Of a stretch of 64,000 bases of DNA, positions 1 to 64,000 are shown in pieces. The translations under genes and the position numbers were made by a program. This DNA is from Eubacteriales bacterium (GTDB lineage Bacteria; Bacillota; Clostridia; Lachnospirales; Lachnospiraceae): contig JAUNHC010000014.1 in the NCBI GenBank assembly GCA_030524175.1, positions 19,075-83,074 of the forward strand, given 5' to 3'. The notes beneath the pieces were generated by a model that saw nothing but the letters and a program-made list of their open reading frames with translations, made no database searches and was not told where the DNA came from. How positions within the stretch are numbered: position 1 is the first letter of the stretch; each line of letters starts with the position of its first letter.

Positions 1-212
1 CACCCGGCTTGGTATTTACATACCCACTCATAGCATACTGACATATGCTGAATTTGTTAACGGAGTGTTCTCTCCGGCTCGCATACTGAATTCTGCTTGC
101 CCTCAGAAGCCCATTCCCCTCCACTTCTGATGCCGCGCTCCCACCGCCCGCAGCTCTCTGGATTCAGAAACATAAAAGGTACTTACTCTTCTTCAACGGT
201 TTAACTTAATAT
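1..212 (-). promoter_or_regulatory. T-box riboswitch leader, cut by the window edge
   Basis: Read on the minus strand, this leader shows T-box landmarks in order. They are an AGTA motif in the 5' side of stem I (GAAGAAGAGTAAGTA), an apical segment GAGAGC...GGCGGTGGGAGC, and a 3' specifier side with GAA followed by TGG. The final bases at the window edge, AAGCCGGGTG, fit the start of the conserved T-box sequence (AGGGTGGNACCGCG); the rest lies outside. T-box leaders bind uncharged tRNA and control aminoacyl-tRNA synthetase or amino-acid genes by antitermination. If the specifier is UGG, the cognate tRNA is Trp, so the gene beyond the left edge would be tryptophan-related (inference). The antiterminator and terminator are not visible. 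Confidence 0.72.
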
Positions 213-216
213 GTTA

Positions 217-246
217 TTTATAACATAATATGGGGAGAGTTGTCAA
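217..246 (-). promoter_or_regulatory. Promoter of the T-box transcript
   Basis: Minus-strand TTGACA (241-246) is followed by 17-18 bases and TTATAA/TATAAA (217-223). The -10 lies within an AT-rich dyad (ATGTTATTTATAACAT). It would start the T-box leader near position 210. Confidence 0.6.
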
Positions 247-283
247 TAAGGGAATGGGATTCTCCGGAAAGTTGTCGTGCGGA

Positions 284-516
284 GATGAGATGGGAACCCG
301 GTGCGGGGGCATCGCTTGCGGCGGACATATCTAGGCTTTCATTTGTTGCTTGGGGACGGAAAAGGCGTGCGGCAACTCGCAGCGTTTGCTGATGCAAACG
401 CTGCTCAGACAGGCCTTACTCCGTGCCGGGGCACGGCTTTTCCTGATCGCTCCAACTGAAAGCCAAGATCTGTCTCGTCCTCGCTCAAAGCCCCCGCACC
501 GGGTTCCCATCTCATC
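284..516. repeat. Long imperfect hairpin element, copy 1
   Basis: A 27-bp perfect inverted repeat (284-310 and 490-516) encloses about 180 bases that keep pairing imperfectly towards the centre. Two apical hairpins are visible: one with arms GCAGCGTTTGC/GCAAACGCTGC, one with CCGTGCC/GGCACGG. On the minus strand it carries a core GCCTGTCTGAGCA - hairpin - GCGAGTTG that is shared with the element at 695-983. I found no convincing ORF inside. It could be a MITE-like repeat or a structured RNA. Confidence 0.7.
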
Positions 517-590
517 CCCTTCCTCTACGTTTTCACCCCATTACTGCGTTACGTCCTCTGCCGGAAGATTCTTTGAATGTGGAAGTTAAT

Positions 591-676
591 AATATTCATG
601 TATTCGCAAACGTTACGGTTCCTAATTCTTAGCAATATTCATGTATTAACAAACGTTACGGTTCCCAGTTCTTACG
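591..676. repeat. 43-bp tandem direct repeat, two copies
   Basis: Two adjacent 43-base units start at 591 and 634. They share AATATTCATGTATT and CAAACGTTACGGTTCC and differ at a few positions. They lie between the two long hairpin elements. No coding potential or known motif is recognised. Confidence 0.7.
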
Positions 677-694
677 TCCCGCCTTGAAACGTCA

Positions 695-983
695 GCTTTC
701 GCGGAAGGCTGGGGCTGGGACCGGGGGGAGCGGAATGCGGCGGTGCTTTGAGTGCGCATTTGGAATCACTTAGGGGGTGAGGCGGTCTGCGCCGAGGTGA
801 TTTTGTGCTACAGGCACAAAATCAAGGGAGCCCTGTCTGAGCAAAATTCTCATCAGAGAATTTTGCGAGTTGGCGACTGCTCCGACAAAGCAGGACGCCT
901 CAGCCGCTTAGTGATTCCATGCAAAACGAACGTACCGCCTCATTCCTCTCCCCCCGGTCCCAGCCCCAGCCTTCCGCGAAAGC
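695..983. repeat. Long imperfect hairpin element, copy 2
   Basis: A 36-bp perfect inverted repeat (695-730 and 948-983), very GC-rich, encloses weaker pairing (for example GGAATCACTTA with TTAGTGATTCC) and two strong apical hairpins, GATTTTGTGC/GCACAAAATC and GCAAAATTCTC/GAGAATTTTGC. The core CCTGTCTGAGCA - hairpin - GCGAGTTGG matches copy 1 in the opposite orientation. The right arm ends 10 bases past the racemase stop codon, so it may also act as the 3' end of that operon. Confidence 0.72.
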
Positions 984-992
984 GTCCCCCCG

Positions 993-1643
993 TCAATCCC
1001 TAATTTTTTCGAAATATGCAAACAATCCTTCCGCAATCACCGGATCTATGACCGGAAGTCCTACTGTCTCCTCCAGTTCTTTGGCGATTCCGATGGTGGC
1101 AAGGCCTGTGCAGGCAAGGGCGATCACCTGGGCCCCTTGTTCTTTCAGGCGAAGTCCTTCTGCCATCATAGCTGCTCTGCCTGTGTCTGTCATTAAATCC
1201 AGGGTACTGTTTACGCAGTCCGGTTTGCCAAGGAGCATCCTGTGGGCAGGGATCATCCTGCGGTATGCAAGGGGGGCATAATCTGTAATGCCCAGCACGC
1301 CGATTTTTTCACCGTACTTCATGGCAAGAGCCACTGTGGTTTCCCCTCCTCCTGTGACGGGAATTCCGGGAAGCTCTCTGCGGATTTCTTCCACGCCGGG
1401 ATCATCAGCGCAGCTTACTATGATCATGTCCACATCTGTGAAACTCTTTGCTGTCTCTACAATTTTTGGTATGGCGGCTGCGCAGAGTTCCGGGCTGTGA
1501 ATGCCCTCATACTGATCCGGGATACACTTGGTTTCCACTGTGATCCCCGGAAAATTTCTCATGATCAGTTTTCCGTGGGAATGCAGAACTGTCTCGTCTT
1601 CTGTGGTGAGAACCCGGATAAGACCAACCTTAAATATCTTCAT
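993..1643 (-). CDS. Aspartate/glutamate (hydantoin) racemase family protein
   Basis: A protein of about 216 residues of the Asp/Glu/hydantoin racemase superfamily, cofactor-independent enzymes that use a pair of Cys residues as acid/base. Cys in IIVSCADDPG and Cys in VIALACTGLA sit in the two expected positions, one per half of the pseudo-symmetric fold. The start was set at the ATG at 1643 because GGAGG lies 8 bases upstream; the earlier in-frame ATG at 1658 overlaps that ribosome-binding site. It is the last gene of the operon that starts with the OPT transporter. The neighbours (DUF917, AroM-like, aminopeptidase) suggest that it epimerises an amino acid or a cyclic derivative released from the imported substrate. 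The exact substrate cannot be read from the sequence. Confidence 0.8.
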   Translation of the reverse strand: MKIFKVGLIRVLTTEDETVLHSHGKLIMRNFPGITVETKCIPDQYEGIHSPELCAAAIPKIVETAKSFTDVDMIIVSCADDPGVEEIRRELPGIPVTGGGETTVALAMKYGEKIGVLGITDYAPLAYRRMIPAHRMLLGKPDCVNSTLDLMTDTGRAAMMAEGLRLKEQGAQVIALACTGLATIGIAKELEETVGLPVIDPVIAEGLFAYFEKIRD

Positions 1644-1754
1644 TGTCTCTTCCTCCATATATAGGGGCTGTTCTATGAGATTTTAGACCTATCGGCCCCG
1701 CTCATAAATCCAGCCCCTTACAAAATGCTTTACAGTTTCATAACTAATGTCAAT

Positions 1755-2699
1755 CTAGACCTTAAATTCACCATTTTCCATTACCAGGATATCATCCAGA
1801 TAAAGTGTGGGTTTCAGGATAATTCCGTCCATATGGCACTGCGCCTTGTTGGTTCCCCCGAAAGAAGTATTTGTGCCAAAGGCAATATGCACAGTTCCGT
1901 ATACCTTCTCGTCCTCAAGAATAATACCGTTTAAAATTGCTGCCTCATTGGTTCCGATCCCAAGCTCACACAATGTGGCATTGTTGCTGTTCTGCAGCAG
2001 GATATCAAGATTTTCTTTCTTCTCTCCTGTGACGCTGCGCAGTTTTCCCTCTGAGATCACCATGCTAAGAGGGGAATCCAGTTTTCCTATGCCCACCATG
2101 GAACCATCGATGATCATTTCTCCGTCAGAGCCATCCTCTAATGGAGCGATATAAGCCTCTCCTGAAGGGAGATTACCGCACTTGCCGGGCTCTTTGTAAA
2201 CTCCGGGACTTGGGATTCCCTCTCTTCCGGAAAGCTTAAGGTTCAGTACCTTTCCCTCTTTCTCGATTCTGGCATTTTCTGCCTTTGTGAGCATCTCTGT
2301 GATCCTGGCTGTGAGTTTTTCCACCTCACCGTAATCTGCAGTCATAGCGCCCCTGGTGAACATTTCCTCTGTGATCCCCGGCATGGTGGCTACTCTGGTA
2401 CCTGCTTGAGCCGCATGGATCCTGGCATTTGTATGTGTCAGGGATTTGGCTGTGGGCGCCACTACAATATCCGCTGCTTTCATGGCATCCGCCACAGCTT
2501 TTGGCGGTTCCTCACCGCTTAATTCCCGTTCCTTCATCACCATAAGAAGCCCCTCGCAGCCAATTCTATTGGCTGCGTCATATAGGGCTTGTCCGATCTT
2601 TACCCTGGTGTCGTCTGTGATGATCAGAACAACTTCTCCTACTTTTGCATCAAGGCAGGAAAGAAGAATATTTTTTGCTGTATCCACTAACTGAGTCAT
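1755..2699 (-). CDS. M29-type aminopeptidase
   Basis: About 314 residues resembling the M29 (thermophilic aminopeptidase/leucyl aminopeptidase) family of dinuclear-metal exopeptidases. The C-terminal third carries the acidic and His residues expected for metal binding: ELGIGTNEAA, VHIAFGTN and CHMDGIIL near the end. It lacks a signal peptide, so it should act in the cytoplasm. The start at 2699 is favoured by GGGGAG 7 bases upstream; the extra in-frame codons up to 2744 overlap the end of the AroM-like gene. It lies 31 bases after that gene and about 110 bases before the racemase. In this operon it probably trims N-terminal residues from a peptide or amide brought in by the OPT carrier (inference). 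It is shorter than the roughly 400-residue classical M29 enzymes. Confidence 0.75.
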   Translation of the reverse strand: MTQLVDTAKNILLSCLDAKVGEVVLIITDDTRVKIGQALYDAANRIGCEGLLMVMKERELSGEEPPKAVADAMKAADIVVAPTAKSLTHTNARIHAAQAGTRVATMPGITEEMFTRGAMTADYGEVEKLTARITEMLTKAENARIEKEGKVLNLKLSGREGIPSPGVYKEPGKCGNLPSGEAYIAPLEDGSDGEMIIDGSMVGIGKLDSPLSMVISEGKLRSVTGEKKENLDILLQNSNNATLCELGIGTNEAAILNGIILEDEKVYGTVHIAFGTNTSFGGTNKAQCHMDGIILKPTLYLDDILVMENGEFKV

Positions 2700-2730
2700 A
2701 AATTTCTCCCCTTTATTCTTCAAACATACT

Positions 2731-3411
2731 CTAGCTTTCCACATCTGTGAGTTCAGAAATCACACGGGCTAACAAGGTTCTTGGAAGGACAACCAGCTTG
2801 CCTGTTTTTTTAGCAAACATTTCTTTCATCTCCTGGGTATATCCGATACAGTCCATAACAATCAGGTCTGCATCCATATCCCTAACCTGTTCCGCAGCCT
2901 TCTCCAGTTCCTCACGTGGTCCGTAGGGTGACGCTGCCACAGATGTGACCTCTTTCACATAATTTTTCCATTTGGCTTCTGTCTGTGAAAGCTGAAGGGG
3001 TGATGGGGTAATGCACACAATACTTGACTTCTTTGTCAAAAGAGGTACTGTGCGGTTTAAAATATCACAGGGATAAATAAGCGGTATCTTTTCTGCCGTC
3101 AGGTCTTCAGGAAAGGAGCCTGTGCAGAAAAACATGATCAGTCTGCAGCCTTCCTTTTCCATATGATGGATTGCCTCCTGAAGACGGGGCAAAATATGTT
3201 TTTCCGCAAAGGTCACAGAGCTTCCGTCCGTCAGGCGTGAGACAAGTACATAATCTCCCTCTTCCGGAGCGAACCCGGCAATCTCCTCTTTTGTCAGGCC
3301 GTCCAGCCCGCCTGCCTGGATGAGTTCCACCTTTCCGCCGAAAATATCCATAATATCTGCAGTCACGTCCGTCCTGGGCGCCTGTCCGATGGTGATGGCT
3401 CCTACCTTCAT
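2731..3411 (-). CDS. AroM-like family protein
   Basis: 226 residues, with the opening MKVGAITIGQAPRTDV typical of AroM family proteins, named after the E. coli gene beside aroL, whose role is unsettled. The fold is thought to be related to the Asp/Glu racemases. Cys residues occur in IMFFCTGSF and IVMDCIGYT, at positions like the catalytic pair of that superfamily, which agrees with an isomerase or lyase role but does not prove it. A strong site (AAGGAGGAAG) precedes the ATG. It sits 12 bases after DUF1177. The combination of AroM, DUF1177, DUF917 and an OPT transporter points to one degradative route, not to aromatic amino-acid synthesis; no shikimate gene is near. Confidence 0.8.
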   Translation of the reverse strand: MKVGAITIGQAPRTDVTADIMDIFGGKVELIQAGGLDGLTKEEIAGFAPEEGDYVLVSRLTDGSSVTFAEKHILPRLQEAIHHMEKEGCRLIMFFCTGSFPEDLTAEKIPLIYPCDILNRTVPLLTKKSSIVCITPSPLQLSQTEAKWKNYVKEVTSVAASPYGPREELEKAAEQVRDMDADLIVMDCIGYTQEMKEMFAKKTGKLVVLPRTLLARVISELTDVES

Positions 3412-3423
3412 AAGTCTTCCTCC

Positions 3424-4362
3424 TTATTCTTTCCCCAGAGTCTGAAGCTGTTTCATATCTCCGTATAATCCCACAAGACGGGCATATTCGTCTTCATCGT
3501 AGAAGCTGCATTTTCCCCGTCCGTAAGCTTTTGCCACTTCCAGCATGAATCTGGCTGCTTCTTCCACATCAGCCGCATGGGTAGCCCCTGTGGCGCATCC
3601 CGGCACCATGGTTTCCGCACAGACTGCCACGCCTACCACAGGTGCATCTGTAGCGGTGCAGGGCTGAAGGATACTGTTAAGATGATGTACGTCATTTCCA
3701 TAAGGGGTGATGTCCTGGGTTGCCAGAGGGAATACATAGGGCAGACGGCCTGTGGTTATCTGCATTAAGTCCAGTAAATCCTCAGAAGTACGAAGAATAT
3801 ACCCTTCCTTCACAGTAGGTGAGATTGCAAATCCTCTTGTATTAATGACACGGTTTCCTTTTGTGGTGTCTACAGAGAGAATAGCATCCAGTTCACTGCT
3901 GACTTCTTCTTTGTTCACCTGTGACATTTCAACAGGAGAACCCATGAAAGGTACGGGATCGTGGGGCGCTGTAGGTGCGTCAGGACAAATGTGAGTGGAA
4001 ATAAACACATCCCCGTCCAGCACATCCCCTTTGTTCTGCATATCCAGGAGCTTAGCTGCCAGGGCTACAGCCACAAGAGCACCGTCTCCGTCTGATACAA
4101 AGCCGATTCTCTCAGGGCGGGCGCCGATTCCTCCCAGTCTTCCCAAAAGTCCGATGGTAGGAGCGCTGCCGCCTTTTGTTTTTCCGCAGGAGCCCGGAAT
4201 TCTGACTCTCACCATATCTGTAGTTCCTTTTGGTCCCTCAAGAGTATATACCTCAATATCTGCGTCCTTCTTAATACCCCGAAGATATTCTTCTACTTTC
4301 CTGCCGTTTACATAGCTGTCATCCAGTACGTCATAAGCCTCTATAATCTGTTTCATCAACAT
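3424..4362 (-). CDS. DUF1177 family protein
   Basis: 312 residues recognised as the DUF1177 family from the overall pattern (GKTKGGSAPTIGLLGRLGGIG, VSDGDGALVAVALA, ISTHICPDAPTAPHDPVPFM). The family has no established reaction that I can cite. Visible features suggest a metal-dependent amidohydrolase or peptidase-like centre: a STHIC...PTAPHDP segment and Asp-rich turns (FVSDGDGA, LSVDTTKGN). No signal peptide or membrane segment. GGGAGG stands 8 bases before the ATG at 4362. It lies between DUF917 and the AroM-like gene with gaps of 23 and 12 bases, so it is co-transcribed and presumably acts on the same substrate. Confidence 0.75.
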   Translation of the reverse strand: MLMKQIIEAYDVLDDSYVNGRKVEEYLRGIKKDADIEVYTLEGPKGTTDMVRVRIPGSCGKTKGGSAPTIGLLGRLGGIGARPERIGFVSDGDGALVAVALAAKLLDMQNKGDVLDGDVFISTHICPDAPTAPHDPVPFMGSPVEMSQVNKEEVSSELDAILSVDTTKGNRVINTRGFAISPTVKEGYILRTSEDLLDLMQITTGRLPYVFPLATQDITPYGNDVHHLNSILQPCTATDAPVVGVAVCAETMVPGCATGATHAADVEEAARFMLEVAKAYGRGKCSFYDEDEYARLVGLYGDMKQLQTLGKE

Positions 4363-4385
4363 ATGATCATCCTCCCGTTATTCCT

Positions 4386-5468
4386 TTACTCTGAAAGATA
4401 GGAAATCATTTCTTTCCCAATCACATCCTCAGTTGCTTTTAAAAGTTCAGGGGCATACATGGTAGGTGAAAGACGCAGGTGCTTTTTGTCCGCTGCGATC
4501 ACATATACCTCAAGCCCCTCTCTCATCATGGCTGTTGTCACAGGCTCGCCTGTCTTTGCATCAATGGTCATGATCAAATCCGGGAACGTGGCAAGACGTA
4601 CCCCGTCCTTCTCTGCAGTGGCATATTCATTCCAGAAGGTCAGCTCACAGCCGTCCACCTCTCCATATCCCACATCAAATCCCCCGGTTGTCTCAATGGA
4701 AAAATTCCTGACTTCTCCTTTTGCCAGAATCCTTCCATTTAAAAAAGCACATACATTTTTTACCCCTTCTTCCACAGAAACTTTCAGACCTTCACGGAAA
4801 GCCTTACCAGTCTCTATTGCCAGGCTTACTCCGCCCACTGCGCAGTTCTCCTTTGCATAAGCGGCTGTGACAGGGTTTCTTGCCACTGCCACAAGTCCTC
4901 CGGCTTCAATAGATGCCAGACGTACCAGCTTGGAAGTATGTTCGATATTTCCTTCAAAAAAACACTCAATATGATTTCCTGTCTCCGGATTTCCTCCTAC
5001 ACAGGCCTGTACTGTCTTATAATCTTTCATTCGGTGAAGATTCATACTTCCCATAACACCTGTGGGATGAGCACGCCCGTTACAAGGAGCATCTACCACA
5101 GGAAGACCCAGCATTGCAGCCTGAAGCCATCCGTTCACTGTGGCCTCGCCCCCCTGCTCATTGGTTATGATCCCGCCGATTGTAAAATCACAGTTTTCTC
5201 TGATCATTTCCACTGTGCGCACCAGGTCTTTTCCCGTCATAAACTGATTCTCAGATTTAGGTGCACCCACCAGGGATGCTGTAAGAAGGATGTTGTCATC
5301 CTTCACAGCCTCTATGGGGATCAGGCGCAGATCTGTATACTCAACTGCAATCTCTGCATACTTTCTGCCCTTCTTTGCATCTCCCCCTCCGCCGCCGCCA
5401 AGAATGGTTCCTCCGGTCAGCGCATCATCCAGTATATCTTTTGTGAGACGTATTCCCTTATTGTCCAT
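4386..5468 (-). CDS. DUF917 (S-methyl-thiohydantoin desulfurase-like) family protein
   Basis: 360 residues of the DUF917 family. The N-terminus carries the family glycine stretch (GGTILGGGGGGDAKKG) and a later DAPCNGRAHPTGVMGSMNLH segment. Family members have been linked to hydantoin metabolism and, for one characterised branch, to thiohydantoin desulfuration in ergothioneine/methylhistidine breakdown. Assigning that reaction here is inference. The protein looks cytoplasmic. Its gene follows the OPT transporter by 32 bases and precedes DUF1177 by 23. Together with the racemase and aminopeptidase it suggests opening or modification of a five-membered imide ring or a related amide. Recognition of the family is firm; function is not. 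Confidence 0.78.
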   Translation of the reverse strand: MDNKGIRLTKDILDDALTGGTILGGGGGGDAKKGRKYAEIAVEYTDLRLIPIEAVKDDNILLTASLVGAPKSENQFMTGKDLVRTVEMIRENCDFTIGGIITNEQGGEATVNGWLQAAMLGLPVVDAPCNGRAHPTGVMGSMNLHRMKDYKTVQACVGGNPETGNHIECFFEGNIEHTSKLVRLASIEAGGLVAVARNPVTAAYAKENCAVGGVSLAIETGKAFREGLKVSVEEGVKNVCAFLNGRILAKGEVRNFSIETTGGFDVGYGEVDGCELTFWNEYATAEKDGVRLATFPDLIMTIDAKTGEPVTTAMMREGLEVYVIAADKKHLRLSPTMYAPELLKATEDVIGKEMISYLSE

Positions 5469-5500
5469 ATTTCCCTACCTCTTTCCTTTGTAATACACTG

Positions 5501-7192
5501 CTATTTCTTCTTGCCCAAGGCCAGAGTCGCAGTAAAGAAGCTGTAAAGAGCCGCTCCGGCTAATGCACCGGCACCAAGGATAGTAAGTGTTTCTTTGTTC
5601 TCCGGGTTTCTTTTTACTAATACATAACGGATCAGCAGGGCCACAAGGATAGTCACACCATTGACCGTTGTTCCCACTAAAAGACCAGTGGCAAACAAGA
5701 TTCCTACCTGTCTGGATCCGCCGATAAGCTGAATGACCGCTCCCGGAATCGCCCAGATCAGCAGCCACTTGGCAACATCTCCGCCTGCTCCTGCCTCAAT
5801 GGTAGTGGCAAAGGTGGCATCCACCGGTGCAAATAATCCCTGGCTGAAATATTTGTTTGCAAGAAGAGCAACCATAACAGCAGCCACGGTAAAAGCCAGG
5901 ATTTCAGAATAATACTGCTGCTTTCTTCCTTCTTTCTCAAGCTCCGGATCTGCTCCGCTTCCACGAAGAATGTAACCGCATTTCAAGTCATAAGCCATGT
6001 CGGAAAATGCAGGGCCTGTAGCTGCGGTATAGGCAACCAGAATTGCCAGCGGAATGGTTGGGAATCCCAAAAGCATTCCCACAAGAAGGAAAATCAGTGC
6101 TGTGGCAAATCCCGGAAACCATCCGGAATACATAGCGGAAATTCCTACGATCAGTTCTGATGCAATGGCTGCGAAGGCAGCGTAAATGATCCAGAGGATC
6201 AGTTTCGGTATTGACATATCAGAGTAGATACCTGTCACTACCGCCAGCAGGATCGCAAGGCCGAAATAAGCCACATAACCCCAGCCCAGTGCTTTTTTCA
6301 TATTAGACATACTCTGGGTAAATTTCCCTGCAGCACTCTTGTCACTTCCTGATTTTGCGAAGAGCATCTTACATACCTGAAGCAGGGCAATCACGCCGGC
6401 ACCGATCATGATACCGTGAGGCATATATTTAAACATTGACTGGGATGCCAGGTCTGCACCCTCCCCGAAAAGATTGGTCACAATCCCAAAGCTGCGGCCA
6501 AAAAGATCCAGGATAAATCCATTAGTCTTAATGACTCCGATCACAATACTTCCCACGCCGAGAGCTGCCATTGCGGCAAAATCACCAAACCAGGAAACAC
6601 CCAGAAGGTCTGTGGGAATACCCATCATCTTACCGCCCACACCAATGACACCGCCCACGATCAAGAGCATTGCTTTTTTACCTTTTTCCACTACTGCCAG
6701 GATCGCCTGGGCAGAAGCCACACCGGGAGGCCATGAGCCTGCTGCCGGAAACATCTCCGTGTCAAAGGTTTTATAAAGAATAGTGGCGTCGATCACAGTT
6801 GCAATAAACACACCGATCAGCATAGGAAACATCAGGTCAGGCCTTCCCATGATAACCGGAATACCGATAGGCAGCAGAAGACTGTTTGCCGCCGAAAAAG
6901 TTGCACCTGATATAGATGTCTGTATCAGGTTCTGGCTGTGGATACTTTTGTACTTCTGCAGGAACTTCAGGGGAATCCGTGATAAAATGATGGCAAATAA
7001 AGCACCGACAATTGAGGTATTGGGTGCAACGCCGGTACGCACGATCAATTCCAGACCTATAATAGCGCCGATCATACTCATCAAAATATTCAGAATCAGC
7101 ACATTAGGCGAAAACGCCTTGGGATGTTCTGAAGCTTTGATCTTTATCTGTTCCAGTTGAAGCAGTTCTTTGTTGCGTTCTTCGTTTGTCAT
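5501..7192 (-). CDS. OPT family oligopeptide-type transporter
   Basis: About 563 residues, mostly hydrophobic, with many predicted membrane spans and the repeated Gly/Pro-rich helices of OPT/YSL carriers (SGATFSAANSLLLPIGIPVIMGRPDLMFPMLIGVF is such a region). OPT carriers move small peptides or peptide-like metal chelates into the cell with protons. The start at 7192 has AGGAGG 7 bases upstream; the open frame continues 45 codons further but that part covers the leader hairpin and is unlikely to be translated. First gene of the six-gene operon, behind the promoter near 7348-7353. It presumably imports the substrate handled by the five downstream enzymes. The true substrate, whether dipeptide, cyclic dipeptide or hydantoin-like, is unknown. 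Confidence 0.82.
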   Translation of the reverse strand: MTNEERNKELLQLEQIKIKASEHPKAFSPNVLILNILMSMIGAIIGLELIVRTGVAPNTSIVGALFAIILSRIPLKFLQKYKSIHSQNLIQTSISGATFSAANSLLLPIGIPVIMGRPDLMFPMLIGVFIATVIDATILYKTFDTEMFPAAGSWPPGVASAQAILAVVEKGKKAMLLIVGGVIGVGGKMMGIPTDLLGVSWFGDFAAMAALGVGSIVIGVIKTNGFILDLFGRSFGIVTNLFGEGADLASQSMFKYMPHGIMIGAGVIALLQVCKMLFAKSGSDKSAAGKFTQSMSNMKKALGWGYVAYFGLAILLAVVTGIYSDMSIPKLILWIIYAAFAAIASELIVGISAMYSGWFPGFATALIFLLVGMLLGFPTIPLAILVAYTAATGPAFSDMAYDLKCGYILRGSGADPELEKEGRKQQYYSEILAFTVAAVMVALLANKYFSQGLFAPVDATFATTIEAGAGGDVAKWLLIWAIPGAVIQLIGGSRQVGILFATGLLVGTTVNGVTILVALLIRYVLVKRNPENKETLTILGAGALAGAALYSFFTATLALGKKK

Positions 7193-7224
7193 TCTCTCTC
7201 CTCCTACTATATATAATGGGTTAG

Positions 7225-7286
7225 CCCGGACCATATCCATGAGACGGTGTATGCAGGCATGCACCGTCTCATGGCTGCCGTCCGGG
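7225..7286 (-). promoter_or_regulatory. Long hairpin in the OPT mRNA leader
   Basis: An inverted repeat CCATGAGACGGTGTATGC (7237-7254) / GCATGCACCGTCTCATGG (7257-7274) forms up to 18 pairs with one mismatch, and outer arms CCCGGAC (7225-7231) / GTCCGGG (7280-7286) extend it. It lies between the transcription start and the OPT start codon. No T-tract follows, so a simple intrinsic terminator is unlikely. It could be a leader stabiliser, an attenuation structure or a protein site. Confidence 0.65.
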
Positions 7287-7347
7287 ACTTTCATAATAAA
7301 ATAGCCAACGTGAGTTCTTGCGCCCACATTGGCTTTGACACATTTCC

Positions 7348-7425
7348 ATTATATCACTTCAACCTGATGAATTGTGCAATCTGACGACTGAAACTACTCC
7401 GGGCTTATTGTGCATCGTGCACAAT
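7348..7425 (-). promoter_or_regulatory. OPT operon promoter with two ATTGTGCA operator-like sites
   Basis: The minus-strand extended -10 TGATATAAT has TATAAT at 7348-7353. A palindrome ATTGTGCAAT (7371-7380) covers the -35 area, and a larger one ATTGTGCA-TCG-TGCACAAT (7407-7425) lies upstream; their centres are about 40 bp apart, close to four helical turns. They are natural candidates for binding by the adjacent PucR-type regulator (inference). Confidence 0.6.
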
Positions 7426-7478
7426 GACAGATTTATCTCTGCTCCAAAGTCACTTGTCTGTTTTGCAAATACACCACA

Positions 7479-7509
7479 AGTGTGCTGACACATTCGTGTT
7501 TGGCACACT
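7479..7509 (-). terminator. Inverted repeat just past the pucR-like stop codon
   Basis: Arms AGTGTGC (7479-7485) and GCACACT (7503-7509) with inner ACAC/GTGT pairing lie 6 bases after the regulator's stop. There is no clear U-tract, so termination is only possible; the TGTGC core also resembles the operator motif. Confidence 0.35.
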
Positions 7510-7515
7510 AGCAAG

Positions 7516-8742
7516 TTAATTCTTATTGTCCTTCATATATTCCTTCACCCTGCAGGCAAAACCAAGGCGCATCAGATGTTCCGGGCTTGACAGATCACAA
7601 TCCATCAGTTTCTCTATCTGTTTCACCCGGTACGCCATGGAATTTCTATGTACATACAATTCCTCCGCTGCCAGCTTTTTTGATCCGCTGTGCCTGAGCA
7701 GGGCCTCCAGAGTCTGCTCAAGATTACTTTCATGGTCACGGTCATAAATTTCCACACAGGCAAGGGTATCCTTCACATATCTCTGCACATATTCCTCCCC
7801 GCTGATCCGCAGCATAACCTGTTCGAAAAGCTCATCCTCAATCCACAGGATGTCCGCCCCGATGCGGGGGATCTTAGCAATTTTTACAGCGTCCTGTGCC
7901 TGACGGTATGCAGACTTAAGCTCCAGGTAGCTTCCGAAGAGGCTTGAAATCCCGGCCACTGCCTCATACCTGTACCGGACTGATATGCGGCGGCAGATTT
8001 CCCGGCAGATTTCAGTGAGCTTATCTTTATCCTTTAAATCCTTCAGAATACAGATACACTCATCCTTACGGTTTACAACTGTCCCCCATACATGGCTGGT
8101 ATCGAGAAATATTTTCACATTGCGGTATATTTTGTCCATATTTTCTTCTCTTGAGGCTGTGGCCTGACTGTCCTGTATAATACGGAACACCACAATGCGC
8201 ATAGGCGCTGCGGGCCAGTGCAGTGCATTCACCCTGTATTCCGCTTCCTCCTCCTGGGTGATTTTCCCGTTAAGAAGCTCTGTAAAAAGCTTGGAATCCA
8301 ACTCCTTCTGGTTATATTCCCCCATCTGGTATCGTGTAAACAGCTCCACATTATTCTTCGCTTCCACGATCGCAACCATGATGGGATAAACCGCCTCTAT
8401 AAATCCTGCGTCATTGTTGAGGAAAAACAGGGGGAAATCAAGAGAATCTGCCAATTCCAGCGCCTCCCTGGGAAATTCTTCAAAAAATCTTGTCTTAATA
8501 GCCAGGGCTGCGGCATTGGCCTCATTCATGCTGCGGATCAAATCCAGAAGTGCACGTTTATTGTTTCTGATCGCATAGCCGGTAGTTATCATCAGCACAT
8601 TTTCACGAAGCCATGGCTGTACATCCGGCTGTTCCATCATATCATAATACTCCACCACCCTGTCCAGCCCGCCGGTACCTGCCACCAGGGCTGCACTCTT
8701 GTGCTCCCACAATTTCTGTATATCCCGGACTGTCAATTCCAT
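7516..8742 (-). CDS. PucR family transcriptional regulator
   Basis: 408 residues with the PucR layout: an N-terminal PucR ligand-sensing domain (MELTVRDIQKLWEHKSAALVAGTGGL...), a central GGDEF-like/CdaR-type region around residues 150-300, and a C-terminal helix-turn-helix (SGSKKLAAEELYVHRNSMAYRVKQIEKL). PucR proteins sense purine-pathway or other nitrogen metabolites and activate catabolic operons. The start at 8742 is preceded by GGAGGG at a good distance; an ATG at 8760 overlaps that site. It is transcribed in the same direction as, and just upstream of, the OPT operon, with a 323-base gap that holds the operator-like palindromes. It very likely controls that operon. The inducer is unknown. 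Confidence 0.85.
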   Translation of the reverse strand: MELTVRDIQKLWEHKSAALVAGTGGLDRVVEYYDMMEQPDVQPWLRENVLMITTGYAIRNNKRALLDLIRSMNEANAAALAIKTRFFEEFPREALELADSLDFPLFFLNNDAGFIEAVYPIMVAIVEAKNNVELFTRYQMGEYNQKELDSKLFTELLNGKITQEEEAEYRVNALHWPAAPMRIVVFRIIQDSQATASREENMDKIYRNVKIFLDTSHVWGTVVNRKDECICILKDLKDKDKLTEICREICRRISVRYRYEAVAGISSLFGSYLELKSAYRQAQDAVKIAKIPRIGADILWIEDELFEQVMLRISGEEYVQRYVKDTLACVEIYDRDHESNLEQTLEALLRHSGSKKLAAEELYVHRNSMAYRVKQIEKLMDCDLSSPEHLMRLGFACRVKEYMKDNKN

Positions 8743-8773
8743 CTTGATCACCCTCCTCATGTTTTTCTTTTCC

Positions 8774-8806
8774 GGTAAAACAAAAGCCGCAGCATATGCT
8801 GCAGCC
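8774..8806 (-). terminator. Intrinsic terminator after nrdD
   Basis: The minus strand reads GCTGCAGCAT/ATGCTGCGGC (8786-8805) followed by TTTTGTTTT. It closes the nrdD transcript before the pucR-like gene. Confidence 0.75.
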
Positions 8807-8818
8807 TCTGTTTATTAT

Positions 8819-11188
8819 TTATAAGCCTTCATCCACATATCTCTGGATGTTGGAGGCGTTTACATATTTTGTAGTGCTTTCTCCGTCTGTAATTACCAGG
8901 GTGGGGGCCTGCATGATCCCGAATTCTCTTGCAAGCTCAGGATTCTGCTCGGCATCTATCACTTCAAGTTCCTCACCTTCCAGCATTTTTTTTGCCATTT
9001 TGCAGTTAGGGCATGTGCTGGTGGTAAACAGGTATTTGTGTGTCTCCACAGGTTCCATCTTTACGTCTTCTTCCGTCATGGTCACCATACTGGTGTGAAC
9101 TTTTTTCAGAGTAGAATTCATCACATCGTAAAGTGTACGGTTCTTGTATTCCTGGGATTTACCGTCATTCCAGTTCTGCACCGGGCGGTAATAGCCGGTG
9201 ATACGGCTGTATACCTCAGCCTTCTTGCCGCATTTCGGGCAGGTAAAGTGCTCACCGCTTAAATAGCCGTGCTCCTGACATACAGAGTAGGTAGGAGATA
9301 TGGTGTAGTAAGGCAGTTTGTAGTTCTGTGCGATCTTACGTACCAGGGATGCTGCTGACTTCCAGTCAGGAAGCTTCTCTCCGATAAATCCATGGAAGAC
9401 CGTTCCCGAAGTGTACAAAGTCTGTAACTCGTCCTGCACATCAAGAGCATCAAAAATGTCGCTTGTGTATTCCACCGGCAGGTGAGAGCTGTTGGTATAA
9501 TATGGAGTATCTCCCTTACTTCCTGCTGTGCGGATATCCGGCCAACGCTTTCTGTCGTGCTTGGCAAGACGGTAGGAAGTGGATTCTGCCGGAGTAGCTT
9601 CCAGATTGAAAAGCTCACCCTCATATTCCACCTGATAGTCAGAAAGACGGCTGCGCATATGCTCCAGCACTTCCTTGGTAAACTGCTGGGTACGGCTGTC
9701 TGTCATATCTCTTCCAAGCCAGCATGCATTCAGACCAACCTCATTCATTCCCACAAGACCAATCGTTGAGAAATGGTTGGAAAAGCTTCCCAGGTATCTC
9801 TTTGTATATGGATACAGCCCCTCATCAAGAAGACGGCTGATCACTTCCCTCTTGATATGCAGGGACCGTGCGGACACATCCATCATATGGTCCAGACGGC
9901 GGTAGAATTCCTCCGGTGTCTTGGAAAGGTATGCGATCCTGGGCATATTAATGGTCACTACCCCTACAGAGCCTGTGCTCTCACCGGAGCCGAAGAAGCC
10001 GCCGCTCTTTTTGCGAAGCTCCCTAAGATCCAGTCGAAGGCGGCAGCACATACTGCGTACATCACTTGGCTGCATATCACTGTTGATATAATTGGAAAAA
10101 TAAGGAGTTCCGTACTTGGCTGTCATTTCAAAGAGAAGGCGGTTATTCTCAGTATCTGACCAGTCAAAATCACTGGTGATGGAATACGTAGGGATAGGAT
10201 ACTGGAATCCTCGTCCGTTGGCATCGCCCTCGATCATTGTCTCAATGAAGGCTTTGTTTATCATGTCCATCTCTTTTTTACAGTCTTTATATTTAAAGTC
10301 CATATTCTTGCCGCCCACAATGGCCGGAAGCTCTGCCAGGTCATTTGGTACTGTCCAGTCCAAAGTGATATTTGAGAACGGTGCCTGGGTTCCCCAGCGG
10401 CTGGGGGTGTTCACACCGTAGATAAAGGATTCAATACATTTCTTTACTTCCCCGTAGCTTAGTTTGTCAGCCTTGACAAAGGGCGCAAGATACGTGTCAA
10501 AGGAAGAAAAAGCCTGAGCCCCTGCCCATTCATTCTGCATGATTCCCAGGAAATTAACCATCTGGTTGCAGAGCACGCTTAAATGCTTGGCCGGTGAAGA
10601 TGTGATCTTACCGGTAATACCGCCCAGTCCTTCCTGGATCAGCTGCTTCAGTGACCATCCTGCACAATAACCGGTGAGCATGGACAGATCATGGATATGG
10701 ATATCTGCGTTTCTGTGAGCATCCGCAACTTCATTGTCATAAATTTCTGACAGCCAGTAGTTTGCAGTGACAGCACCGGAGTTGCTCAAAATCAAGCCTC
10801 CAACAGAATAGGTTACCGTAGAGTTTTCTTTTACACGCCAGTCTTCTACTTTTACATAACTGTTGACGATTTCCTTGTAGTCAAGGATGGTGGATTTCAT
10901 ATTGCGGACTTTTTCCCGCTGTTTGCGGTACAGGATATATGCTTTGGCCACATCTGCATAACCAGCCTGAATGAGCACATTTTCCACACTGTCCTGAATA
11001 TCCTCCACTGTCACCTTATCATCATGGATTTTGCTCTGGAAATCAGAGGTTACCCGCAATGCCATAAGGTCGATCATATCCTTACTGTAATTCTTCTCTT
11101 TTGCGTCAAAAGCCTTGTCGATCGCGGCGGTGATCTTGTTCATCTTAAACTCAGCGATTTCTCCGTCTCGTTTTACTACTTGAAACAT
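8819..11188 (-). CDS. nrdD: Anaerobic (class III) ribonucleoside-triphosphate reductase with fused redoxin domain
   Basis: 789 residues. An N-terminal ATP-cone (residues 1 to about 95, MFQVVKRDGEIAEFKMNKI) is followed by the glycyl-radical reductase barrel. The zinc-binding Cys residues are near 637, 650 and 653 (TCPKCGKK), and the glycyl-radical loop SRITGYYRP puts the radical Gly near 665. Beyond the usual end, residues about 715-789 form a glutaredoxin/thioredoxin-like domain with CPNC at 726-729 and a cis-Pro-like QAPTL. This suggests reduction by a thiol relay instead of formate, as known for some NrdD subtypes. It makes dNTPs under anoxia. No nrdG activase gene is adjacent; it must lie elsewhere. 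The leader carries a promoter, NrdR-box-like sites and a riboswitch-like structure. Confidence 0.95.
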   Translation of the reverse strand: MFQVVKRDGEIAEFKMNKITAAIDKAFDAKEKNYSKDMIDLMALRVTSDFQSKIHDDKVTVEDIQDSVENVLIQAGYADVAKAYILYRKQREKVRNMKSTILDYKEIVNSYVKVEDWRVKENSTVTYSVGGLILSNSGAVTANYWLSEIYDNEVADAHRNADIHIHDLSMLTGYCAGWSLKQLIQEGLGGITGKITSSPAKHLSVLCNQMVNFLGIMQNEWAGAQAFSSFDTYLAPFVKADKLSYGEVKKCIESFIYGVNTPSRWGTQAPFSNITLDWTVPNDLAELPAIVGGKNMDFKYKDCKKEMDMINKAFIETMIEGDANGRGFQYPIPTYSITSDFDWSDTENNRLLFEMTAKYGTPYFSNYINSDMQPSDVRSMCCRLRLDLRELRKKSGGFFGSGESTGSVGVVTINMPRIAYLSKTPEEFYRRLDHMMDVSARSLHIKREVISRLLDEGLYPYTKRYLGSFSNHFSTIGLVGMNEVGLNACWLGRDMTDSRTQQFTKEVLEHMRSRLSDYQVEYEGELFNLEATPAESTSYRLAKHDRKRWPDIRTAGSKGDTPYYTNSSHLPVEYTSDIFDALDVQDELQTLYTSGTVFHGFIGEKLPDWKSAASLVRKIAQNYKLPYYTISPTYSVCQEHGYLSGEHFTCPKCGKKAEVYSRITGYYRPVQNWNDGKSQEYKNRTLYDVMNSTLKKVHTSMVTMTEEDVKMEPVETHKYLFTTSTCPNCKMAKKMLEGEELEVIDAEQNPELAREFGIMQAPTLVITDGESTTKYVNASNIQRYVDEGL

Positions 11189-11265
11189 GATAATGCCTCC
11201 CTCATTCTCTGCCTTCTTCAGAGGTTTCTTCTCTTTCTCTTATTTTTTGTCTTTTGTATGTTTTA

Positions 11266-11422
11266 TCGGCAGGCCGGTAAGCTGCCTCCTGCGGCTACGT
11301 CTCCCCATGAGATTTATCCTCTCCGCAGTGTAGGCACGGCAGTCTTGCACCGGCTGTTCCGAGATTCCGCACATTCATAACCGGCAGCTTGCTATGCATG
11401 CTGCCGGCGGAATTGCTGTAGG
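11266..11422 (-). promoter_or_regulatory. Candidate cobalamin-type riboswitch in the nrdD leader
   Basis: On the minus strand the leader has a hairpin closed by ATTCCGC/GCGGAAT with inner CCGGCAG/CTGCCGG. Next come CGGAACAG, GGTGCAAGACTG and GCCGTGCCTACACTG, and it ends in CAGCTTACCGGCCTGCC. The order and spacing resemble the cobalamin riboswitch core (GGGAA...GGTGnAAnnCC...CCnCnACTG) and the 3' B12 box (AGYCnGGAGACCKGCC), with shortened loops. Repression of a B12-independent reductase by cobalamin is a known logic where a B12-dependent NrdJ is also present. Several core positions deviate, so this remains a candidate until covariance scoring. Confidence 0.55.
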
Positions 11423-11425
11423 ACT

Positions 11426-11454
11426 ATTGTATCAAAGACTTCCTGGTACGTCAA
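11426..11454 (-). promoter_or_regulatory. nrdD promoter
   Basis: Minus-strand TTGACG (11449-11454), 17-base spacer, TACAAT (11426-11431) preceded by TGA, an extended -10. Transcription would start just upstream of the structured leader. Confidence 0.8.
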
Positions 11455-11461
11455 TACAATA

Positions 11462-11506
11462 ATACCATATATTGTGTTATTTTTCCGTTAATATACTACA
11501 TGGTGT
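11462..11506 (-). promoter_or_regulatory. Pair of NrdR-box-like sites
   Basis: Minus-strand ACACAATATATGGTAT (11462-11477) and ACACCATGTAGTATAT (11491-11506) both resemble the NrdR box ACACWATATMTWGTGT. They sit 8 bases upstream of the -35. The start-to-start distance is 29 bp, slightly below the usual 31-32. NrdR would repress nrdD when dATP is high. Confidence 0.6.
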
Positions 11507-11516
11507 TTGTTTTTAC

Positions 11517-12752
11517 TTAAGTGACCCGGGTGTAAATTTCCATGGGAACCCGCGCTTTTACTACGATCCCAGCCTCTGTGTATTCCTCTGAGATAAGCTG
11601 TCCGTAGTCACGGATAAGTTGGATCTTGCCGGCCTCCTGGTAAGGAAACACACGCTCAATGTAAATCTGATCCTCTGCCAGCAGCTTCCCTAACAGCTCT
11701 TTTAATTCTGACAGACCCTCTCCTGTCTTTGCCGAAATCTTAAGGGTATAATCTGCCCGGAAATCCCTCACCTGCTCCACACTCACCGCATCCTGCTTAT
11801 TGTACAGGGTGATAGTCTTTTTGCCTGTTGCTCCCAGTTCCTGCAGGGTTTCATAGACAATGTGCATCTGCATTTCTGCCTGAGGATTGGAAGCATCCAC
11901 TACATGGATAATGTAGTCAGCATATTTTGCCTCCTCCAGCGTACTCTTAAACGCCTCCACAAGATGATGGGGCAGTTTGCGGATAAATCCCACCGTATCT
12001 GTGAGAAGGATCTGCTGTCCGTCGTCAAGATTCAAAAGCCTGGTGGTGGGGTCAAGGGTGGCAAAGAGCTTGTCTTCTGACAAAACCTCAGCCCCAGTCA
12101 TAGTATTTAAAAGGGTAGACTTTCCGGCATTGGTATACCCCACAATAGCTGCTGTCTTTATATTTCCTCTGGCCCTCTTGGACCTGATAAGATCCCGGTG
12201 TTTCTCTACCTGGGAAAGCTCCTGCTTAAGGGCAGAGATCCTGGTACGGATCAGACGGCGGTCTGTCTCCAGCTTCTTCTCGCCCGGCCCTCTGGTTCCG
12301 ATACCTCCCCCAAGCCTGGAGAGGGAATTCCGAAGACCCACCAGCCGCGCAGAACGGTATCTGAGCTGGGCAAGCTCCACCTGTATCTTTCCCTCACTGG
12401 TAACTGCCCGCCTGGCAAAAATATCCAGGATCAGAAGTGTCCTGTCCATCACCTTACAGTCCAGTTCCCTTTCAAGATTATTAAGCTGGGCCGGAGAAAG
12501 CTCGTCATCACAGATGATTCCCGTGGCATCCATAGCCAGCGCCAAAGTCCGCACCTCTTCAATTTTACCTTTTCCAATATAAGTTCCGGGGTGTACGGCC
12601 TCACGGTTCTGAATTATCTTTCCCACAGTGACAGCCCCTGCAGTTTCTGCCAATTCCTCAAGCTCCTCCAGGGATTCATAAGTGTCCTCGTTGTCATTGA
12701 CCTGAACACCCACAAGAACCACACGCTCTTCTATTTCATTAAAATATTCCAT
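11517..12752 (-). CDS. hflX: GTPase HflX
   Basis: 411 residues with the HflX layout. An N-terminal domain (about 1-180) ends in the family signature SRLGGGIGTRGPGEKKLETD, followed by a coiled region and a G domain with Walker A GYTNAGKS at 205-212, DTVG at 252-255 and NKQD at 318-321. A C-terminal extension follows. HflX binds the 50S subunit and can split stalled or hibernating 70S ribosomes during stress. The start ATG is 6 bases after AAGGAGTA. It reads towards nrdD, and its stop codon lies only 11 bases from the NrdR-like sites; no terminator is visible between them, so read-through into the nrdD leader is possible. Confidence 0.95.
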   Translation of the reverse strand: MEYFNEIEERVVLVGVQVNDNEDTYESLEELEELAETAGAVTVGKIIQNREAVHPGTYIGKGKIEEVRTLALAMDATGIICDDELSPAQLNNLERELDCKVMDRTLLILDIFARRAVTSEGKIQVELAQLRYRSARLVGLRNSLSRLGGGIGTRGPGEKKLETDRRLIRTRISALKQELSQVEKHRDLIRSKRARGNIKTAAIVGYTNAGKSTLLNTMTGAEVLSEDKLFATLDPTTRLLNLDDGQQILLTDTVGFIRKLPHHLVEAFKSTLEEAKYADYIIHVVDASNPQAEMQMHIVYETLQELGATGKKTITLYNKQDAVSVEQVRDFRADYTLKISAKTGEGLSELKELLGKLLAEDQIYIERVFPYQEAGKIQLIRDYGQLISEEYTEAGIVVKARVPMEIYTRVT

Positions 12753-12963
12753 CTTTTACTCCTTAATAAAGTTCCTGCAAACATGACACTGGTGAAAACA
12801 ATTCTAGCATTTTTCCTTACAAAGGGCAACTGATTCTTTATAGTTTCTCCGGTGTAAAATTTCTCTCCTAAAGGAGCATCTGCTAAGACTCCAATAGAGA
12901 CCTCCCATCAGGTCCTTGTTCACCTTCTCTGCAATGTAAGGCTGCAGTGTTCTTTTCTGTATA

Positions 12964-13005
12964 GTAAAAGGCAGCATGATCCACAGGAATCACGCTGCCT
13001 TTTAC
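12964..13005 (-). terminator. Strong intrinsic terminator after cotJC
   Basis: The 12-bp arms GTAAAAGGCAGC (12964-12975) and GCTGCCTTTTAC (12994-13005) continue with partial pairing inside. The A/T flanks make it usable in both directions. It starts 13 bases after the cotJC stop. Confidence 0.85.
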
Positions 13006-13017
13006 ATTGATTTTGGG

Positions 13018-13638
13018 CTATGAACGTCCCTGTCTTGTAAACTGCCTGTCAAATTCAGGGTTAAAATAGTAGAAATTTTTCGCATCCAAGGTGGATTTGA
13101 TCTTCTCCATTGCCTCCCCGAAACGCTGGAAATGAACAATTTCTCTTGTCCGCAGGAACTTCAGAGGCTCCCGCACCTCAGGTTCCGTGATCATACGGAG
13201 AAGGTTATCATATACCACCCTTGCTTTCTGTTCTGCTGCCAAATCCTCTGTTAAATCTGCCAGTGCATCACCTTTTGACTGGAATTCACAGGTGTTAAAA
13301 GGAAGTCCTGCCGCAGCCTGAGGCCATAATGCCTTGGTATGGTCTATATAATAGGCGTCAAAACCTGCTGTCTTAGCTTCCTCCACTGACAGATCTCTGG
13401 TGAGCTGGTAAACCATGGCACAGATGATCTCCATATGGGCCAGCTCTTCCGTACCGATATCTGTGAGCAGACCGCCTACTTCTTTTGAGGGCATGGTATA
13501 ACGCTGGGCCAGATAACGCATGGAAGCTGATAATTCACCGTCAGGCCCGCCATACTGGCTGATAATAAGCTGGGCAATCTTAGGATTTGTTGTTGTTATT
13601 TTTACCGGAAACTGAAGTCTCTTTTCATAAGTCCACAT
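13018..13638 (-). CDS. cotJC: Spore coat protein CotJC / manganese-catalase-like
   Basis: 206 residues of the manganese catalase family as found in CotJC spore coat proteins: a ferritin-like four-helix bundle with Glu/His metal ligands visible in GTEELAHMEII, DLAAEQKARVVYD and RTREIVHFQRFGEAM. CotJC sits in inner coat layers of spores and may protect against peroxide. The start at 13638 (MWTYEKRLQFPV) is preceded by AAGGAG; a longer frame to 13680 lies inside the upstream gene. The start codon shares one base with the stop of the CotJA-CotJB gene (TGATG), which suggests translational coupling. Expected to be made in the mother cell by a sporulation sigma factor; I see no convincing promoter match. 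Confidence 0.9.
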   Translation of the reverse strand: MWTYEKRLQFPVKITTTNPKIAQLIISQYGGPDGELSASMRYLAQRYTMPSKEVGGLLTDIGTEELAHMEIICAMVYQLTRDLSVEEAKTAGFDAYYIDHTKALWPQAAAGLPFNTCEFQSKGDALADLTEDLAAEQKARVVYDNLLRMITEPEVREPLKFLRTREIVHFQRFGEAMEKIKSTLDAKNFYYFNPEFDRQFTRQGRS

Positions 13639-14102
13639 CAGATGCACGCTCCTTCCCAGGGCATTGGGCCTTCGCCCCAAAGTCCTTCACAGTCTTTTGT
13701 CAACGGATAAAACTTCTCGTCAAAATCCTTAAGAAGCTGTTTACGCTCCTCTATCAATTGAGTACGTAAGGCTGCTGCCTCAGCGTGGTTCGGATGAGTA
13801 TCAATAAAAAGAACAATATCATCCAATGCGAAACTTATTGCTGAAATGCGTGAGACCAATGTCTCCCTTTCCTTTTGTTCAGATGTTTTTCCCTCATCTG
13901 CGCCAAACAATGGATTAGCCGGCTTTCCGGGTATTTTTCCGGAAATAGGGACTTCTTCTCCCGGAAGGCTTTCCGCTGCAAAAAACGGCTTATTCAGTTC
14001 AGGAAAGATGGTTCCCACTTTAAGAGCCTGATCATATTCATAGAGCTTTCCGTCCCACTGCTGTACAGGAACTGATGCGATTGCAAGATGTTCTGTCTGC
14101 AT
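13638..14102 (-). CDS. CotJA-CotJB fusion spore coat protein
   Basis: 154 residues joining two small coat proteins that are usually separate. The first about 50 residues resemble CotJA (YEYDQALKVGTIFPELNKPFF). A linker with Pro/Gly/Lys follows, and residues from about 80 on resemble CotJB (RISAISFALDDIVLFIDTHPNHAEA ... EKFYPLTK). In Bacillus and most Clostridia cotJA, cotJB and cotJC form an operon; here the first two are one frame. There is no frameshift scar in the linker, so the fusion looks like a functional gene. The start has GGAGG 6 bases before the ATG. The gene is directly coupled to cotJC, with which it would be assembled in the spore coat. Confidence 0.85.
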   Translation of the reverse strand: MQTEHLAIASVPVQQWDGKLYEYDQALKVGTIFPELNKPFFAAESLPGEEVPISGKIPGKPANPLFGADEGKTSEQKERETLVSRISAISFALDDIVLFIDTHPNHAEAAALRTQLIEERKQLLKDFDEKFYPLTKDCEGLWGEGPMPWEGACI

Positions 14103-14237
14103 AAAAATCCTCCTTCTGCAAAAAATATAGTAGTTAGCAAGTTCAATATCATTTTTTATGTCGATAAATGTCGCTTACTGACTATATATAGTATGTGCAG
14201 AAAAAAAGGATGGCTTGCAGGATAGTTTTTCATAATT

Positions 14238-14405
14238 AGTTATAAGTTCCAGTTACCATTCACTGTTAATGTCCCGCGAGGTGTTTTCATGCATATATGC
14301 ATGAAAATCCCGAGACATACAACGTGCGAAATTATGCAGTATGCATAATTTCTGTACATCGCGAAGCGTATAACTGGTCACGGAGTGATCAGTTATAAGT
14401 TCCAG
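14238..14405. repeat. Palindrome-rich 138-bp insertion flanked by 15-bp direct repeats
   Basis: The 15-base sequence AGTTATAAGTTCCAG occurs at 14238-14252 and 14391-14405, flanking a 138-base segment. The segment holds a perfect 24-bp palindrome (14284-14307), an 11-bp-arm hairpin (14328-14352) and a 12-bp-arm hairpin (14369-14397) that overlaps the right repeat. The right repeat encodes the end of the DUF815 protein; the left copy would encode the same last residues plus a stop. This is what insertion with target-site duplication would leave. No ORF inside. Confidence 0.7.
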
Positions 14406-15699
14406 CTGTGCTAATAAGATAATTGACAAACTGCTGGGCTGTGCGTCCCGAAATACCTCCATGGCTCATCTCCCACTTATTTGCTTCCGCTGTCAGTTCT
14501 TCATCTGACAAGGTAATCTCCGGATGCTTTCTTGCCAGAGTTATTACAATATTGAAATATTCCTTTTGTGAAGGCTTATAGTATCCAATGGTCACGCCGA
14601 ATCTGGCCACAAGAGACAATTTCTCCTGCATGGTATCAGAACGGTGCATCTCATCCTGAGACATATCGGAACGGTCACTCCAGGTCTCACGGATCAAATG
14701 GCGCCTGTTGGATGTTGCATATATGAGAACATTTTCCGGTTTGGTCTCCAAACCGCCTTCAATCACGGCTTTTAAATATTTATATTCAATTTCAAATTCT
14801 TCGAAGGAAAGATCATCCATATAAATAATAAAGCGGTAATTTCTGTTTTTTATTTCGCCAATGATTTTAGACAGTTCTTTAAATTCATGCTTGTAGACTT
14901 CAATGATACGCAGTCCTCTGTCATAATACTGGTTTAAGATAGCCTTGATACTTGTGGACTTTCCGGTACCCGCATCACCGAACAGAAGTACGTTATTTGC
15001 TTTCCTGCCCTCCACGAAGGCTTCTGTGTTCTGTATCAGTTTCTTTTTCTGCAATTCATAACCCACCAGGTCATCAAGCACAACATCCCCGGTAGTGGTA
15101 ACAGGTACAAGCCGTCCCATTCCCTCCTCTGACACACGGAACGCTTTATTCAACCCAAAAGTACCCACTCCGTATGCCTTATAGAAATCAGTGATGATCT
15201 GATACATTTCCTTTTCATCCTTAGCCTGCTCTATAGACAGACTGAGCTTCTGAACCTTCTCACTTACACTCTTATTATAAATCTGTTCCTTCTTCCCAAC
15301 AGCCTTATAATTTTCTATAATGGTAAAGCAATTAATATCCAGTGCTCTTTCCATTTCAGTGAAATCATAGTCAAAAAGCTTCTTAAAAATAGCAAAATCA
15401 TTTTTTGCAAACTCATTAACAGTCCCTTCATTTGCCCCTACTTTTTCTGAGACAAGGGTAAAAGGATTCTCTGTCATGGCAAGCAAAAACGCCAGATAAT
15501 TGTGCCACAGGTTTTTGTCAAACCCATACCTGGTGGCAAGATCCAGCAGCCGGTTGATCTGTCCCAGAATCTCTGTGATCAGATTCTCCTTCTTATAGCT
15601 GCCCTCTGCAAAACGCTGACAGATATCTGCCAGCTGAAACAAAATACTGTCCTCACCGATATTCCTGTAAATAACCAGTTTTGATGTCAAACGGTACAT
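14389..15699 (-). CDS. DUF815 family AAA+ ATPase
   Basis: 436 residues. The N-terminal half (about 1-200) is helical and specific to the family. The C-terminal half is a P-loop ATPase: Walker [13 protein letters not shown], Walker [11 protein letters not shown], and sensor/arginine elements in [13 protein letters not shown] and [23 protein letters not shown]815 proteins are DnaA/Cdc6-like AAA+ ATPases of unknown role, common in Firmicutes. GGAGG precedes the ATG. The last codons and the stop lie in the right-hand copy of a 15-bp direct repeat, so an inserted palindromic element supplied the present stop codon; the protein keeps the ending TGTYN-like residues (AGTYN). It lies upstream of the cotJ genes on the same strand, but the inserted element separates them. 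Confidence 0.88.
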
Positions 15700-15896
15700 T
15701 CCTGATTCCTCCTTGATAGCTTATTTTCCTGCACCCTGATGCGTCTATGTATAAGAAATACGTCCTGCGGGTAATCATATGTGGTATTTATAGGAATTTT
15801 ACATCATATCATCTTAGGTTGCAAGATTAAGGTTACTGACAGCAGCATTGGTGCCCGTCAAAGTGTTGTCACAGTGTGAACAGTACCCGTCAATCA

Positions 15897-16568
15897 TCAT
15901 GGCAGCCGGAGACTGCTTTTCCACATCATATTCGTCGTAATAAGTTTTTGATAGAGTGATTTGGATTCGTAGATATTTACTCTCATTGTGGCAGCCGGAG
16001 ACAGCCTTTTTATACCGTATTCGTCATAATATATACGAGAGTGATAGGCAACTCTGCAATATGCACTTGGAAGCTCAGCATCCCATTGAAATGCCTCTTT
16101 GCCTTCTGGTAATTCTTTGCCGTTAAAAGCCTGATATACCTCTTCTTCGTTCTCAAAACCGCCATAAAGCAACGCAGCGAATACCATTTGTTTTTTCCAG
16201 TCCTCCCATACCAATTGGTCCGAAACATCTTTCTGCTGAAAAAATAGAGATAACCTCCGGCCTTCGATGACGGAGGAGGTAATTCCTGCGACTATAACCT
16301 TGCTTGTGGGATCAGAGTAATCTTCCACAGGAAAGATCATATCAGAATAAATTTCCGTTTTGCTGCGCACCACATGCATTATTTGCTCTTCGACATTAGC
16401 AATTGTTTCTGACTCTGAGATCTCACCTTCCAACCCTGTTTTTTCCAAAGCATCCGTGATCACCTCATCCTCCAACGGGAAAGTGTTCTGAGGCAGTGCA
16501 TGTTTTCCGCAGGCAACAGTTAAACAAAGCATAGCAAGCACAAAATATACGCATTTAAACCTTTTCAT
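15897..16568 (-). CDS. Lipoprotein of unknown function with duplicated 3' end
   Basis: 223 residues. The start at 16568 is followed by a lipoprotein signal peptide (MKRFKCVYFVLAMLCLTVAC) with Cys as the lipid-anchored residue, so the protein faces outside the membrane. The mature part is acidic with no domain I recognise; residues about 30-100 resemble a DUF4358-like lipoprotein (inference, weak). The 3' end is odd: the stretch encoding RIYYDEYGIKRLSPAATM is followed by a second copy about 93 bases on, read in another frame, where it would give TYYDEYDVEKQSPAAMM. The protein ends in an unrelated tail (NMMWKSSLRLP). This suggests a tandem duplication followed by a frameshift, so the C-terminus may not be ancestral. 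Confidence 0.7.
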   Translation of the reverse strand: MKRFKCVYFVLAMLCLTVACGKHALPQNTFPLEDEVITDALEKTGLEGEISESETIANVEEQIMHVVRSKTEIYSDMIFPVEDYSDPTSKVIVAGITSSVIEGRRLSLFFQQKDVSDQLVWEDWKKQMVFAALLYGGFENEEEVYQAFNGKELPEGKEAFQWDAELPSAYCRVAYHSRIYYDEYGIKRLSPAATMRVNIYESKSLYQKLITTNMMWKSSLRLP

Positions 16569-16723
16569 ACGATCACCATCCATATCCTTTCATCTATGAC
16601 GAGTTACTAGACAAATCCCATGGTGAAATCAGTAAAATATTTTTTATATTTTCATTATATCTTATATATTCTCAGTTTTCAATTATATATTTATCTTATT
16701 TTCAAAAAATAGTAATAAAATAA

Positions 16724-18574
16724 TCAAAAGAGCAAATACTCCGCAATCTCCAGCCCTAAATTCCTGTCTTCCCTTTCAAGGAAACGTGCAGCTGCTTTAG
16801 GATTGTCAGTAATGATCCCGTCAGCCTGACAGCGGAGTATTTTCTCCATTGTTTTCTCCGAATTTGCAGTCCAGCCGTATACTTTTTTCCCCTGAAGCTG
16901 TGCTTGAAACACTAAACCTTTGGAAAGTGCAGTGGTCTCCACACTGTAAGCATCCACCTGTCCCAGATCATATTGTTCTGACAGCAGCAGCATGGAAATG
17001 TAACCTGTCTGCATTTGGGAATCATATTCCTTCACCTGTGCCAGCAGCTTCTTACTCATAGACACCACCATGCACTGATCTTCCATTTCATAGTCCTTGA
17101 TCAAGGCAAGGGTTTTCTCAACCATTCCCTGCTCAAAACCATCGTCTTTCAGCTCTATCATGAGACGGATTCTGCCTTTGGCTGCTTTCAGCATCTCTTC
17201 CAGTGTGGGAATCGGCTCACCTTCAAATCTATGTGAAAAATAGGAACCGGCATCCAAAACTTTTACCTGCTCATAACCGGCCTTCTGCACAGACAGATCC
17301 ACACCAGTGGTCCGTTTAAAATTATCATCGTGCATCACGATCAAGGTACCATCCCTTAACTGCTGTACATCAATTTCCGCTGTATCCGCCTGTTCTGCTA
17401 TGGATGCTTCAAGTGCTGCCAGAGTATTTTCCGGTCCCAGGTCTGCCCCGGCCCGGTGTGCAACAATTTCAACAGGCATGTCTGCTGGCAGGAACATTTG
17501 TCCTCCCAGTTCTGTTTCACTGAAAAGTAAAAGAGCTGTTATTGTGCAGAAAATCACTGCTATCCTTCCGGCAAAACGCCTTACTGACCACTCCCGCCTA
17601 CTTGCTTTCGGACGTATATCACCCCGGTATCTGTGAAAGAGCACAACAGCCGCCGCGTTCATAAAAGCTGACAATAAAGCCCCTCCCGCAATGTTCCACA
17701 CCCCTTGGAAAGCAAGATAATTGAAACGGAACCATTCTTGTGCCTCCCCTGGCTGTGCAAAGTAATCAGCTCCAAAGGCCAGAAGACACACCCCTATGAT
17801 CACTGCAGCAGCAAAGACTACTGCGAATATCAGTATATAGGAAGCCAGTGTTATTGCCGTATAGAGTTTCCGGCCCTTTAAAAGCCTCACACTCTCCCTC
17901 CAGGACTCCTGGAAAGATCTTCCCTCCATAAGAAATATAAAACCGAATAAATAAAAAAAGAGCAACAGATGAAAAATAAAAACAACTGCCGCAAGTCCTA
18001 TAAAAAGATACCAATTCCCCTTGAGATATTCCATAATAAATTCAGGTATCCGCACCAGCCGGAGATAACCGCTGGCATAGGCAAAAAATGAAAACATCAT
18101 GGCCGGAAGCAGCAGAAATACAGGAAGACATCCCGGTTTCAGCATACTAATGGTCCTGGCGGCTGATTTCTTCCATATTCCCCAAACCGTAAGCCGTTCT
18201 CTCCTCCATCCTGCCTGGCAGTACAGGGTAAGTGCATTGATTTCAAAATATATAAATCCCCCTGCTGCCAAAAATATTACAAAAAGCAAAAACACAGCCA
18301 GCGGATGGTCCAGCACCACCAGGATATTCTCCTGTCCAAGATAATTTTCGCCCGTCATGGCCGGAAGACGGCTGAGAAGATACTGCAGTCCGGGAAAAAG
18401 AAATATAAAGCCAAATCCTTTATACAGCATTTCAAATGATAACAGAACACTCCAGTTTCTTAAAATAATGCTGAAAACCGAAGAAATACCATATTTTTTG
18501 TCTGCTTTTCTCTTCAATCTGCTCTCCTCCTCCGTGCAACCATACGCCTGCATCATTCCAATTATTATAAGCAT
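16724..18574 (-). CDS. Membrane-bound glycerophosphodiester phosphodiesterase
   Basis: 616 residues. The first about 345 residues hold multiple hydrophobic helices, matching the membrane domain that precedes many Firmicute GDPDs. The rest is a GDPD catalytic domain with VAHRAGADLGPENTLAAL, DTAEIDVQQLRDGTLIVMHDD and a later IMIELK-like metal-site strand. It cleaves glycerophosphodiesters to glycerol-3-phosphate and an alcohol, and may act on phospholipid or teichoic-acid breakdown products at the membrane. The start at 18574 has AAGGA 7 bases upstream. Monocistronic as far as can be seen; its end is not followed by a clear hairpin. Confidence 0.88.
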   Translation of the reverse strand: MLIIIGMMQAYGCTEEESRLKRKADKKYGISSVFSIILRNWSVLLSFEMLYKGFGFIFLFPGLQYLLSRLPAMTGENYLGQENILVVLDHPLAVFLLFVIFLAAGGFIYFEINALTLYCQAGWRRERLTVWGIWKKSAARTISMLKPGCLPVFLLLPAMMFSFFAYASGYLRLVRIPEFIMEYLKGNWYLFIGLAAVVFIFHLLLFFYLFGFIFLMEGRSFQESWRESVRLLKGRKLYTAITLASYILIFAVVFAAAVIIGVCLLAFGADYFAQPGEAQEWFRFNYLAFQGVWNIAGGALLSAFMNAAAVVLFHRYRGDIRPKASRREWSVRRFAGRIAVIFCTITALLLFSETELGGQMFLPADMPVEIVAHRAGADLGPENTLAALEASIAEQADTAEIDVQQLRDGTLIVMHDDNFKRTTGVDLSVQKAGYEQVKVLDAGSYFSHRFEGEPIPTLEEMLKAAKGRIRLMIELKDDGFEQGMVEKTLALIKDYEMEDQCMVVSMSKKLLAQVKEYDSQMQTGYISMLLLSEQYDLGQVDAYSVETTALSKGLVFQAQLQGKKVYGWTANSEKTMEKILRCQADGIITDNPKAAARFLEREDRNLGLEIAEYLLF

Positions 18575-18636
18575 GCACTTATCCTTAAAATAATATTCTC
18601 ACAGGCATCTTTTGAATAGTGTACTTTCTTAGCAAA

Positions 18637-18678
18637 CAAAAAAAAGATTGGCAAGCACTAACAAAAGCTGCTTACCAA
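18637..18678 (-). terminator. Terminator of the GH2 operon
   Basis: The minus strand reads TTGGTAAGCA...TGCTTGCCAA (one G-U pair) followed by TCTTTTTTTTG. It lies about 65 bases after the GH2 stop. Confidence 0.8.
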
Positions 18679-18743
18679 CCTGTCATTTAATGTTTCTCAT
18701 TTATGTATTATATACTATTTGCCGCCTATGACCTCATACTTAT

Positions 18744-21230
18744 TTACTTAATATCATAGACGCTTCTCACCGTCAGTCCCACCGGCTCTCCCCGGAGGAT
18801 TTTCACCCGGCGTGTTCCGGCATTCATATCAAAATAATTGTCCTCAAGGACAATATCCTGCTCTTCATTTAAGATTTCCACACTGCGCGCATAGGCAGAT
18901 GCTGAGATTTCCACATAACCACCTTCCACACGGCAGGCAAGGTGTGGATTTTCATAACGGAAATATTTAGGATAAGAGAAAATCACTGTGCCTGATGAAA
19001 TGCACTCTCCCTCTTCCCATCCTTCGTAGCTTACATATTCCCTGAATACATCAATCTCCGGCAATTCTTCCTTATCCAGCCATACAGCAGAAAGAGGCGG
19101 AACTTTCACCTGAGTCTCTTTTGGGCTATACCAGGCAACAGGTGTTCCAAATTCATCCCGCACTGCCCATTTCAAAGTGATGATACGCTCTGTCAGTGTC
19201 TCGTTCACAACATTAAGGCGGATGGATTTCTCAAACCGGAAGTGTTGGCGGTTCATATTTGCCTCCTGGGTCATCCACCCCTCTTCGTGGCAGGATACCA
19301 GAACCGGCGCAAAAAAGCGTTTGGCATAATAATGCAATGCTTTCCACCGACCGAAATAATCCACAGAGGACCAGGAGATCACAGGCCAGCAGTCATTGAG
19401 CTGCCAGTACACTGCCCCCATGCATCTGTTGTCATTGCGGTTTCTGCGGAAATGCTCCACACCGTAACGGATGGCATCTGCCTGGAGAAGCTGGGACGCA
19501 TAAATAAAGAGATCAAAATCACAGGGATAGCGGTACATCTGCTGCATATAATTCATGATCTTGCCGTTGGCGCCGTAATTCCTCTGATGTTTTTCCATAA
19601 TATAGGAAAAGGGGTTCAAATCCTCTTGGTTGTCTGTGATAGTCTCCAAAGTCTTTCTTGCAGGAAAAGCCTGGAACCCAAATTCAGAAGCATAACGGAA
19701 ATGGAATTTCCTGTACTCGGAGAAGGGACGGTTACCATGCCACACCTTCCAGTAATGTACATCTCCCCTGTCGGGGTCATTAGGCGCATCAAAGGATCCG
19801 CCGGAGGAAGGGCTTGCCGGCCAGTAAAAGGTCTGAGGATCATATTCACTGAGCACCTGGGGAATGATCCTCTCATACATGAGAAGATAGTCACGTACCT
19901 CAGAAGGCTTTGTCACCCAGCACCCTTCGTCCACAAACATTTCCATCTCGTTGTTTCCGCACCACAGGCCAAGACAGGCATGGTGGCGTATCCGTTTGAT
20001 ATTGTCAATAAACTCCCGGCGGATATTTTCTTCAAACTCCGGCGTCAATTCATAGACAGAGCAGGCAAACATAAAATCCTGCCAAACCACAAGCCCCAGC
20101 TCATCACAAAGGTCATAGAACCAGTCATCCGGATAGAAGCCTCCGCCCCATACACGGATAGAATTAAAATTGGCAAGCTTACAGTCAAGAAGAAGCTTTT
20201 CTGTCTTCTCCCTGCTCCTTCTCCCCAGAAGGTGATCTTCAGGAATATAATCCGCACCCATGGCAAAAACCTCTCTGCCGTTGATTTCATGGGCAAAGCA
20301 TTCTCCCCACTGATCCTTTTCCCTCCGCATGGTCATTGTCCTGAGTCCGATGCGCTTTTCCCAGGAATCCAGGCATTTATCCGTACCTTCATACAGACTG
20401 GCATTCACCTTGTACAAGGGCTGTTCCCCCACACCGTTGGGCCACCAGAGCAACGGGTTGTCAATAGTGATCCGCCCCTGGCTGAAACCCTTGTGAACAG
20501 GCAGACGCAAAGTCTGTTCTCCTCCGTCCGGTGCAGTCACGGTAAAATTGATAAAGAGATCATCTTCTCCGGACGCCTCTCCCTGGCAGGCCAAAACCTC
20601 AGCCTGGGCTTTCACATCCAGATACACCTTACCGTCCTTATGTTCCTGCTCCACGTAAACATTGTCAATACGTGCTGTTGTGATCCCCAAAAGGCTTACC
20701 GGACGGAAAATCCCGGCATCAGGCAGATGTGCACCCCAATCCCAGCCGAACATATAATGGGCTTTTCTCAGATGCATAAATCCCTCATAGGTATCATCAT
20801 TGCCGATATTTCCATATTTCCTGTGGGCATCGGCTATCCATTTCAGAGGAGAATGAAACAGCACACGGATTTCATTTTCACCTTCTGTGAGCAAATGCTT
20901 CACATCGCACTCCCAGATCCGGTGCATATTCCAGGCACTTCCCGCTAATACTCCGTTGACAAAAACATCTGCAATGGTGTCAAGGCCTTGGAAACACAGC
21001 ACCACCCTGTCACAGGACAGCAGCGCACGGTCCACCTTCTCTTTCCGCAGATATTCATAGTCTTTTTCCATCAGAGCACAGATTTTGTCTTCATTGTCCT
21101 TGTAAAAAGGATCCTCCATACTGCCGTTTCTTAACAAATCGGTATATACACTGCCCGGGACTTCTCCTGTCTGCCAGCTTCCCCCTGCACAGCGCATCTC
21201 CCACGTCCCTGTTAATTCCTGCCGGATCAT
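18744..21230 (-). CDS. GH2 beta-mannosidase
   Basis: 828 residues with the beta-mannosidase branch layout of GH2: an N-terminal jelly-roll sugar-binding domain (1-180), an Ig-like domain (about 185-300), a TIM barrel and C-terminal beta domains. The acid/base is Glu428 in [12 protein letters not shown] and the nucleophile Glu516 in [10 protein letters not shown]. There is no signal peptide, so it works in the cytoplasm on imported oligosaccharides and releases mannose from beta-1,4 linkages, as in the Man-beta-GlcNAc core of N-glycans or in beta-mannan fragments. The start lies 3 bases after the isomerase stop with a weak ribosome site, which suggests translational coupling. Last gene of the importer operon, followed by a terminator. 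The mannose made here would feed the isomerase encoded just upstream. Confidence 0.92.
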
Positions 21231-21233
21231 CTT

Positions 21234-21917
21234 CTACTTCGCCTCTGGATATTCAGTACAGAGAAGACGGTAGGCCGGCTCGTCCTCCTCAATCGTTGGG
21301 AAACGGCCGATGGGTTCGTAGAAACGGTTGTCATTCTCGTCGTCGTTGCACATGGAAACCTCACCCAGAAGTACCGGACCTGTTCCCGGCTCCAGTTCAA
21401 AATCATGATACATATATTTGTAGATGGTAATACTTTCTCCGGGGCAAAGCTTCACCTGTGTTCCTGCCGGAACTGTGAACTCCCTGCCGTCACAGTTTAC
21501 AGTCACATCTGTATCTGCAAACTGTCCGTCCTCTGTGGAGTTGTAAACACGGATCAGCACGTTTCCGCCGCCCCGGTTGATGATGTCCTCCATTTTCTGC
21601 CAGTGGAAATGCATGGGCGCACTCTGTCCCTCTTTAATATAAAGAAGCTTCTCGGCATAAGTCTTTGTGTATTTTTCCGGCATTTTCAGGTTTCCGTTTC
21701 TCAGGGTAATGAGAGAAAAACCGATCTCGTCAAATTTGCCCAGGCCGTAATCTGTGATATCCCAGCCCAGCATATTCTCTCTTACCTCATCATAATCATG
21801 TCCTTTGCCGGCCCATTCCTCCGGTGTGAAATGACAGAAGGGAGGAAGCTTGAAGCAGCATTTATCAAGCATTGCCTCCATCTCTTTTAAAGCTGCATTG
21901 ATTTCTGAACGTTTCAT
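21234..21917 (-). CDS. D-lyxose ketol-isomerase (D-mannose isomerase activity likely)
   Basis: 227 residues of the D-lyxose isomerase cupin family. Metal ligands are visible: two His in PMHFHWQKMED, the following Glu, and a later His in YMYHDFELEPG. Characterised members interconvert D-lyxose with D-xylulose and D-mannose with D-fructose. In this operon the mannose-to-fructose reaction makes more sense, turning mannose released by the GH2 enzyme into fructose for glycolysis (inference from context). The length fits the family. AGGAGA stands before the ATG. The gene sits between the solute-binding protein and GH2, with a 3-base gap to GH2. Confidence 0.88.
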   Translation of the reverse strand: MKRSEINAALKEMEAMLDKCCFKLPPFCHFTPEEWAGKGHDYDEVRENMLGWDITDYGLGKFDEIGFSLITLRNGNLKMPEKYTKTYAEKLLYIKEGQSAPMHFHWQKMEDIINRGGGNVLIRVYNSTEDGQFADTDVTVNCDGREFTVPAGTQVKLCPGESITIYKYMYHDFELEPGTGPVLLGEVSMCNDDENDNRFYEPIGRFPTIEEDEPAYRLLCTEYPEAK

Positions 21918-21979
21918 AATTTCTGTCTCCTTTCCATAAGAGCAGATATCCGAAGATACCTGCCCTTTATTTTCTTATC

Positions 21980-23476
21980 TTACTTTGATGCTTTCCATTC
22001 GTCAATCTGTTTTTGCATTTCATCAATAACTTCCTGGATACCTGTTGCCTCTAATTTTTTCAGAAGCTTAGGCAGATATTCATCCGGGTCCACAGAACCT
22101 GTATACAGAGATTTTCCAAACTCATCCAGTACATTTCGGAAGCCTGCCACCTGGGTAGTCACCGGATCCAGGTCAAAGTCAAATCCAAAGGAAGGTGCTT
22201 CCTTGGAAGCATCGTTAAACTCTTTAAATGTATTCCACTTATCAAGGGGATCTGTGTCCGGCACATAGGTGTTGAACAGTCCGCCCTGTACCCAGTAGGG
22301 AACCGCATAATCCTTCTTTTTCTCTTCTATAAGTTTTACCTTACAATCATAGATATAGTCCTTTCCTTCTGCTGCTTTTACTTCCTCAGCGTCCGGCTCA
22401 ACTTTTTCCCAGTGTTCCCCTTCAATACCGTAGTTGAGAAGATTTCTCAAATACTCATCTGTGTTTACCAGATTCAGGAATTCCATGGCTTTCTCAGGGT
22501 GCTCGCTGTTTTTATTGATGGCGGTAAGAGCACCGCGGGCAGAAGCATTGGTAACCTGTGTATCCATGATTTCTGATGCAACCACCTCATATCCTAAGGT
22601 TTCTCCCCAGGTAAGCTCTGCATAAGGCTGTCCGTCTCCCTTTGTGACAAAACGCTTCACAGACTTATCATCAGATGCAGTTGCCGCATCCTTGTTGATG
22701 TATCCGGCCTGGTAATATTTGCGCATGGTAGCCAGGGTATCTTTCATTTTATCCGTCTCAAAAACATTTTTCACTGTAAGTGTGTCATCATCATATTCAA
22801 TTCCGATAGGATCCTGGATTTTATCCATGTAGGTAGGGGCTGTATAATCCTTTGTCAGATAAAAAGGTGTCACCTCCGGTTCATTTTCTTTGATGACTTC
22901 AAGCCATGGTTCTAAATCCTCCAGGCTGTGGATGTCTTCATAGGGAATGTCATATTTATCCACATATTCCTTGGTAAATACCCACATAGGGCAGGAACCG
23001 ATTTCCTTTTCGCTGGGTACGCCGTAGGTCTTTCCTTTTACCTTGGCTGCTTCCCAGAAACGCTTGTCAATGACGTCATACATTTCTTTTCCTTCTTTTT
23101 GAAGCATGTCGTCCAGCTCCAGGAAGGCACCCTTGTTGGCATTCTGAAGATAATCGTTAGCCCAGGAACAGGTGAAGCACATGTCCCATTTATCTCCTGT
23201 ATTGATCACTACCTGCATTTTCTGGTTGTAGTCGCCCCATCCGATATTGATCACATTTAATTTTACACCAATCTTCTCTTCTGTATATTCATTCACTTTA
23301 TCGATGACCTTTGGAGCATCCTTCTGGGTATCTCCCACCTGATACCAGGTCAGCTCCACCACTTCTTCACCTTTTTCGTTTGTCTCTGTTTTTTTACCGC
23401 ATCCTGCCAGCATTCCGGCTGCCATCACTGATGCAAGAGTCACTGCTGTAAGCTTTTTAACTATTTTAAATTTCAT
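21980..23476 (-). CDS. Sugar ABC transporter substrate-binding lipoprotein (LplA-like)
   Basis: 498 residues. The lipoprotein signal ends in AAGMLAGC, so the protein is anchored outside the membrane. The mature part has the two-lobe extracellular solute-binding fold (family 1 type) with a long C-terminal region seen in LplA-like proteins paired with LplB/YtcP permeases. The second ATG (23476) is chosen because GGAG stands 7 bases before it; the first ATG is too close. It binds the oligosaccharide taken up by the two permeases encoded upstream. No ATPase gene is present; such importers usually share an MsmX-type ATPase encoded elsewhere. A 213-bp long hairpin separates this gene from the permease gene and may alter relative expression. 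Confidence 0.9.
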   Translation of the reverse strand: MKFKIVKKLTAVTLASVMAAGMLAGCGKKTETNEKGEEVVELTWYQVGDTQKDAPKVIDKVNEYTEEKIGVKLNVINIGWGDYNQKMQVVINTGDKWDMCFTCSWANDYLQNANKGAFLELDDMLQKEGKEMYDVIDKRFWEAAKVKGKTYGVPSEKEIGSCPMWVFTKEYVDKYDIPYEDIHSLEDLEPWLEVIKENEPEVTPFYLTKDYTAPTYMDKIQDPIGIEYDDDTLTVKNVFETDKMKDTLATMRKYYQAGYINKDAATASDDKSVKRFVTKGDGQPYAELTWGETLGYEVVASEIMDTQVTNASARGALTAINKNSEHPEKAMEFLNLVNTDEYLRNLLNYGIEGEHWEKVEPDAEEVKAAEGKDYIYDCKVKLIEEKKKDYAVPYWVQGGLFNTYVPDTDPLDKWNTFKEFNDASKEAPSFGFDFDLDPVTTQVAGFRNVLDEFGKSLYTGSVDPDEYLPKLLKKLEATGIQEVIDEMQKQIDEWKASK

Positions 23477-23518
23477 GATCATTCTCCTTCTTTATCAAAT
23501 ATTTATATAATACTATGT

Positions 23519-23731
23519 CATGATGTCGGGGTCAAAAGGGAGCCGGGGCGGGTGCTGTCCTCTCCAGACAGACTTGCGGAAGCACGCCTGAAAATCCAGT
23601 GCTTACGAAGACTTAGGCGCGAAGGCTCTCCTGAGCGTCTTAGTCGCAGTTGGTACTTAGTTGAAGGGAAGCGAGTGTCTGTCTGGAGAGGACAGCGCCT
23701 GTCCCGGCTCCCTTTTGACCCCGACATCATG
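23519..23731. repeat. Long imperfect hairpin element, copy 3
   Basis: Arms of about 55 bp (23519-23573 and 23677-23731) differ at three positions, all of which still pair as G-U if the plus strand is the RNA. It contains GGGAGCCGGG near the outside and CTCCTGAGC...TCGCAGTTGG in the interior, both similar to the elements at 284-516 and 695-983. It starts 4 bases after the permease stop, inside an ABC-transporter operon. Confidence 0.72.
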
Positions 23732-23735
23732 TCAT

Positions 23736-24701
23736 TTATTCTTTCACAGAGCCGATGGTCAGACCGTTGACAAAATATCTCTGGAAGAAAGGATAAGCGA
23801 AAATAATAGGCAGGGTGGAAATAACAACAATGGCCATCTTGATTGTCTCCTTTGGCAGATTGGCTGCTGCCTTAATACCGTCCACACCCATCATGGACTT
23901 ATTGCTTGCAAGCCAGTCAATGGAGCTTTCAATCTGGATCAGCAGATACTGAAGAGGCACCCATTCCTTGGAATCCATGTACATCATGGCATTGAACCAG
24001 TCATTCCAGTAAGCAAGTGTGAGGAACAAACCAATGGTAGCCAGTCCCGGCAAAGCCATAGGTATGATGATCTTGAAGAAAAGCTTCCACTCAGATGCAC
24101 CGTCAATCTTGGCGGATTCCACCACCGCATCCGGAATACTTGTCTTAAAGAAGGTCCGCAGCACAATGATGTTAAAGGAGTTGAGACATAGGGGCAGGAT
24201 CAGCGCCCACACGGTATCCTTCAGCATCAATACCTTGGTAACTACAAGATAATTGGCGATCATACCGCCGGAGAACATCATTGGAATTGTAATTACAGTG
24301 GTAAAAAATTTTCTGTACGCATAGGTCTTTCTGGAAATTGCATATGCATAGGTACCTGTGAGAAGAAGTCCCAGAAGAGTACCTGCCACAGTAACCAGGA
24401 TGGTAACTCCATAGCTTCGGATAATGTTTTCCCCTGCCTGGACAATATACTTATAAGCATATAAGCTCCATTTCTCCGGAATAAACCGGTATCCATTCAT
24501 GACAAGAGAATTTTCGTCGGTCAAAGAGATAATGATAACAAAGATGAACGGAATCACTGCTGCCAGAGAGCAGATAGCCAGGATAATATTAATGACCACG
24601 TTTGTAGGTTTCTTGACCATATTCCACTCACACTGCTGTTCTTCAATTTTGCGGATTTCTTTATCTTTCTTTCTCTCCGCTCTTTTTTCTGCGAATGTCA
24701 T
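23736..24701 (-). CDS. Carbohydrate ABC transporter permease (YtcP/MalG-type)
   Basis: 321 residues with six expected membrane helices and the CUT1 EAA loop visible in VESAKIDGASEWKLFFKIIIPMALPGLAT, the contact point for the shared ATPase. A charged cytoplasmic N-terminus (MTFAEKRAERKKDKE) precedes helix 1. The second of two permeases, 18 bases after the LplB-like one. Together they form the channel for the oligosaccharide bound by the 21980-23476 lipoprotein. The stop codon is followed at once by a long hairpin element. Confidence 0.92.
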   Translation of the reverse strand: MTFAEKRAERKKDKEIRKIEEQQCEWNMVKKPTNVVINIILAICSLAAVIPFIFVIIISLTDENSLVMNGYRFIPEKWSLYAYKYIVQAGENIIRSYGVTILVTVAGTLLGLLLTGTYAYAISRKTYAYRKFFTTVITIPMMFSGGMIANYLVVTKVLMLKDTVWALILPLCLNSFNIIVLRTFFKTSIPDAVVESAKIDGASEWKLFFKIIIPMALPGLATIGLFLTLAYWNDWFNAMMYMDSKEWVPLQYLLIQIESSIDWLASNKSMMGVDGIKAAANLPKETIKMAIVVISTLPIIFAYPFFQRYFVNGLTIGSVKE

Positions 24702-24719
24702 AGCTTTTCTTCCCCCTTT

Positions 24720-25682
24720 CTAAAACAGTGCATTGTCATTGTCCACCTTAGATACTACCTTGTTGCATACCATAAGGAGTACAAAGCCTACCACCGACTG
24801 GAACAGTGCGGCAGCGGAACTCATACCAAGCTCGCCGTTGGTTTTCAGCGCACGGAATATGTAAGTATCCAGAACGTTTGTCACATCGTACAGCGGGCCG
24901 GAATCCATAGGCAGCTGATAGAACAGACCGAAATCCGCCTTAAAGATGCCTCCCATTGCCATGATCAGCAGGATTGTGATAACAGGCTTCAGCAGCGGCA
25001 AAGTAATATATTTGATCTGCTGCCACTTAGTGGCACCGTCAAGGACTGCTGCCTCATAATACTCCTTGTTGATCCCGCAGATGGAAGCCAGGTAAACAAC
25101 TGTGTTGTATCCCACGCCCTTCCATTGGCTCATGAAGATAATGATAAACGGCCAGTAGCTTTTCGTTGTGTACCAGGAAATCCCGTCTTTCCCAAACTGC
25201 TGCAGAACCCCGTTAAAATATCCCTTGGCAGGATTGAGAAACGCGAAGAGACAGTAGCTGACAACAACCCAGGAAAGGAAGTACGGCAGAAACATTGCAC
25301 TTTGGTAAACCTTAGTCATTGCTTTGTTGCGAAGTTCATTGAGCAGCAGGGCCATAATGATCGGTAACACTACGCCGAGAATGATAAAACAGAAGTTATA
25401 GAGCACAGTATTGCGCAGGACGATCCATGCATCGCCGCTGCTGAAGAGAAACTTAAAGTTTTCCAGACCTACAAATTCGCTGTTCCACAAACTTTCAAAG
25501 AAACCGCCTGACAGACGGTATTTCTTAAAAGCGACCAGAATACCGAATAACGGCAGATAGGCAAAGCACAAAAACCATATGGCACCAGGTAAGCTTAAAA
25601 CTAAAAGTTCCTTATTCATTTTTAACCGGGCCATAAAACTCAGCCCTTCTTTTTTAGCAGGAGCTTTCTTCTTGCTATTCAA
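24720..25682 (-). CDS. Carbohydrate ABC transporter permease (LplB-type)
   Basis: 320 residues, six predicted membrane helices, EAA loop EYYEAAVLDGATKWQQIKYITLPLLKPV. First gene of the importer operon. The start is TTG at 25682: GGGAGG stands 8 bases upstream and no ATG lies nearby in frame, so an alternative start codon is likely. Upstream, the minus strand holds TATAGT after TTTGAG as a possible activator-dependent promoter. The sensor/regulator pair encoded further upstream (25922-29183) is the obvious controller. Confidence 0.92.
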   Translation of the reverse strand: MNSKKKAPAKKEGLSFMARLKMNKELLVLSLPGAIWFLCFAYLPLFGILVAFKKYRLSGGFFESLWNSEFVGLENFKFLFSSGDAWIVLRNTVLYNFCFIILGVVLPIIMALLLNELRNKAMTKVYQSAMFLPYFLSWVVVSYCLFAFLNPAKGYFNGVLQQFGKDGISWYTTKSYWPFIIIFMSQWKGVGYNTVVYLASICGINKEYYEAAVLDGATKWQQIKYITLPLLKPVITILLIMAMGGIFKADFGLFYQLPMDSGPLYDVTNVLDTYIFRALKTNGELGMSSAAALFQSVVGFVLLMVCNKVVSKVDNDNALF

Positions 25683-25921
25683 TACGATAACCTCCCTCTT
25701 TCTTGTACGTCAGAATGACCGCCGGCAGGACATGTGACGCAGCTTTTTTGTATATATTTACTATACTCAAAGTACGTCCTGATTCCTAGTTGAAAACTTT
25801 TAGGTTTCTTGTACATTTTCTAGGGGATTATCCGGAAAAACAACAGCCAGTCCAATGCCTTCCACATTGTTCTGGCTGTAATCACCGGGACTGGCACGCT
25901 GACACCTTCACGTTCAGCACG

Positions 25922-27460
25922 CTAAATCCTGTCTCCCGGTTCTGTTTCATATTTCTTGATATCCCGCAAGGATGCAGGTGACACTCCGAAACACTGCTTG
26001 AATTTCCTGTAGAAATAGCTGGTGTCAGGATATCCTACTTCCCTGGCAATATCGTTGATCTTCATATTTGTATTCAGTATCAGATCCTTGGCAATCCCAT
26101 TCTTTGTATTGTTCAGATACTGATTAAAGGAACAGCCTGTCTCCTTCTGGAAGATCTGTCCCAGATAAGATGCATTCATGTGATATTTGTAAGCCAGCGT
26201 CTTAAGGTTCATATCCTCCCGGTAATTCTTGGCCACTTCTTCCATGAGCTGGCGCACTACAGGTGTATACTGGGAATTTTCCGTGTGCAGATAAGTGATG
26301 ATATCTGTAACCTCTGCAATAAAAATCTTTTTCAGGCCGAAGATATCCTCAGCACGGTAAATCTTCTCCAGCATCTCTGTAAGATCCTGCATTCTCCGCA
26401 CTTTTTCCAGCTTATACTCCACTTTGATGTCATTGAGGATAAGAGCAACCTTGAGGGCAAGCTGATACAGCACATCAACATCCACTGATTCCCGGATACT
26501 GTTGATGAACAGATCCTCAATATAATCAAGGGCTCCCTCCCTGTCCTTTTTAAGGATCATTTTACGTAAGGTCATACTGTCTATGGCTACGTCTTGAGAT
26601 GTACGTTCCTTTACGTGTTTCTCATCAATACAGCTTCCATAGCCGTCAATGATACGGTATTTCTGAAGGCGCTGGCAAACCTTATAGCTGTCCTGAAGTT
26701 CCTGATAAGAAGCAATGGGACGGCTGATACTGATGAAGGTGAATAGCTGCAGGTTCTCCTCCACACCATTTTGGAAGGCTGAAAAATATTCTGCAGCGTT
26801 CCCGGCCCGGATTTCTGACATATATAAAAATAAGAGAAGACTGTCCGGAGAGAGATAAAGAGGGCGCATTGCCGGTTCTTTCTCCCTGATATACTTAAGC
26901 AGCTCCGCCATACCTCCCCGCTTGACACTGTCAGGTTCAAGGCTCATCATGGCAACTGCCACATATTCCTTCACAGGCGGCAAAAGGTCCAGATACTTAT
27001 TCTCCTCTTCTTTGTTAAGCCTTCCTTCCAGAAAGCGCTTCCAGCCGAATTTCTCCTCCATATCAGCCGCTTTATTCCTGTCAGCCTGGTCAAGCTTCAA
27101 GGCAGCGGAACGCAGTACCTGGGTCAGCTTATCTTCGTCAATAGGCTTTAATATGTAATCCTCCACGTCCAGGGTGATCGCTTTTCTGGCATATTCAAAT
27201 TCATCGTAGCCTGTGAGGATGATACAGCGGCTCCTTGTATTTTTCTCCCGCAAAGCCTTCATAAAGCCAAGTCCGTCAAGAACAGGCATCTCCACATCCG
27301 TGACAATGATATCCACAGGCTCTTTCTCAAAGAGTTCCAGAGCCTCCTTGCCGTTATGGGCCATATGGACCACCTTCAGTCCTATTTCCTCCCAGTCAAT
27401 AATACTGCGGAGCCCCTCCAGGATAAACTCCTCATCTTCCACCAACATCACTGTCTTCAT
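25922..27460 (-). CDS. YesN-type response regulator with AraC DNA-binding domain
   Basis: 512 residues. A receiver domain (1-120) has phospho-acceptor Asp55 in DIIVTDVEMP and Lys in YILKPID. A middle linker region follows, and a C-terminal AraC/XylS pair of helix-turn-helix motifs (NASYLGQIFQKETGCSFNQYLN and YPDTSYFYRKFKQCFGVSP). Such regulators activate sugar-uptake operons when a YesM-type sensor detects the sugar. The ATG at 27460 has AGGAGG upstream; the longer frame starts with a TTG inside that site. The gene overlaps the sensor gene by 29 bases. It probably controls the importer/GH2 operon that starts about 240 bases downstream. Confidence 0.9.
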   Translation of the reverse strand: MKTVMLVEDEEFILEGLRSIIDWEEIGLKVVHMAHNGKEALELFEKEPVDIIVTDVEMPVLDGLGFMKALREKNTRSRCIILTGYDEFEYARKAITLDVEDYILKPIDEDKLTQVLRSAALKLDQADRNKAADMEEKFGWKRFLEGRLNKEEENKYLDLLPPVKEYVAVAMMSLEPDSVKRGGMAELLKYIREKEPAMRPLYLSPDSLLLFLYMSEIRAGNAAEYFSAFQNGVEENLQLFTFISISRPIASYQELQDSYKVCQRLQKYRIIDGYGSCIDEKHVKERTSQDVAIDSMTLRKMILKKDREGALDYIEDLFINSIRESVDVDVLYQLALKVALILNDIKVEYKLEKVRRMQDLTEMLEKIYRAEDIFGLKKIFIAEVTDIITYLHTENSQYTPVVRQLMEEVAKNYREDMNLKTLAYKYHMNASYLGQIFQKETGCSFNQYLNNTKNGIAKDLILNTNMKINDIAREVGYPDTSYFYRKFKQCFGVSPASLRDIKKYETEPGDRI

Positions 27461-29183
27461 TCTCTTTCCCCTCCTCAAATCTGATATCCAGCGTTACCTC
27501 AAGACCGCCCTCCGGCCTTGCCTTAAGCCTGACTCCGTACTGTGGTCCGTAAACAGCCTTCACTCTGCGGTTTACGTTGGACAATCCTATGGAACTGTGT
27601 TCTTCGTAAATATTTTCCTCCAGCATATGGTTCTGCCTTTCCACTTCCTCCCCGGGCATCCCTTTTCCGTTGTCTGTCATACGTATGAGCAGACGTTCCT
27701 CCACACGCTCTGCTGAAATGGCAATGTGATTATCGTTTGCTTCCATCCTGATTCCGTGGACGAAATAATTCTCGATCAAGGGCTGCAAAACAAACTTGAT
27801 AACAGGGCACTGCATCAGTTCCAGAGGACAGTCCACCTGGGAAGTGAAACGGCCCTGATAGCGGTATTCAAACAATTCCAGATATTTCTTACAGTAGTGA
27901 AGCTCCTGAGCCAGGGTGATCACATCCTTTTCCTTAAGCTGTGCCCGGAAGGTTACTGCCATACTGTAGAGCATTTTTCCCACTTCCCTGTCTCCGTTTG
28001 TGATGGCCTTCATACGGATAGCCTCCAGGGTATTATAGAGGAAATGGGGATTTATCTGGCTCTGCAGTGCCTGCATCTGGGCATTCTTCTGCTCAATCTC
28101 AGCCAGGTAGCTCTTCTGGATATACTGGTCAAGCTGGCGGCACATTTCATTGAAATGAGAAGAGATCACATCAAGCTCATCTCCGTTTTCATTTACTGCC
28201 AGGCGGGCCGTGAGATCTCCTGTCATAACCCGCTCCATTCCTTCCAGGATCAGGCTCAGGCGCTGGCTTAAACGATGCAGATACCAGTTGATCAGCAGTT
28301 CTCCCACCAGGATAAGACCTGTCCCTATGCCCAGAACTGCCAGAATGGCAAGACCGCTTATATGTCCGGCCTTCTTCTTGTCCAGAAGAACATAAATCTG
28401 ATACTCTTTTACGTTTTGTCTTGTGACATAGGAATCAGTCAGTTTCTCAAGCTCTCCCTGTTCGTCAGCCAAACGGAACGCATCTTTGTCGTAGGAATCA
28501 TCTCCCCATATCTTATCTCCGGCCTCATCTGTGACAAGCAGTGTGGAAACTGCAGCCTCTCTGCTGATATTGTCCAGACGGGCAGTATCAAATATGACCA
28601 TGATACAGCCGATGGGCTTCTGGGTATCTGTACTGCGGATTTCCTTACGGAAATAAAATTCATTTTCTTCCCATGCCGTATTGTCCAGGATATCTTTGAA
28701 ACGCTGTTCGTTTTTCTTGTATGGATACACCGTCTTTTCAGGATAACAATATGTGATTTCTTTCTTTGCATAGCTTACAAGCTCTACTCTTTTAATTGCA
28801 GAGTAAGCAGTGAAAGCGTCTTCCACATATGTGTATATGCTCTGGGACTCCAGAGAGTTAGAGTCCGAGTACCTGTCTAACCTTTTTTTCTGATATAATT
28901 CCGGCGCATAAAGAAATGCATTTTCTAAATCCTTCATCACCTCGCCGGACTGATAAAGATTCCCATACAAATAAGCTGCGATCTCATCGGCATCTGATAT
29001 ATATTCCGCGGCTGAAGCCTGAAGGCGTGCGGCTTCTTCCCTGTTTGCCTGAATTGTCCGGCTTCTGATCGCAGTGACAAAATACGCCATAAGACCTGCT
29101 GCTATGATCAATACTACAACGGTATATGTATAGAACAGCTTCCGGTGAAGCTGGCGGGGATTGCGTGCTTCTATTGTGGGCAT
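27432..29183 (-). CDS. YesM-type sensor histidine kinase
   Basis: 583 residues. A first membrane helix near residues 15-37, an extracellular Cache-like sensing region to about 285, a second helix (ILAVLGIGTGLILVGELLI), a HAMP linker, and then the His_kinase domain with SQINPHFLYNTLEAIRMKA (phospho-acceptor His) and an ATPase domain with PLIENYFVHGIRMEA and DNGKGMPG. It phosphorylates the regulator encoded next, with which it overlaps. AGGAG precedes the ATG. Upstream lies an inverted repeat CTAGTAGTC/GACTACTAG that may regulate it. Confidence 0.92.
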   Translation of the reverse strand: MPTIEARNPRQLHRKLFYTYTVVVLIIAAGLMAYFVTAIRSRTIQANREEAARLQASAAEYISDADEIAAYLYGNLYQSGEVMKDLENAFLYAPELYQKKRLDRYSDSNSLESQSIYTYVEDAFTAYSAIKRVELVSYAKKEITYCYPEKTVYPYKKNEQRFKDILDNTAWEENEFYFRKEIRSTDTQKPIGCIMVIFDTARLDNISREAAVSTLLVTDEAGDKIWGDDSYDKDAFRLADEQGELEKLTDSYVTRQNVKEYQIYVLLDKKKAGHISGLAILAVLGIGTGLILVGELLINWYLHRLSQRLSLILEGMERVMTGDLTARLAVNENGDELDVISSHFNEMCRQLDQYIQKSYLAEIEQKNAQMQALQSQINPHFLYNTLEAIRMKAITNGDREVGKMLYSMAVTFRAQLKEKDVITLAQELHYCKKYLELFEYRYQGRFTSQVDCPLELMQCPVIKFVLQPLIENYFVHGIRMEANDNHIAISAERVEERLLIRMTDNGKGMPGEEVERQNHMLEENIYEEHSSIGLSNVNRRVKAVYGPQYGVRLKARPEGGLEVTLDIRFEEGKENEDSDVGGR

Positions 29184-29234
29184 ATGAATTACTCCTGGTC
29201 TTCAAGTGTTTATTTTAATGTCTGTGAGAACCCC

Positions 29235-29281
29235 CTAGTAGTCCAGTCATTATGAAGGTTTCAAACTTTATAGACTACTAG
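29235..29281. promoter_or_regulatory. Inverted repeat upstream of the YesM-type sensor
   Basis: Perfect 9-bp arms CTAGTAGTC (29235-29243) and GACTACTAG (29273-29281) flank 29 bases that include TTTGAAACC...CATAAT on the minus strand, a possible promoter. It may be an operator or a leader structure. Confidence 0.45.
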
Positions 29282-29359
29282 ACATCAAGGGGCAAAATAC
29301 CTTTTTACCCCTACATCATAACATAGAAATGGGAGAAAATGGAGGTTAAGTTTCATAAT

Positions 29360-29397
29360 AAAACGGGCATGTATGCTAACGCACATCTGCCCGTTTT
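29360..29397 (-). terminator. Terminator after the GH78 gene
   Basis: The 10-bp arms AAAACGGGCA (29360-29369) and TGCCCGTTTT (29388-29397) flank an 18-base loop, with T-rich flank on the minus strand. It ends the second importer operon. Confidence 0.8.
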
Positions 29398-29416
29398 ATA
29401 TGATAAGTTCAAAGTT

Positions 29417-30976
29417 TTAAAAAATCTTTTCTATTTTTCTGAGAAGAAATGCAGGCGTACAGCTCCAGGCATGGCAGTAGCTGTTGACAATACGGGAGCC
29501 GTAGGGGGATTCCTCTCTATTCTCCGGATTATATAATTCCCAGAAGGTATCCGCTCCCCCTTCCACCATACCGCCCCAGTAATATTTTATGTAATCCAGC
29601 GCCTTTTTTTCCTCCCCGCAGAGAAGGAGGGCCTCAACATAATGATGGTTCATATAGGGAGTTACCATTCCCATTTCAGGCTTCTCTTCGTCAAGGCGGT
29701 TTAAAAGTTCCCTTGCTTCTTTTCCTTTCACCACCTCTGCGAGAACCATCCATACCTGACTTGCATAGGAAATCTGTCTGTCCCTGCCGCTGATAAACAT
29801 TCCCTTTGTACCATCCCACAGGTATTTCATTGCTGCTGCCGCTTTTTCCTCTGCCTCCCTTTCAAGCCGGGATGCCTCATCCGTACAGCCCAAAATCCTG
29901 GCAAGACACGCGCCGCGCCGCACACAGTAAATATACACTGCCTGTGCTCCCGCCTGCTTATCAAGTCCGGCCTTCCAGTCCAGGAAGCAGTCGTTAGCCT
30001 CCATCTCCCGTACCACATGGGTAGTGCCAAATTCCTGTGACGCAAGCTCGATCTGCCTTTTGGCACAGGGCCACAGCTCCTTCAGGGTATCTTCATCACC
30101 GGATTCCATATAATAATCATAGAGCACCGGAACAAAAAACAGGGAATAATCAAAGAAGAACGTGTCATCCACAATGTAGTCAGGCTCCGTGAAAACACAG
30201 GCTCCCACTCTCCCATCGTCTCTTGTCAGTCCGGCAAAAAGATAAAGGCACCGTTTCACAAGCTTATAATCCCGGAATGTTTCATAATTTGCCAGCGCCT
30301 GAAGTCTCAGGTCACCAATCCACAGCCTCCTGTCCCTCTTAGGGCCGTCCTCAAAAACATCCTGCATACAGTTTGCAAGTGTACGCACGCTTACCCGGTC
30401 AATGTCCTTTAAGAGCTTATCCTGGGTGTGGAAAGGAAACACAGCCTCCGGATCTGCTGCCGACACTGCACTTAGCTTCGCCTCCTCCACCACCAGCTTC
30501 CACTTTTTCGAGGTATCCAAGGCTAAAATTTCCAAATACCGGAATGCATACCTCCTGGGAAGTCTTACCTCAGCCGGAAGCACGTCAAGGTGGATAAATT
30601 CCTCCTGTATCCATCCTCTGCTGATCCATCCGTGGTAATCTCCGGAATCATCCAGGATTTCCCCGGGAACCTCAGCAAATTTCAGTCTCAGAAAAGCCGG
30701 GGCATCCTGAGGGCTTCCCACAGAATTAAATTTTAAGGTGACATAGCCCACATAGTGAGTACCAAAATCAAGACACAGGGATTCTCCCTTACCCAGAGAA
30801 TACCGCGGCAGCATGCGGCCATCTGATTTTTCCTGAATTTCTGCTGTGTCCCCTTTGGACGAAATAGCAACAATACGAAGGGGGGCCTTAACACTGCTCT
30901 TAAGCCTTGGCCGACACCTCTGCGCTTTTTCTATAAAACCAGCATTCACCAGCCGTTTCATTTCCTGATCAACCAT
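29417..30976 (-). CDS. GH78-like alpha-L-rhamnosidase family protein
   Basis: 519 residues. A beta-rich N-terminal part (to about 170) is followed by an (alpha/alpha)6 barrel as in GH78 rhamnosidases. The motif EDGPKRDRRLWIGDLRLQ corresponds to the conserved barrel segment with acidic residues, and DCFLDWKAGL and ADTFWELYNPE hold further Glu/Asp candidates for catalysis. It is shorter than typical GH78 enzymes (over 800), lacking extra N-terminal domains. No signal peptide, so it is cytoplasmic. The start at 30976 is the second of two close ATGs, 7 bases after AGGAG. Last gene of the second importer operon. The substrate could be a rhamnoside or another glycoside; family membership does not settle it. 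Confidence 0.8.
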   Translation of the reverse strand: MVDQEMKRLVNAGFIEKAQRCRPRLKSSVKAPLRIVAISSKGDTAEIQEKSDGRMLPRYSLGKGESLCLDFGTHYVGYVTLKFNSVGSPQDAPAFLRLKFAEVPGEILDDSGDYHGWISRGWIQEEFIHLDVLPAEVRLPRRYAFRYLEILALDTSKKWKLVVEEAKLSAVSAADPEAVFPFHTQDKLLKDIDRVSVRTLANCMQDVFEDGPKRDRRLWIGDLRLQALANYETFRDYKLVKRCLYLFAGLTRDDGRVGACVFTEPDYIVDDTFFFDYSLFFVPVLYDYYMESGDEDTLKELWPCAKRQIELASQEFGTTHVVREMEANDCFLDWKAGLDKQAGAQAVYIYCVRRGACLARILGCTDEASRLEREAEEKAAAAMKYLWDGTKGMFISGRDRQISYASQVWMVLAEVVKGKEARELLNRLDEEKPEMGMVTPYMNHHYVEALLLCGEEKKALDYIKYYWGGMVEGGADTFWELYNPENREESPYGSRIVNSYCHAWSCTPAFLLRKIEKIF

Positions 30977-30987
30977 AATCATTCTCC

Positions 30988-31608
30988 TTATGCCGCCTTA
31001 GCTGTCTCAAAACCTTGAAACACATGGCGGTAATAAATACTTGTAAGAAAAGCCGGACCTGCGATCCCCAGAAGCACCTCCAGAAACAATACCCTGAGAG
31101 ACAGGAAAGGCAAGATCACCGGAATCAGCATTGTGATCAGCATTAAAACAGACTGGAAGGGATGTATGATGGAAAAAAGCAGCGCATTCTTTGCTGTATT
31201 TTTTGTTGTGTTCACAAATCTTGCAAGCACAGGAAACAAATAACACATATAAGTACCAAGCAGTATCAGGGCTGTGAGAAGAATCCCTTTATACACAGTC
31301 CACATGGTACCATTCTGTGTGCGCAGCACATAAAAATCAAGAATGATCAAAAGCAAAGCCCCAGCCGATACTCCAAAGAGCACGGTCGCCTGCCTGAAGT
31401 TTGCACGAAAGGCCCGGAAATATTCTGTAAGAATCTTTCCCTCTTCATTTTTCACCATCTTTAAGGTGACAGAATAGAGAGCAGTCAGTGCCGCGCCCGC
31501 AGTTACCACGGGCAGACAACAAAGAATTGTGATCACATTAAGGACGATCAAATCCCCAATCCGGTTCAACACTGCGGCAAGCTTGCCCTCCGGTGAAAAA
31601 ATACTCAT
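30988..31608 (-). CDS. DUF624 (YesL-like) membrane protein
   Basis: 206 residues with about five hydrophobic segments; the N-terminal pattern (GKLAAVLNRIGDLIVLNVITILCCLPVVTAG) is diagnostic of DUF624/YesL. The family is often encoded beside YesMN and CUT1 importers; its role is unknown. The start overlaps the stop of the upstream gene by 4 bases (ATGA), which suggests translational coupling; GH78 follows after 11 bases. Confidence 0.88.
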   Translation of the reverse strand: MSIFSPEGKLAAVLNRIGDLIVLNVITILCCLPVVTAGAALTALYSVTLKMVKNEEGKILTEYFRAFRANFRQATVLFGVSAGALLLIILDFYVLRTQNGTMWTVYKGILLTALILLGTYMCYLFPVLARFVNTTKNTAKNALLFSIIHPFQSVLMLITMLIPVILPFLSLRVLFLEVLLGIAGPAFLTSIYYRHVFQGFETAKAA

Positions 31609-32234
31609 AGTCTGTTTCCTCCCATTTCGTTGTATAAATATTCAAGATATTGCACCGCTGTTTCTACATGTTGTGAATTATATAAAATCCCAAGCAAAGC
31701 AGTTTCATCCTCATAGCATCCCGCCTTCTTTAATCCCGGCAGTGCTTTTGCATCAATACCGATGGGAACACCATTTCGACAGTACAGATACTCCTTAAGC
31801 TCCTCAAGCATTTCCTTGCCAAGGCAGCTGCGCAGATCCATAAAACAGTCAGCTTTTGCATAATTTTTAAAGTCTGCCTCCAGCATTCCGCATACATCCA
31901 GCTCCTCATTGCCCACCTCCACATAGAATCTGGAAAGGCTTGTCATGGCATAGGTTCCTGTAGGGGAATCGGAAAGCAGGAAGGAGGTAAAAATAGATAC
32001 CTCTCTGCTTTTGTCAATTCCTGCGTAAGCTCTGAACTCCTCATCCAGTATCTCTTCCTGGGTTCCCCCATGGCTGTCAAAGAGAAGGGCTTTAAAAGCC
32101 AGCTCCTTCTCCCCTGCAGCAGCGCTCACCCAATAAACCGTAATGAGCACCGCCGCCAGAACGGCTAAAAAAGGAAGCTTATAATACATCCAGAAATATA
32201 CGGCTTTTTCTTTTGCATTTTTTCCTTTGAACAT
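31605..32234 (-). CDS. Membrane-anchored protein of unknown function
   Basis: 209 residues. One hydrophobic helix near residues 18-42 after a basic N-terminus (MFKGKNAKEKAVYFWMYYKLPF) predicts a single-pass protein with the bulk outside. The outer part is acidic, with several Cys residues and no domain I recognise. It lies between the MalG-type permease and YesL, 45 bases after the permease and overlapping YesL by 4. This conserved-looking place suggests a partner in uptake or sensing for this importer class, but nothing in the sequence shows what it does. Confidence 0.7.
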   Translation of the reverse strand: MFKGKNAKEKAVYFWMYYKLPFLAVLAAVLITVYWVSAAAGEKELAFKALLFDSHGGTQEEILDEEFRAYAGIDKSREVSIFTSFLLSDSPTGTYAMTSLSRFYVEVGNEELDVCGMLEADFKNYAKADCFMDLRSCLGKEMLEELKEYLYCRNGVPIGIDAKALPGLKKAGCYEDETALLGILYNSQHVETAVQYLEYLYNEMGGNRL

Positions 32235-32279
32235 TTCCTGCCCTTTCTGCCGTTTTTGTTCCCGGCGGCGGATATTTCG

Positions 32280-33155
32280 TCAGCCCTTCACTGCTCCGGC
32301 TGCGATACCGTTGATAAATTGTTTCTGAAGTACAGTGAAAATAAGGATGAGGGGCAGCGCACAGAGTACGCAGGCCGCAAACAGAATATTCCACTGTGCA
32401 GGGTTTTCTTTATCGCCCAAAAACTGAATCATTCCCACCGGAAGTGAATATTGGTTTTTCCTGGAGATAAACACCATAGGATAAAAATAATCATTCCAAA
32501 TCCACAGTCCCTGAGTGATCACGGCTGAAACCGTTGCCGGCTTCAGCAGGGGGAACACCACAGAGAAAAATCTTGTTCCCAGTCCCGCTCCATCCAAATA
32601 TGCGGACTCTTCAATCTCCACGGGAACACTTTTCATGAATCCCGAAAACAGGAATACAGAAAATGGAAGAGAACAGGTGATAAACATAAGCATTGGTGTA
32701 AACCTTGTATTTGGAACATTCAGTCTTGAAATTGTCTGGGCCACAGGCACGATCACCATCTGGGACGGTACGATCAGTCCTGAAATAAAGAAGAAATACA
32801 AAAATCTTGCAAACTTCGTCTTGATCCTTCCAATGGGATAAGCCGCCATGGTGGCAAAAATAATGATCAGAAACACTGAGCCTACAGTAGTCATCACACT
32901 ATTGAGAAACTCCATAGGATAGTTCATGCTCGCCCATGCCTGCTTATAGCTCTCCAGTGAAAACTGGGTAAAAAGGATCAAGGGGGATGCCTGGTTTTCC
33001 GGTACTCTCAAAGAGCTGGAAAATACGATCACAAGAGGAGAGATTACAATAACACAAAAAGCAATAATAGCCAGGTAAATAAAAAACACTCTGGGGCACA
33101 TCTTTTCGTACCGCTCAGTTTCCTTATAAGTATCTTTTTTTCTTCCAAATGCCAT
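32280..33155 (-). CDS. Carbohydrate ABC transporter permease (MalG-type)
   Basis: 291 residues, six predicted helices, EAA loop IEESAYLDGAGLGTRFFSVVFPLLKPATV, so CUT1 class. The start codon shares a base with the stop of the first permease (TAATG), so the two are made together. Pairs with the 33155-34057 permease and the 34158-35489 binding protein; no ATPase gene is present. Confidence 0.93.
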   Translation of the reverse strand: MAFGRKKDTYKETERYEKMCPRVFFIYLAIIAFCVIVISPLVIVFSSSLRVPENQASPLILFTQFSLESYKQAWASMNYPMEFLNSVMTTVGSVFLIIIFATMAAYPIGRIKTKFARFLYFFFISGLIVPSQMVIVPVAQTISRLNVPNTRFTPMLMFITCSLPFSVFLFSGFMKSVPVEIEESAYLDGAGLGTRFFSVVFPLLKPATVSAVITQGLWIWNDYFYPMVFISRKNQYSLPVGMIQFLGDKENPAQWNILFAACVLCALPLILIFTVLQKQFINGIAAGAVKG

Positions 33156-34057
33156 TATAATTCCACCTCCCTCTTATTCAAAAAGTAAAGCATAAACATG
33201 GTGATCAGAATGATCACAAAGAATGACACCACAGAGAATGCGCTTGCCCGTCCCATCTTCTGGTCGGTAAATGCAATCTCGTAAATCTGGAACATCAGGG
33301 TCTTTGTAGATTTGCCGGGTCCTCCGTTGGTCATGATAAACGCATAGTCAAAGGCTTTAAGCCCGGAGATCACGTTCAAGATCACATTGATGGTAATCGT
33401 GGAGGATATGAGCGGGAGCTTTACCTTTCTGATAAGCTGCCATTCCGTACATCCGTCAATCCTTCCCGCTTCCAGAAGGCTTTCGTCCACAGTCTGAAGC
33501 CCGGCCAGATAAATGATCATAGTAGTTCCAAAGCCTTTCCACACCTCCACAAAGGCAATGGCAAACAATGCCACCTTAAAATTTCCCAGCGGATTAAAGG
33601 CTGAACCGTCCATTCCCAGGGCATTGAGGATGCCCGCGATCATACCTGAGCTTGGCATATATACATAGGACCAGATGAACCCTACCACAATGGCGCTGAA
33701 CAAAGCCGGAAAATACGCACATGTCCTGAAAACTCCTTTTGCCCGGATTCTCATATTTAAAAGCATGGCAATGGTCAGTCCGATAAGGTTGCTGGAAATC
33801 ACCATCACAACCGCATATACAAGGGTATTTTTAATGGAATTTCCTAAAGTGCCGTTCTCAAAAATCTTCACAAAGTTTTTCATTCCCACAAAATCAAAAT
33901 CATAATTGATTCCATTGAAATTCGTAACACTATAATAAAATAACTGGATAATAGGGAAAACCCAGAAGATTATGAAAAATGCCATCGCGGGTATGAGAAA
34001 TGCATACATCTTATTGGGAAATACCAGCGACAGGTTTCCTTTTCTTTTCTTAGTCAT
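33155..34057 (-). CDS. Carbohydrate ABC transporter permease (MalF/UgpA-type)
   Basis: 300 residues, six predicted helices, EAA loop LLEAGRIDGCTEWQLIRKVKLPLISST. Has a short basic N-terminus (MTKKRKGN) and lacks the long periplasmic loop of MalF, as usual in Gram-positives. GAGGGG precedes the ATG. Lies 100 bases after the binding-protein gene and is coupled to the next permease. Confidence 0.93.
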   Translation of the reverse strand: MTKKRKGNLSLVFPNKMYAFLIPAMAFFIIFWVFPIIQLFYYSVTNFNGINYDFDFVGMKNFVKIFENGTLGNSIKNTLVYAVVMVISSNLIGLTIAMLLNMRIRAKGVFRTCAYFPALFSAIVVGFIWSYVYMPSSGMIAGILNALGMDGSAFNPLGNFKVALFAIAFVEVWKGFGTTMIIYLAGLQTVDESLLEAGRIDGCTEWQLIRKVKLPLISSTITINVILNVISGLKAFDYAFIMTNGGPGKSTKTLMFQIYEIAFTDQKMGRASAFSVVSFFVIILITMFMLYFLNKREVEL

Positions 34058-34157
34058 AAGGCCCCTCTCTTTCTAATCTGTAGTAATATATCCTCTTCTT
34101 TTAAGTACCGCCGGCCCTTATTTCAAGGTACCGGCGGTAACATTTTCCCTCTGCCTT

Positions 34158-35489
34158 TTAGTCGTCCAGAAGATCCTCGAATTTATCCTGCATTCCTTCT
34201 GTAATATCGGATACCTCCGTACCCTGACCTCCTATCATTTCGCTGAACAGTTCCTCCATAGTACCCTCTGTACCTGCCGGCCACGCCTGGTTGCACCAGT
34301 GGAACGCGCATCCCTGGTCCATAAGATCCACAAAGGGTTTGAACAATTCATAATTTTCAGAGGTTTCCACTCCGTTTCCATAAGGCATGTTATATTTTCC
34401 TGTGGCAATGAAAGCATCCCATATATCAGATTCTCCATTGTGCCAGTAGTCAAGAAGTTCCTTGCACTCGTCGATATACTTGGAACCGGAATAAATGGCA
34501 TTTCCTGCGGAAAGACAAGTTGCAGTGTAAACCTTACCATCGTCCCGATCTCCCGGAAGGGGGAAGTATCCGCGCTCGAAATTTCCTCCTTCTCCCTCTG
34601 CCTTAAGTGCTGTCACATTAAAGGAACCGTCAAAGGTCATTGCAGCTTTTCCGTCAATAAACTGCTGGATTGCCTGGGATGCACCTGTTCCAAGGGACTG
34701 TGCCGCGTCAATGTAGCCTTCCTCATAGAGCTGATTGTACATTTCCAACACCCGATCCCAGGTCCCCTCGTCTGTAAACTCCGTATCACCGGTGCGGAGC
34801 TGTTCATCATAATCCGGATTCTCGGAATAAATCACATTGCACGCAAGCTGGTAAAGACCAAACTGCATCACATACTGATCCTTGTCTCCCATGACAATAG
34901 GGGTATATCCTTTTTCCTTGATCTTTGCACACGCATCCAGGAATTCATCCCAGGTTTTGGGCTCTTCTGTTATCCCGCATTCCTCAAACATATCTTTATT
35001 ATAATAGGTTCCTAAAATAGAGATTCCGTTTGGCAGTGCATATACGGTATCCTCATAGGTCATGCCTGATACGTCAGGGTACAGGGAAAGACACTCCATG
35101 TCGCTTAAATCTGCAAGGTATCCTGCCTCCGCGAGTCCGTAGCAGGAATTGGAACCTGCATACATAGGCTGTACAAGAATGATATCCGGGCACTCACCGG
35201 AGGCCAGCCTTGTCTTTAAAGCTGTGTAATAGTTGTCATCCGGAAGCTTCGTCACCTCCAGAGTTACGTTAGGCCATTTTTTCTTCACCAGCTCAGGAAG
35301 TACGGTGGTCTCGAAATCATTCTGGGTCTCTGTCCCGGATACCATCATTGTCAGGGTAATGTCCCCTGCATTTTCAATTGCCTGTGTGTCATAGGTGTCT
35401 GCTGCCAGCACTGTACTGCTTCCCACTGTAAGCAGGGATGCTGTCATGCCTGCTGCACAGAGAATGGATATGAGTTTTTTTCCTTTCAT
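34158..35489 (-). CDS. Sugar ABC transporter substrate-binding protein without a clear lipobox
   Basis: 443 residues of the family 1 solute-binding fold (two lobes; patterns FDGSFNVTAL and TWDEFLDACAKI). The signal peptide reads MKGKKLISILCAAGMTASLL and continues to SSTVLAADT, which fits signal peptidase I cleavage after VLA. The usual lipobox Cys at the cleavage site is missing; the only early Cys is in ILCAAG. This is unusual for a Gram-positive binding protein, which would then need another way to stay at the cell. AAGGAGG precedes the ATG. First gene of the second importer operon, divergent from a YesM/YesN pair, with direct-repeat sites in between. Confidence 0.88.
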   Translation of the reverse strand: MKGKKLISILCAAGMTASLLTVGSSTVLAADTYDTQAIENAGDITLTMMVSGTETQNDFETTVLPELVKKKWPNVTLEVTKLPDDNYYTALKTRLASGECPDIILVQPMYAGSNSCYGLAEAGYLADLSDMECLSLYPDVSGMTYEDTVYALPNGISILGTYYNKDMFEECGITEEPKTWDEFLDACAKIKEKGYTPIVMGDKDQYVMQFGLYQLACNVIYSENPDYDEQLRTGDTEFTDEGTWDRVLEMYNQLYEEGYIDAAQSLGTGASQAIQQFIDGKAAMTFDGSFNVTALKAEGEGGNFERGYFPLPGDRDDGKVYTATCLSAGNAIYSGSKYIDECKELLDYWHNGESDIWDAFIATGKYNMPYGNGVETSENYELFKPFVDLMDQGCAFHWCNQAWPAGTEGTMEELFSEMIGGQGTEVSDITEGMQDKFEDLLDD

Positions 35490-35519
35490 TGTTTCGTCCT
35501 CCTTGTTTTCTATGTTTAC

Positions 35520-35569
35520 ATTCTAGCACACCCATGGTATACTTTTGTTGGATAAACAAGTGTACTTTT
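35520..35569 (-). promoter_or_regulatory. Promoter and AraC-type direct repeats before the second importer operon
   Basis: The minus strand has an extended -10, TGCTAGAAT (TAGAAT at 35520-35525). Upstream lie two direct repeats, GTATACTTTT (35537-35546) and GTGTACTTTT (35560-35569), 23 bp apart. The same arrangement, with an 18-base identical stretch, precedes the GH3 gene. Candidate sites for the divergently encoded YesN regulator. Confidence 0.65.
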
Positions 35570-35601
35570 TTTCTATTTTAAGCAGATAAGAGGAAAGCTA
35601 T

Positions 35602-37365
35602 ATGAAGCTTCGCACTAAAGTTTTTTGCATTTTTTCCGTGATCGCCATCCTGCCGCTTCTGATTCTGACCATGGCTGCGTACACCAGGTATGAGCAGAGC
35701 ACATACCAGCGTATGGATGAAATATCGGGCAATCTTTTTGAAAACGCCTTAGTTAAAACCAATGATACTCTGGATAACATCAAGCAGACAGCAGGACTTT
35801 TTACCTTTTATTCTGACGGGGATTTCTCTATTGTGGAAAATCTGAAAAAATTCGCAGATCCGGATAAAGGCTTTGAACCATACGAGGAATTTAAATCAAA
35901 CCAGAATATCAAATTTGTATGTCAGAACGTGCTGTATTCTTATGATTACATTTACGGTGTGTATGTTTTCACTCCCTCCGGAGCAAAGCTTGGACACACA
36001 GCCGGAAAAAACGGCGACCTTAAGGTGGGGTATAAACCGGATACAGAACAGTGGTATCAGGACACTCTTGCACTGGACGGCCATTTATATGTGAGCTCCC
36101 GGGATAAGCATGAGATGTTTTCCGGCGGCCGGGATTCTGTCTTTTTCGCCCAAAGCCTTAAGGATGTTTACACTCATAAATTTCTGGGCGTGCTTGTGAT
36201 CGACTGTGACCCGTCACTTTTTGATCTGAGCGTTGTCAATTCCATGCCTGACATTACCCTGTTATCTATAGACAATGAGACAAACGGCTGCGAACTGTAC
36301 ACAAACGAAGATTACATAAGCTCTGGTTTTTCAGCAGATAACCAGCAAACACTTACAGAAGCCCTGAGTGTTCCTTCCTTAAAGCTTACCGCTGTATTTG
36401 ATTATGACGCACTCTTCCGTGAGTTCAGCTTTACCGGAGTGCTGCTGCTTCTCATTGCAGCCGCGTGTATTGCCGGGATTCTCGTCCTTTCTTATGTATT
36501 TTCCAAAAACCTGCTCCACCCCATCGAGCATTTAAGCCGGAAAATGGCCACACAGAAGGGGCATACCCTTGCTTCCACCAGCCAATACCTAAACAGGACA
36601 GATGAAATCGGCACACTTTATAATGAATACAATGCCATGGTAGAGGAACTGAACACATCCGTCAAGCAGGATTATCAGGATAAGCTGATCATTCTGGACG
36701 CACAGATGAAATCACTGGAAGCCAGAATCAACTCCCATTTCCTGTTCAACACCCTGGAGTCCATCAACAGCATGGCGGAGCTTGATGACAATGAGCCCAT
36801 CGCCACCATGTCCCTTGCCCTTGGAAACATGTTCCGCTACACCATCAAAACCCAAAGTGAGCTGGTCACTGTGGAGCAGGAACTTTCCCACGTAGCAGAC
36901 TATGTGTCCATCCAGGAAATCCGTTTCAGCCACAAATTCCGCCTGGAAGTAAAGCTTGACCCTCAGGTACGAAGGCAGCTGGTGCTTAAGCTTATCCTGC
37001 AGCCCCTGGTTGAAAACTCTCTGTACCATGGGCTTAATTACTGTTCTGCAGGAGACTGCATTTCCATTTACGGATATGTGGAAAATAATGTGATCTACCT
37101 CAATGTGGCGGATAACGGACAGGGCATGACACCCCAGCAGCTTGATCTTGTGAGGGACCGGCTGAATGAGGAATCCTCCTTCACGGAGCTTGGACGCAGA
37201 AATAAACAGAGCATCGGACTTAAAAATATCCATTCCAGAATTGAATTGTATTACGGACGGGGTTATGGCCTTTCCATTTTCAGCGAACAGAGAAAGGGCA
37301 CCCGCATTGAAATCAAACTGCCAGTCATTGCAAAGGAGGAACCGGATTCATGTACAGCTACCTGA
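35602..37365 (+). CDS. YesM-type sensor histidine kinase
   Basis: 587 residues. N-terminal membrane helix (VFCIFSVIAILPLLILTMAAYT), an extracellular Cache-like region to about 275, a second helix (VLLLLIAAACIAGILVLSYVF), HAMP, then the kinase core with phospho-acceptor His in INSHFLFNTLESINS (NSH instead of the common NPH), PLVENSLYHGL and DNGQGMTPQQL. It senses an outside signal, probably a sugar or a loaded binding protein, and phosphorylates the next-encoded regulator. Divergent from the second importer operon with 112 bases between. The only sensor/regulator pair on the plus strand. Confidence 0.92.
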   Translation: MKLRTKVFCIFSVIAILPLLILTMAAYTRYEQSTYQRMDEISGNLFENALVKTNDTLDNIKQTAGLFTFYSDGDFSIVENLKKFADPDKGFEPYEEFKSNQNIKFVCQNVLYSYDYIYGVYVFTPSGAKLGHTAGKNGDLKVGYKPDTEQWYQDTLALDGHLYVSSRDKHEMFSGGRDSVFFAQSLKDVYTHKFLGVLVIDCDPSLFDLSVVNSMPDITLLSIDNETNGCELYTNEDYISSGFSADNQQTLTEALSVPSLKLTAVFDYDALFREFSFTGVLLLLIAAACIAGILVLSYVFSKNLLHPIEHLSRKMATQKGHTLASTSQYLNRTDEIGTLYNEYNAMVEELNTSVKQDYQDKLIILDAQMKSLEARINSHFLFNTLESINSMAELDDNEPIATMSLALGNMFRYTIKTQSELVTVEQELSHVADYVSIQEIRFSHKFRLEVKLDPQVRRQLVLKLILQPLVENSLYHGLNYCSAGDCISIYGYVENNVIYLNVADNGQGMTPQQLDLVRDRLNEESSFTELGRRNKQSIGLKNIHSRIELYYGRGYGLSIFSEQRKGTRIEIKLPVIAKEEPDSCTAT

Positions 37366-38930
37366 TCATAGACGATGAGGAATTAATCCGAAAAGGCACC
37401 ATTAAAAAGCTCTCCACTATGGGGGATATCATCTGCTGCATTGGGGAAGCCGAAAACGGTGCAGAGGGTATTGAAAAAATAGAAGTCCTTCACCCGGATA
37501 TGGTAATCCTTGACATGCAGATGCCAGTGATGGACGGGACCCAGCTTCTGCCTTATCTGTCCCAGCATTACCCGGGCCTACCCCTCATTGTGATCAGCGG
37601 TTACCGGGACTTTGATTATGTGAAGCATGCAATCTCTGCCCAGGCGATCGACTACATCCTGAAGCCTTTTAGCAGGGAGGCCATCCAGAAATGCGTGAGG
37701 GATGCCATCTCCCGTCTGGAGAGCCATAATGCCCTCGAAAACCACATAACCAGTATTGAGGAAGAAAAAGAGGCGGCTTATTATGAATATGACCAGCAGA
37801 TTTTAAAAAATCTGATTTTAGGCTACCACACAGATACTACTGTAATCTCCTCCCAGAAACTTAACTTTATTAACCGCACCCATAACCTCATCCTTATGAC
37901 CATTTATGGAGAACACATTTCCAGTGAAGCAGAAATCCGCCATTGGATTGAGGAAAATGAATACAGCGACTGGCTTCTCTATCTGTCCCACCCAAATGAC
38001 AAGCATATGGGCTTTCTTCTTCTGCTTCTTCCGGATCAAAGTCCTTTTACCCTAAGCCAGCTTTCCCGGCAGGCCGGAAGCGCCTTTTTGTCTTTTAGCA
38101 AATCCCGGGATTTCGTTGTTCTCATAGGGGTGAGCCGGGAACACAGCAAACTTGAAGAGCTGGGTACTGCTTTTGAAGAAGCCTCGGAGGCCTTAAACCG
38201 CCGCACTCTTACAGATGTATCCTGTAAATGCTGGTACTATGAGGACACAGAGCCAAAAATCATAGAATGGGATAAGCTGGAGGAATTTCTCTTCCGTATT
38301 GAGTCCGGAATGGCCTCAGAGGTAGAAGCACTTACAAAAGAGTTGTTCCGGCATTTTTTATCCATCCCGGATTTTACTCTGGCAGACGCGAAATACTACT
38401 GCTATTTCCTCTCTAACCAATGCAGGATGATCTTGAATGAATATTTAAACCAGAAGGATATTTCTTCCGTGTCCAACAGTATGCAGAATATTGTGACCCG
38501 CCTGTATCTTCTTGAGGATTTGGAGAATTATTACCAGCAGTTTTTCGTAAATCTTGCTAATATGCTGAAAAGCCAGAGTGTCTACGCAGTGGATGATGTG
38601 ATAGAAAAGATTAAAATCTATATGGAAAAAAATTATCAAAAGAACCTGACTCAGGATTTTATTTCTTATCTTTTTTACCTGAACAGAAGCTATCTCAGCA
38701 CCCTCTTTAAGGCTAGGACCGGACAGAAATTTATCGATCATCTCAATGAAATCCGGATTGAAAAGGCCAAGGAGCTGCTGGCGGCCTCAGATAAAAAGAT
38801 GTACCAGATTTCCAAATCCGTGGGCTATGATAATGTGAAATATTTCTTCCGTATCTTCAAGAAAAAAACAGGCCTTACACCTGAACAGTACCGGCTGCAG
38901 AACGGAAAAATGAATGGGACATCCCGATAA
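37350..38930 (+). CDS. YesN-type response regulator with AraC DNA-binding domain
   Basis: 526 residues. Receiver domain with Asp55 (DMVILDMQMP) and Lys in YILKPFS, a long middle region, and a C-terminal AraC pair of helix-turn-helix motifs (NRSYLSTLFKARTGQKFIDHLN and YDNVKYFFRIFKKKTGLTPEQ). GGAGG stands before the ATG. It overlaps the kinase gene by 16 bases. It likely binds the GTRYACTTTT repeats in front of the importer operon (35537-35569) and the GH3 gene (42443-42475). Its stop codon lies inside a terminator hairpin. Confidence 0.92.
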   Translation: MYSYLIIDDEELIRKGTIKKLSTMGDIICCIGEAENGAEGIEKIEVLHPDMVILDMQMPVMDGTQLLPYLSQHYPGLPLIVISGYRDFDYVKHAISAQAIDYILKPFSREAIQKCVRDAISRLESHNALENHITSIEEEKEAAYYEYDQQILKNLILGYHTDTTVISSQKLNFINRTHNLILMTIYGEHISSEAEIRHWIEENEYSDWLLYLSHPNDKHMGFLLLLLPDQSPFTLSQLSRQAGSAFLSFSKSRDFVVLIGVSREHSKLEELGTAFEEASEALNRRTLTDVSCKCWYYEDTEPKIIEWDKLEEFLFRIESGMASEVEALTKELFRHFLSIPDFTLADAKYYCYFLSNQCRMILNEYLNQKDISSVSNSMQNIVTRLYLLEDLENYYQQFFVNLANMLKSQSVYAVDDVIEKIKIYMEKNYQKNLTQDFISYLFYLNRSYLSTLFKARTGQKFIDHLNEIRIEKAKELLAASDKKMYQISKSVGYDNVKYFFRIFKKKTGLTPEQYRLQNGKMNGTSR

Positions 38931-38940
38931 AGGATGTCCC
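38916..38940. terminator. Bidirectional terminator between the YesN and EamA genes
   Basis: Arms GGGACATCC (38916-38924) and GGATGTCCC (38932-38940), with A/T-rich sequence on both sides. It overlaps the regulator's stop codon and lies 8 bases past the convergent transporter's stop. Confidence 0.75.
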
Positions 38941-38947
38941 GCTTATT

Positions 38948-39835
38948 TTATCTTGGTTTTGCGGGTGAGCTTAAATTTGTAAGCACTCCTGCCACAATAA
39001 GCACCGCTCCCGCCAAAAAAGAGAGTCCCACTTTTTCATGAAGAAGAAGGATTCCAAGCAAGGTGGATACCAGAGGCTGAATGGGATAAAAGGCAGAGCA
39101 GGTTCCCGCTTCCAGTATGGACAGGCTCTTATTCCACAGGAAATACGCTGCCCCCGTACACACAATTCCCATATAAAGGAGCCCCGCCACGCAGGAAATA
39201 TCTACGTGCATTTCCTGGCCGCCCGCGATTTCTCCCACACACACCGGAAGATACATCAGTGCCGCAAGTCCTGCCCCATAGCGTGTGATCTTCAGCGCAT
39301 CGTATTTCTGTGTGATCCTTCTCGTGAGTACAGATACAAAGGACCATAAAAGCACTGAAAAAAGTGAGAAAGCAACACCAGAGAGGCTCACTTCCTGTGC
39401 ACCGGTTCCTATGATAACATACACCCCGCCAAGTGCCAGCAAAATCCCCAGCACCTTGCGCAAGGTCATAGTCTCATGAAGCAGAATCGCCGCAAACACA
39501 GTCATGGTAACCGGATTAAGGGAGTTAATAAGAGATGCCAGGGAGGCTCCTGCATATTTTGTTCCCAGAAGCTGTGCACCCACTGCAATAAAATATCCGG
39601 CAAAACCGATGAAAACAATATATTTGTAGTCCTTTTTCTCAATCCTGCCTGTGTCCTTCCTGCAGGCTATGGTAAGAGCCACAAAGGCAAGTGCAAACCG
39701 GAAAAAAGAAATAGTAAAAGCAGGCATTTTGCCAAGTACATATTTACTCACCACATAGAGACTGCCCCACAGGGTAAAGGTAAGGAGAAGATAAAAATAT
39801 CCTTTGATCTTTGTATCATTTTTCATTTTCCGCAT
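38948..39835 (-). CDS. EamA/DMT family transporter
   Basis: About 295 residues with ten predicted helices in two EamA repeats: the first opens with FTLWGSLYVVSKYVLGKMPAFTISFFRF, the second with FSLFSVLLWSFVSVLTRRI. DMT exporters move amino acids, sugars or other metabolites; the substrate cannot be read. The start is uncertain between 39835 and 39826; both follow GGAGAGG and both overlap the end of the GH3 gene. Co-transcribed with GH3, so it may move a related metabolite. Confidence 0.85.
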   Translation of the reverse strand: MRKMKNDTKIKGYFYLLLTFTLWGSLYVVSKYVLGKMPAFTISFFRFALAFVALTIACRKDTGRIEKKDYKYIVFIGFAGYFIAVGAQLLGTKYAGASLASLINSLNPVTMTVFAAILLHETMTLRKVLGILLALGGVYVIIGTGAQEVSLSGVAFSLFSVLLWSFVSVLTRRITQKYDALKITRYGAGLAALMYLPVCVGEIAGGQEMHVDISCVAGLLYMGIVCTGAAYFLWNKSLSILEAGTCSAFYPIQPLVSTLLGILLLHEKVGLSFLAGAVLIVAGVLTNLSSPAKPR

Positions 39836-41732
39836 ACCTCTCCATTCCTTCAAATAGAGTGCTGTAGCTCACAGCATCCTCAAAGCAGGAGGACAGGCAC
39901 ACAAGTCTGAGCACTCTTATCCCACACTCCTTCAGCTCCTCGTAGGTAAGATATCCCTTTGAAAGCGCGTCAAGGATTTCCTCCCTGTCCCCGGCACTTC
40001 CCGGCATGATCAGATCGTTTCCGGCTTTTATGCATTGGTGGGGTATGCTGCCCCCATTCTCACTGGTGGTGGTCCAGTCTGTCATGATGATCCCCTGAAA
40101 TCCCCACTCCTGCCTTGCGGCTGTTGTACACAGGTCATAGCTGTTGGCAGCGTGAACACCGTTAATGAGATTATAGGAAGTCATCACTGCCATGGGCTGG
40201 GCAGTCTTTATGGCAATTTCAAATCCCCGGAAATAAATCTCCCGCAGAGTCCGTTCCGATATGATACTGTCCGACCCCTTCCGGTTATCCTCCTGATTGT
40301 TGCAGGCGAAATGCTTGATCGTGGTCCCCACACCCTTTTTTGACTGGACCCCTCTTGTGATCGCTGCCGCCATCACCCCGCTTACCACAGGATCCTCAGA
40401 ATAATATTCAAAATTTCTGCCGCACAGTGGGTCCCGGTGGATGTTCATACCTGGGGCAAGCCACCAGGAAATATGAAATTCTTCCATTTCATCCGCCACA
40501 GCCCGTCCAACCTCCTCTAATAACTCCGGGTCAAAGCTCTGGGCAAGGAGAGTTCCCACAGGAATGGCTGTGGCATACTGATAATAGGTTACTGCATTTT
40601 CATATTCTCTGGCTTTGGCAAACAAGCCATGTTCCAGTGCGTCAAACAGCCCCTGGGTATAGAGATGTCCATCCTTTTTGCTTACCTGATACTTCCTTGT
40701 AAGCCTGAGTCCCGCGGGACCGTCAGCCATGGACAATCCGGGAATGCCGTATTCCTCTTCCAGCATGGAGGTAGTCTCACCCGCTGCACCCGGAACCATG
40801 ATCCCCGCACTTCCAAGGGTATTTTCCGAAGCCTGGGTCTGTCCTTTTCCCACCTCTCCCATCACAAGTGCGGTGAGCTGTTCATGGGTAAGACAGTCTG
40901 CAATCTCTTTCGCAGTTTTCTCCATAGGGCATTCCTGATAATATTTACGTCTCTCCTTTTCCGGCTTAAAGGGTACCACTGGAAGTGCTTGTTCTTTCAG
41001 TCTTTGATGCCACTCTTTCTCAAAGGCAAATGCCTCCTTGGCAGGACGTACGATTTCCTTTAATTCCTCCTTTCGTTCACAAATATGTACCGTATCCTCT
41101 ATGACACTTTCTTCAATACTCAATGCCCCTATCAGGGTGAGATTGTCACTGGAATTCCCTGTCCATATGCCATACAGCCCTTGTTCTGTGACCCAGGCAC
41201 TTTTTTTCTCATCATAGGAAGCAAGTGCTTTTGCAGGAAAGGAGATACACAGTTCCTGGGCTTCGCCTGGTCCTAAAAGTCTTGTTTTTCCAAAACCGCA
41301 AAGCCGCATGTACTCTTTTGGCAATGGGTTCTGGGGACAGCTAGCATATACCTGTGCCACCTCCCGCCCGGAATACTGGTTTCCCGTATTTGTAACTGTA
41401 AGCCGGACATAAATCCTTTGCTTATCCTCATCCACGCAAATAGGTACGGCCCCGGGCTTTATGGTAAAGTCCGTATAGGAAAGCCCATAGCCGAAGGGGT
41501 ACTGGGGCTTAATTCCAAAGCTCTGGAAATAGCGGTACCCAACATAAATCCCCTCTTGATAATATTCTTTTTCCACGTCTCCGTTATTGTGGCTGAAGGT
41601 TTTTGACGCGGGATAATCCTCGTAGCTTTTGGCCCAGGTGTCCGTAAGCTTTCCGCAGGGATTCACCTTCCCTCTTAAAATATCCCCAAGGGCGTTTCCG
41701 CCCTCCATGCCTGCCTGGACAAAGTAGATCAC
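39816..41732 (-). CDS. GH3 beta-glucosidase-like, C-terminal part after frameshift
   Basis: 638 residues that continue the GH3 protein begun at 42397. The order of domains is permuted: here come the rest of the GH3 C-type domain (VQAGMEGGNALGDILRG), a fibronectin-like domain (GYRYFQSFGIKPQYPFGYGLSYTDF onward), and then the barrel domain with the nucleophile Asp in GIIMTDWTTTSENGG and IKHFACNNQEDNR. This order is known from Butyrivibrio and Ruminococcus beta-glucosidases. The apparent start is GTG with no ribosome site, so it is not a natural gene start. One missing G in GATGCGTGATC would restore a single frame of about 860 residues. It is either a true pseudogene, a sequencing error or a recoding site. 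Cytoplasmic; substrate could be a beta-glucoside, xyloside or GlcNAc-type. Confidence 0.8.
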   Translation of the reverse strand: MIYFVQAGMEGGNALGDILRGKVNPCGKLTDTWAKSYEDYPASKTFSHNNGDVEKEYYQEGIYVGYRYFQSFGIKPQYPFGYGLSYTDFTIKPGAVPICVDEDKQRIYVRLTVTNTGNQYSGREVAQVYASCPQNPLPKEYMRLCGFGKTRLLGPGEAQELCISFPAKALASYDEKKSAWVTEQGLYGIWTGNSSDNLTLIGALSIEESVIEDTVHICERKEELKEIVRPAKEAFAFEKEWHQRLKEQALPVVPFKPEKERRKYYQECPMEKTAKEIADCLTHEQLTALVMGEVGKGQTQASENTLGSAGIMVPGAAGETTSMLEEEYGIPGLSMADGPAGLRLTRKYQVSKKDGHLYTQGLFDALEHGLFAKAREYENAVTYYQYATAIPVGTLLAQSFDPELLEEVGRAVADEMEEFHISWWLAPGMNIHRDPLCGRNFEYYSEDPVVSGVMAAAITRGVQSKKGVGTTIKHFACNNQEDNRKGSDSIISERTLREIYFRGFEIAIKTAQPMAVMTSYNLINGVHAANSYDLCTTAARQEWGFQGIIMTDWTTTSENGGSIPHQCIKAGNDLIMPGSAGDREEILDALSKGYLTYEELKECGIRVLRLVCLSSCFEDAVSYSTLFEGMERYAENEK

Positions 41733-42397
41733 GCATCAGGACCTGTATGCTCTTGTATAAAAGATAAATCTATCTGTGCACCGGTATTGACCACAAGAAT
41801 CACATGGGCATAGCTTCTGCACACATATTCCAGATTGTCTCTTTCAGCCTTGGTAAAATAATAATCCCCCTCACTGAGACAGCGGTCTGATGCTTCCCCG
41901 GCGATTCTGCTGATTACAAAAACTGCGGTATCCGTATTACTCTTCAGCACATCTGCCTCTGTAATTTTTCTGCCGGAGGGTATCTGAAAGGGATGAGAAG
42001 TGTAAACAGAAAAAAATTCTGCCCCGCCTAGTCCCTGGGCTTCCCGGATGATCTGCTCCTTCCAGGTATTCCGGGCACTCTCATAGTCTGCCTGAAAGCT
42101 TTTAAGCCAGTCCTCTGTAGTGATCTGAAAGCCAGCCTCTTTTAATCCCTGCCAAATAGACACATTCTCCCGTTCATTGACATCGCCGGAGCCGGTTCCT
42201 CCCTTGACTGTATTTACTGCTCCGCCTCCGTACAGTGCAATGGATTTCCCCTGGCTTAAGGGCAGCGTTTGGTTATCATTTTTCAAAAGCACCATGCCCT
42301 CTGCCGCTGCCCTTCTCGCCAGAAGCCTGTTCCGCTGCTCCCGGGGACTCATGTACTGGCTTTGGGTGCCGCTGTATGTTCTTGTCTTTTTACGCAT
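41729..42397 (-). CDS. GH3 beta-glucosidase-like, N-terminal part before frameshift
   Basis: About 222 residues that hold the first half of the GH3 C-type alpha/beta domain (GMVLLKNDNQTLPL, IALYGGGAVNTVKGGTGSGDVN, a typical GH3-C opening). The frame ends at TGA in GPDA-stop, four bases past the point where the next frame begins. The homologous sequence would read DAVIYFVQAG across the junction, so a single-base deletion is the simplest cause. The start at 42397 (MRKKTRT) has GGGAG upstream and leaves room for a promoter with the GTRYACTTTT repeats; the longer frame to 42493 runs through that promoter and was rejected. Confidence 0.8.
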   Translation of the reverse strand: MRKKTRTYSGTQSQYMSPREQRNRLLARRAAAEGMVLLKNDNQTLPLSQGKSIALYGGGAVNTVKGGTGSGDVNERENVSIWQGLKEAGFQITTEDWLKSFQADYESARNTWKEQIIREAQGLGGAEFFSVYTSHPFQIPSGRKITEADVLKSNTDTAVFVISRIAGEASDRCLSEGDYYFTKAERDNLEYVCRSYAHVILVVNTGAQIDLSFIQEHTGPDA

Positions 42398-42424
42398 TTT
42401 ACCACTCCCGTCCTTTTTTCTTAA

Positions 42425-42475
42425 AGGATAGCATGAATGCCGGTGCACTTTTGCCGTGGATTTTGGTATACTTTT
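42425..42475 (-). promoter_or_regulatory. GH3 promoter with AraC-type direct repeats
   Basis: Minus-strand extended -10 TGCTATCCT (TATCCT at 42425-42430), with direct repeats GTGCACTTTT (42443-42452) and GTATACTTTT (42466-42475), 23 bp apart. The -10 to first-repeat gap is 12 bases, against 11 at the 35520-35569 promoter, and TGGTATACTTTTGTTGGA is identical in both. Confidence 0.65.
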
Positions 42476-42512
42476 GTTGGAACTCAAATACATAACAAGA
42501 TGAAATCAACAA

Positions 42513-42549
42513 ACAAAAATCTCCCGGCAATGATTATATAGCCGGGAGA
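42513..42549 (-). terminator. Terminator of the GH125-GH38-DUF624 operon
   Basis: Arms TCTCCCGGC (42520-42528) and GCCGGGAGA (42541-42549); the minus strand continues with TTTTTGTTTG. Confidence 0.85.
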
Positions 42550-42623
42550 ATAGTAAAATCTGTTCTGTTGTGCTGCCGCCTGAAGCGGCTCAATATAATC
42601 CGTTCACTGCACCAGGTACCTGC

Positions 42624-43328
42624 TTACGGCCGGCTCACCTGTGAACCGTTGCTGCCGGGTTCACCGCTTTCTAATTCCTTCAGCAGGCGGCGGCTCATGT
42701 AGGTTACAAGAAACCCGTATACACTGGCCATAAAGAGAACTGTGGTTCCGGCCTGGATTTCCAGGCACATAAGGATAAGTGCCAGGGCAGCCAGATTACC
42801 CAGCGTCATCACCGGACGAGTGATAAGCAGAATTACTGCATCCTTGATGATCTGCCGGTTCGTCATCTCATATCGTGAGGAAAGGAGGTAAAGTGTGGGT
42901 GTCATACATACAACCGCCCCAAAAAACAGCGCAAATAAAATCATAAGCAGCATGTTAGGAACCTGAAAACGGAAGAACTCTACATTTGTCCACAGAATAA
43001 GAATTGTAAGCATCTGTATAAAACAAAGCCCTGTTTTCTGAACCCAGTCAGATTTATATCCATGCCAGTAATTCTTAAATACCCCTGTCTCCGTATTGTC
43101 AATGAGCCGTCCCATACAGTAAAAAACTGCACTCAATGCCGGGCCGAAGGGAACCATGCACAGCAGAAACAAAGGGAGACAAGCCCGCACCTGGCTGATT
43201 CCCGCAAACAGGAAAAACAGCAGTACCGGAAGATTGCTTATGAGAAAACATAAGTTCACTCCCAGAAAATACATAAGCTTTTCACACATACCCAATATCT
43301 TCTCAATACTAAAAGCTCCGCTTTGCAT
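42624..43328 (-). CDS. DUF624 (YesL-like) membrane protein
   Basis: 234 residues with about five hydrophobic segments and the DUF624 pattern (CEKLMYFLGVNLCFLISNLPVLLFF, VPFGPALSAVFYCMGRL). It is paralogous in family to the 30988-31608 protein but only distantly similar. The ATG follows AGGAGGTAATT. Upstream is a 54-bp repeat present three times, each copy carrying an SD-like sequence. Last gene of the alpha-mannosidase operon. Function unknown. Confidence 0.85.
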   Translation of the reverse strand: MQSGAFSIEKILGMCEKLMYFLGVNLCFLISNLPVLLFFLFAGISQVRACLPLFLLCMVPFGPALSAVFYCMGRLIDNTETGVFKNYWHGYKSDWVQKTGLCFIQMLTILILWTNVEFFRFQVPNMLLMILFALFFGAVVCMTPTLYLLSSRYEMTNRQIIKDAVILLITRPVMTLGNLAALALILMCLEIQAGTTVLFMASVYGFLVTYMSRRLLKELESGEPGSNGSQVSRP

Positions 43329-43340
43329 AATTACCTCCTA

Positions 43341-43502
43341 TGCCGCATTTACTGCGGCTACATTCTGGTATAAGGCTCTGCCTGTTACCTCCTTTGCCGC
43401 ATTCACTGCGGCTACATTCTGGTACAAGGCTCTGCCTGTTACCTCTTTTGCCGCATTTACTGCGGCTACATTCTGGTACAAGGCTCTGCCTGTTACCTCC
43501 GA
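43341..43502. repeat. 54-bp tandem repeat, three copies, each with an SD-like sequence
   Basis: Units start at 43341, 43395 and 43449 and differ at only a few bases. On the minus strand each has GGAGGTAACAGGC (AGAGG in one), a hairpin GCCGCA/TGCGGC and a five-codon ATG...TAA frame that ends at the SD. The last unit runs straight into the true SD of the DUF624 gene. The array fills nearly the whole gap after the GH38 stop. Confidence 0.9.
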
Positions 43503-43505
43503 TTT

Positions 43506-46500
43506 TTATATATTCAATAAGATCGTCTTAATTTCATAGGGGTGAAGCTCCAGTTCAACAGGCTGCCTTTTAAATCCTTCTATGGCTCTCTCCCTCAGGT
43601 CGCTCTCTGCCCAGTCCGTATAAGCAAATCCAGGGGTCAGGGTTACCTTCTGGCGTGAACCTGCATATTCATGGAATCGGATAACAAGAGCATTGCTGTC
43701 CTCAGCCTTTTTCACTGCATCCACTTCCACAAAAGGATTGTCAAGAGTGAAGAAATTCTTATAAGGCAGAGCAGAAGCCCCTTTCACCACTTTCACCGGA
43801 TTATTGAGCTGGTAAGCGCTCTGTACTGTATTACCTTCCACAAAATCTCCTCCGTGAGGCAGAAGAGAATAGGTGAAGAAATGCTCTCCCTGGTCCTGTA
43901 AATGGTCTGGCTGCAGACCTGCACGGATAAGGGAGATACGGATCACATTATCCTTTATGTCATGTCCGTATTTGCAGTCATTCAGCAGACTGACACCGTA
44001 GTTCCGCTCAGACAGGTCAGCGAAACGATGAGCCACTGATTCAAATCTTGCCTGATCCCAGCTTGTGTTCCAATGATTAGGTCTGCGGACATTTCCATAC
44101 TGGATATCATATGTTCCGTAGGTGCTGCGGATATCCACCGGGAATGCAGCTTTTAACAACTGCTGTCTCTCATGGTAGTCCACATAGGTCTTAAAATCAA
44201 TTCTTCTGTCATCCCGATAGAGGATCATATCCTGGGCAATCCGTGAATTCATATAAATCCATTCCATGTGGATGACAAGGCGCAGTGCACCGCATTCTGT
44301 CACATCAAACTCTGTGAGCTCTGTGATCTCCCTCATTTTTTCCTGATAGAAGATATCAATATCCCATGCGTCATTGTCAATAGGCTTGTCCTCAAACATT
44401 TGAAGTACATTGGCCTTTTCTCCCTTTGGAAGAACATCCCTGGAGAATGTCTTGTCATACAGCTTGGTAATCTGTCCGTACTGGTTCAATGTGATACTGT
44501 AAAATGGAGTCTCCACTTCTCTTCCGCTGACCATAAAACTGCTTGCCGTTTGGGGTGCCTGGACGGAAACTCCCGCTTTTGCCGCTGCCTCTTCCGGCTG
44601 GAAATGGACAACGGCACATCCCATGGCCGGAATCTTATCCAAAGCCACATAAGTAAGGCCGTCACTTCTCTGTGACTCAAGTACATTCCCTTGTTCGTCC
44701 GTAAACACACCTTTTCTTGTTTCAGGTACGGCTGCCAGCTCACTGATCTCCCAGCCCGATGCATTCCATACCGTGTAGGAATCTTCTTTTTCTGAGAGAA
44801 GACTGCTCAGTGATTCTCTCTCCACACAGTCGGCAATGCTTTCAATGATTCCATAGTCTTTATGACAATCCTCATATACATCATGGATGGAAGAACCGGG
44901 GATGATGTCATGGAACTGGTTTGTAAGAATAAGGTGCCAGCCTTCACGAAGTTTGTCCTGCTTTGCATTTTTCATATTTCCTGAAAGCACACCTTCCATG
45001 GCAGTAAGCCACTCGGCTCTCCTGTAAAGAAGCTCCATTTTCCGGTTCATACGCTTATTGTATGCCTGGCTGGTATAAGTTCCCCTGTGGTATTCCAGAT
45101 ACAGTTCCCCGTCCCAAGTATGAACATAATTGCTTGTATTTTTTACAGTTTCCTTTAAATCATCAAAGTATTCCGATGCCTTACTTGTCTTCAGGGAAGG
45201 CAGGCCCGGCATTTTGTCAATTCTTCTTCTTCGCTCCAGAAGATCGCGGTTGACTCCGCCGCCTCCGTCTCCATAGCCATAGCTGATCAGCAGATCCTGG
45301 TTGATCTCTTTTTCACTGTACGCATCCCACACGCCCTTTACTGTCTTAGCTGTGAGAAGGCCATTGTAGGTGTAAAACCAGGAACCTGGCTCATTCCACG
45401 GTTCCGGTGTGGTGATAAAGTGGGTCAGGACTTCCGAACCGTCCATTCCCTTCCACCGGAAAGTATCATGAGGCATACGGTTATACTGGTTCCAGCTTAT
45501 TTTTGTTGTCATGAACATATCAATGCCTGATTTCCGAAGGATCTGGGGAAGGGCCCAGGAATACCCGAAAACGTCTGGCAGCCAGAGATAATGTATGTCT
45601 TTGTCAAACTCATCCTTAATAAATTTACTTCCCAGAAGGATCTGGCGTGTAAGGGATTCTCCGCTTGTAAGGTTACAGTCAGCTTCCACCCACATGGCTC
45701 CGTCAGTTTCCCAGCGTCCTTCCTTAACCTTTTCCTTGATGGCCTGGTAAATTTCCGGGAAATCCTCTTTAATATAAGCATAAATTTGAGGCTGTGTCTG
45801 AAGAAAGATATACTCAGGGAAAAGCTCCATCATCCTGAGCACGGTAGAAAAGGAACGTGATGCCTTCTCATGAGTATGTTTCAGTCTCCATAACCATGCC
45901 ATATCAATATGTGTATGACCCACACAGCGTACATTTACCAGAGTATTCTTGTCCATTGCGTCAATGCGCTCATTGAGAATGTCGTCAGCCTGATGGACTG
46001 ATTCATAAAATTCCCCACTTCCCGGATAGGACCAGTCAATACAATGGCATGCTTCATCCAGTGCCTCGCGGAGCTTATATTTTTCCGGGCTACCATCCTC
46101 CAGAACGCTGATGGTTTCCAGGATCACAGTTCCCAGATAATAAATATCGTCAACCTTCTCATCCAGCCATGCCAACTGTGCTTCATTGATCCGGTGCTCC
46201 TGGTCTCTTGGGACACCGCCCCCTTCCAGCCCTGACCACAGACGGAAAGTAAGGGAAACATCTCTTCCGCAATCCTCTTCCTTAAAGAAAACCTCCTGGT
46301 GATTGGAGTCAACACCCTGATAAGGTGCCTGGTCAATATAGCACATAGCCTCAAATCCGCTGTTGTTTCCGGCTCCTGTTTTGCCGAAGTCAAAGCATCC
46401 TACTGCTCTTTTTCCGCGGAAGGTTTCAGGAATATGGATATCTGTGTGGAGCCAGAGATAACGGTCACGTCCTGACCAGTATTCTCCAGCCTTCATCTCT

Positions 46501-46652
46501 CTCCAATCTGTATAATCTACGGGAACCTGTGGGTTCACCAGCCTTTCTTCATCTTCGCAGGCTGCAAAGCTCTCAATCTTCATGATGTCGCGGTACCGGT
46601 AATTCTTCAGTTCTGTGACTCTGCGGTCTAATTTTCTGTCCTTTAAAAACAT
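43506..46652 (-). CDS. GH38 alpha-mannosidase
   Basis: 1048 residues. After an N-terminal domain (1-240) comes the GH38 catalytic domain with the zinc motif HTHIDMAWLW (His248 and Asp250 among the ligands) and the nucleophile Asp325 in WVEADCNLTSGESL. NQFHDIIPGSS gives another metal-site His. The middle helical bundle and C-terminal beta domains follow; the length is full. No signal peptide, so it removes alpha-mannose from imported oligosaccharides in the cytoplasm, as expected for N-glycan or mannan side chains. AGGAGG precedes the ATG. A promoter (46746-46774) is visible before it, so it can be expressed apart from GH125. Confidence 0.95.
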   Translation of the reverse strand: MFLKDRKLDRRVTELKNYRYRDIMKIESFAACEDEERLVNPQVPVDYTDWREMKAGEYWSGRDRYLWLHTDIHIPETFRGKRAVGCFDFGKTGAGNNSGFEAMCYIDQAPYQGVDSNHQEVFFKEEDCGRDVSLTFRLWSGLEGGGVPRDQEHRINEAQLAWLDEKVDDIYYLGTVILETISVLEDGSPEKYKLREALDEACHCIDWSYPGSGEFYESVHQADDILNERIDAMDKNTLVNVRCVGHTHIDMAWLWRLKHTHEKASRSFSTVLRMMELFPEYIFLQTQPQIYAYIKEDFPEIYQAIKEKVKEGRWETDGAMWVEADCNLTSGESLTRQILLGSKFIKDEFDKDIHYLWLPDVFGYSWALPQILRKSGIDMFMTTKISWNQYNRMPHDTFRWKGMDGSEVLTHFITTPEPWNEPGSWFYTYNGLLTAKTVKGVWDAYSEKEINQDLLISYGYGDGGGGVNRDLLERRRRIDKMPGLPSLKTSKASEYFDDLKETVKNTSNYVHTWDGELYLEYHRGTYTSQAYNKRMNRKMELLYRRAEWLTAMEGVLSGNMKNAKQDKLREGWHLILTNQFHDIIPGSSIHDVYEDCHKDYGIIESIADCVERESLSSLLSEKEDSYTVWNASGWEISELAAVPETRKGVFTDEQGNVLESQRSDGLTYVALDKIPAMGCAVVHFQPEEAAAKAGVSVQAPQTASSFMVSGREVETPFYSITLNQYGQITKLYDKTFSRDVLPKGEKANVLQMFEDKPIDNDAWDIDIFYQEKMREITELTEFDVTECGALRLVIHMEWIYMNSRIAQDMILYRDDRRIDFKTYVDYHERQQLLKAAFPVDIRSTYGTYDIQYGNVRRPNHWNTSWDQARFESVAHRFADLSERNYGVSLLNDCKYGHDIKDNVIRISLIRAGLQPDHLQDQGEHFFTYSLLPHGGDFVEGNTVQSAYQLNNPVKVVKGASALPYKNFFTLDNPFVEVDAVKKAEDSNALVIRFHEYAGSRQKVTLTPGFAYTDWAESDLRERAIEGFKRQPVELELHPYEIKTILLNI

Positions 46653-46745
46653 GATGTCCTCCTGCTTTTGAAATTCATGGATTTTATTTTGTCGGGCAGC
46701 TGCTTCTCATTCATCTTCTGACACCCGAATCTTATTTACAAGGTC

Positions 46746-46774
46746 ATTGTACTTTGCCCTGCACAAAATCACAA
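46746..46774 (-). promoter_or_regulatory. Promoter of the GH38 gene
   Basis: Minus-strand TTGTGA (46769-46774), 17-base spacer, TACAAT (46746-46751), in the 153-base gap after GH125. Confidence 0.55.
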
Positions 46775-46805
46775 TTTTCTTTATTCTATGTTTAGTGAAC
46801 AAATT

Positions 46806-48083
46806 CTAAATTTCATATCCCATACAGGAAAGAAGCAGTTCCGCATACATGGCATTTGCCCAGGAGAACCATTCTCTTGTGTAATGAGCCGGATCGTCAC
46901 AGTCAAATCCTTCATGCATCATATTTTTACCGCCATCCGTGTCTGCCATTTTTCTTAAGATTTTAAGCTTTTCTTCCTTTGTCTCTGCTGTCAGGCCTTC
47001 CATAGCCATTGCAATATGCCAGATATAACCAGACGGCGTGTGGGGACTTCCAATCCCTGCTGCCGCCTTCCCTTTATAATAGAAAGGATTGGCATCACTC
47101 AGGAGAAAACGCCGTGTATTCTCAGCCACATCCTTCCTCTTCCCTTCATATCCAAGATACTTCATCGACAGAAGGCTTGGCACATTGGCATCATCCATAA
47201 GATTGAACTGTCCGTAGCCATCCACTTCATAGGCATAAATTTCCCCAAATTCTTCTGTGGCTGTGATTCCATACTTTTCTATTGCTGTGTCCACATCCTC
47301 TGCAAGCTGTCCTGCCTGTTGGGAAAAGTCACTTTCATGGTAAATTTCCTGTGCGATCTCTGCCAGATAATGAAGGACAGTCACAGCAAACATATTGGAA
47401 GGAATGAGATATCCGTAAGTACAGGCATCATCACTGGGGCGGAAACCTGACCAGATAAGTCCGATTCCCGGTTTCGTCAGCGCCCCCTTCCCCTCCCGGG
47501 AAAGAGTATCGGTAAAGAAAGAACCTTTTCGCTGGAAACGATAGGAAGAACATTCTTCATGACGCTGCTCCGTGCGGAACACCTGGAGGATTTTTTCCGC
47601 ACCTATGCGGAAATTCTCATCGAACTGTGAGGTCAGCCCTGTATTTTTCCACAAAAGATAAGCAAGCTGGATGGGGTAACAAAGAGAATCCACTTCAAAT
47701 TTTTTCTCCCACACCATAGGGTCCTGATCCGGATAGTCCTTTTCCCAGCAGGCGCCGCTGGCTGTCTCGTTAAAAGCATTGGCGTAGGGTTCTCTGCAGA
47801 TATAATAGAATTGTCGGCGCACAAGCCCGGCGATCACCTGGGCCAGTTCATCATCTCCCCGGGCCGGAACCAGATAGGGGCGAAGCTGAGCCGTAGAATC
47901 ACGAAGCCACATAGCCGGGATATCCCCTGTGATAACATAGGTGGTTTCGTCTTCAAGAATCTTTACCGTGGTATTTAATGTATTGGAATAACAATTTTCA
48001 AAAATATCAGCCAGCCGGGGCTCATCCTTAAAAACCTCTCTGGCTTTTATTATTAATTCCTGTACTGATATTGGATTTTCCAT
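46806..48083 (-). CDS. GH125 exo-alpha-1,6-mannosidase
   Basis: 425 residues of GH125 (formerly DUF1237), metal-independent inverting enzymes that remove terminal alpha-1,6-linked mannose. The opening MWLRDSTAQLRPYL, SGFRPSDDACTYGYLIPSNMF (with the likely general acid Asp) and GSPHTPSGYIWHIAMAMEGL are family hallmarks; the general base Glu is expected near the C-terminus (HYTREWFSWANAMYAEL). No signal peptide. Placed before GH38 on the same strand, so the two alpha-mannosidases act together on imported mannosides. Unlike GH38 it has no nearby sensor gene. Confidence 0.95.
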   Translation of the reverse strand: MENPISVQELIIKAREVFKDEPRLADIFENCYSNTLNTTVKILEDETTYVITGDIPAMWLRDSTAQLRPYLVPARGDDELAQVIAGLVRRQFYYICREPYANAFNETASGACWEKDYPDQDPMVWEKKFEVDSLCYPIQLAYLLWKNTGLTSQFDENFRIGAEKILQVFRTEQRHEECSSYRFQRKGSFFTDTLSREGKGALTKPGIGLIWSGFRPSDDACTYGYLIPSNMFAVTVLHYLAEIAQEIYHESDFSQQAGQLAEDVDTAIEKYGITATEEFGEIYAYEVDGYGQFNLMDDANVPSLLSMKYLGYEGKRKDVAENTRRFLLSDANPFYYKGKAAAGIGSPHTPSGYIWHIAMAMEGLTAETKEEKLKILRKMADTDGGKNMMHEGFDCDDPAHYTREWFSWANAMYAELLLSCMGYEI

Positions 48084-48316
48084 ATAAACTTCCTCCCTGG
48101 CCTGCCGGAGTTTTACCCTGTTACTGTTTGCATATATTTTGGGGTGCCGGCAGGATCTGGTCTTTTTGTCTTTATATTAATATATTTTAAAAAGGCCAGG
48201 CTTTTGAGGAAAGTGGAATAACTCTAGGTTAAGGGAATTTTTTTCATTATTAATGTAGATATTTACATTTGAGCACATTTTTTCGTACTGTGGAAAATTG
48301 TGAAGTGTATAGATAA

Positions 48317-48415
48317 GGGAGAGCTTACGAGTCTCTCCAGATTTAGTTCAGTGATCGTGTTGCGGAAACTTGCGAAGTCCGTGACCGGGGGAGAACCTGC
48401 GGGTCTCTCCCTCTT
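48317..48415 (+). other. Cluster of three hairpins, possible small RNA or terminator region
   Basis: In the 384-base gap between GH125 and the TOPRIM-like gene, the plus strand has GGAGAG-CTTACGAGT-CTCTCC (48318-48338), a weaker CGGAAACTT/AAGTCCG stem, and GGGAGAACC/GGTCTCTCCC (48389-48411) followed by T-rich sequence. The first and last hairpins are similar to each other. It may be an intergenic RNA; no family is recognised. The rest of the gap (48084-48316) is AT-rich and holds nothing I can name. Confidence 0.4.
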
Positions 48416-48467
48416 TCATTTTAAGGAGTAACCTCTCGGTGTTTTCCTTTTCTTAATATTGATGTGT

Positions 48468-49100
48468 TTATAATTTACAACGTTCATTTATATTACTGCA
48501 CTTCACACCTATTGTATCGCATATGACACGTATTTCACCGCAAATATGTGGAAATATCTTATCCATGTCCAATGCCTCCACCAACCCTTTGCATTGAATT
48601 CCTTTAATGTATGATTTATTTGCTTTCTGAAACAACTGTACCAGTCCCTTTTGTCCCTTATATGCAGTGACATCTATTTTTGCCGGAAGTCTCAAAAAAC
48701 GTTTCAGACCGTCTGTATCCAATAAAAACCAATCTTCAATGGATTTCTCCGCACGAATTTGTTCAATTCGATCGGCACCTTTTTCCTGTAAGGCCTTTGT
48801 CACTGCCTTCCAATCTACCGGTGGTTTTCTACTGTATTGAAATACATCCGTATCGTAACATAAAGCCACAACATAGTAATGATCCGGGTATTTCTGCTTT
48901 ACGCTATTTTCAAAAATACGGCATACCTTACTTTGATAATTACCCACACCCTTGACATTTTTTATTTCAATACTGCAATTTCCTCTCCCAGCCTTCTGTC
49001 GGATAGAAGATACCATCTTTTTATAAAAATCTACTTCCGTGTCTCCTTCGATAAAAATCGTCAGAACGATTTTCTTATCCTTTTCTTTCTTTTTCACCAT
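48468..49100 (-). CDS. TOPRIM-like (RloB/OLD-partner type) putative nuclease
   Basis: 210 residues. The N-terminus IVLTIFIEGDTEVDFY has the EGxTE motif (Glu18, Glu22) and a later strand VVALCYDTDVF gives the DxD motif (Asp83, Asp85), together matching a TOPRIM-type metal site as in RloB/DUF4276-like proteins. A SIEDWFLLDTDGLKRFLRL segment is also typical of these. No signal peptide. It follows the ATPase gene by 3 bases and must be co-translated. ATPase + TOPRIM pairs (split OLD-like, RloAB, PARIS-type) act in anti-phage defence, often by abortive infection. The family call is by motif only; it could be a distant or new variant. Confidence 0.72.
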   Translation of the reverse strand: MVKKKEKDKKIVLTIFIEGDTEVDFYKKMVSSIRQKAGRGNCSIEIKNVKGVGNYQSKVCRIFENSVKQKYPDHYYVVALCYDTDVFQYSRKPPVDWKAVTKALQEKGADRIEQIRAEKSIEDWFLLDTDGLKRFLRLPAKIDVTAYKGQKGLVQLFQKANKSYIKGIQCKGLVEALDMDKIFPHICGEIRVICDTIGVKCSNINERCKL

Positions 49101-49103
49101 AGA

Positions 49104-50387
49104 CTATTTCTCCAAGTACGTATTCAACAGCGCTATCTCGTCTTCACCCCCGGAAAGCAATTCAAAAATATAACTCCCCACTGATGCTCCGCTATCTGAA
49201 GCATCATTTTCCAGACGTTTTACTTTTCCTGCATCTATTCTGGCAAACTCAGCAAGCCCATAAGGATTTGGCTTACCTACATAGATATCCTCTGTCGAAA
49301 CATATTCAATAATATACGGTGAGTGACTGGCTACAATAATCTTACAGTCACCCGCAAGCTGTGTAAGAACGCGTAAATATCCCTGCAGTAAAGACGGGTG
49401 AATGGAATTTTCCGGTTCTTCAAATGCAATCAATGTCATATTTTGTATATTGGCAACAACTGCAAATGTCAACATCAGAAAGACCCGTTTCGCACCATCT
49501 GACATACTCGTAAAATCCAATGGCTGGTTTAGGTTTTCATCCTTAACAAAAATAGAGTATACCTTGTTTGAGATTGTGTATGGAGCATCATTGGAAATAT
49601 TAATCCGCTGCTTTTGCCCTATATCAAACTCCTGCACTTCAATATCAGTAATGTTTGGGAACAACTGCTTAAATATATCTGTAAGCAGTTCAAACTGAGG
49701 TCTGTGATACTTCTTTAAGCGATAGATCACTCTTGGCATATCGCTAAAATCCATTAACTCAGTATCTTCTTCACCTTTTAATACCAGAAGATTCTTATGG
49801 TACAGGTTAGAAGTATCAAAATGTCGTTCCACATACACACTGATTGTATTGATTTCCTCAAGGATCGACATGTAGTAAAGATCGTCATAATTCATCAGCT
49901 TGCTTACGATTAACTCATCGTCTGCAATCTTAATCACACTGCTACACCTTCCAGTTTGTGATGATTTGAATAAAGAGCGTTCTTCTCTACTGATCAGCTT
50001 GATGTATTTCTTCCCTCCATTAACTTTACGTGCATTTAGCCATTCTCCACTGATTTTTCTTCCACCATCATTTTTAATCCAGATAAAACAAAATCCATAG
50101 TTTATTTCGTATTGTTCTTCCTGAAACTCTGTTTCAAGTAAGAAATCCACCTTAAAATCATGTTTTTCAGTTTTTTTATTGAGTGGTATCCCTTGTTTCC
50201 ATGCCATCATAGAATTTCTTACAGAAGCACTGGACCGGATAAAATCCACTGCAAAATCAATAGCTTCCATCAAATTAGATTTTCCATAGCTGTTTTCGGA
50301 GACAAGCGAAGTCATCTCATTGCCAAAAACGATCTCGCTTTCTTTAATATTACGAAATCCTTCAATTTTAACACTTTTTAACCTCAT
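49104..50387 (-). CDS. AAA15/OLD-type ABC-class ATPase of a putative defence pair
   Basis: 427 residues. An SMC/OLD-like P-loop ATPase: the N-terminus MRLKSVKIEGFRNI, Walker A SENSYGKS at 30-37 (Ser replaces the usual first Gly), an ABC signature-like FTSMSDGAKR at 292-301, Walker B TLIAFEEPEN at 318-327, D-loop SIHPSLL and H-loop VASHSPY at 352-358. There is no fused TOPRIM domain; that activity is encoded by the next gene. Such ATPases sense phage components or DNA ends and license the effector. The promoter at 50428-50455 serves the pair. The surrounding DNA is more AT-rich than the sugar genes, which fits horizontal gain. Confidence 0.85.
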   Translation of the reverse strand: MRLKSVKIEGFRNIKESEIVFGNEMTSLVSENSYGKSNLMEAIDFAVDFIRSSASVRNSMMAWKQGIPLNKKTEKHDFKVDFLLETEFQEEQYEINYGFCFIWIKNDGGRKISGEWLNARKVNGGKKYIKLISREERSLFKSSQTGRCSSVIKIADDELIVSKLMNYDDLYYMSILEEINTISVYVERHFDTSNLYHKNLLVLKGEEDTELMDFSDMPRVIYRLKKYHRPQFELLTDIFKQLFPNITDIEVQEFDIGQKQRINISNDAPYTISNKVYSIFVKDENLNQPLDFTSMSDGAKRVFLMLTFAVVANIQNMTLIAFEEPENSIHPSLLQGYLRVLTQLAGDCKIIVASHSPYIIEYVSTEDIYVGKPNPYGLAEFARIDAGKVKRLENDASDSGASVGSYIFELLSGGEDEIALLNTYLEK

Positions 50388-50427
50388 GATGTCTTCTTCC
50401 TTCCATTAAGTACGCTAATATACTTTC

Positions 50428-50455
50428 ATTATACTCTCATTCATTTAAAACGCAA
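50428..50455 (-). promoter_or_regulatory. Promoter of the ATPase/TOPRIM pair
   Basis: Minus-strand TTGCGT (50450-50455), 16-base spacer, TATAAT (50428-50433), about 40 bases before the ATPase ATG. The AT-rich stretch to 50570 holds nothing else I can name. Confidence 0.65.
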
Positions 50456-50604
50456 TACTTTTTATCGTTTTAAATTATATTATCTCCTTTTTTATTAATT
50501 ATATACTTTAAATCGTTTAATTTCATTACGTTATTATCTCTTTACTTCACACTGTTTCCTTTGATTAAAATTGTCCAACTGCCCCCAAATTTTATACAAT
50601 AAAA

Positions 50605-50630
50605 TAGGATCTGATTACTCAGATCCCCTC
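50605..50630 (-). terminator. Terminator after the AgrA remnant
   Basis: Arms GGATCTGA/TCAGATCC (50608-50627) with a 4-base loop; the minus strand continues with TATTTTATT. The remnant's stop codon lies in the stem. Confidence 0.65.
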
Positions 50631-50702
50631 TGCATAAAACAGTATCTTTTCCAGTTCTCCGCCGATTTCCGGGCGGTCATCACAGATGTCTATATAAAAC
50701 AT
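50619..50702 (-). pseudogene. AgrA/LytTR response-regulator N-terminal remnant (27 codons)
   Basis: The minus strand encodes MFYIDICDDRPEIGGELEKI and seven more residues, closely matching the first residues of the AgrA-like protein at 60664-61395 (MFHIGICDDCREIGGELEEM). The upstream GGGAGGGAAG ribosome site is also conserved. The frame runs into a terminator. It is a truncated copy of the regulator gene, not a functional regulator, though it could still be translated as a short peptide. Confidence 0.85.
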
Positions 50703-50743
50703 GTTACCTTCCCTCCCGGTAAAATGCAATACCTGCACCAACT

Positions 50744-50883
50744 TCAATTATATCTGCATTTTCCCCAACAGTTCTGCTTTCTGTCCTCCAGATGCCCAAG
50801 GAATCGCGGACTGCTTAGGATAGCCAGGAGCACTAATAATACAAAACTGCTGAAATAATGGATAAAATCTTTCGCTCTTTCAT
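50744..50883 (-). pseudogene. Remnant of the 58093-58797-type membrane protein, frameshifted
   Basis: From ATG at 50883 the frame gives MKERKILSIISAV, then stops; shifted by one base it continues LLVLLAILSSPRFLGHLEDRKQN, matching LSVILAILSSPRFLGYLKNRKQK of the intact protein at 58093-58797. The copy ends after about 45 codons, just before bases that match the tail of the DUF5107 gene and the AgrA start. A mosaic scar of a duplicated module. Confidence 0.85.
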
Positions 50884-50904
50884 AGTTTATTCCCCCCATT
50901 TACT

Positions 50905-51543
50905 TCATCGAATCAAAGATAACCTCCCATTATCAATCTCATAAACATGACTGCACAGCATGTCAATATCTTCACGATTATGGCTGGCAAGCAAAATGGC
51001 TTTCCCTTCATCTCTCAACTTCAGAAAAAGCTTCCGCATTTCTTCCACACCTCTCTTATCCAATCCGTTCATAGGTTCATCCAATATAAGGATTTTAGGG
51101 TTCTCCATGATGGCCTGAGCAATTGCAAGACGCTGACGCATTCCAAGGGAATACTGGCCTACATGTTTATGATTGTGGGGATCAAGCCCCACCTGTCTCA
51201 TTATTTGTTCTATGTGCTCCTTATCCTTTTTATTTCGGATACGATACAAAAAATCCAAATTTTTAAACCCACTTTTATTACGCAAAAATGCCGGCTCCTC
51301 GATTATGATTCCGGCGTTCCCGCAAATCCCTTCCGCATGATCCGGAAATGTAATCCGCACACATCCTCCATCCGGTTTAAAAAAGCCACAGATACATTTA
51401 AAAAGCACACTTTTTCCACAGCCATTATACCCGACAAATCCTATGATTTCTCCTTCTTTGCACACAAAACTGAGATCATTAAGAACAACATTTTTTCCAA
51501 AAGCTTTTGAAAGATTCTCTACTTGTATAATCTCCACACTCAC
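50905..51543 (-). CDS. ABC transporter ATP-binding protein (left agr-linked module)
   Basis: 212 residues. Walker A GYNGCGKS, signature YSLGMRQRLAIAQA, Walker B ILILDEPMNGLD and H-loop LASHN are all present; Q-loop in IIIEEPAF. The type resembles ATPases of bacteriocin-immunity and antibiotic ABC transporters (BcrA/LanF class). The GTG at 51543 is chosen as the start because it overlaps the upstream stop (GTGA) and has GGAG upstream; the longer frame runs back into the permease gene. It pairs with the two membrane proteins encoded before it. It is related to the 55766-56407 ATPase of the right module. Confidence 0.88.
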   Translation of the reverse strand: MSVEIIQVENLSKAFGKNVVLNDLSFVCKEGEIIGFVGYNGCGKSVLFKCICGFFKPDGGCVRITFPDHAEGICGNAGIIIEEPAFLRNKSGFKNLDFLYRIRNKKDKEHIEQIMRQVGLDPHNHKHVGQYSLGMRQRLAIAQAIMENPKILILDEPMNGLDKRGVEEMRKLFLKLRDEGKAILLASHNREDIDMLCSHVYEIDNGRLSLIR

Positions 51544-52412
51544 TCTTCTTCTCCATTCCACTGGAAACGTTTTCGATGCAATGCAGCTGCCGTAATGACT
51601 AAAGTTACAGCTAAATACCCCGCCAATATACAAAAAACCGTGGAAACTGGAGGGATAACACTAAAGATAAGCCTTTTTGTATGAAACAGCCCTGTCTGCA
51701 GCCAGGAAACAGGGGATATCATATGGAACCAATAATGTTTGGATATATCCCAGGCCTGTGTGGCAAAGGGCAATATGGCAAATATACCTGAAATAATAAG
51801 TCCCGCTGTCCTTCCGATCAAAAGCCCCACAGAAAAAATCACAAATCCCAACAGCATAAAAACCAGACTGTCTAAAATAAGAACCAAAATCCCCGCCTGC
51901 CATGCTTCCATACTTTCCATAAATGAATACTGAAGGTTAAAAGTAATCCCAAACTGATCCGCTGCATTTGTCATAGCTAAGGTTTTCATCATTTTGCCCC
52001 ACCCAAATGTCCAGTCTATATTAGGAAGCATCCTTAGAATCCCCATTAAAAACAATGCTGCTGTCATTGAAAAACTACACAGAGCTATGCTCCCAAGCTG
52101 GGCCGCCGCCCACCGGACTTCTCCAATACGGATTAACTGATACATTCCATTACGGTTCAAATATGGGGCGCTGGAAAATAAATATACAGCAGCAAGTCCA
52201 ACTGCTGCACAAGTAAAATCATTTGTCATAATGTTTATAAAAAACCAGGGAGAACAAGGATAATCCAACTTTTCGCAGGCCTGGCCCAATGTAATATAAT
52301 ACTGGTCAAAAGCTAAAAAAATCAGAAGCAGCAATACAAATGTCCGTCTTTGATAAAATCGAAACAGATACAGCTTCCAAGTATAATTGCATTGTTGTTT
52401 CACACTATCCAT
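51540..52412 (-). CDS. ABC transporter membrane protein (left module, second permease)
   Basis: 290 residues with about six hydrophobic helices and no soluble domain. N-terminal basic segment (YLFRFYQRRTFVLLLLIFLAFDQYY) then membrane spans, as in ABC-2 type permeases such as LanE/LanG. AGGAGG precedes the ATG; it overlaps the preceding gene by 8 bases and the ATPase gene by 4, so the four genes are tightly coupled. Substrate unknown; a peptide or antimicrobial is the usual cargo of this class. Confidence 0.8.
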   Translation of the reverse strand: MDSVKQQCNYTWKLYLFRFYQRRTFVLLLLIFLAFDQYYITLGQACEKLDYPCSPWFFINIMTNDFTCAAVGLAAVYLFSSAPYLNRNGMYQLIRIGEVRWAAAQLGSIALCSFSMTAALFLMGILRMLPNIDWTFGWGKMMKTLAMTNAADQFGITFNLQYSFMESMEAWQAGILVLILDSLVFMLLGFVIFSVGLLIGRTAGLIISGIFAILPFATQAWDISKHYWFHMISPVSWLQTGLFHTKRLIFSVIPPVSTVFCILAGYLAVTLVITAAALHRKRFQWNGEEE

Positions 52413-53187
52413 TTTCTACCCTCCTGACATATTGCCTGCAGATAATAAAAGAGATGAAAAATGAAAGCAATAATGCAGCTCCTGCCCCAAAGACCATTGA
52501 CTGAAATTCATTATTTCTCACATTATAGCTTAAAAGGAAAACATGATCAGGATCTAAATAATATTCCCCGCCTCCTAAAAGAATACCCAACCGCCGCAGT
52601 AAATGGTGTGCCATTGCCGGAAAAGCTGCCACCAGAAGCCTGTTTACTGTATGCAAGGATACCAGTGCAGACAACAATGCTAAGACAGCAGCCCAAAATC
52701 CTTGCCAAACTCCATGGAGCAGAAAATAAGTAATATAATGCCCTTTTTCCAGAAGCATTGTAAGGCAGCCGTTTTCTATTAACAGCCCAATCTCCCCAAT
52801 CGAGGCTTCCCAAGGATATCTAAGTCTCATAAGGAAAATAAATAACATCCTGCCTGCGCTCATTGCAATGATGGAAGAAAGAAATATACATACACATTTA
52901 GAAATGGAATAATACCATGGATTGCCGCGGATAATGGCATATCTGTTATATCCTTGCTCCAGGTCGTCTGAAAAGCTTTGCCCAAACCCATATGTTGTAA
53001 AAATATACACCATCACCATGGCATTACTGCCCCAGGCACGGTTAAAACTCCGAAACACAGAAATCCGCGGCTCGCTGAATTGCTGAGGAATTAGCAGGTG
53101 AACTGCACAGACTCCAAGTACCGCAATAAGCATCTGATGGGAAAGAAAGCATCGGTACATATCCGTTTTCCAATAATGGGTTCTCAT
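52405..53187 (-). CDS. ABC transporter membrane protein (left module, first permease)
   Basis: 260 residues, about six predicted helices; resembles ABC-2 type permeases. The segment TTYGFGQSFSDDLEQGYNRYAIIRGNPWYYSISKC is the usual cytoplasmic loop with conserved Gly/Arg seen in antibiotic ABC permeases. It overlaps the lipoprotein gene by 4 bases (ATGA) and the next permease by 8. Confidence 0.78.
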   Translation of the reverse strand: MRTHYWKTDMYRCFLSHQMLIAVLGVCAVHLLIPQQFSEPRISVFRSFNRAWGSNAMVMVYIFTTYGFGQSFSDDLEQGYNRYAIIRGNPWYYSISKCVCIFLSSIIAMSAGRMLFIFLMRLRYPWEASIGEIGLLIENGCLTMLLEKGHYITYFLLHGVWQGFWAAVLALLSALVSLHTVNRLLVAAFPAMAHHLLRRLGILLGGGEYYLDPDHVFLLSYNVRNNEFQSMVFGAGAALLLSFFISFIICRQYVRRVENG

Positions 53188-54290
53188 GAAATGATTTCCT
53201 CTCCTGTAACAGCGTCAATGAGCATTGTAAAATAATAGGATGTCTCTTGGGTATTCTCCTCTATATCCAAAAGCCATGCAGGTGTCACCCTGTATTCCTT
53301 GCTGTTTTCCTGAACTACTGCCTGATAAAGAGTTGCTTTGGTAACTATGTATTCAGCGTCAGTGAGCAGATCATTATATTTCCCCGCTGCTGTCTCTGCA
53401 ATTTTATCAAAGACGGCTAAATACAATGGTTCCTCCTGCTTTTCAAACTCAAAATAATAATCAACTTCAAGACTTTCCAAACCTCTTCGGGAATAAGCAA
53501 TACGAATGGGGGCATTCTGGTCATTACAATCAGGATATACATATTGATGATACACAGGAAGCCCCTGATGAGTCTGGCGCATTAAGAAATACCACATATC
53601 GTCATCCTTTGTCCACGACTCTTTATAAGAACCAGATTCGTCACTGCCGTCACGGCTGAGCCAACTTTCTTTTTCTTCGAGAAGCGTATGGGGAAGGGCA
53701 AAACAAGAGATTTCACCGTCCATAGGATATCCAATCCCTTTCATATCTTCTTCCGCCTCCAACAGAACTGTCTCCTTTGGCATTCCTTCTATTTCCTCTA
53801 CCCTTCTGTATTCCTCCGGAAGATTTCCCTGCTCATCATAAACAAGGGTGTTATAGAGATAACTGGCTAACGGTGTCCGATAGGCAACTCCTCTGCTGAT
53901 ACTAAAGGAATAAATATCCTCTGTGAGCACACTGTAATATGGAAACGGACTCTCATGAGTGGGAGGATCATTAAACTCTTCTTTAATTTTCTTTCCGGCT
54001 AACTTTTCCTCAAATTGCTTCTTTACTGTCTCCATATCCGGCAATTTCATTTTCACAGTAGCATTCACTAATTCTTCCGGCTTAAAATCTGAAGGTATCT
54101 TCACTTCTGTCTTGAATGTAACATTTTCCACTGTATTTTTATGATAGGAAGGAAAAGCCGTGACAACTTCTCTCTCCGAAAAAGTGTCATTATGGTTTAC
54201 AATACGTTCAACCATACCGCAGCCGCTCAGACCGCCCAATATTAATATTCCGGCAAAAGATATCATACCTAGATTTACGAATTTATTCAT
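53184..54290 (-). CDS. Lipoprotein of unknown function linked to the left ABC module
   Basis: 368 residues. The lipoprotein signal ends in LGGLSGC with Cys near residue 24. The outer part is rich in Tyr and acidic residues; near the C-terminus AWLLDIEENTQETSYYFTMLIDAVTGEEI looks like the repeat of regulatory or peptidase-propeptide (YcdB/PepSY-like) domains. GGAG precedes the ATG. First gene of the four-gene run with the two permeases and the ATPase, overlapping the first permease by 4. It may capture the substrate or guard against an outside peptide (inference). Confidence 0.72.
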   Translation of the reverse strand: MNKFVNLGMISFAGILILGGLSGCGMVERIVNHNDTFSEREVVTAFPSYHKNTVENVTFKTEVKIPSDFKPEELVNATVKMKLPDMETVKKQFEEKLAGKKIKEEFNDPPTHESPFPYYSVLTEDIYSFSISRGVAYRTPLASYLYNTLVYDEQGNLPEEYRRVEEIEGMPKETVLLEAEEDMKGIGYPMDGEISCFALPHTLLEEKESWLSRDGSDESGSYKESWTKDDDMWYFLMRQTHQGLPVYHQYVYPDCNDQNAPIRIAYSRRGLESLEVDYYFEFEKQEEPLYLAVFDKIAETAAGKYNDLLTDAEYIVTKATLYQAVVQENSKEYRVTPAWLLDIEENTQETSYYFTMLIDAVTGEEIIS

Positions 54291-54326
54291 GTGATCTCCT
54301 TTCCAGAGCGTGTTTGAAAATTCATT

Positions 54327-54563
54327 TCAGTCTTTTTTGTTTTCTCCTATATTGCTCACTGCAATCACAGCGCCTACTAGAGCCATAATATAAAACGCCC
54401 AGACTACACAGCCATCGGTTTGCCCATAATCAATTACGGAAAACAGCTTTGTAACAGATGGAAGTGAACCAGGTGTAAGCAAACATGTACATGCTATTAA
54501 CCATCCTGTTCCACCAATTATTCCAGAAACCATAAGAACACAGCCAAAAATAAATTTTCTCAT
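54327..54563 (-). CDS. Small membrane protein
   Basis: 78 residues with two hydrophobic helices (KFIFGCVLMVSGIIGGTGWLIACTC and VVWAFYIMALVGAVIAVSNIG). The ribosome site is AAGGAAAGG, a little far from the ATG. A promoter-like extended -10 (TGATATTAT at 54651-54659, minus strand) precedes it. It lies 36 bases before the lipoprotein gene and is likely its operon partner. No family recognised. Confidence 0.6.
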   Translation of the reverse strand: MRKFIFGCVLMVSGIIGGTGWLIACTCLLTPGSLPSVTKLFSVIDYGQTDGCVVWAFYIMALVGAVIAVSNIGENKKD

Positions 54564-54650
54564 ATCTGCACCATACCTTTCCTTGTACTATAATCTTTCT
54601 ATACCTTGGAGTAAATTTATACAGTCTAAAATCTGCTTTATTGTATTGAT

Positions 54651-54659
54651 ATAATATCA
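54651..54659 (-). promoter_or_regulatory. Extended -10 promoter before the left module
   Basis: The minus strand reads TGATATTAT, with TTACAA about 19 bases upstream as a weak -35. Confidence 0.4.
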
Positions 54660-54753
54660 TATTCTTTTAAGTTATTTGTAAAAATTAAATCTCGTATACA
54701 ATTATGTGGAATCCATATATTTGCGCAGCATCTTACGGTATTCTACGGAAAAT

Positions 54754-54787
54754 AAAAAAAGTGCGGATTTTAATCCCACTATTTTTT
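54754..54787 (-). terminator. Terminator after the AgrC remnant
   Basis: The minus strand has AGTGGGATT/AATCCGCAC (one bulge) between A- and T-rich runs. It resembles the terminator after the intact AgrC gene (59300-59332), so the terminator was part of the duplicated block. Confidence 0.6.
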
Positions 54788-54849
54788 CATGATATTCCAA
54801 TATTTTGTTGTTACCGAAAACTAAAGTCATTCAATTACTGTTCGTGTAA

Positions 54850-55116
54850 CTAAATATACAGCTTCACCCTTACTTTAAACACATTATCTTTATCTGCCAA
54901 TTCCATAGCCCCATGATATTGTTCCACCGTCTCTTTCACATTTTCCAAGTCAATTCCGTGTCCTTTCTCATCGCCAATATTTAATGTCAGCCACCTGGAA
55001 TCTGCATGACTGGCAGCTTCTATGGCATTGTCAAATAAATTACCTAAAAATAATTGAGTCTGAGTCAGCCTGCATTCACGGCGCACTTCCGCTATAACCT
55101 CACATGCATCTCTCAT
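54850..55116 (-). pseudogene. Fusion remnant of a DUF5107 tail and an AgrC C-terminus
   Basis: 88 residues. The first part (CEVIAEVRRECRLTQT) matches the end of the DUF5107 protein at 61420-63462 (CEIIEEVRRECRPPQT). The rest matches the ATPase part of the AgrC-like kinase: LGNLFDNAIEAASHADSRWL and GHGIDLENVKETVEQYHGAM, with the stretch between them deleted. The His domain and membrane helices are missing, so it cannot be a working kinase. It marks a deletion joining two genes of a duplicated module. Confidence 0.88.
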
Positions 55117-55140
55117 GATTCTGTTACTGCATAATTATTA

Positions 55141-55761
55141 TTATAATGTCACAGTTTTCATCACAGGCCACAAGGAAAGAACCATCTCAAGGGGAATGGT
55201 ATTAATCTTGTCCGCGTTCTTCCCCAACAGTTCCTTATATATCCCATAAGGAAGACAAAATTCCATTTCTGTTTTTGGTTTAAGAGAAAGAGTTGAGCTT
55301 CCCTCTGCACTCCGGTTTAGAAGTGCATAAAGCTGCATATCAAAATCCAGTACCACATTTCTGTAGAAAAGATACATAGGCTGCCAGTCTATGCCTCTTT
55401 CCATACTTTCCTCTAAAGAATTATTTCTCAGCTTTACATGAACAAGATACACCCTGTCAGGCCTCCAAGGTGAGAACTCCTCTGTATCCGGCAAGTACGC
55501 TTCTTTCTCCTTCTTTGTGGCGTATTTTTCCAACAGAATATCTGTGTTTACAATTTCCTTTCCCAAAACCTGTATTTCATAGCCCTCTGTGTTGGATATT
55601 TCCGTGAGCTTACAGCCGTCAAGATTTACCCACTGGCCTGTTTCATAGTTTTCTTCTGAAATTTTGGCATACTTTCCATTCACCGACCATACACCATATA
55701 TCCACAGAACTGCTGCAAAAAAAGCTACACAAAAAAGAATCCCTCTTATTTTCCTCTTCAT
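55141..55761 (-). CDS. Membrane-anchored outer protein of the right ABC module
   Basis: 206 residues. One N-terminal helix (MKRKIRGILFCVAFFAAVLWIYGVWSV) anchors a soluble outer domain; VYLVHVKLRNNSLEES and LKPKTEMEFCLPYGI have the feel of DUF4352-like beta domains. The same layout is found in the 58093-58797 protein at the other end of the module. The start at 55761 has GGGGTGA upstream, 4 bases after the ATPase stop. It may be an immunity-type or accessory protein; function unknown. Confidence 0.68.
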   Translation of the reverse strand: MKRKIRGILFCVAFFAAVLWIYGVWSVNGKYAKISEENYETGQWVNLDGCKLTEISNTEGYEIQVLGKEIVNTDILLEKYATKKEKEAYLPDTEEFSPWRPDRVYLVHVKLRNNSLEESMERGIDWQPMYLFYRNVVLDFDMQLYALLNRSAEGSSTLSLKPKTEMEFCLPYGIYKELLGKNADKINTIPLEMVLSLWPVMKTVTL

Positions 55762-55765
55762 GACA

Positions 55766-56407
55766 TCACCCCACAATCCTGCCGCCTGACAGCTCCGTCA
55801 TTTCATCTGCAAGCTGCTCCAAATGCCTGGTATCATGACAGGCCAAAACCACCAATGCCCCTCTGCTTCGCTGTTCCCGTATCAAACCGTCAATGATCTC
55901 AATACCAGTCTCATCCAAAGCATTGAAAGGTTCATCCAGCAAAATCACCTCCGGTTCCTCCATGATTGCTGCTGCGATTCCAAGCCTCTGCTTCATTCCC
56001 AGAGAATATTTTTTATATTTCTTTTTGTCCTGGGAATCCAGACCAACCTTGGAAAGGGTTTCTCTAATTTCTTTTTCACCGATTATCCCCTTTATATCTG
56101 CTATCATTTTCAAATTAGAATACCCACTGTATCCGTCCAGAAAAGCCGGACCTTCAAGCAGCACTCCTATACTGGGCGGAAACGCAAGCTCTTTTCCCAA
56201 AATCCTGCCGTCATAAAACACCCTTCCCTTAGTGGGACGGATTAGCCCGCATAACAATCTCATCAACATAGTTTTCCCGGAGCCATTCACCCCTCGGATT
56301 CCATATATTTTTCCTTTTGACAAACCCATAGAAATATTATCAATAACTGTAACGCCCTTGATTTCTTTTGAAACATGGTCTACCTTAATTCTCTCCAGAC
56401 TCATACT
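55766..56407 (-). CDS. ABC transporter ATP-binding protein (right agr-linked module)
   Basis: 213 residues. Walker A GVNGSGKT, signature YSLGMKQRLGIAAA, Walker B VILLDEPFNALD, H-loop LACHD (Cys-His variant) are present. It belongs to the same BcrA/LanF-like class as the ATPase at 50905-51543. The ATG at 56407 has AGAGG upstream and overlaps the permease gene by 7 bases; the longer frame lies within that gene. Works with the two permeases encoded before it. Confidence 0.88.
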   Translation of the reverse strand, partial: SMSLERIKVDHVSKEIKGVTVIDNISMGLSKGKIYGIRGVNGSGKTMLMRLLCGLIRPTKGRVFYDGRILGKELAFPPSIGVLLEGPAFLDGYSGYSNLKMIADIKGIIGEKEIRETLSKVGLDSQDKKKYKKYSLGMKQRLGIAAAIMEEPEVILLDEPFNALDETGIEIIDGLIREQRSRGALVVLACHDTRHLEQLADEMTELSGGRIVG

Positions 56408-57255
56408 TCCTCTCTTTCTTTTGGCAGATTGTCCTTTATCTTCACTGCTGCAAACCAAAATATGAGACAGCCGGCAGCAATGAACCCGTTGATATATCCT
56501 GCAGTCAAACTGTCAATCCCCGTATCTGTCACATTTCTGTTACGAAGTACCATTCCCAGATTTCCCACAAGCCACGGAGACGCATACGCCATAGATGCTC
56601 CCACTAAAAAAACAGCACAAAAGAAACCGCCCATAGGCCCTGTTATCTGAGAGACTGCCATTTGTACACAGGTTAACACCATAAGGACTATGACTGGTCC
56701 TATCCCAAGATGAAACTGCCAGAAAAAGTCTGACTGGGGCACAGCCGGGCTGTAAACATGTGTCCATTCAAACACCTGCAGGTCAATCCCGGAAGAAAAA
56801 GGGATTCCCCTGTACAAACAAAAACAGCAGATACTGAGTACAATCGTTCCAACATAAGCCACCAGAGTAAGGTATGTCCATATTAATTTTTCCATCCACC
56901 AGCCAGCCTGTGATCTGAGGGATAAAATCTGCACCATCCCCGTTTTTTCCGCCATGTGGAAAGGATAATCGCAAACAAGATGTAGCCCTGCCAAATACAA
57001 AAGCCCCCATAATATGGGAAACTGAATGGTCTGCACCTCTTCCATTTTCACATACTTAGTCCCACCCATAAAATAGGCAGCCACATTCCACACAGTTCCC
57101 TTCCCGGAAATGATTCCCATCTGGACTGCTTTTTCCACTGCACACCCATACCCCAGGCACAGCAGCCACACGACTACAAAGCATAGAGCCAATGTTATTC
57201 CTGTTCTTTTTGCGCTGCATCGCATATCTCCAGCCAATAACCTAATATATTTCAT
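56401..57255 (-). CDS. ABC transporter membrane protein (right module, second permease)
   Basis: 284 residues, about six helices, ABC-2 type character (LICYG-like loops, PFHMAEKTGMVQILSLRSQAGWWMEKLIWTYL). It overlaps the first permease by 14 bases and the ATPase by 7. Confidence 0.78.
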   Translation of the reverse strand: MKYIRLLAGDMRCSAKRTGITLALCFVVVWLLCLGYGCAVEKAVQMGIISGKGTVWNVAAYFMGGTKYVKMEEVQTIQFPILWGLLYLAGLHLVCDYPFHMAEKTGMVQILSLRSQAGWWMEKLIWTYLTLVAYVGTIVLSICCFCLYRGIPFSSGIDLQVFEWTHVYSPAVPQSDFFWQFHLGIGPVIVLMVLTCVQMAVSQITGPMGGFFCAVFLVGASMAYASPWLVGNLGMVLRNRNVTDTGIDSLTAGYINGFIAAGCLIFWFAAVKIKDNLPKEREEV

Positions 57256-58096
57256 ACCTTTTGCTCCGCTTCACAATAAATGCACACTGTAAAAGAAGTA
57301 TCATCAAGGCAATACCCAAAATCATATATCCATTTCGCCTATAGCCGCTGCCCCTCAGGAAACCAAGAGGCGAGAATTCATATGGAATATTAAATTGAGG
57401 AAACCATTGCCGCAGTCCTCCTCTCACCACATCACACCCCAGGTAGGCAAACATTACCCCACCGAAAAAAACAAGCTGTTTCTTTATATACATACTCAAA
57501 ACATACACACTGCAGGCAAACAAACCGCCATAAATCCCTTCAATAAAAATATATCCTATCACATAAATAAAAGGACTGCCATAAAAAAGCCCTGACCACA
57601 TTTCATTCCCCAAAACATTAAAATAAGGATAAAAAGCCAGGGGGTTTTCCCATGGAAACACAGCAGCGGTCAGGGCAAAATTCATGCATAAACATCCCAC
57701 GATCACCAGCATACCGGAAATAAAAACTGCAATATATTTCGCACAAAAATATTCCGATACCTTTACATTGATAAGCACCAGCCTGAGCTGTTTTTTCTTC
57801 TCCTCCTGATAATAAGAGGCCGCAAAAGGAAATGCCGCTAATAGGGGAAAACACAGAAAGAATACTGTCCTTCCTATACTTACAGGTTCATTCAGTATCC
57901 ATGAATGATACAGCGTATACACTTGTCTCACCGGAAAACTATCGGCCCAGTACATAATATAATCCTTTTGTATCTGGTACTGCCGAAACACTGACACCAG
58001 ACTTAAAATGCCTAAAAATTGGGCTGTTAGAAAAGCGGTTTTAAACCGCACACCTGTCAGCGCCTTCTTCACCTCTATTTTCAATATCTTTTTCAT
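57242..58096 (-). CDS. ABC transporter membrane protein (right module, first permease)
   Basis: 284 residues with a charged start (MKKILKIEVKKALTGVRFKTAF) typical of ABC-2 permeases, then about six helices; PFAASYYQEEKKKQLRLVLINVKVSEYFCAKYIA is the usual cytoplasmic loop. It overlaps the preceding membrane-protein gene by 4 bases (ATGA). Confidence 0.8.
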   Translation of the reverse strand: MKKILKIEVKKALTGVRFKTAFLTAQFLGILSLVSVFRQYQIQKDYIMYWADSFPVRQVYTLYHSWILNEPVSIGRTVFFLCFPLLAAFPFAASYYQEEKKKQLRLVLINVKVSEYFCAKYIAVFISGMLVIVGCLCMNFALTAAVFPWENPLAFYPYFNVLGNEMWSGLFYGSPFIYVIGYIFIEGIYGGLFACSVYVLSMYIKKQLVFFGGVMFAYLGCDVVRGGLRQWFPQFNIPYEFSPLGFLRGSGYRRNGYMILGIALMILLLQCAFIVKRSKRYEIY

Positions 58097-58797
58097 GAAT
58101 GCGCCTCCATAATAGGCAGGGATATATCCTTTTGTCCAAAGTTTGTAGAGACTATTATACAGGGGTCAGACTCTCCTCCAAGCCATTTCTGGCTGATTAA
58201 AAAACCTACCGTCATTGCCATTGTCTCCCCCTGCTCCAGACACAAACTATCCACCTCTGGCATTTTTTTCTTATCCACATACAGCCGGTTATAGTCTTTG
58301 CCCTCCTCCCCCTCCGGTCCATGAGGATACAGAAATACCATAGGAACTGTATCCAGATTCCTATCCAGCAAAGCCTTGCTCTGAAAATCAAAATTCAGTA
58401 GAATATAGTCGGCATCACTAAAAGGTATCCCTTCTTCATTATGTAATTCCAGATCTGCTACCAAAAGCGTATCCGCCAGTAATTGCCTATCTGGTATGAT
58501 TGAGCCGTCCTTATCAACTATCTGGCTGACACAAAAATCATCTTCCTTTATTTCTGTCTCCTTAATGTTATGTGCCAGAGAAATGCCAGTTAACTCTACG
58601 GTGATTCCATTATATCTGGCAATTCCTTCTACCGCTTTTTCTCGGTCTGCCTGTTGTTCTCTGATACTTTTCTGCTCTACTTCTTTCTGCTTTCTGTTCT
58701 TCAAGTACCCAAGGAACCGCGGACTGCTCAGGATTGCCAGGATCACAGATAGTACAAGAGCTGCTGAAATAGCGGATACAATTCTTTGCTTTTTCAT
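58093..58797 (-). CDS. Membrane-anchored outer protein, first gene of the right ABC module
   Basis: 234 residues. N-terminal helix (IVSAISAALVLSVILAIL) and a soluble outer domain with LADTLLVADLELHNEEGIPF and LEQGETMAMTVGFLIS, again suggesting a DUF4352-like beta domain. A degraded copy of its N-terminus lies at 50744-50883. GGGGGAGAGG precedes the ATG. It follows the AgrB fragment by 36 bases, so transcription from the agrD promoter can run into the ABC genes. Confidence 0.72.
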   Translation of the reverse strand: MKKQRIVSAISAALVLSVILAILSSPRFLGYLKNRKQKEVEQKSIREQQADREKAVEGIARYNGITVELTGISLAHNIKETEIKEDDFCVSQIVDKDGSIIPDRQLLADTLLVADLELHNEEGIPFSDADYILLNFDFQSKALLDRNLDTVPMVFLYPHGPEGEEGKDYNRLYVDKKKMPEVDSLCLEQGETMAMTVGFLISQKWLGGESDPCIIVSTNFGQKDISLPIMEAHS

Positions 58798-58833
58798 GTT
58801 TACCTCTCCCCCGCCTTCAACTTATGGTTCTCG

Positions 58834-59019
58834 CTATCCACCAGCATATCTCCTTAGGCAAATAAAGCTTATAAGAAAAATCACACTTTGGTAAAAAATG
58901 CGAAAAATCCATCCTAGCAATAATGTCATAACAATACTAATACATATACTTTTGCCTCTTTGCAAACCATAATTTATGATTTCATGTTTTTCGTTTTCTG
59001 TTAAGTTTTCTATATCCAT
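58834..59019 (-). pseudogene. Truncated AgrB-like peptide-processing protein
   Basis: 61 residues that match the N-terminal part of AgrB proteins: NEKHEIINYGLQRG, a first hydrophobic helix, a second one, and the family signature LRRYAGG. A stop codon follows exactly where active AgrB continues with YHA (catalytic His) and later the catalytic Cys. No clear ribosome site precedes the ATG, 1 base after the agrD stop. AgrB is an integral-membrane endopeptidase that cuts and cyclises AgrD. This fragment cannot do so; if the peptide is matured, a full AgrB must be encoded elsewhere. Confidence 0.8.
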
Positions 59020-59020
59020 A

Positions 59021-59155
59021 TCAATGTTTTTTTAACTTTTTAACTGAATTCAATAATTTAGGTTGATATGCAATCCAAGGACATGTTGTGTTCGCATCAG
59101 TTACAGCAATTCTTACCGCAATTTTCTCAATCAACTTTTTCTTTCCATTCTTCAT
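59021..59155 (-). CDS. AgrD-like cyclic-thiolactone autoinducer pre-peptide
   Basis: 44 residues: an amphipathic basic leader (MKNGKKKLIEKIAVRIAV), then NTTCPWIA and a charged tail beginning YQPKLL. This is the AgrD layout: Cys starts a five-residue ring (CPWIA here, compare CFMFV-YEPK in Listeria), followed by a conserved [YD]-x-PK tail. AgrB would cut after the ring and join Cys to the last ring residue. The start at 59155 has AAGGAGG at ideal distance. It lies directly behind a LytTR-type operator and before the truncated AgrB. Between it and the AgrC gene is a terminator, so sensor and signal are separate transcripts. Confidence 0.82.
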   Translation of the reverse strand: MKNGKKKLIEKIAVRIAVTDANTTCPWIAYQPKLLNSVKKLKKH

Positions 59156-59196
59156 CGTTATCTTCCTCCTTTTGAGACTTATTTGAATGTATTTAG

Positions 59197-59259
59197 ATAA
59201 TAGCATATTTTCCCTGTCCTTTTTTTCATTGGCGAAATTCATATATATTTTGACGAAAT
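59197..59259 (-). promoter_or_regulatory. agrD promoter with LytTR-type direct repeats
   Basis: Minus-strand extended -10 TGCTATTAT (TATTAT at 59197-59202). Upstream, ATTTCGCCAA (59229-59238) and ATTTCGTCAA (59250-59259) are direct repeats 21 bp apart, the usual spacing of AgrA/ComE-type sites on one face of the helix, about 40-70 bases before the start point. Likely target of the 60664-61395 regulator. Confidence 0.65.
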
Positions 59260-59299
59260 CCGTATATTCAGAGCATTATGTGCTATTATTTTCAAATAT

Positions 59300-59332
59300 A
59301 AAAATAGTGCAACTTATAGTCACACTATTTTT
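59300..59332 (-). terminator. Terminator after the agrC-like gene
   Basis: Arms AAAAATAGTG (59300-59309) and CACTATTTTT (59323-59332), ending in a U-run on both strands. Confidence 0.8.
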
Positions 59333-59426
59333 ACATAATACTTACATATTTTGATATAACACTCAATAAAACTTCAGACAGACACTACCATTTAAGTTGT
59401 GCACTTGTACCTATCAGCATACATGT

Positions 59427-60671
59427 CTAAATATACAGCATCACCCTCACTTCAAACACATTATCATCATCTGCAAATTCCATAGCCCCATGGTATTGTT
59501 CCACAGCCTTTTTCACATTTTCCAGGCCAATTCCATGTCCTTTCTCTTTTTTAGTACTTAAATACTTCTTTTCCTTTTTTCGCAATTCATGTCGGAAACT
59601 GTTTCTTATCACTATGGAAAACATTCCTTTTTCATAATCAATGCTTAATGTCAGCCACCTGGAATCTGCATGGCTGGCAGCTTCTATGGCATTGTCAAAT
59701 AAATTACCTATTATAATATTCAAATCAATGGCTGCGATATTCAGATTCTCTGGCACACAAACATCATAATCGACTCTGTCCAAACACTGTTTCGCCTGTC
59801 CCAAAAAATAATTGAGCAGACCATCCAGACTTTTATTTCCGGTGCTTACCAGTTCATGGGGATTTTTCATATAGCCTTCCATATCATCTATGTAATCTAT
59901 AATTTTTTCATACTGGTGATGATCTGCCATTACTGCTAATTCCCTCAAATGGTTCTTCATATCATGGCGAAGTGACTTCACCTTTTCTTCTGACTGAGCC
60001 AAAACATCCAGTTGGTTGGAATAAATAAGCATCTGCTTTTCAAACAATGCCCTTTCTTCCGCCTTTTGGTATGAACTTACCAATACGTCATACAAATAGA
60101 ATATAAGCAGATCAACCACTATAAGCCCCGCACTTAACAATACCAAAGGCCAACGGTTCTGTGTATTGATCCTCATAAGAAGGTTCATCATCCCAATACT
60201 GACACATGCGATCACTAAGAGAATATTCCAGTGAGGAATATTTTGATTTCCTCTGTTTTTCACCAAAATCCTTTCAATAATAAACTCGCTGACCACGATC
60301 AAAAAAACGGAAACGTATGCTATCCCCTCATGAAAGGTTTGGGTAACCGCATAATTTGTCAGCCCATATACTGCAAGAAAATCACAGCCTGCATTAATAC
60401 CGTATACCAGCAGAATCACGAAAATTTTCTTTCCCTGACTTCCTTCATATTGTCTGGCTATCAGATATAGCAGAAGGATATTAACAGTCATATTAGCAGG
60501 AGGTGAGTGAAATGCTAAATGCACACCTGAAGTCAAAGCCCAGAACATGATATAGCTAAAATACTCTGTTTTCTTTTCCAATATATCTGTTTTGAAAAAC
60601 AACACCATGAATCTATGTGTCACATAAATCCGCAGAAGATTTGTGCATAAGGTTGTAATAACGTCAAACAT
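59427..60671 (-). CDS. AgrC-like GHKL sensor histidine kinase
   Basis: 414 residues. The first 195 residues hold six or so membrane helices, as in AgrC peptide sensors. The kinase part has the phospho-acceptor His236 in SLRHDMKNH, the N-box NLFDNAIEAASH (Asn327) and the G-box KGHGIGLENV (378-386), all typical of the GHKL (HPK10) class. It should bind the mature cyclic peptide outside and phosphorylate the LytTR regulator encoded just before it. GGAGG stands before the ATG and the gene overlaps the regulator by 8 bases. A deleted copy of its C-terminus lies at 54850-55116. Confidence 0.9.
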   Translation of the reverse strand: MFDVITTLCTNLLRIYVTHRFMVLFFKTDILEKKTEYFSYIMFWALTSGVHLAFHSPPANMTVNILLLYLIARQYEGSQGKKIFVILLVYGINAGCDFLAVYGLTNYAVTQTFHEGIAYVSVFLIVVSEFIIERILVKNRGNQNIPHWNILLVIACVSIGMMNLLMRINTQNRWPLVLLSAGLIVVDLLIFYLYDVLVSSYQKAEERALFEKQMLIYSNQLDVLAQSEEKVKSLRHDMKNHLRELAVMADHHQYEKIIDYIDDMEGYMKNPHELVSTGNKSLDGLLNYFLGQAKQCLDRVDYDVCVPENLNIAAIDLNIIIGNLFDNAIEAASHADSRWLTLSIDYEKGMFSIVIRNSFRHELRKKEKKYLSTKKEKGHGIGLENVKKAVEQYHGAMEFADDDNVFEVRVMLYI

Positions 60672-61395
60672 ATTCGCCTCTTTTCCTCCACATACGCTTA
60701 GCCATCTGTTCTCTTACCTGCTTTCTGTAGGGCTGGCTGATGGACAGAATATCTCCGTTTTTCATTTTTACAGTATCATAACTGCATTCATCAATATGAT
60801 CAAAATTTATCACATATGACTGATGGATCTGAATAAAACTTCCCGGCATATCAGGGATTACATCTTTAAGCTTACCGTTAAATTCTTTATTCCCGTCTTT
60901 GAGAATAATATGGATTTTTTTATTCTGGCTATGAAGATATAAAATGTCCTTAACCAGCACTTTAAAATAGAACCCACCAGAATAATATTCAAAAATTCCC
61001 TTTTTCTTCTCCGTAAGCCTGATAACACGGTCCATTACCTCCTGAACCTTCCCCGCATCCAACGGTTTAATAAGAAATTCCAGAGGCTGTATCCGAAATA
61101 AATCCATAGCGTGGCTGCTGTTTCCGGAAATATAGATGATCATAGTATCCAGATTGTCCATTTCCTCCCTGATAAATCGTCCTATCTGAACACCGTCAGT
61201 GGTATTCAATTCAATATCCAGAAATAAAACATCAAGAATCTGTTCACTGTTTTTCAAATACCCGCACAAATTTTCTCCTGTATACCAAATACTGACATCC
61301 ATTTGGATTCCATGTTTTTCCCCGTAGCTATAAAGCATTTCTTCCAGTTCTCCGCCGATTTCCCGGCAGTCATCACAGATACCTATATGAAACAT
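60664..61395 (-). CDS. AgrA-like LytTR response regulator
   Basis: 243 residues. Receiver domain (1-125) with Asp60 in LDVLFLDIEL and Lys in EFLIKPLD; LytTR DNA-binding domain from about 140 (FYFKVLVKDILYLHSQNKKIHI, IHQSYVINFDHIDE). GGGAGGG precedes the ATG. It follows the DUF5107 gene by 24 bases. The direct repeats before agrD (59229-59259) are the likely binding site, giving a positive loop. The 27-codon remnant at 50619-50702 is a copy of its start. Confidence 0.92.
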   Translation of the reverse strand: MFHIGICDDCREIGGELEEMLYSYGEKHGIQMDVSIWYTGENLCGYLKNSEQILDVLFLDIELNTTDGVQIGRFIREEMDNLDTMIIYISGNSSHAMDLFRIQPLEFLIKPLDAGKVQEVMDRVIRLTEKKKGIFEYYSGGFYFKVLVKDILYLHSQNKKIHIILKDGNKEFNGKLKDVIPDMPGSFIQIHQSYVINFDHIDECSYDTVKMKNGDILSISQPYRKQVREQMAKRMWRKRGEYV

Positions 61396-61419
61396 GCTAT
61401 CTTCCCTCCCGGTAAAATG

Positions 61420-63462
61420 CTACGCCTGCACCAGCCGATAATCAATAGTCTGGGGCGGCCTGCATTCACGGCGCACTTCCTCTATGATCTCACATAACTC
61501 CCTTGTATCCCCGTTCCTCTTAAGCTTATATGCCTGATGGCGGAACCAGATTTCGCACAGCTGATTTTCACCTTCCCGGATGACAATATAAGAGTGCTCA
61601 TAAACCATCTCAAGGAATTCATCCTTCCCCAGTTCTACCCCTGCAGCTGCTGTCAGTATCATAATCCTTTCATCCTCCGCCAGCGTTTTCGGAAGAGACT
61701 CATAAATTCCCCATAACTCCTCATAACATGCGCTGTCCTTCAGCATGGAGAATAATTCCCGGACAATATATGGGGACGGGTGATCTCCTTCCATGCGGAA
61801 AGCCTCCCGCATAAGCTCAAGGGCGTGTGCGGTTTCTCCTTTTCTCCGGCAGTCATAAGCCAGGCACCTGCCGGCTATCACTGTAGGCCGAAGTCTCATG
61901 GATTCCTCCCAAAGGGAAACAGCCCTTTCATAATTTTCATTTTCATATTCCAAAACCCCTAGCTTCACATGAAGGGCAATATTCTCAGGATTCTTTTCCA
62001 AAGCAGCTTCCATAATACCGCGCCACTTCTGGTCAGTAATCCAGGATCCAGGTAGTTCTCCTTGACCTATATCCTGCACAGATGCACCCTCCAAAAGCAG
62101 ATTCCAGCCTTTTTCCTCATCTCCCATACTATCCAACGGAAAATAAAGGGAAGCAGGAATTTCTTCCTCGCCAGCTAACTGCCTTCTTTTTCCCTCCAAA
62201 GCTGCCCAACCGTGTCCTGTATGAAGCAGCTCTCTGCATGGCTCCACTGCATCAAGACTATAAATTTCATTCAAGGATATTAAAGTATCCACATTCAGGA
62301 CTTTATCTGCCATCTTTTCCACATTCCTGCATGCTTCCTTCCAATCTTTCCGGAATACGTCATCCGTCACTGTGTCGAGGCTTCCGAATGCCTGTGTAAA
62401 CTCTATGTGGCTATGTGCAGGAATCTCATCACCATGAACCTGTGTGGGAGACAGACCTGCCTGGATTTCCACATAGTCGCCTACTCCCGGCACGGCCAGT
62501 CTGTCCAGCCAGTTTCGTCCGCCTGAGTGTTTTCCCCAGCAGAACATTTTTCTTATCCGCAAGGGCTGGGTAGATCTTTCCAGGAAAGAAGCACCGTCCT
62601 GGTAAACGGCTGCCTCCCAGGGTGCCTGCTGGTTTTCTTCGTTCTGGAAAAAATATTCACTGGTATATTGGAAATTCAGAGGATACGAAACATCCACTCC
62701 CGGCATAAAGGGAAGATAAGGCATTTTCCCATGACCGTAACAATGAGTCCCTCCCTCCTCTGTCAAAGAGTCAGGATGAATATATATCACATCCTCTGTC
62801 CCGGAAAAAATCCTCACACCCGGTTCTCTCACTGCTGTGTTGGTCCACCAGTACAAAGGCCTGCTTTCCTCTGTATCATTTGTGATTTTCACATGGGCGT
62901 ACAGAAAGGGGGAATCCTCAGGCAAATGGAAATCAATCTGCCAGAAAACCCCTGTGGTACGCACATAATCATACATCCGCAGAAACTCCTCCCCGTCCTT
63001 ATTTATACATTTTGCAAAAAACACATCATCACAGGTATGGACAGCATGTCCAAGCTGTCCTACATTCCACTCAATCCCTCCTGAAAACCAGGCATTCCTT
63101 ATGGCTAAATTGGCAGGCTGGAATACAGGGTTTTTAAAAAGCAGTTCTCTCTTTTTCTTCTTATCATACAAGGAATACAGCCTTCCTCCATACTGAGGAA
63201 GAAATTCTGCTCTGAGATAGTCATTCTCCATGACAATGGTTTCATATTTATGTAATTCTTTCTCCTGGGTAAAGTGGTCCTGCAGACAATATGGAAGCGC
63301 ACGGAAACCTGTATGTCTGCCCAGCCCCTCTAACTCCTTTTCTGTAAAAGTACCGTCAGTTGCAATTTTCTGATGGTGAGCGGAATCACGGAACATTGGC
63401 AGCGGATTATTTCTGCCTATCTCTGCACCCGGAATTTCCAGAACTGATTTATGTATGTACAT
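61420..63462 (-). CDS. DUF5107 domain protein with TPR repeats
   Basis: About 680 residues. The N-terminal about 400 residues look like the DUF5107 domain, related to aldose-epimerase/beta-sandwich sugar-binding folds (RAEFLPQYGGRLYSLYDKKKKRELLFKNPVFQPANLA, WFSGGIEWNVGQLGH). Residues from about 490 on form TPR-like helical repeats (ALEKNPENIALHVKLGVLEYENENYERAV). Such proteins occur in carbohydrate-use loci of gut Firmicutes; their action is unknown. The start at 63462 has GGAGGG upstream. No signal peptide. It sits at the head of the run that continues into the agr-like genes, but its relation to them may be accidental; the same pairing left a scar at 55060-55116. Confidence 0.82.
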   Translation of the reverse strand: MYIHKSVLEIPGAEIGRNNPLPMFRDSAHHQKIATDGTFTEKELEGLGRHTGFRALPYCLQDHFTQEKELHKYETIVMENDYLRAEFLPQYGGRLYSLYDKKKKRELLFKNPVFQPANLAIRNAWFSGGIEWNVGQLGHAVHTCDDVFFAKCINKDGEEFLRMYDYVRTTGVFWQIDFHLPEDSPFLYAHVKITNDTEESRPLYWWTNTAVREPGVRIFSGTEDVIYIHPDSLTEEGGTHCYGHGKMPYLPFMPGVDVSYPLNFQYTSEYFFQNEENQQAPWEAAVYQDGASFLERSTQPLRIRKMFCWGKHSGGRNWLDRLAVPGVGDYVEIQAGLSPTQVHGDEIPAHSHIEFTQAFGSLDTVTDDVFRKDWKEACRNVEKMADKVLNVDTLISLNEIYSLDAVEPCRELLHTGHGWAALEGKRRQLAGEEEIPASLYFPLDSMGDEEKGWNLLLEGASVQDIGQGELPGSWITDQKWRGIMEAALEKNPENIALHVKLGVLEYENENYERAVSLWEESMRLRPTVIAGRCLAYDCRRKGETAHALELMREAFRMEGDHPSPYIVRELFSMLKDSACYEELWGIYESLPKTLAEDERIMILTAAAGVELGKDEFLEMVYEHSYIVIREGENQLCEIWFRHQAYKLKRNGDTRELCEIIEEVRRECRPPQTIDYRLVQA

Positions 63463-63630
63463 TTTACCCTCCGTTATCAATATAATTTATACTAATCTTT
63501 TTTTGTCTGCCGTCAGCATGTTGATGATCACTGCCCATAATACCTGGGACGCTGACAAGATTACATTCAGACAAGCAGTGCTGTTTGGATGAAGGTAATC
63601 CGATGAATGCATTTGCGGCAGACTTCGTTT

Positions 63631-63682
63631 ATTATAGTTACAGTATACACATGAACGCTGATTAATGAAACAATATCTTGTC
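63631..63682 (-). promoter_or_regulatory. Possible promoter of the DUF5107 gene
   Basis: The minus strand has TATAAT (63631-63636) about 165 bases before the start codon; no good -35 lies at the ideal distance, though TTGACA occurs near 63677-63682. Between it and the gene (63481-63630) I see nothing else. Confidence 0.35.
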
Positions 63683-63686
63683 AAAT

Positions 63687-64000
63687 ATTCCCCCGGATAT
63701 CCCTGGGAATACCCATAAAATTTGTAGTAGCGGCGACTTTATAGGTACTTTAAGCCGCTACTCGATGAGATTTCCCTCGATATTAGCGGGAAATACCCAT
63801 AAAATTTATACCAACCGCAATTTTATAGGTACTTACGACCTCTAGCCGACGGCATTTCCCTCGATATTAACAGGAAATACCTATAAAATTTATAGCAACG
63901 GCATTTTTATAGGTACTTACGGCCTCTAGCCGACGGCATTTCCCCCGATATTAACAGGAAATACCTATAAAATTTATAGCAACGGCATTTTTATAGGTAC
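63687..64000. repeat. 84-bp tandem repeat array, running off the window
   Basis: Units begin at 63747, 63831 and 63915, with a partial earlier unit from about 63687. Each has ATTTCC...GGAAAT arms and ACCTATAAAA/TTTTATAGGT arms (10 bp) with a central TATAGCAACGGCA. The last two units are nearly identical and the earlier ones diverge. There are no unique spacers, so it is not a CRISPR array. The array continues past the right edge. Confidence 0.88.

Follow-up and report, generated by a model that had tools for sequence, protein, structure and literature searches.

Organization of the locus

The DNA analysed here (the window) is a stretch of 64,000 nt from contig JAUNHC010000014.1 (positions 19,075-83,074) of assembly GCA_030524175.1, the 119-contig draft genome of a gut Blautia. 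Unless a contig is named, coordinates are positions in this window. A response regulator, a sensor kinase, agrD, a fragment of agrB and five ABC genes are all encoded on the minus strand:

61395-60664, minus strand: LytTR response regulator (AgrA-like), 243 aa; PF04397 61.1 bits (cut-off 22.6), PF00072 33.1 bits
60671-59427, minus strand: AgrC-like GHKL sensor kinase, 414 aa; PF14501 81.7 bits
59296-59336, minus strand: hairpin between the kinase gene and the promoter, 19 pairs, A+T-rich, a probable terminator (RNA fold)
59231-59260, minus strand: LytTR-type direct repeat GATTTCGTC-N12-AATTTCGCC, upstream of agrD (pattern match)
59155-59021, minus strand: agrD, 44 aa, predicted core CPWIA followed by YQPK; NCBIfam TIGR04223 (quorum_AgrD) 35.2 bits, cut-off 19
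59019-58834, minus strand: agrB fragment, codons 1-61; PF04647 51.4 bits, profile positions 11-68 of 185
58093-58797, minus strand: ABC gene 1, membrane-anchored protein (LP1), 234 aa; a homologue in L204 matches DUF5027
57242-58096, minus strand: ABC gene 2, permease A; 41 of 397 genomes in the family have a match, its own included
56401-57255, minus strand: ABC gene 3, permease B; a homologue comes after permease A in each of the 7 fetched relatives
55766-56458, minus strand: ABC gene 4, ATPase; PF00005 98.2 bits
55141-55776, minus strand: ABC gene 5, DUF5028-like; PF16431 25.7 bits, below the cut-off of 29.9

The regulator and kinase reading frames are open, and a regulator homologue adjoins the kinase in every one of the 77 related loci that have 800 bp or more of upstream sequence. 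In a profile search against solved structures, the top match of the kinase was Staphylococcus aureus AgrC (E = 1e-6). The AlphaFold2 model of the kinase (34-row alignment; mean pLDDT 75.9, pTM 0.48) shows six helices at the N terminus, followed by a long one that extends into the dimerisation region. An earlier note on this DNA had described a LytTR regulator and a six-helix GHKL kinase, and the domain matches and the model agree with both descriptions.

An intact agrD and a truncated agrB

The 44-residue AgrD-like peptide with CPWIA and YQPK had also been picked out in that note, and the quorum_AgrD match supports it. As AgrD and AgrB both score above the cut-offs of curated models, their resemblance to these families is more than chance. 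In an alignment, the window AgrD is 41-57% identical to 7 other AgrDs, and its gene is preceded by a ribosome-site-like AGGAGG. The 44-codon frame is intact in the window and has counterparts in relatives.

Aligned with 10 other AgrBs, the window AgrB ends at RRYAGG, and the 3′ two thirds of the gene are missing. The conserved His and Cys, which we take to be the catalytic residues, would have been the second and ninth residues past the break and are both lost, so that the description of this 61-aa fragment as a beheaded AgrB is accurate. The fragment keeps its start codon and sits within the operon. A six-frame search of the window (pieces of at least 22 aa) returned the known fragment and no other piece of AgrB, ruling out a 3′ agrB piece inside or behind the ABC operon. 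Since no 3′ agrB sequence turned up in the window, a miscalled base is excluded.

The predicted promoter and terminator

AgrA sites are paired 9-bp repeats with 21-bp spacing. The LytTR-type repeat of the window, which went unmentioned in the earlier note, lies near a -10-like TATTAT (59202-59197). With at most one mismatch, the pattern matches once in its own genome, as does a reversed-pattern control. Three other genomes carry exact copies, either behind orthologous kinases or within the same array (one each in G023 and G078, three in G086), and the repeat is kept after the kinase in 9 of the 13 closest named loci, with agrBD either present or absent. Because a repeat that is conserved after related kinases precedes agrD, the stretch of agrD, the agrB fragment and the ABC genes resembles a single regulated unit.

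The RNA fold of 59440-59285 gave a z of -2.0, and 11 of 200 shuffles folded equally well. The 59296-59336 hairpin is not among the sites listed by a G+C-based terminator scan. A relic module (described below) carries a 76% copy of 59353-59295, and there the scan lists a site, at 54779-54763. In the promoter of the relic, the LytTR-type repeat was not found at up to three mismatches.

The ABC operon

The agrB stop and the next start are 36 bases apart (58833-58798), as had been noted. The earlier list of ABC genes (a membrane protein, two permeases and an ATPase) was correct as far as it went and missed the fifth gene (55776-55141). In 6 of the 7 fetched relatives a homologue of this gene comes after the ATPase, and the seventh has a gene of similar size there. 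LP1 gave no match at E ≤ 1e-5 among the other 63 genomes of the genus. Neither permease matched a Pfam or NCBIfam family at E ≤ 0.1, and a single-sequence structure model of permease A (pLDDT 46) was too poor for use. The ATPase, previously placed in the bacteriocin-transport class, is supported as an ABC ATPase by PF00005; its top NCBIfam model is that for lantibiotic protection (TIGR03740), yet the score of 170 bits is below the cut-off of 309.75. The unit probably exports a secreted peptide or small protein, or protects against one.

A decayed tandem array

Remnants of two further modules and a second ABC operon lie on the same strand, a setting missed in the earlier note:

54749-55105, minus strand: second-module relic with the DUF5107 3′ end, kinase pieces and a terminator (similarity to the intact module)
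50905-54563, minus strand: second ABC operon, behind the relic, with a small membrane protein (54563-54327), a lipoprotein (54290-53184), two permeases and an ATPase ending at 50905 (frame)
50641-50889, minus strand: third-module relic with the LP1 5′ end, then the DUF5107 3′ end and the regulator 5′ end

The second-module relic matches the intact module over 49 bp (88%), 86 bp (92%), 120 bp (89%) and 59 bp (76%), and the third-module relic over 119 bp (82%) and 100 bp (87%). The lipoprotein and permeases of the second operon are homologous to those of another agr locus of the genome, on contig C9. Of the modules in this tandem agr array, which has decayed, the window locus has suffered the least damage. 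Inside this otherwise decayed array, codon 61 of agrB is fused to the leader of the ABC operon; the 461-bp junction stretch has a single other, partial match in the genome, an 82% relic of the ABC side. We infer that the junction was made by deletion.

agr genes elsewhere in the genome and in relatives

A genome-wide search for a complete AgrB found one, at C9:79557-80066 (127.1 bits, profile positions 7-182 of 185). It is on another contig, unlinked to the window locus, and has its own AgrD and kinase beside it. The genome holds two full-length AgrDs; that of C9 is 52% identical to the window AgrD, with ANTTCP, YQ and VKKLKK in common. The C9 kinase is only 31-32% identical to the window kinase, a level that does not imply cross-talk between the circuits. 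With agrB beheaded, agrD intact and an AgrB elsewhere, the two options raised in the earlier note, maturation in trans and eavesdropping, are the right ones.

Comparison of the AgrB locus across relatives showed agrB broken in other ways in two of them. The 16 loci of the window's kinase type comprise 5 with an intact agrB beside the kinase, 3 with a broken one and 8 in which none was found there. Of the 12 genomes with such loci that were searched, 4 (those of L097, L102, L105 and L109) yielded no AgrB, so that an AgrD-AgrB pair seems unneeded in them and the kinase may have a ligand other than an AgrD product; the genomes of L097 (G023) and L105 (G078) are 83% and 92% complete. An intact agrD lies next to a broken agrB in the window and in L100, and both genomes hold another full-length AgrB. 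The similar losses in relatives suggest that such circuits may use signals finished elsewhere in the cell or by neighbours.

The wiring of an agr circuit to an ABC unit had been called unusual; it is in fact common. Of the 57 related kinase loci whose downstream flank reaches 5 kb or more, 24 carry ABC genes just downstream, and in 22 of these 24 (regulator, kinase, permease, ATPase) no AgrB is nearby. An agr circuit also stands beside an ABC unit at the C9 locus and in another Blautia genome (G086 C1:1145259), and the window's own ABC type is beside an agr circuit in 3 of 7 fetched relatives.

A proposed split agr circuit and its alternatives

On balance, we favour reading the window locus as a split agr circuit, weighted towards the receiver, whose signal is matured in trans or comes from neighbours. 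Regulator, kinase, LytTR-type repeat and agrD are all intact. The keeping of the repeat in related loci, the low dN/dS of related kinase pairs (given below) and the further full-length AgrB in both genomes with an intact agrD beside a broken agrB also speak for this reading. The kinase would still sense a cyclic AgrD-type peptide, and the regulator would bind the direct repeat and drive agrD, the agrB fragment and the five ABC genes as a single transcript. The peptide, if made, would be matured in trans by the C9 AgrB, much as in the VirS case discussed below. For this strain, such maturation is somewhat more likely than pure eavesdropping, although AgrB-AgrD pairs can be specific, which counts against it. 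Against the explanation as a whole count the four genomes that yielded no AgrB, the low identity of the C9 kinase and the C. difficile case, in which RgaS is reportedly not the peptide's receptor; moreover, a 44-codon frame could stay open by chance for a while, and in its own genome the repeat is no commoner than the reversed control.

It is also plausible, though not our preferred reading, that the locus is a receiver only, its kinase answering neighbours' peptides or a bacteriocin-like peptide handled by the ABC unit, with agrD a leftover. Since this reading and the split circuit both include a kept receiver, their odds overlap. The window-type loci with agrB missing or broken, the four genomes without a detected AgrB and the 22 related ABC-flanked loci all fit eavesdropping; against this, the genome itself retains an AgrB and an intact agrD with its AGGAGG, and some AgrB-less genomes are incomplete. 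A locus that is simply dead, in a decaying array whose regulator, kinase and agrD are not yet hit, is unlikely: the two adjoining module copies are now scraps, and in G086 copy 1 has broken regulator and agrB frames and an agrD without ATG and the regulator of copy 2 matches over its 3′ part only, but in the window the repeat is exact and both frames are open, and dN/dS is low (0.13 and 0.18) in two related kinase pairs that include loci without an adjacent agrB. An assembly or sequencing artefact hiding a whole agrB is very improbable; the region is repetitive and the assembly a draft, but the 3′ sequence was not found in the window, the search for another DNA copy of the agrB 5′ half, with which it could have been misjoined, came up empty, and relatives carry other agrB lesions. 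We give equally little credence to a function of the 61-residue fragment itself, as a translation-coupling leader for the ABC genes or a decoy: its start and operon position are kept and AgrB matches confined to the first third of the profile recur in G120 (2-66 of 185) and G129 (3-77), but both conserved residues are gone and those pieces were not seen adjoining window-type kinases.

Beyond the split circuit at this locus, we tentatively raise a less probable idea, a lineage of 'AgrC solos' in Lachnospiraceae, in which the signal half has repeatedly been discarded by differing lesions and the regulator, kinase and LytTR promoter kept together with an output cassette that can be exchanged and is often an ABC unit. 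If true, these would parallel LuxR solos, with cyclic peptides as the signals, and gut bacteria could listen in on the autoinducing peptides of their neighbours and respond by export or immunity. Should receivers outlast the making of the signal, quorum sensing by peptides in the gut would in part form a listening network as well as a means of self-sensing, and fewer bacteria would make signals than a tally of AgrC-like kinases suggests. As a test case the window locus is clean, offering one receiver, one adjoining possible ligand gene, one candidate processing enzyme in the genome and one predicted promoter.

Comparison with known systems

LanFEG lantibiotic protection transporters consist of one ATPase and two permeases. 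The window operon likewise has one ATPase, nearest to TIGR03740, and two similarly sized permeases; it differs in an ATPase score under the cut-off, in permeases that match no family, in the additional DUF5028-like gene and in that no lanthipeptide gene was recognised in the operon.

A literature search, judged by titles and abstract openings, gave no paper on Blautia agr loci, and in the available excerpt of a review counting agrA and agrB in 199 rumen genomes, Blautia is named only as quorum-sensing-linked (PMC10838665). Broken agr operons of S. aureus show recurrent independent lesions, one of them in a polyA tract of agrB, and agr-broken strains are suggested to be short-lived (PMC8768832, in excerpt). 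Recurrent independent agr lesions are common to both cases, whereas the receiver described here has been kept across species and the lesion in the window appears to be a deletion.

With the agr systems of S. aureus (agrBDCA), Listeria and clostridia, the window locus shares a LytTR regulator, an AgrC-type kinase, an AgrD of the quorum_AgrD family, an AgrB family member and paired 9-bp repeats, 21 bp apart, preceding the signal gene. It differs in that agrB lacks the part with the conserved His and Cys, the signal genes come after the kinase and the same unit continues into an ABC operon.

In Clostridium perfringens, VirS responds to the cell's own Agr peptide, agrBD being located elsewhere. 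In the Blautia genome, the candidate for such a role, an AgrB on a separate contig, is accompanied by an AgrD and a kinase of its own. Precedent for split agr systems comes from VirS and RgaS, both AgrC-like kinases, and C. difficile RgaS is reportedly not the receptor of the peptide (PMC10602386, in excerpt). C. perfringens VirSR and C. difficile RgaSR with agrB1D1 have in common with the window locus an AgrC-like kinase and regulator without an adjoining complete agrBD (PMC10602386), whereas the window locus keeps agrD and a fragment of agrB next to the kinase.

Gene order and the truncated agrB

The locus lies on contig C87 of a 5.95 Mb genome, presumed to be of the genus Blautia, assembled in 119 contigs (completeness 90.7%). 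Its genes and signals, in order of transcription, are:

63480-61420, minus strand: DUF5107 protein
61395-60664, minus strand: LytTR regulator
60671-59427, minus strand: GHKL kinase
59336-59296, minus strand: A+T-rich hairpin, a probable terminator (RNA fold)
59260-59231, minus strand: direct repeat, GATTTCGTC-N12-AATTTCGCC
between the direct repeat and agrD, minus strand: -10-like TATTAT
59155-59021, minus strand: agrD
59019-58834, minus strand: agrB', a fragment of agrB
58797-55141, minus strand: five ABC genes, the first starting 36 bases past agrB'

A terminator scan gave 7 sites (shuffles: mean 4.0, sd 2.1), 6 of them within ABC frames and 1 in a relic module, and no site from agrD to the first ABC gene.

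In an alignment with 10 other AgrBs, agrB' matched the first third of the protein and ended in RRYAGG. The His and Cys that are conserved in those 10 would have been residues 2 and 9 after the break. The aligned agrB of the compared genome G086 runs on past both. A search of the window turned up no 3' agrB sequence, and the junction stretch is single-copy in the genome, save for a relic matching its ABC side at 82%. The lesion is thus read as a deletion, not a miscalled base, and misassembly is unlikely to explain the broken gene. The earlier note's observation, an intact agrD and an agrB' stopping before the His and Cys with ABC genes 36 bases on, was borne out in full.

Matches spanning roughly the first third of the AgrB profile, like agrB', were also seen at G120:C41:259292-259486 (2-66/185) and G129:C1:4660448-4660687 (3-77/185). 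The agrB frames of G086 (L033:6997-7401) and of a second relative (L100:11582-12126) break off close to poly-A runs, at comparable places past the His and Cys; phase variation, translational frameshifting and plain decay are candidate readings of these breaks.

The direct repeat before agrD

At ≤1 mismatch the repeat pair gave one match in the genome, as did a reversed-pattern control, and 31 matches (23 genomes) across 64 genomes of the genus against 22 for the control, so that the count alone is not beyond chance. At ≤3 mismatches, 68 of 100 window shuffles yielded at least one match; the real site has 0 mismatches. The evidential weight of the repeat is its position, not its frequency. In G023, G078 and G086 the repeat has five exact matches, all of them directly after window-type kinases or inside the same array, and the repeat occurs ≤420 bp past the kinase end (≤2 mismatches of twelve) in 9 of the 13 closest named loci. 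By the same criterion it was present in 15 of the 77 loci having 400 bp past the kinase, versus 30 of 664 background stretches. Three further exact matches (G036, G063, G076) are on contigs without a listed kinase match.

A decayed tandem array

Past the ABC operon lie, in sequence, a scrap of the DUF5107 gene end (88% identity to the intact module), two kinase-end pieces (92% and 89%) and a terminator (76%). The repeat pair was not found in the relic promoter region at ≤3 mismatches. Behind this relic promoter stands a second ABC operon, with a lipoprotein and permeases related to those of a second agr locus on contig C9, and beyond it are scraps of the first ABC gene (82%) and of the DUF5107-regulator junction (87%). 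The window thus contains three copies of the module, one almost whole and two wrecked. G086 likewise has two kinase copies, ∼6 kb apart.

A second agr locus

The genome-wide search for a complete AgrB that had been proposed returned two matches, agrB' and one complete AgrB, at C9 (79557-80066). An AgrD search gave two strong full-length matches (C9 and the window), the remaining matches being several, weak or broken, and mostly at C9. Identity between the two AgrDs is 52%, with ANTTCP, YQ and VKKLKK in common, while their predicted cores (limits inferred) differ, CPWIA in the window and CPYYG at C9. This pattern is as would be expected for related signals of different specificity. The C9 kinase is 31-32% identical to the window kinase, and the locus has its own ABC operon. 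It is another amplified array (G000:C9:76172-78919, L036), in which agrD occurs in several broken copies and both small secreted-looking proteins (126-148 aa) and lipoproteins (346-383 aa) are repeated.

ABC units beside agr-type kinases

The relatives were 80 loci in named genomes, chosen as the best kinase matches among 538 confirmed ones, and 57 of them had 5 kb or more of downstream sequence. In 24 of the 57 the kinase was followed within 5 kb by a permease and an ATPase, so the agr-ABC wiring is not the unusual arrangement that had been supposed. AgrB was absent from -3 kb to +6 kb around the kinase end in 22 of these 24. AgrB of any length was nearby in 14/57 loci, and 21/57 had neither ABC pair nor AgrB. 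The two flanks were compared as a control in the 44 loci where each reaches 5 kb: ATPases numbered 19 downstream versus 5 upstream and permeases 18 versus 2. Given these counts, an agr-type regulator with an ABC unit is a standing arrangement, and agrBD is frequently missing from it.

The particular ABC type of the window is less common: of 397 genomes in the family, 41 (its own included) have a match to permease A. Among seven regions around permease A relatives, three (L205, where the AgrB frame is short at 127 aa, L207 and L210) have both an AgrB-family frame and a GHKL kinase adjoining the ABC genes; this was not seen in the other four, two of which are short contigs. A regulator was recognised in L205 and L210, and L207 has a regulator-like frame. 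The window ATPase is nearest to lantibiotic-protection ATPases, yet under the family cut-off. In the nearest relative of the window ABC operon (L204:10218-10873, G384) the ATPase is split in two frames.

A small secreted-looking protein precedes the ABC unit in 4/7 related regions; none was seen in the window operon. Two of these (L205:6216-6647 and L207:6265-6687) are DUF2712-like, at 17.4 and 32.1 bits (cut-off 22). Secreted-looking proteins of ∼124-148 aa also stand alongside agr-linked ABC units in Blautia (L036, L037, L040); they are candidate substrates or effectors, and the one member tested had no Pfam or NCBIfam match.

agrB and the kinase in relatives

Sixteen loci with window-type kinases were counted (L097-L109, the window and the two G086 copies; the L103 and L104 kinases are identical). 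Beside the kinase, agrB is intact in five (L099, L101, L103, L104, L108) and broken in three, by deletion in the window and near poly-A runs in L100 and G086 copy 1. It was not found beside the kinase in the other eight (L097, L098, L102, L105, L106, L107, L109, G086 copy 2), of which L102 and L107 have short downstream stretches (1.3 and 4.3 kb). L106 lacks agrDB within 10 kb downstream, although it is present in L103 and L104, both close relatives of L106.

In a 28-row kinase tree the window clusters with L105, both G086 copies and L097 (support 99/99), a clade with intact agrB beside the kinase in 0/5. The five rows labelled broken (L116 and L126 from frame length alone) require five separate changes, and their labels cluster no more or less than shuffled ones. 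With several forks weak, repeated loss of agrB fits the tree, which does not settle the exact number of losses.

A genome-wide search (47 genomes, from 50 of the 80 loci, L106 and L167 left out) found AgrB in 27/47. Among the 12 searched loci of window kinase type, none was found in the whole genomes of L097, L102, L105 and L109, where missing sequence could hide it in some cases (completeness 83% for L097, genome G023, and 92% for L105, genome G078). AgrB was solely outside the fetched stretch for L098 and L107, and the L100 genome has a full-length AgrB besides its broken one. Genus-wide, 11 of 64 genomes had matches, 10 above the cut-off. No AgrB was found in the Blautia genome G076 (99% complete), which has an AgrD-like frame without a Met ahead of its Cys (L038:7181-7375).

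Kinase dN/dS was 0.13 for G086 copy 2 against L097 (neither with adjoining agrDB), 0.18 for L103 against L106, 0.19 for L105 against L097 and 0.27 between the G086 copies; comparisons with the window kinase had saturated silent sites. These values, simple pairwise estimates and few in number, suggest maintenance of the receiver, although the regulators beside both G086 kinase copies are damaged.

Proposed working and comparison with known systems

The regulator and kinase would act as one unit, and the repeat promoter would drive agrD, agrB' and the ABC genes. The AgrD precursor would be produced, with AgrB' unable to mature it. Window AgrD might then be matured by the C9 AgrB, or the kinase might respond to a peptide from outside.

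The noteworthy point is that signal maturation appears to be recurrently missing beside a kept receiver. Excerpts of published work describe systems with AgrC-like kinases lacking adjoining agrBD (PMC10602386) and, in S. aureus, recurrent agrB lesions, polyA frameshift included (PMC8768832).
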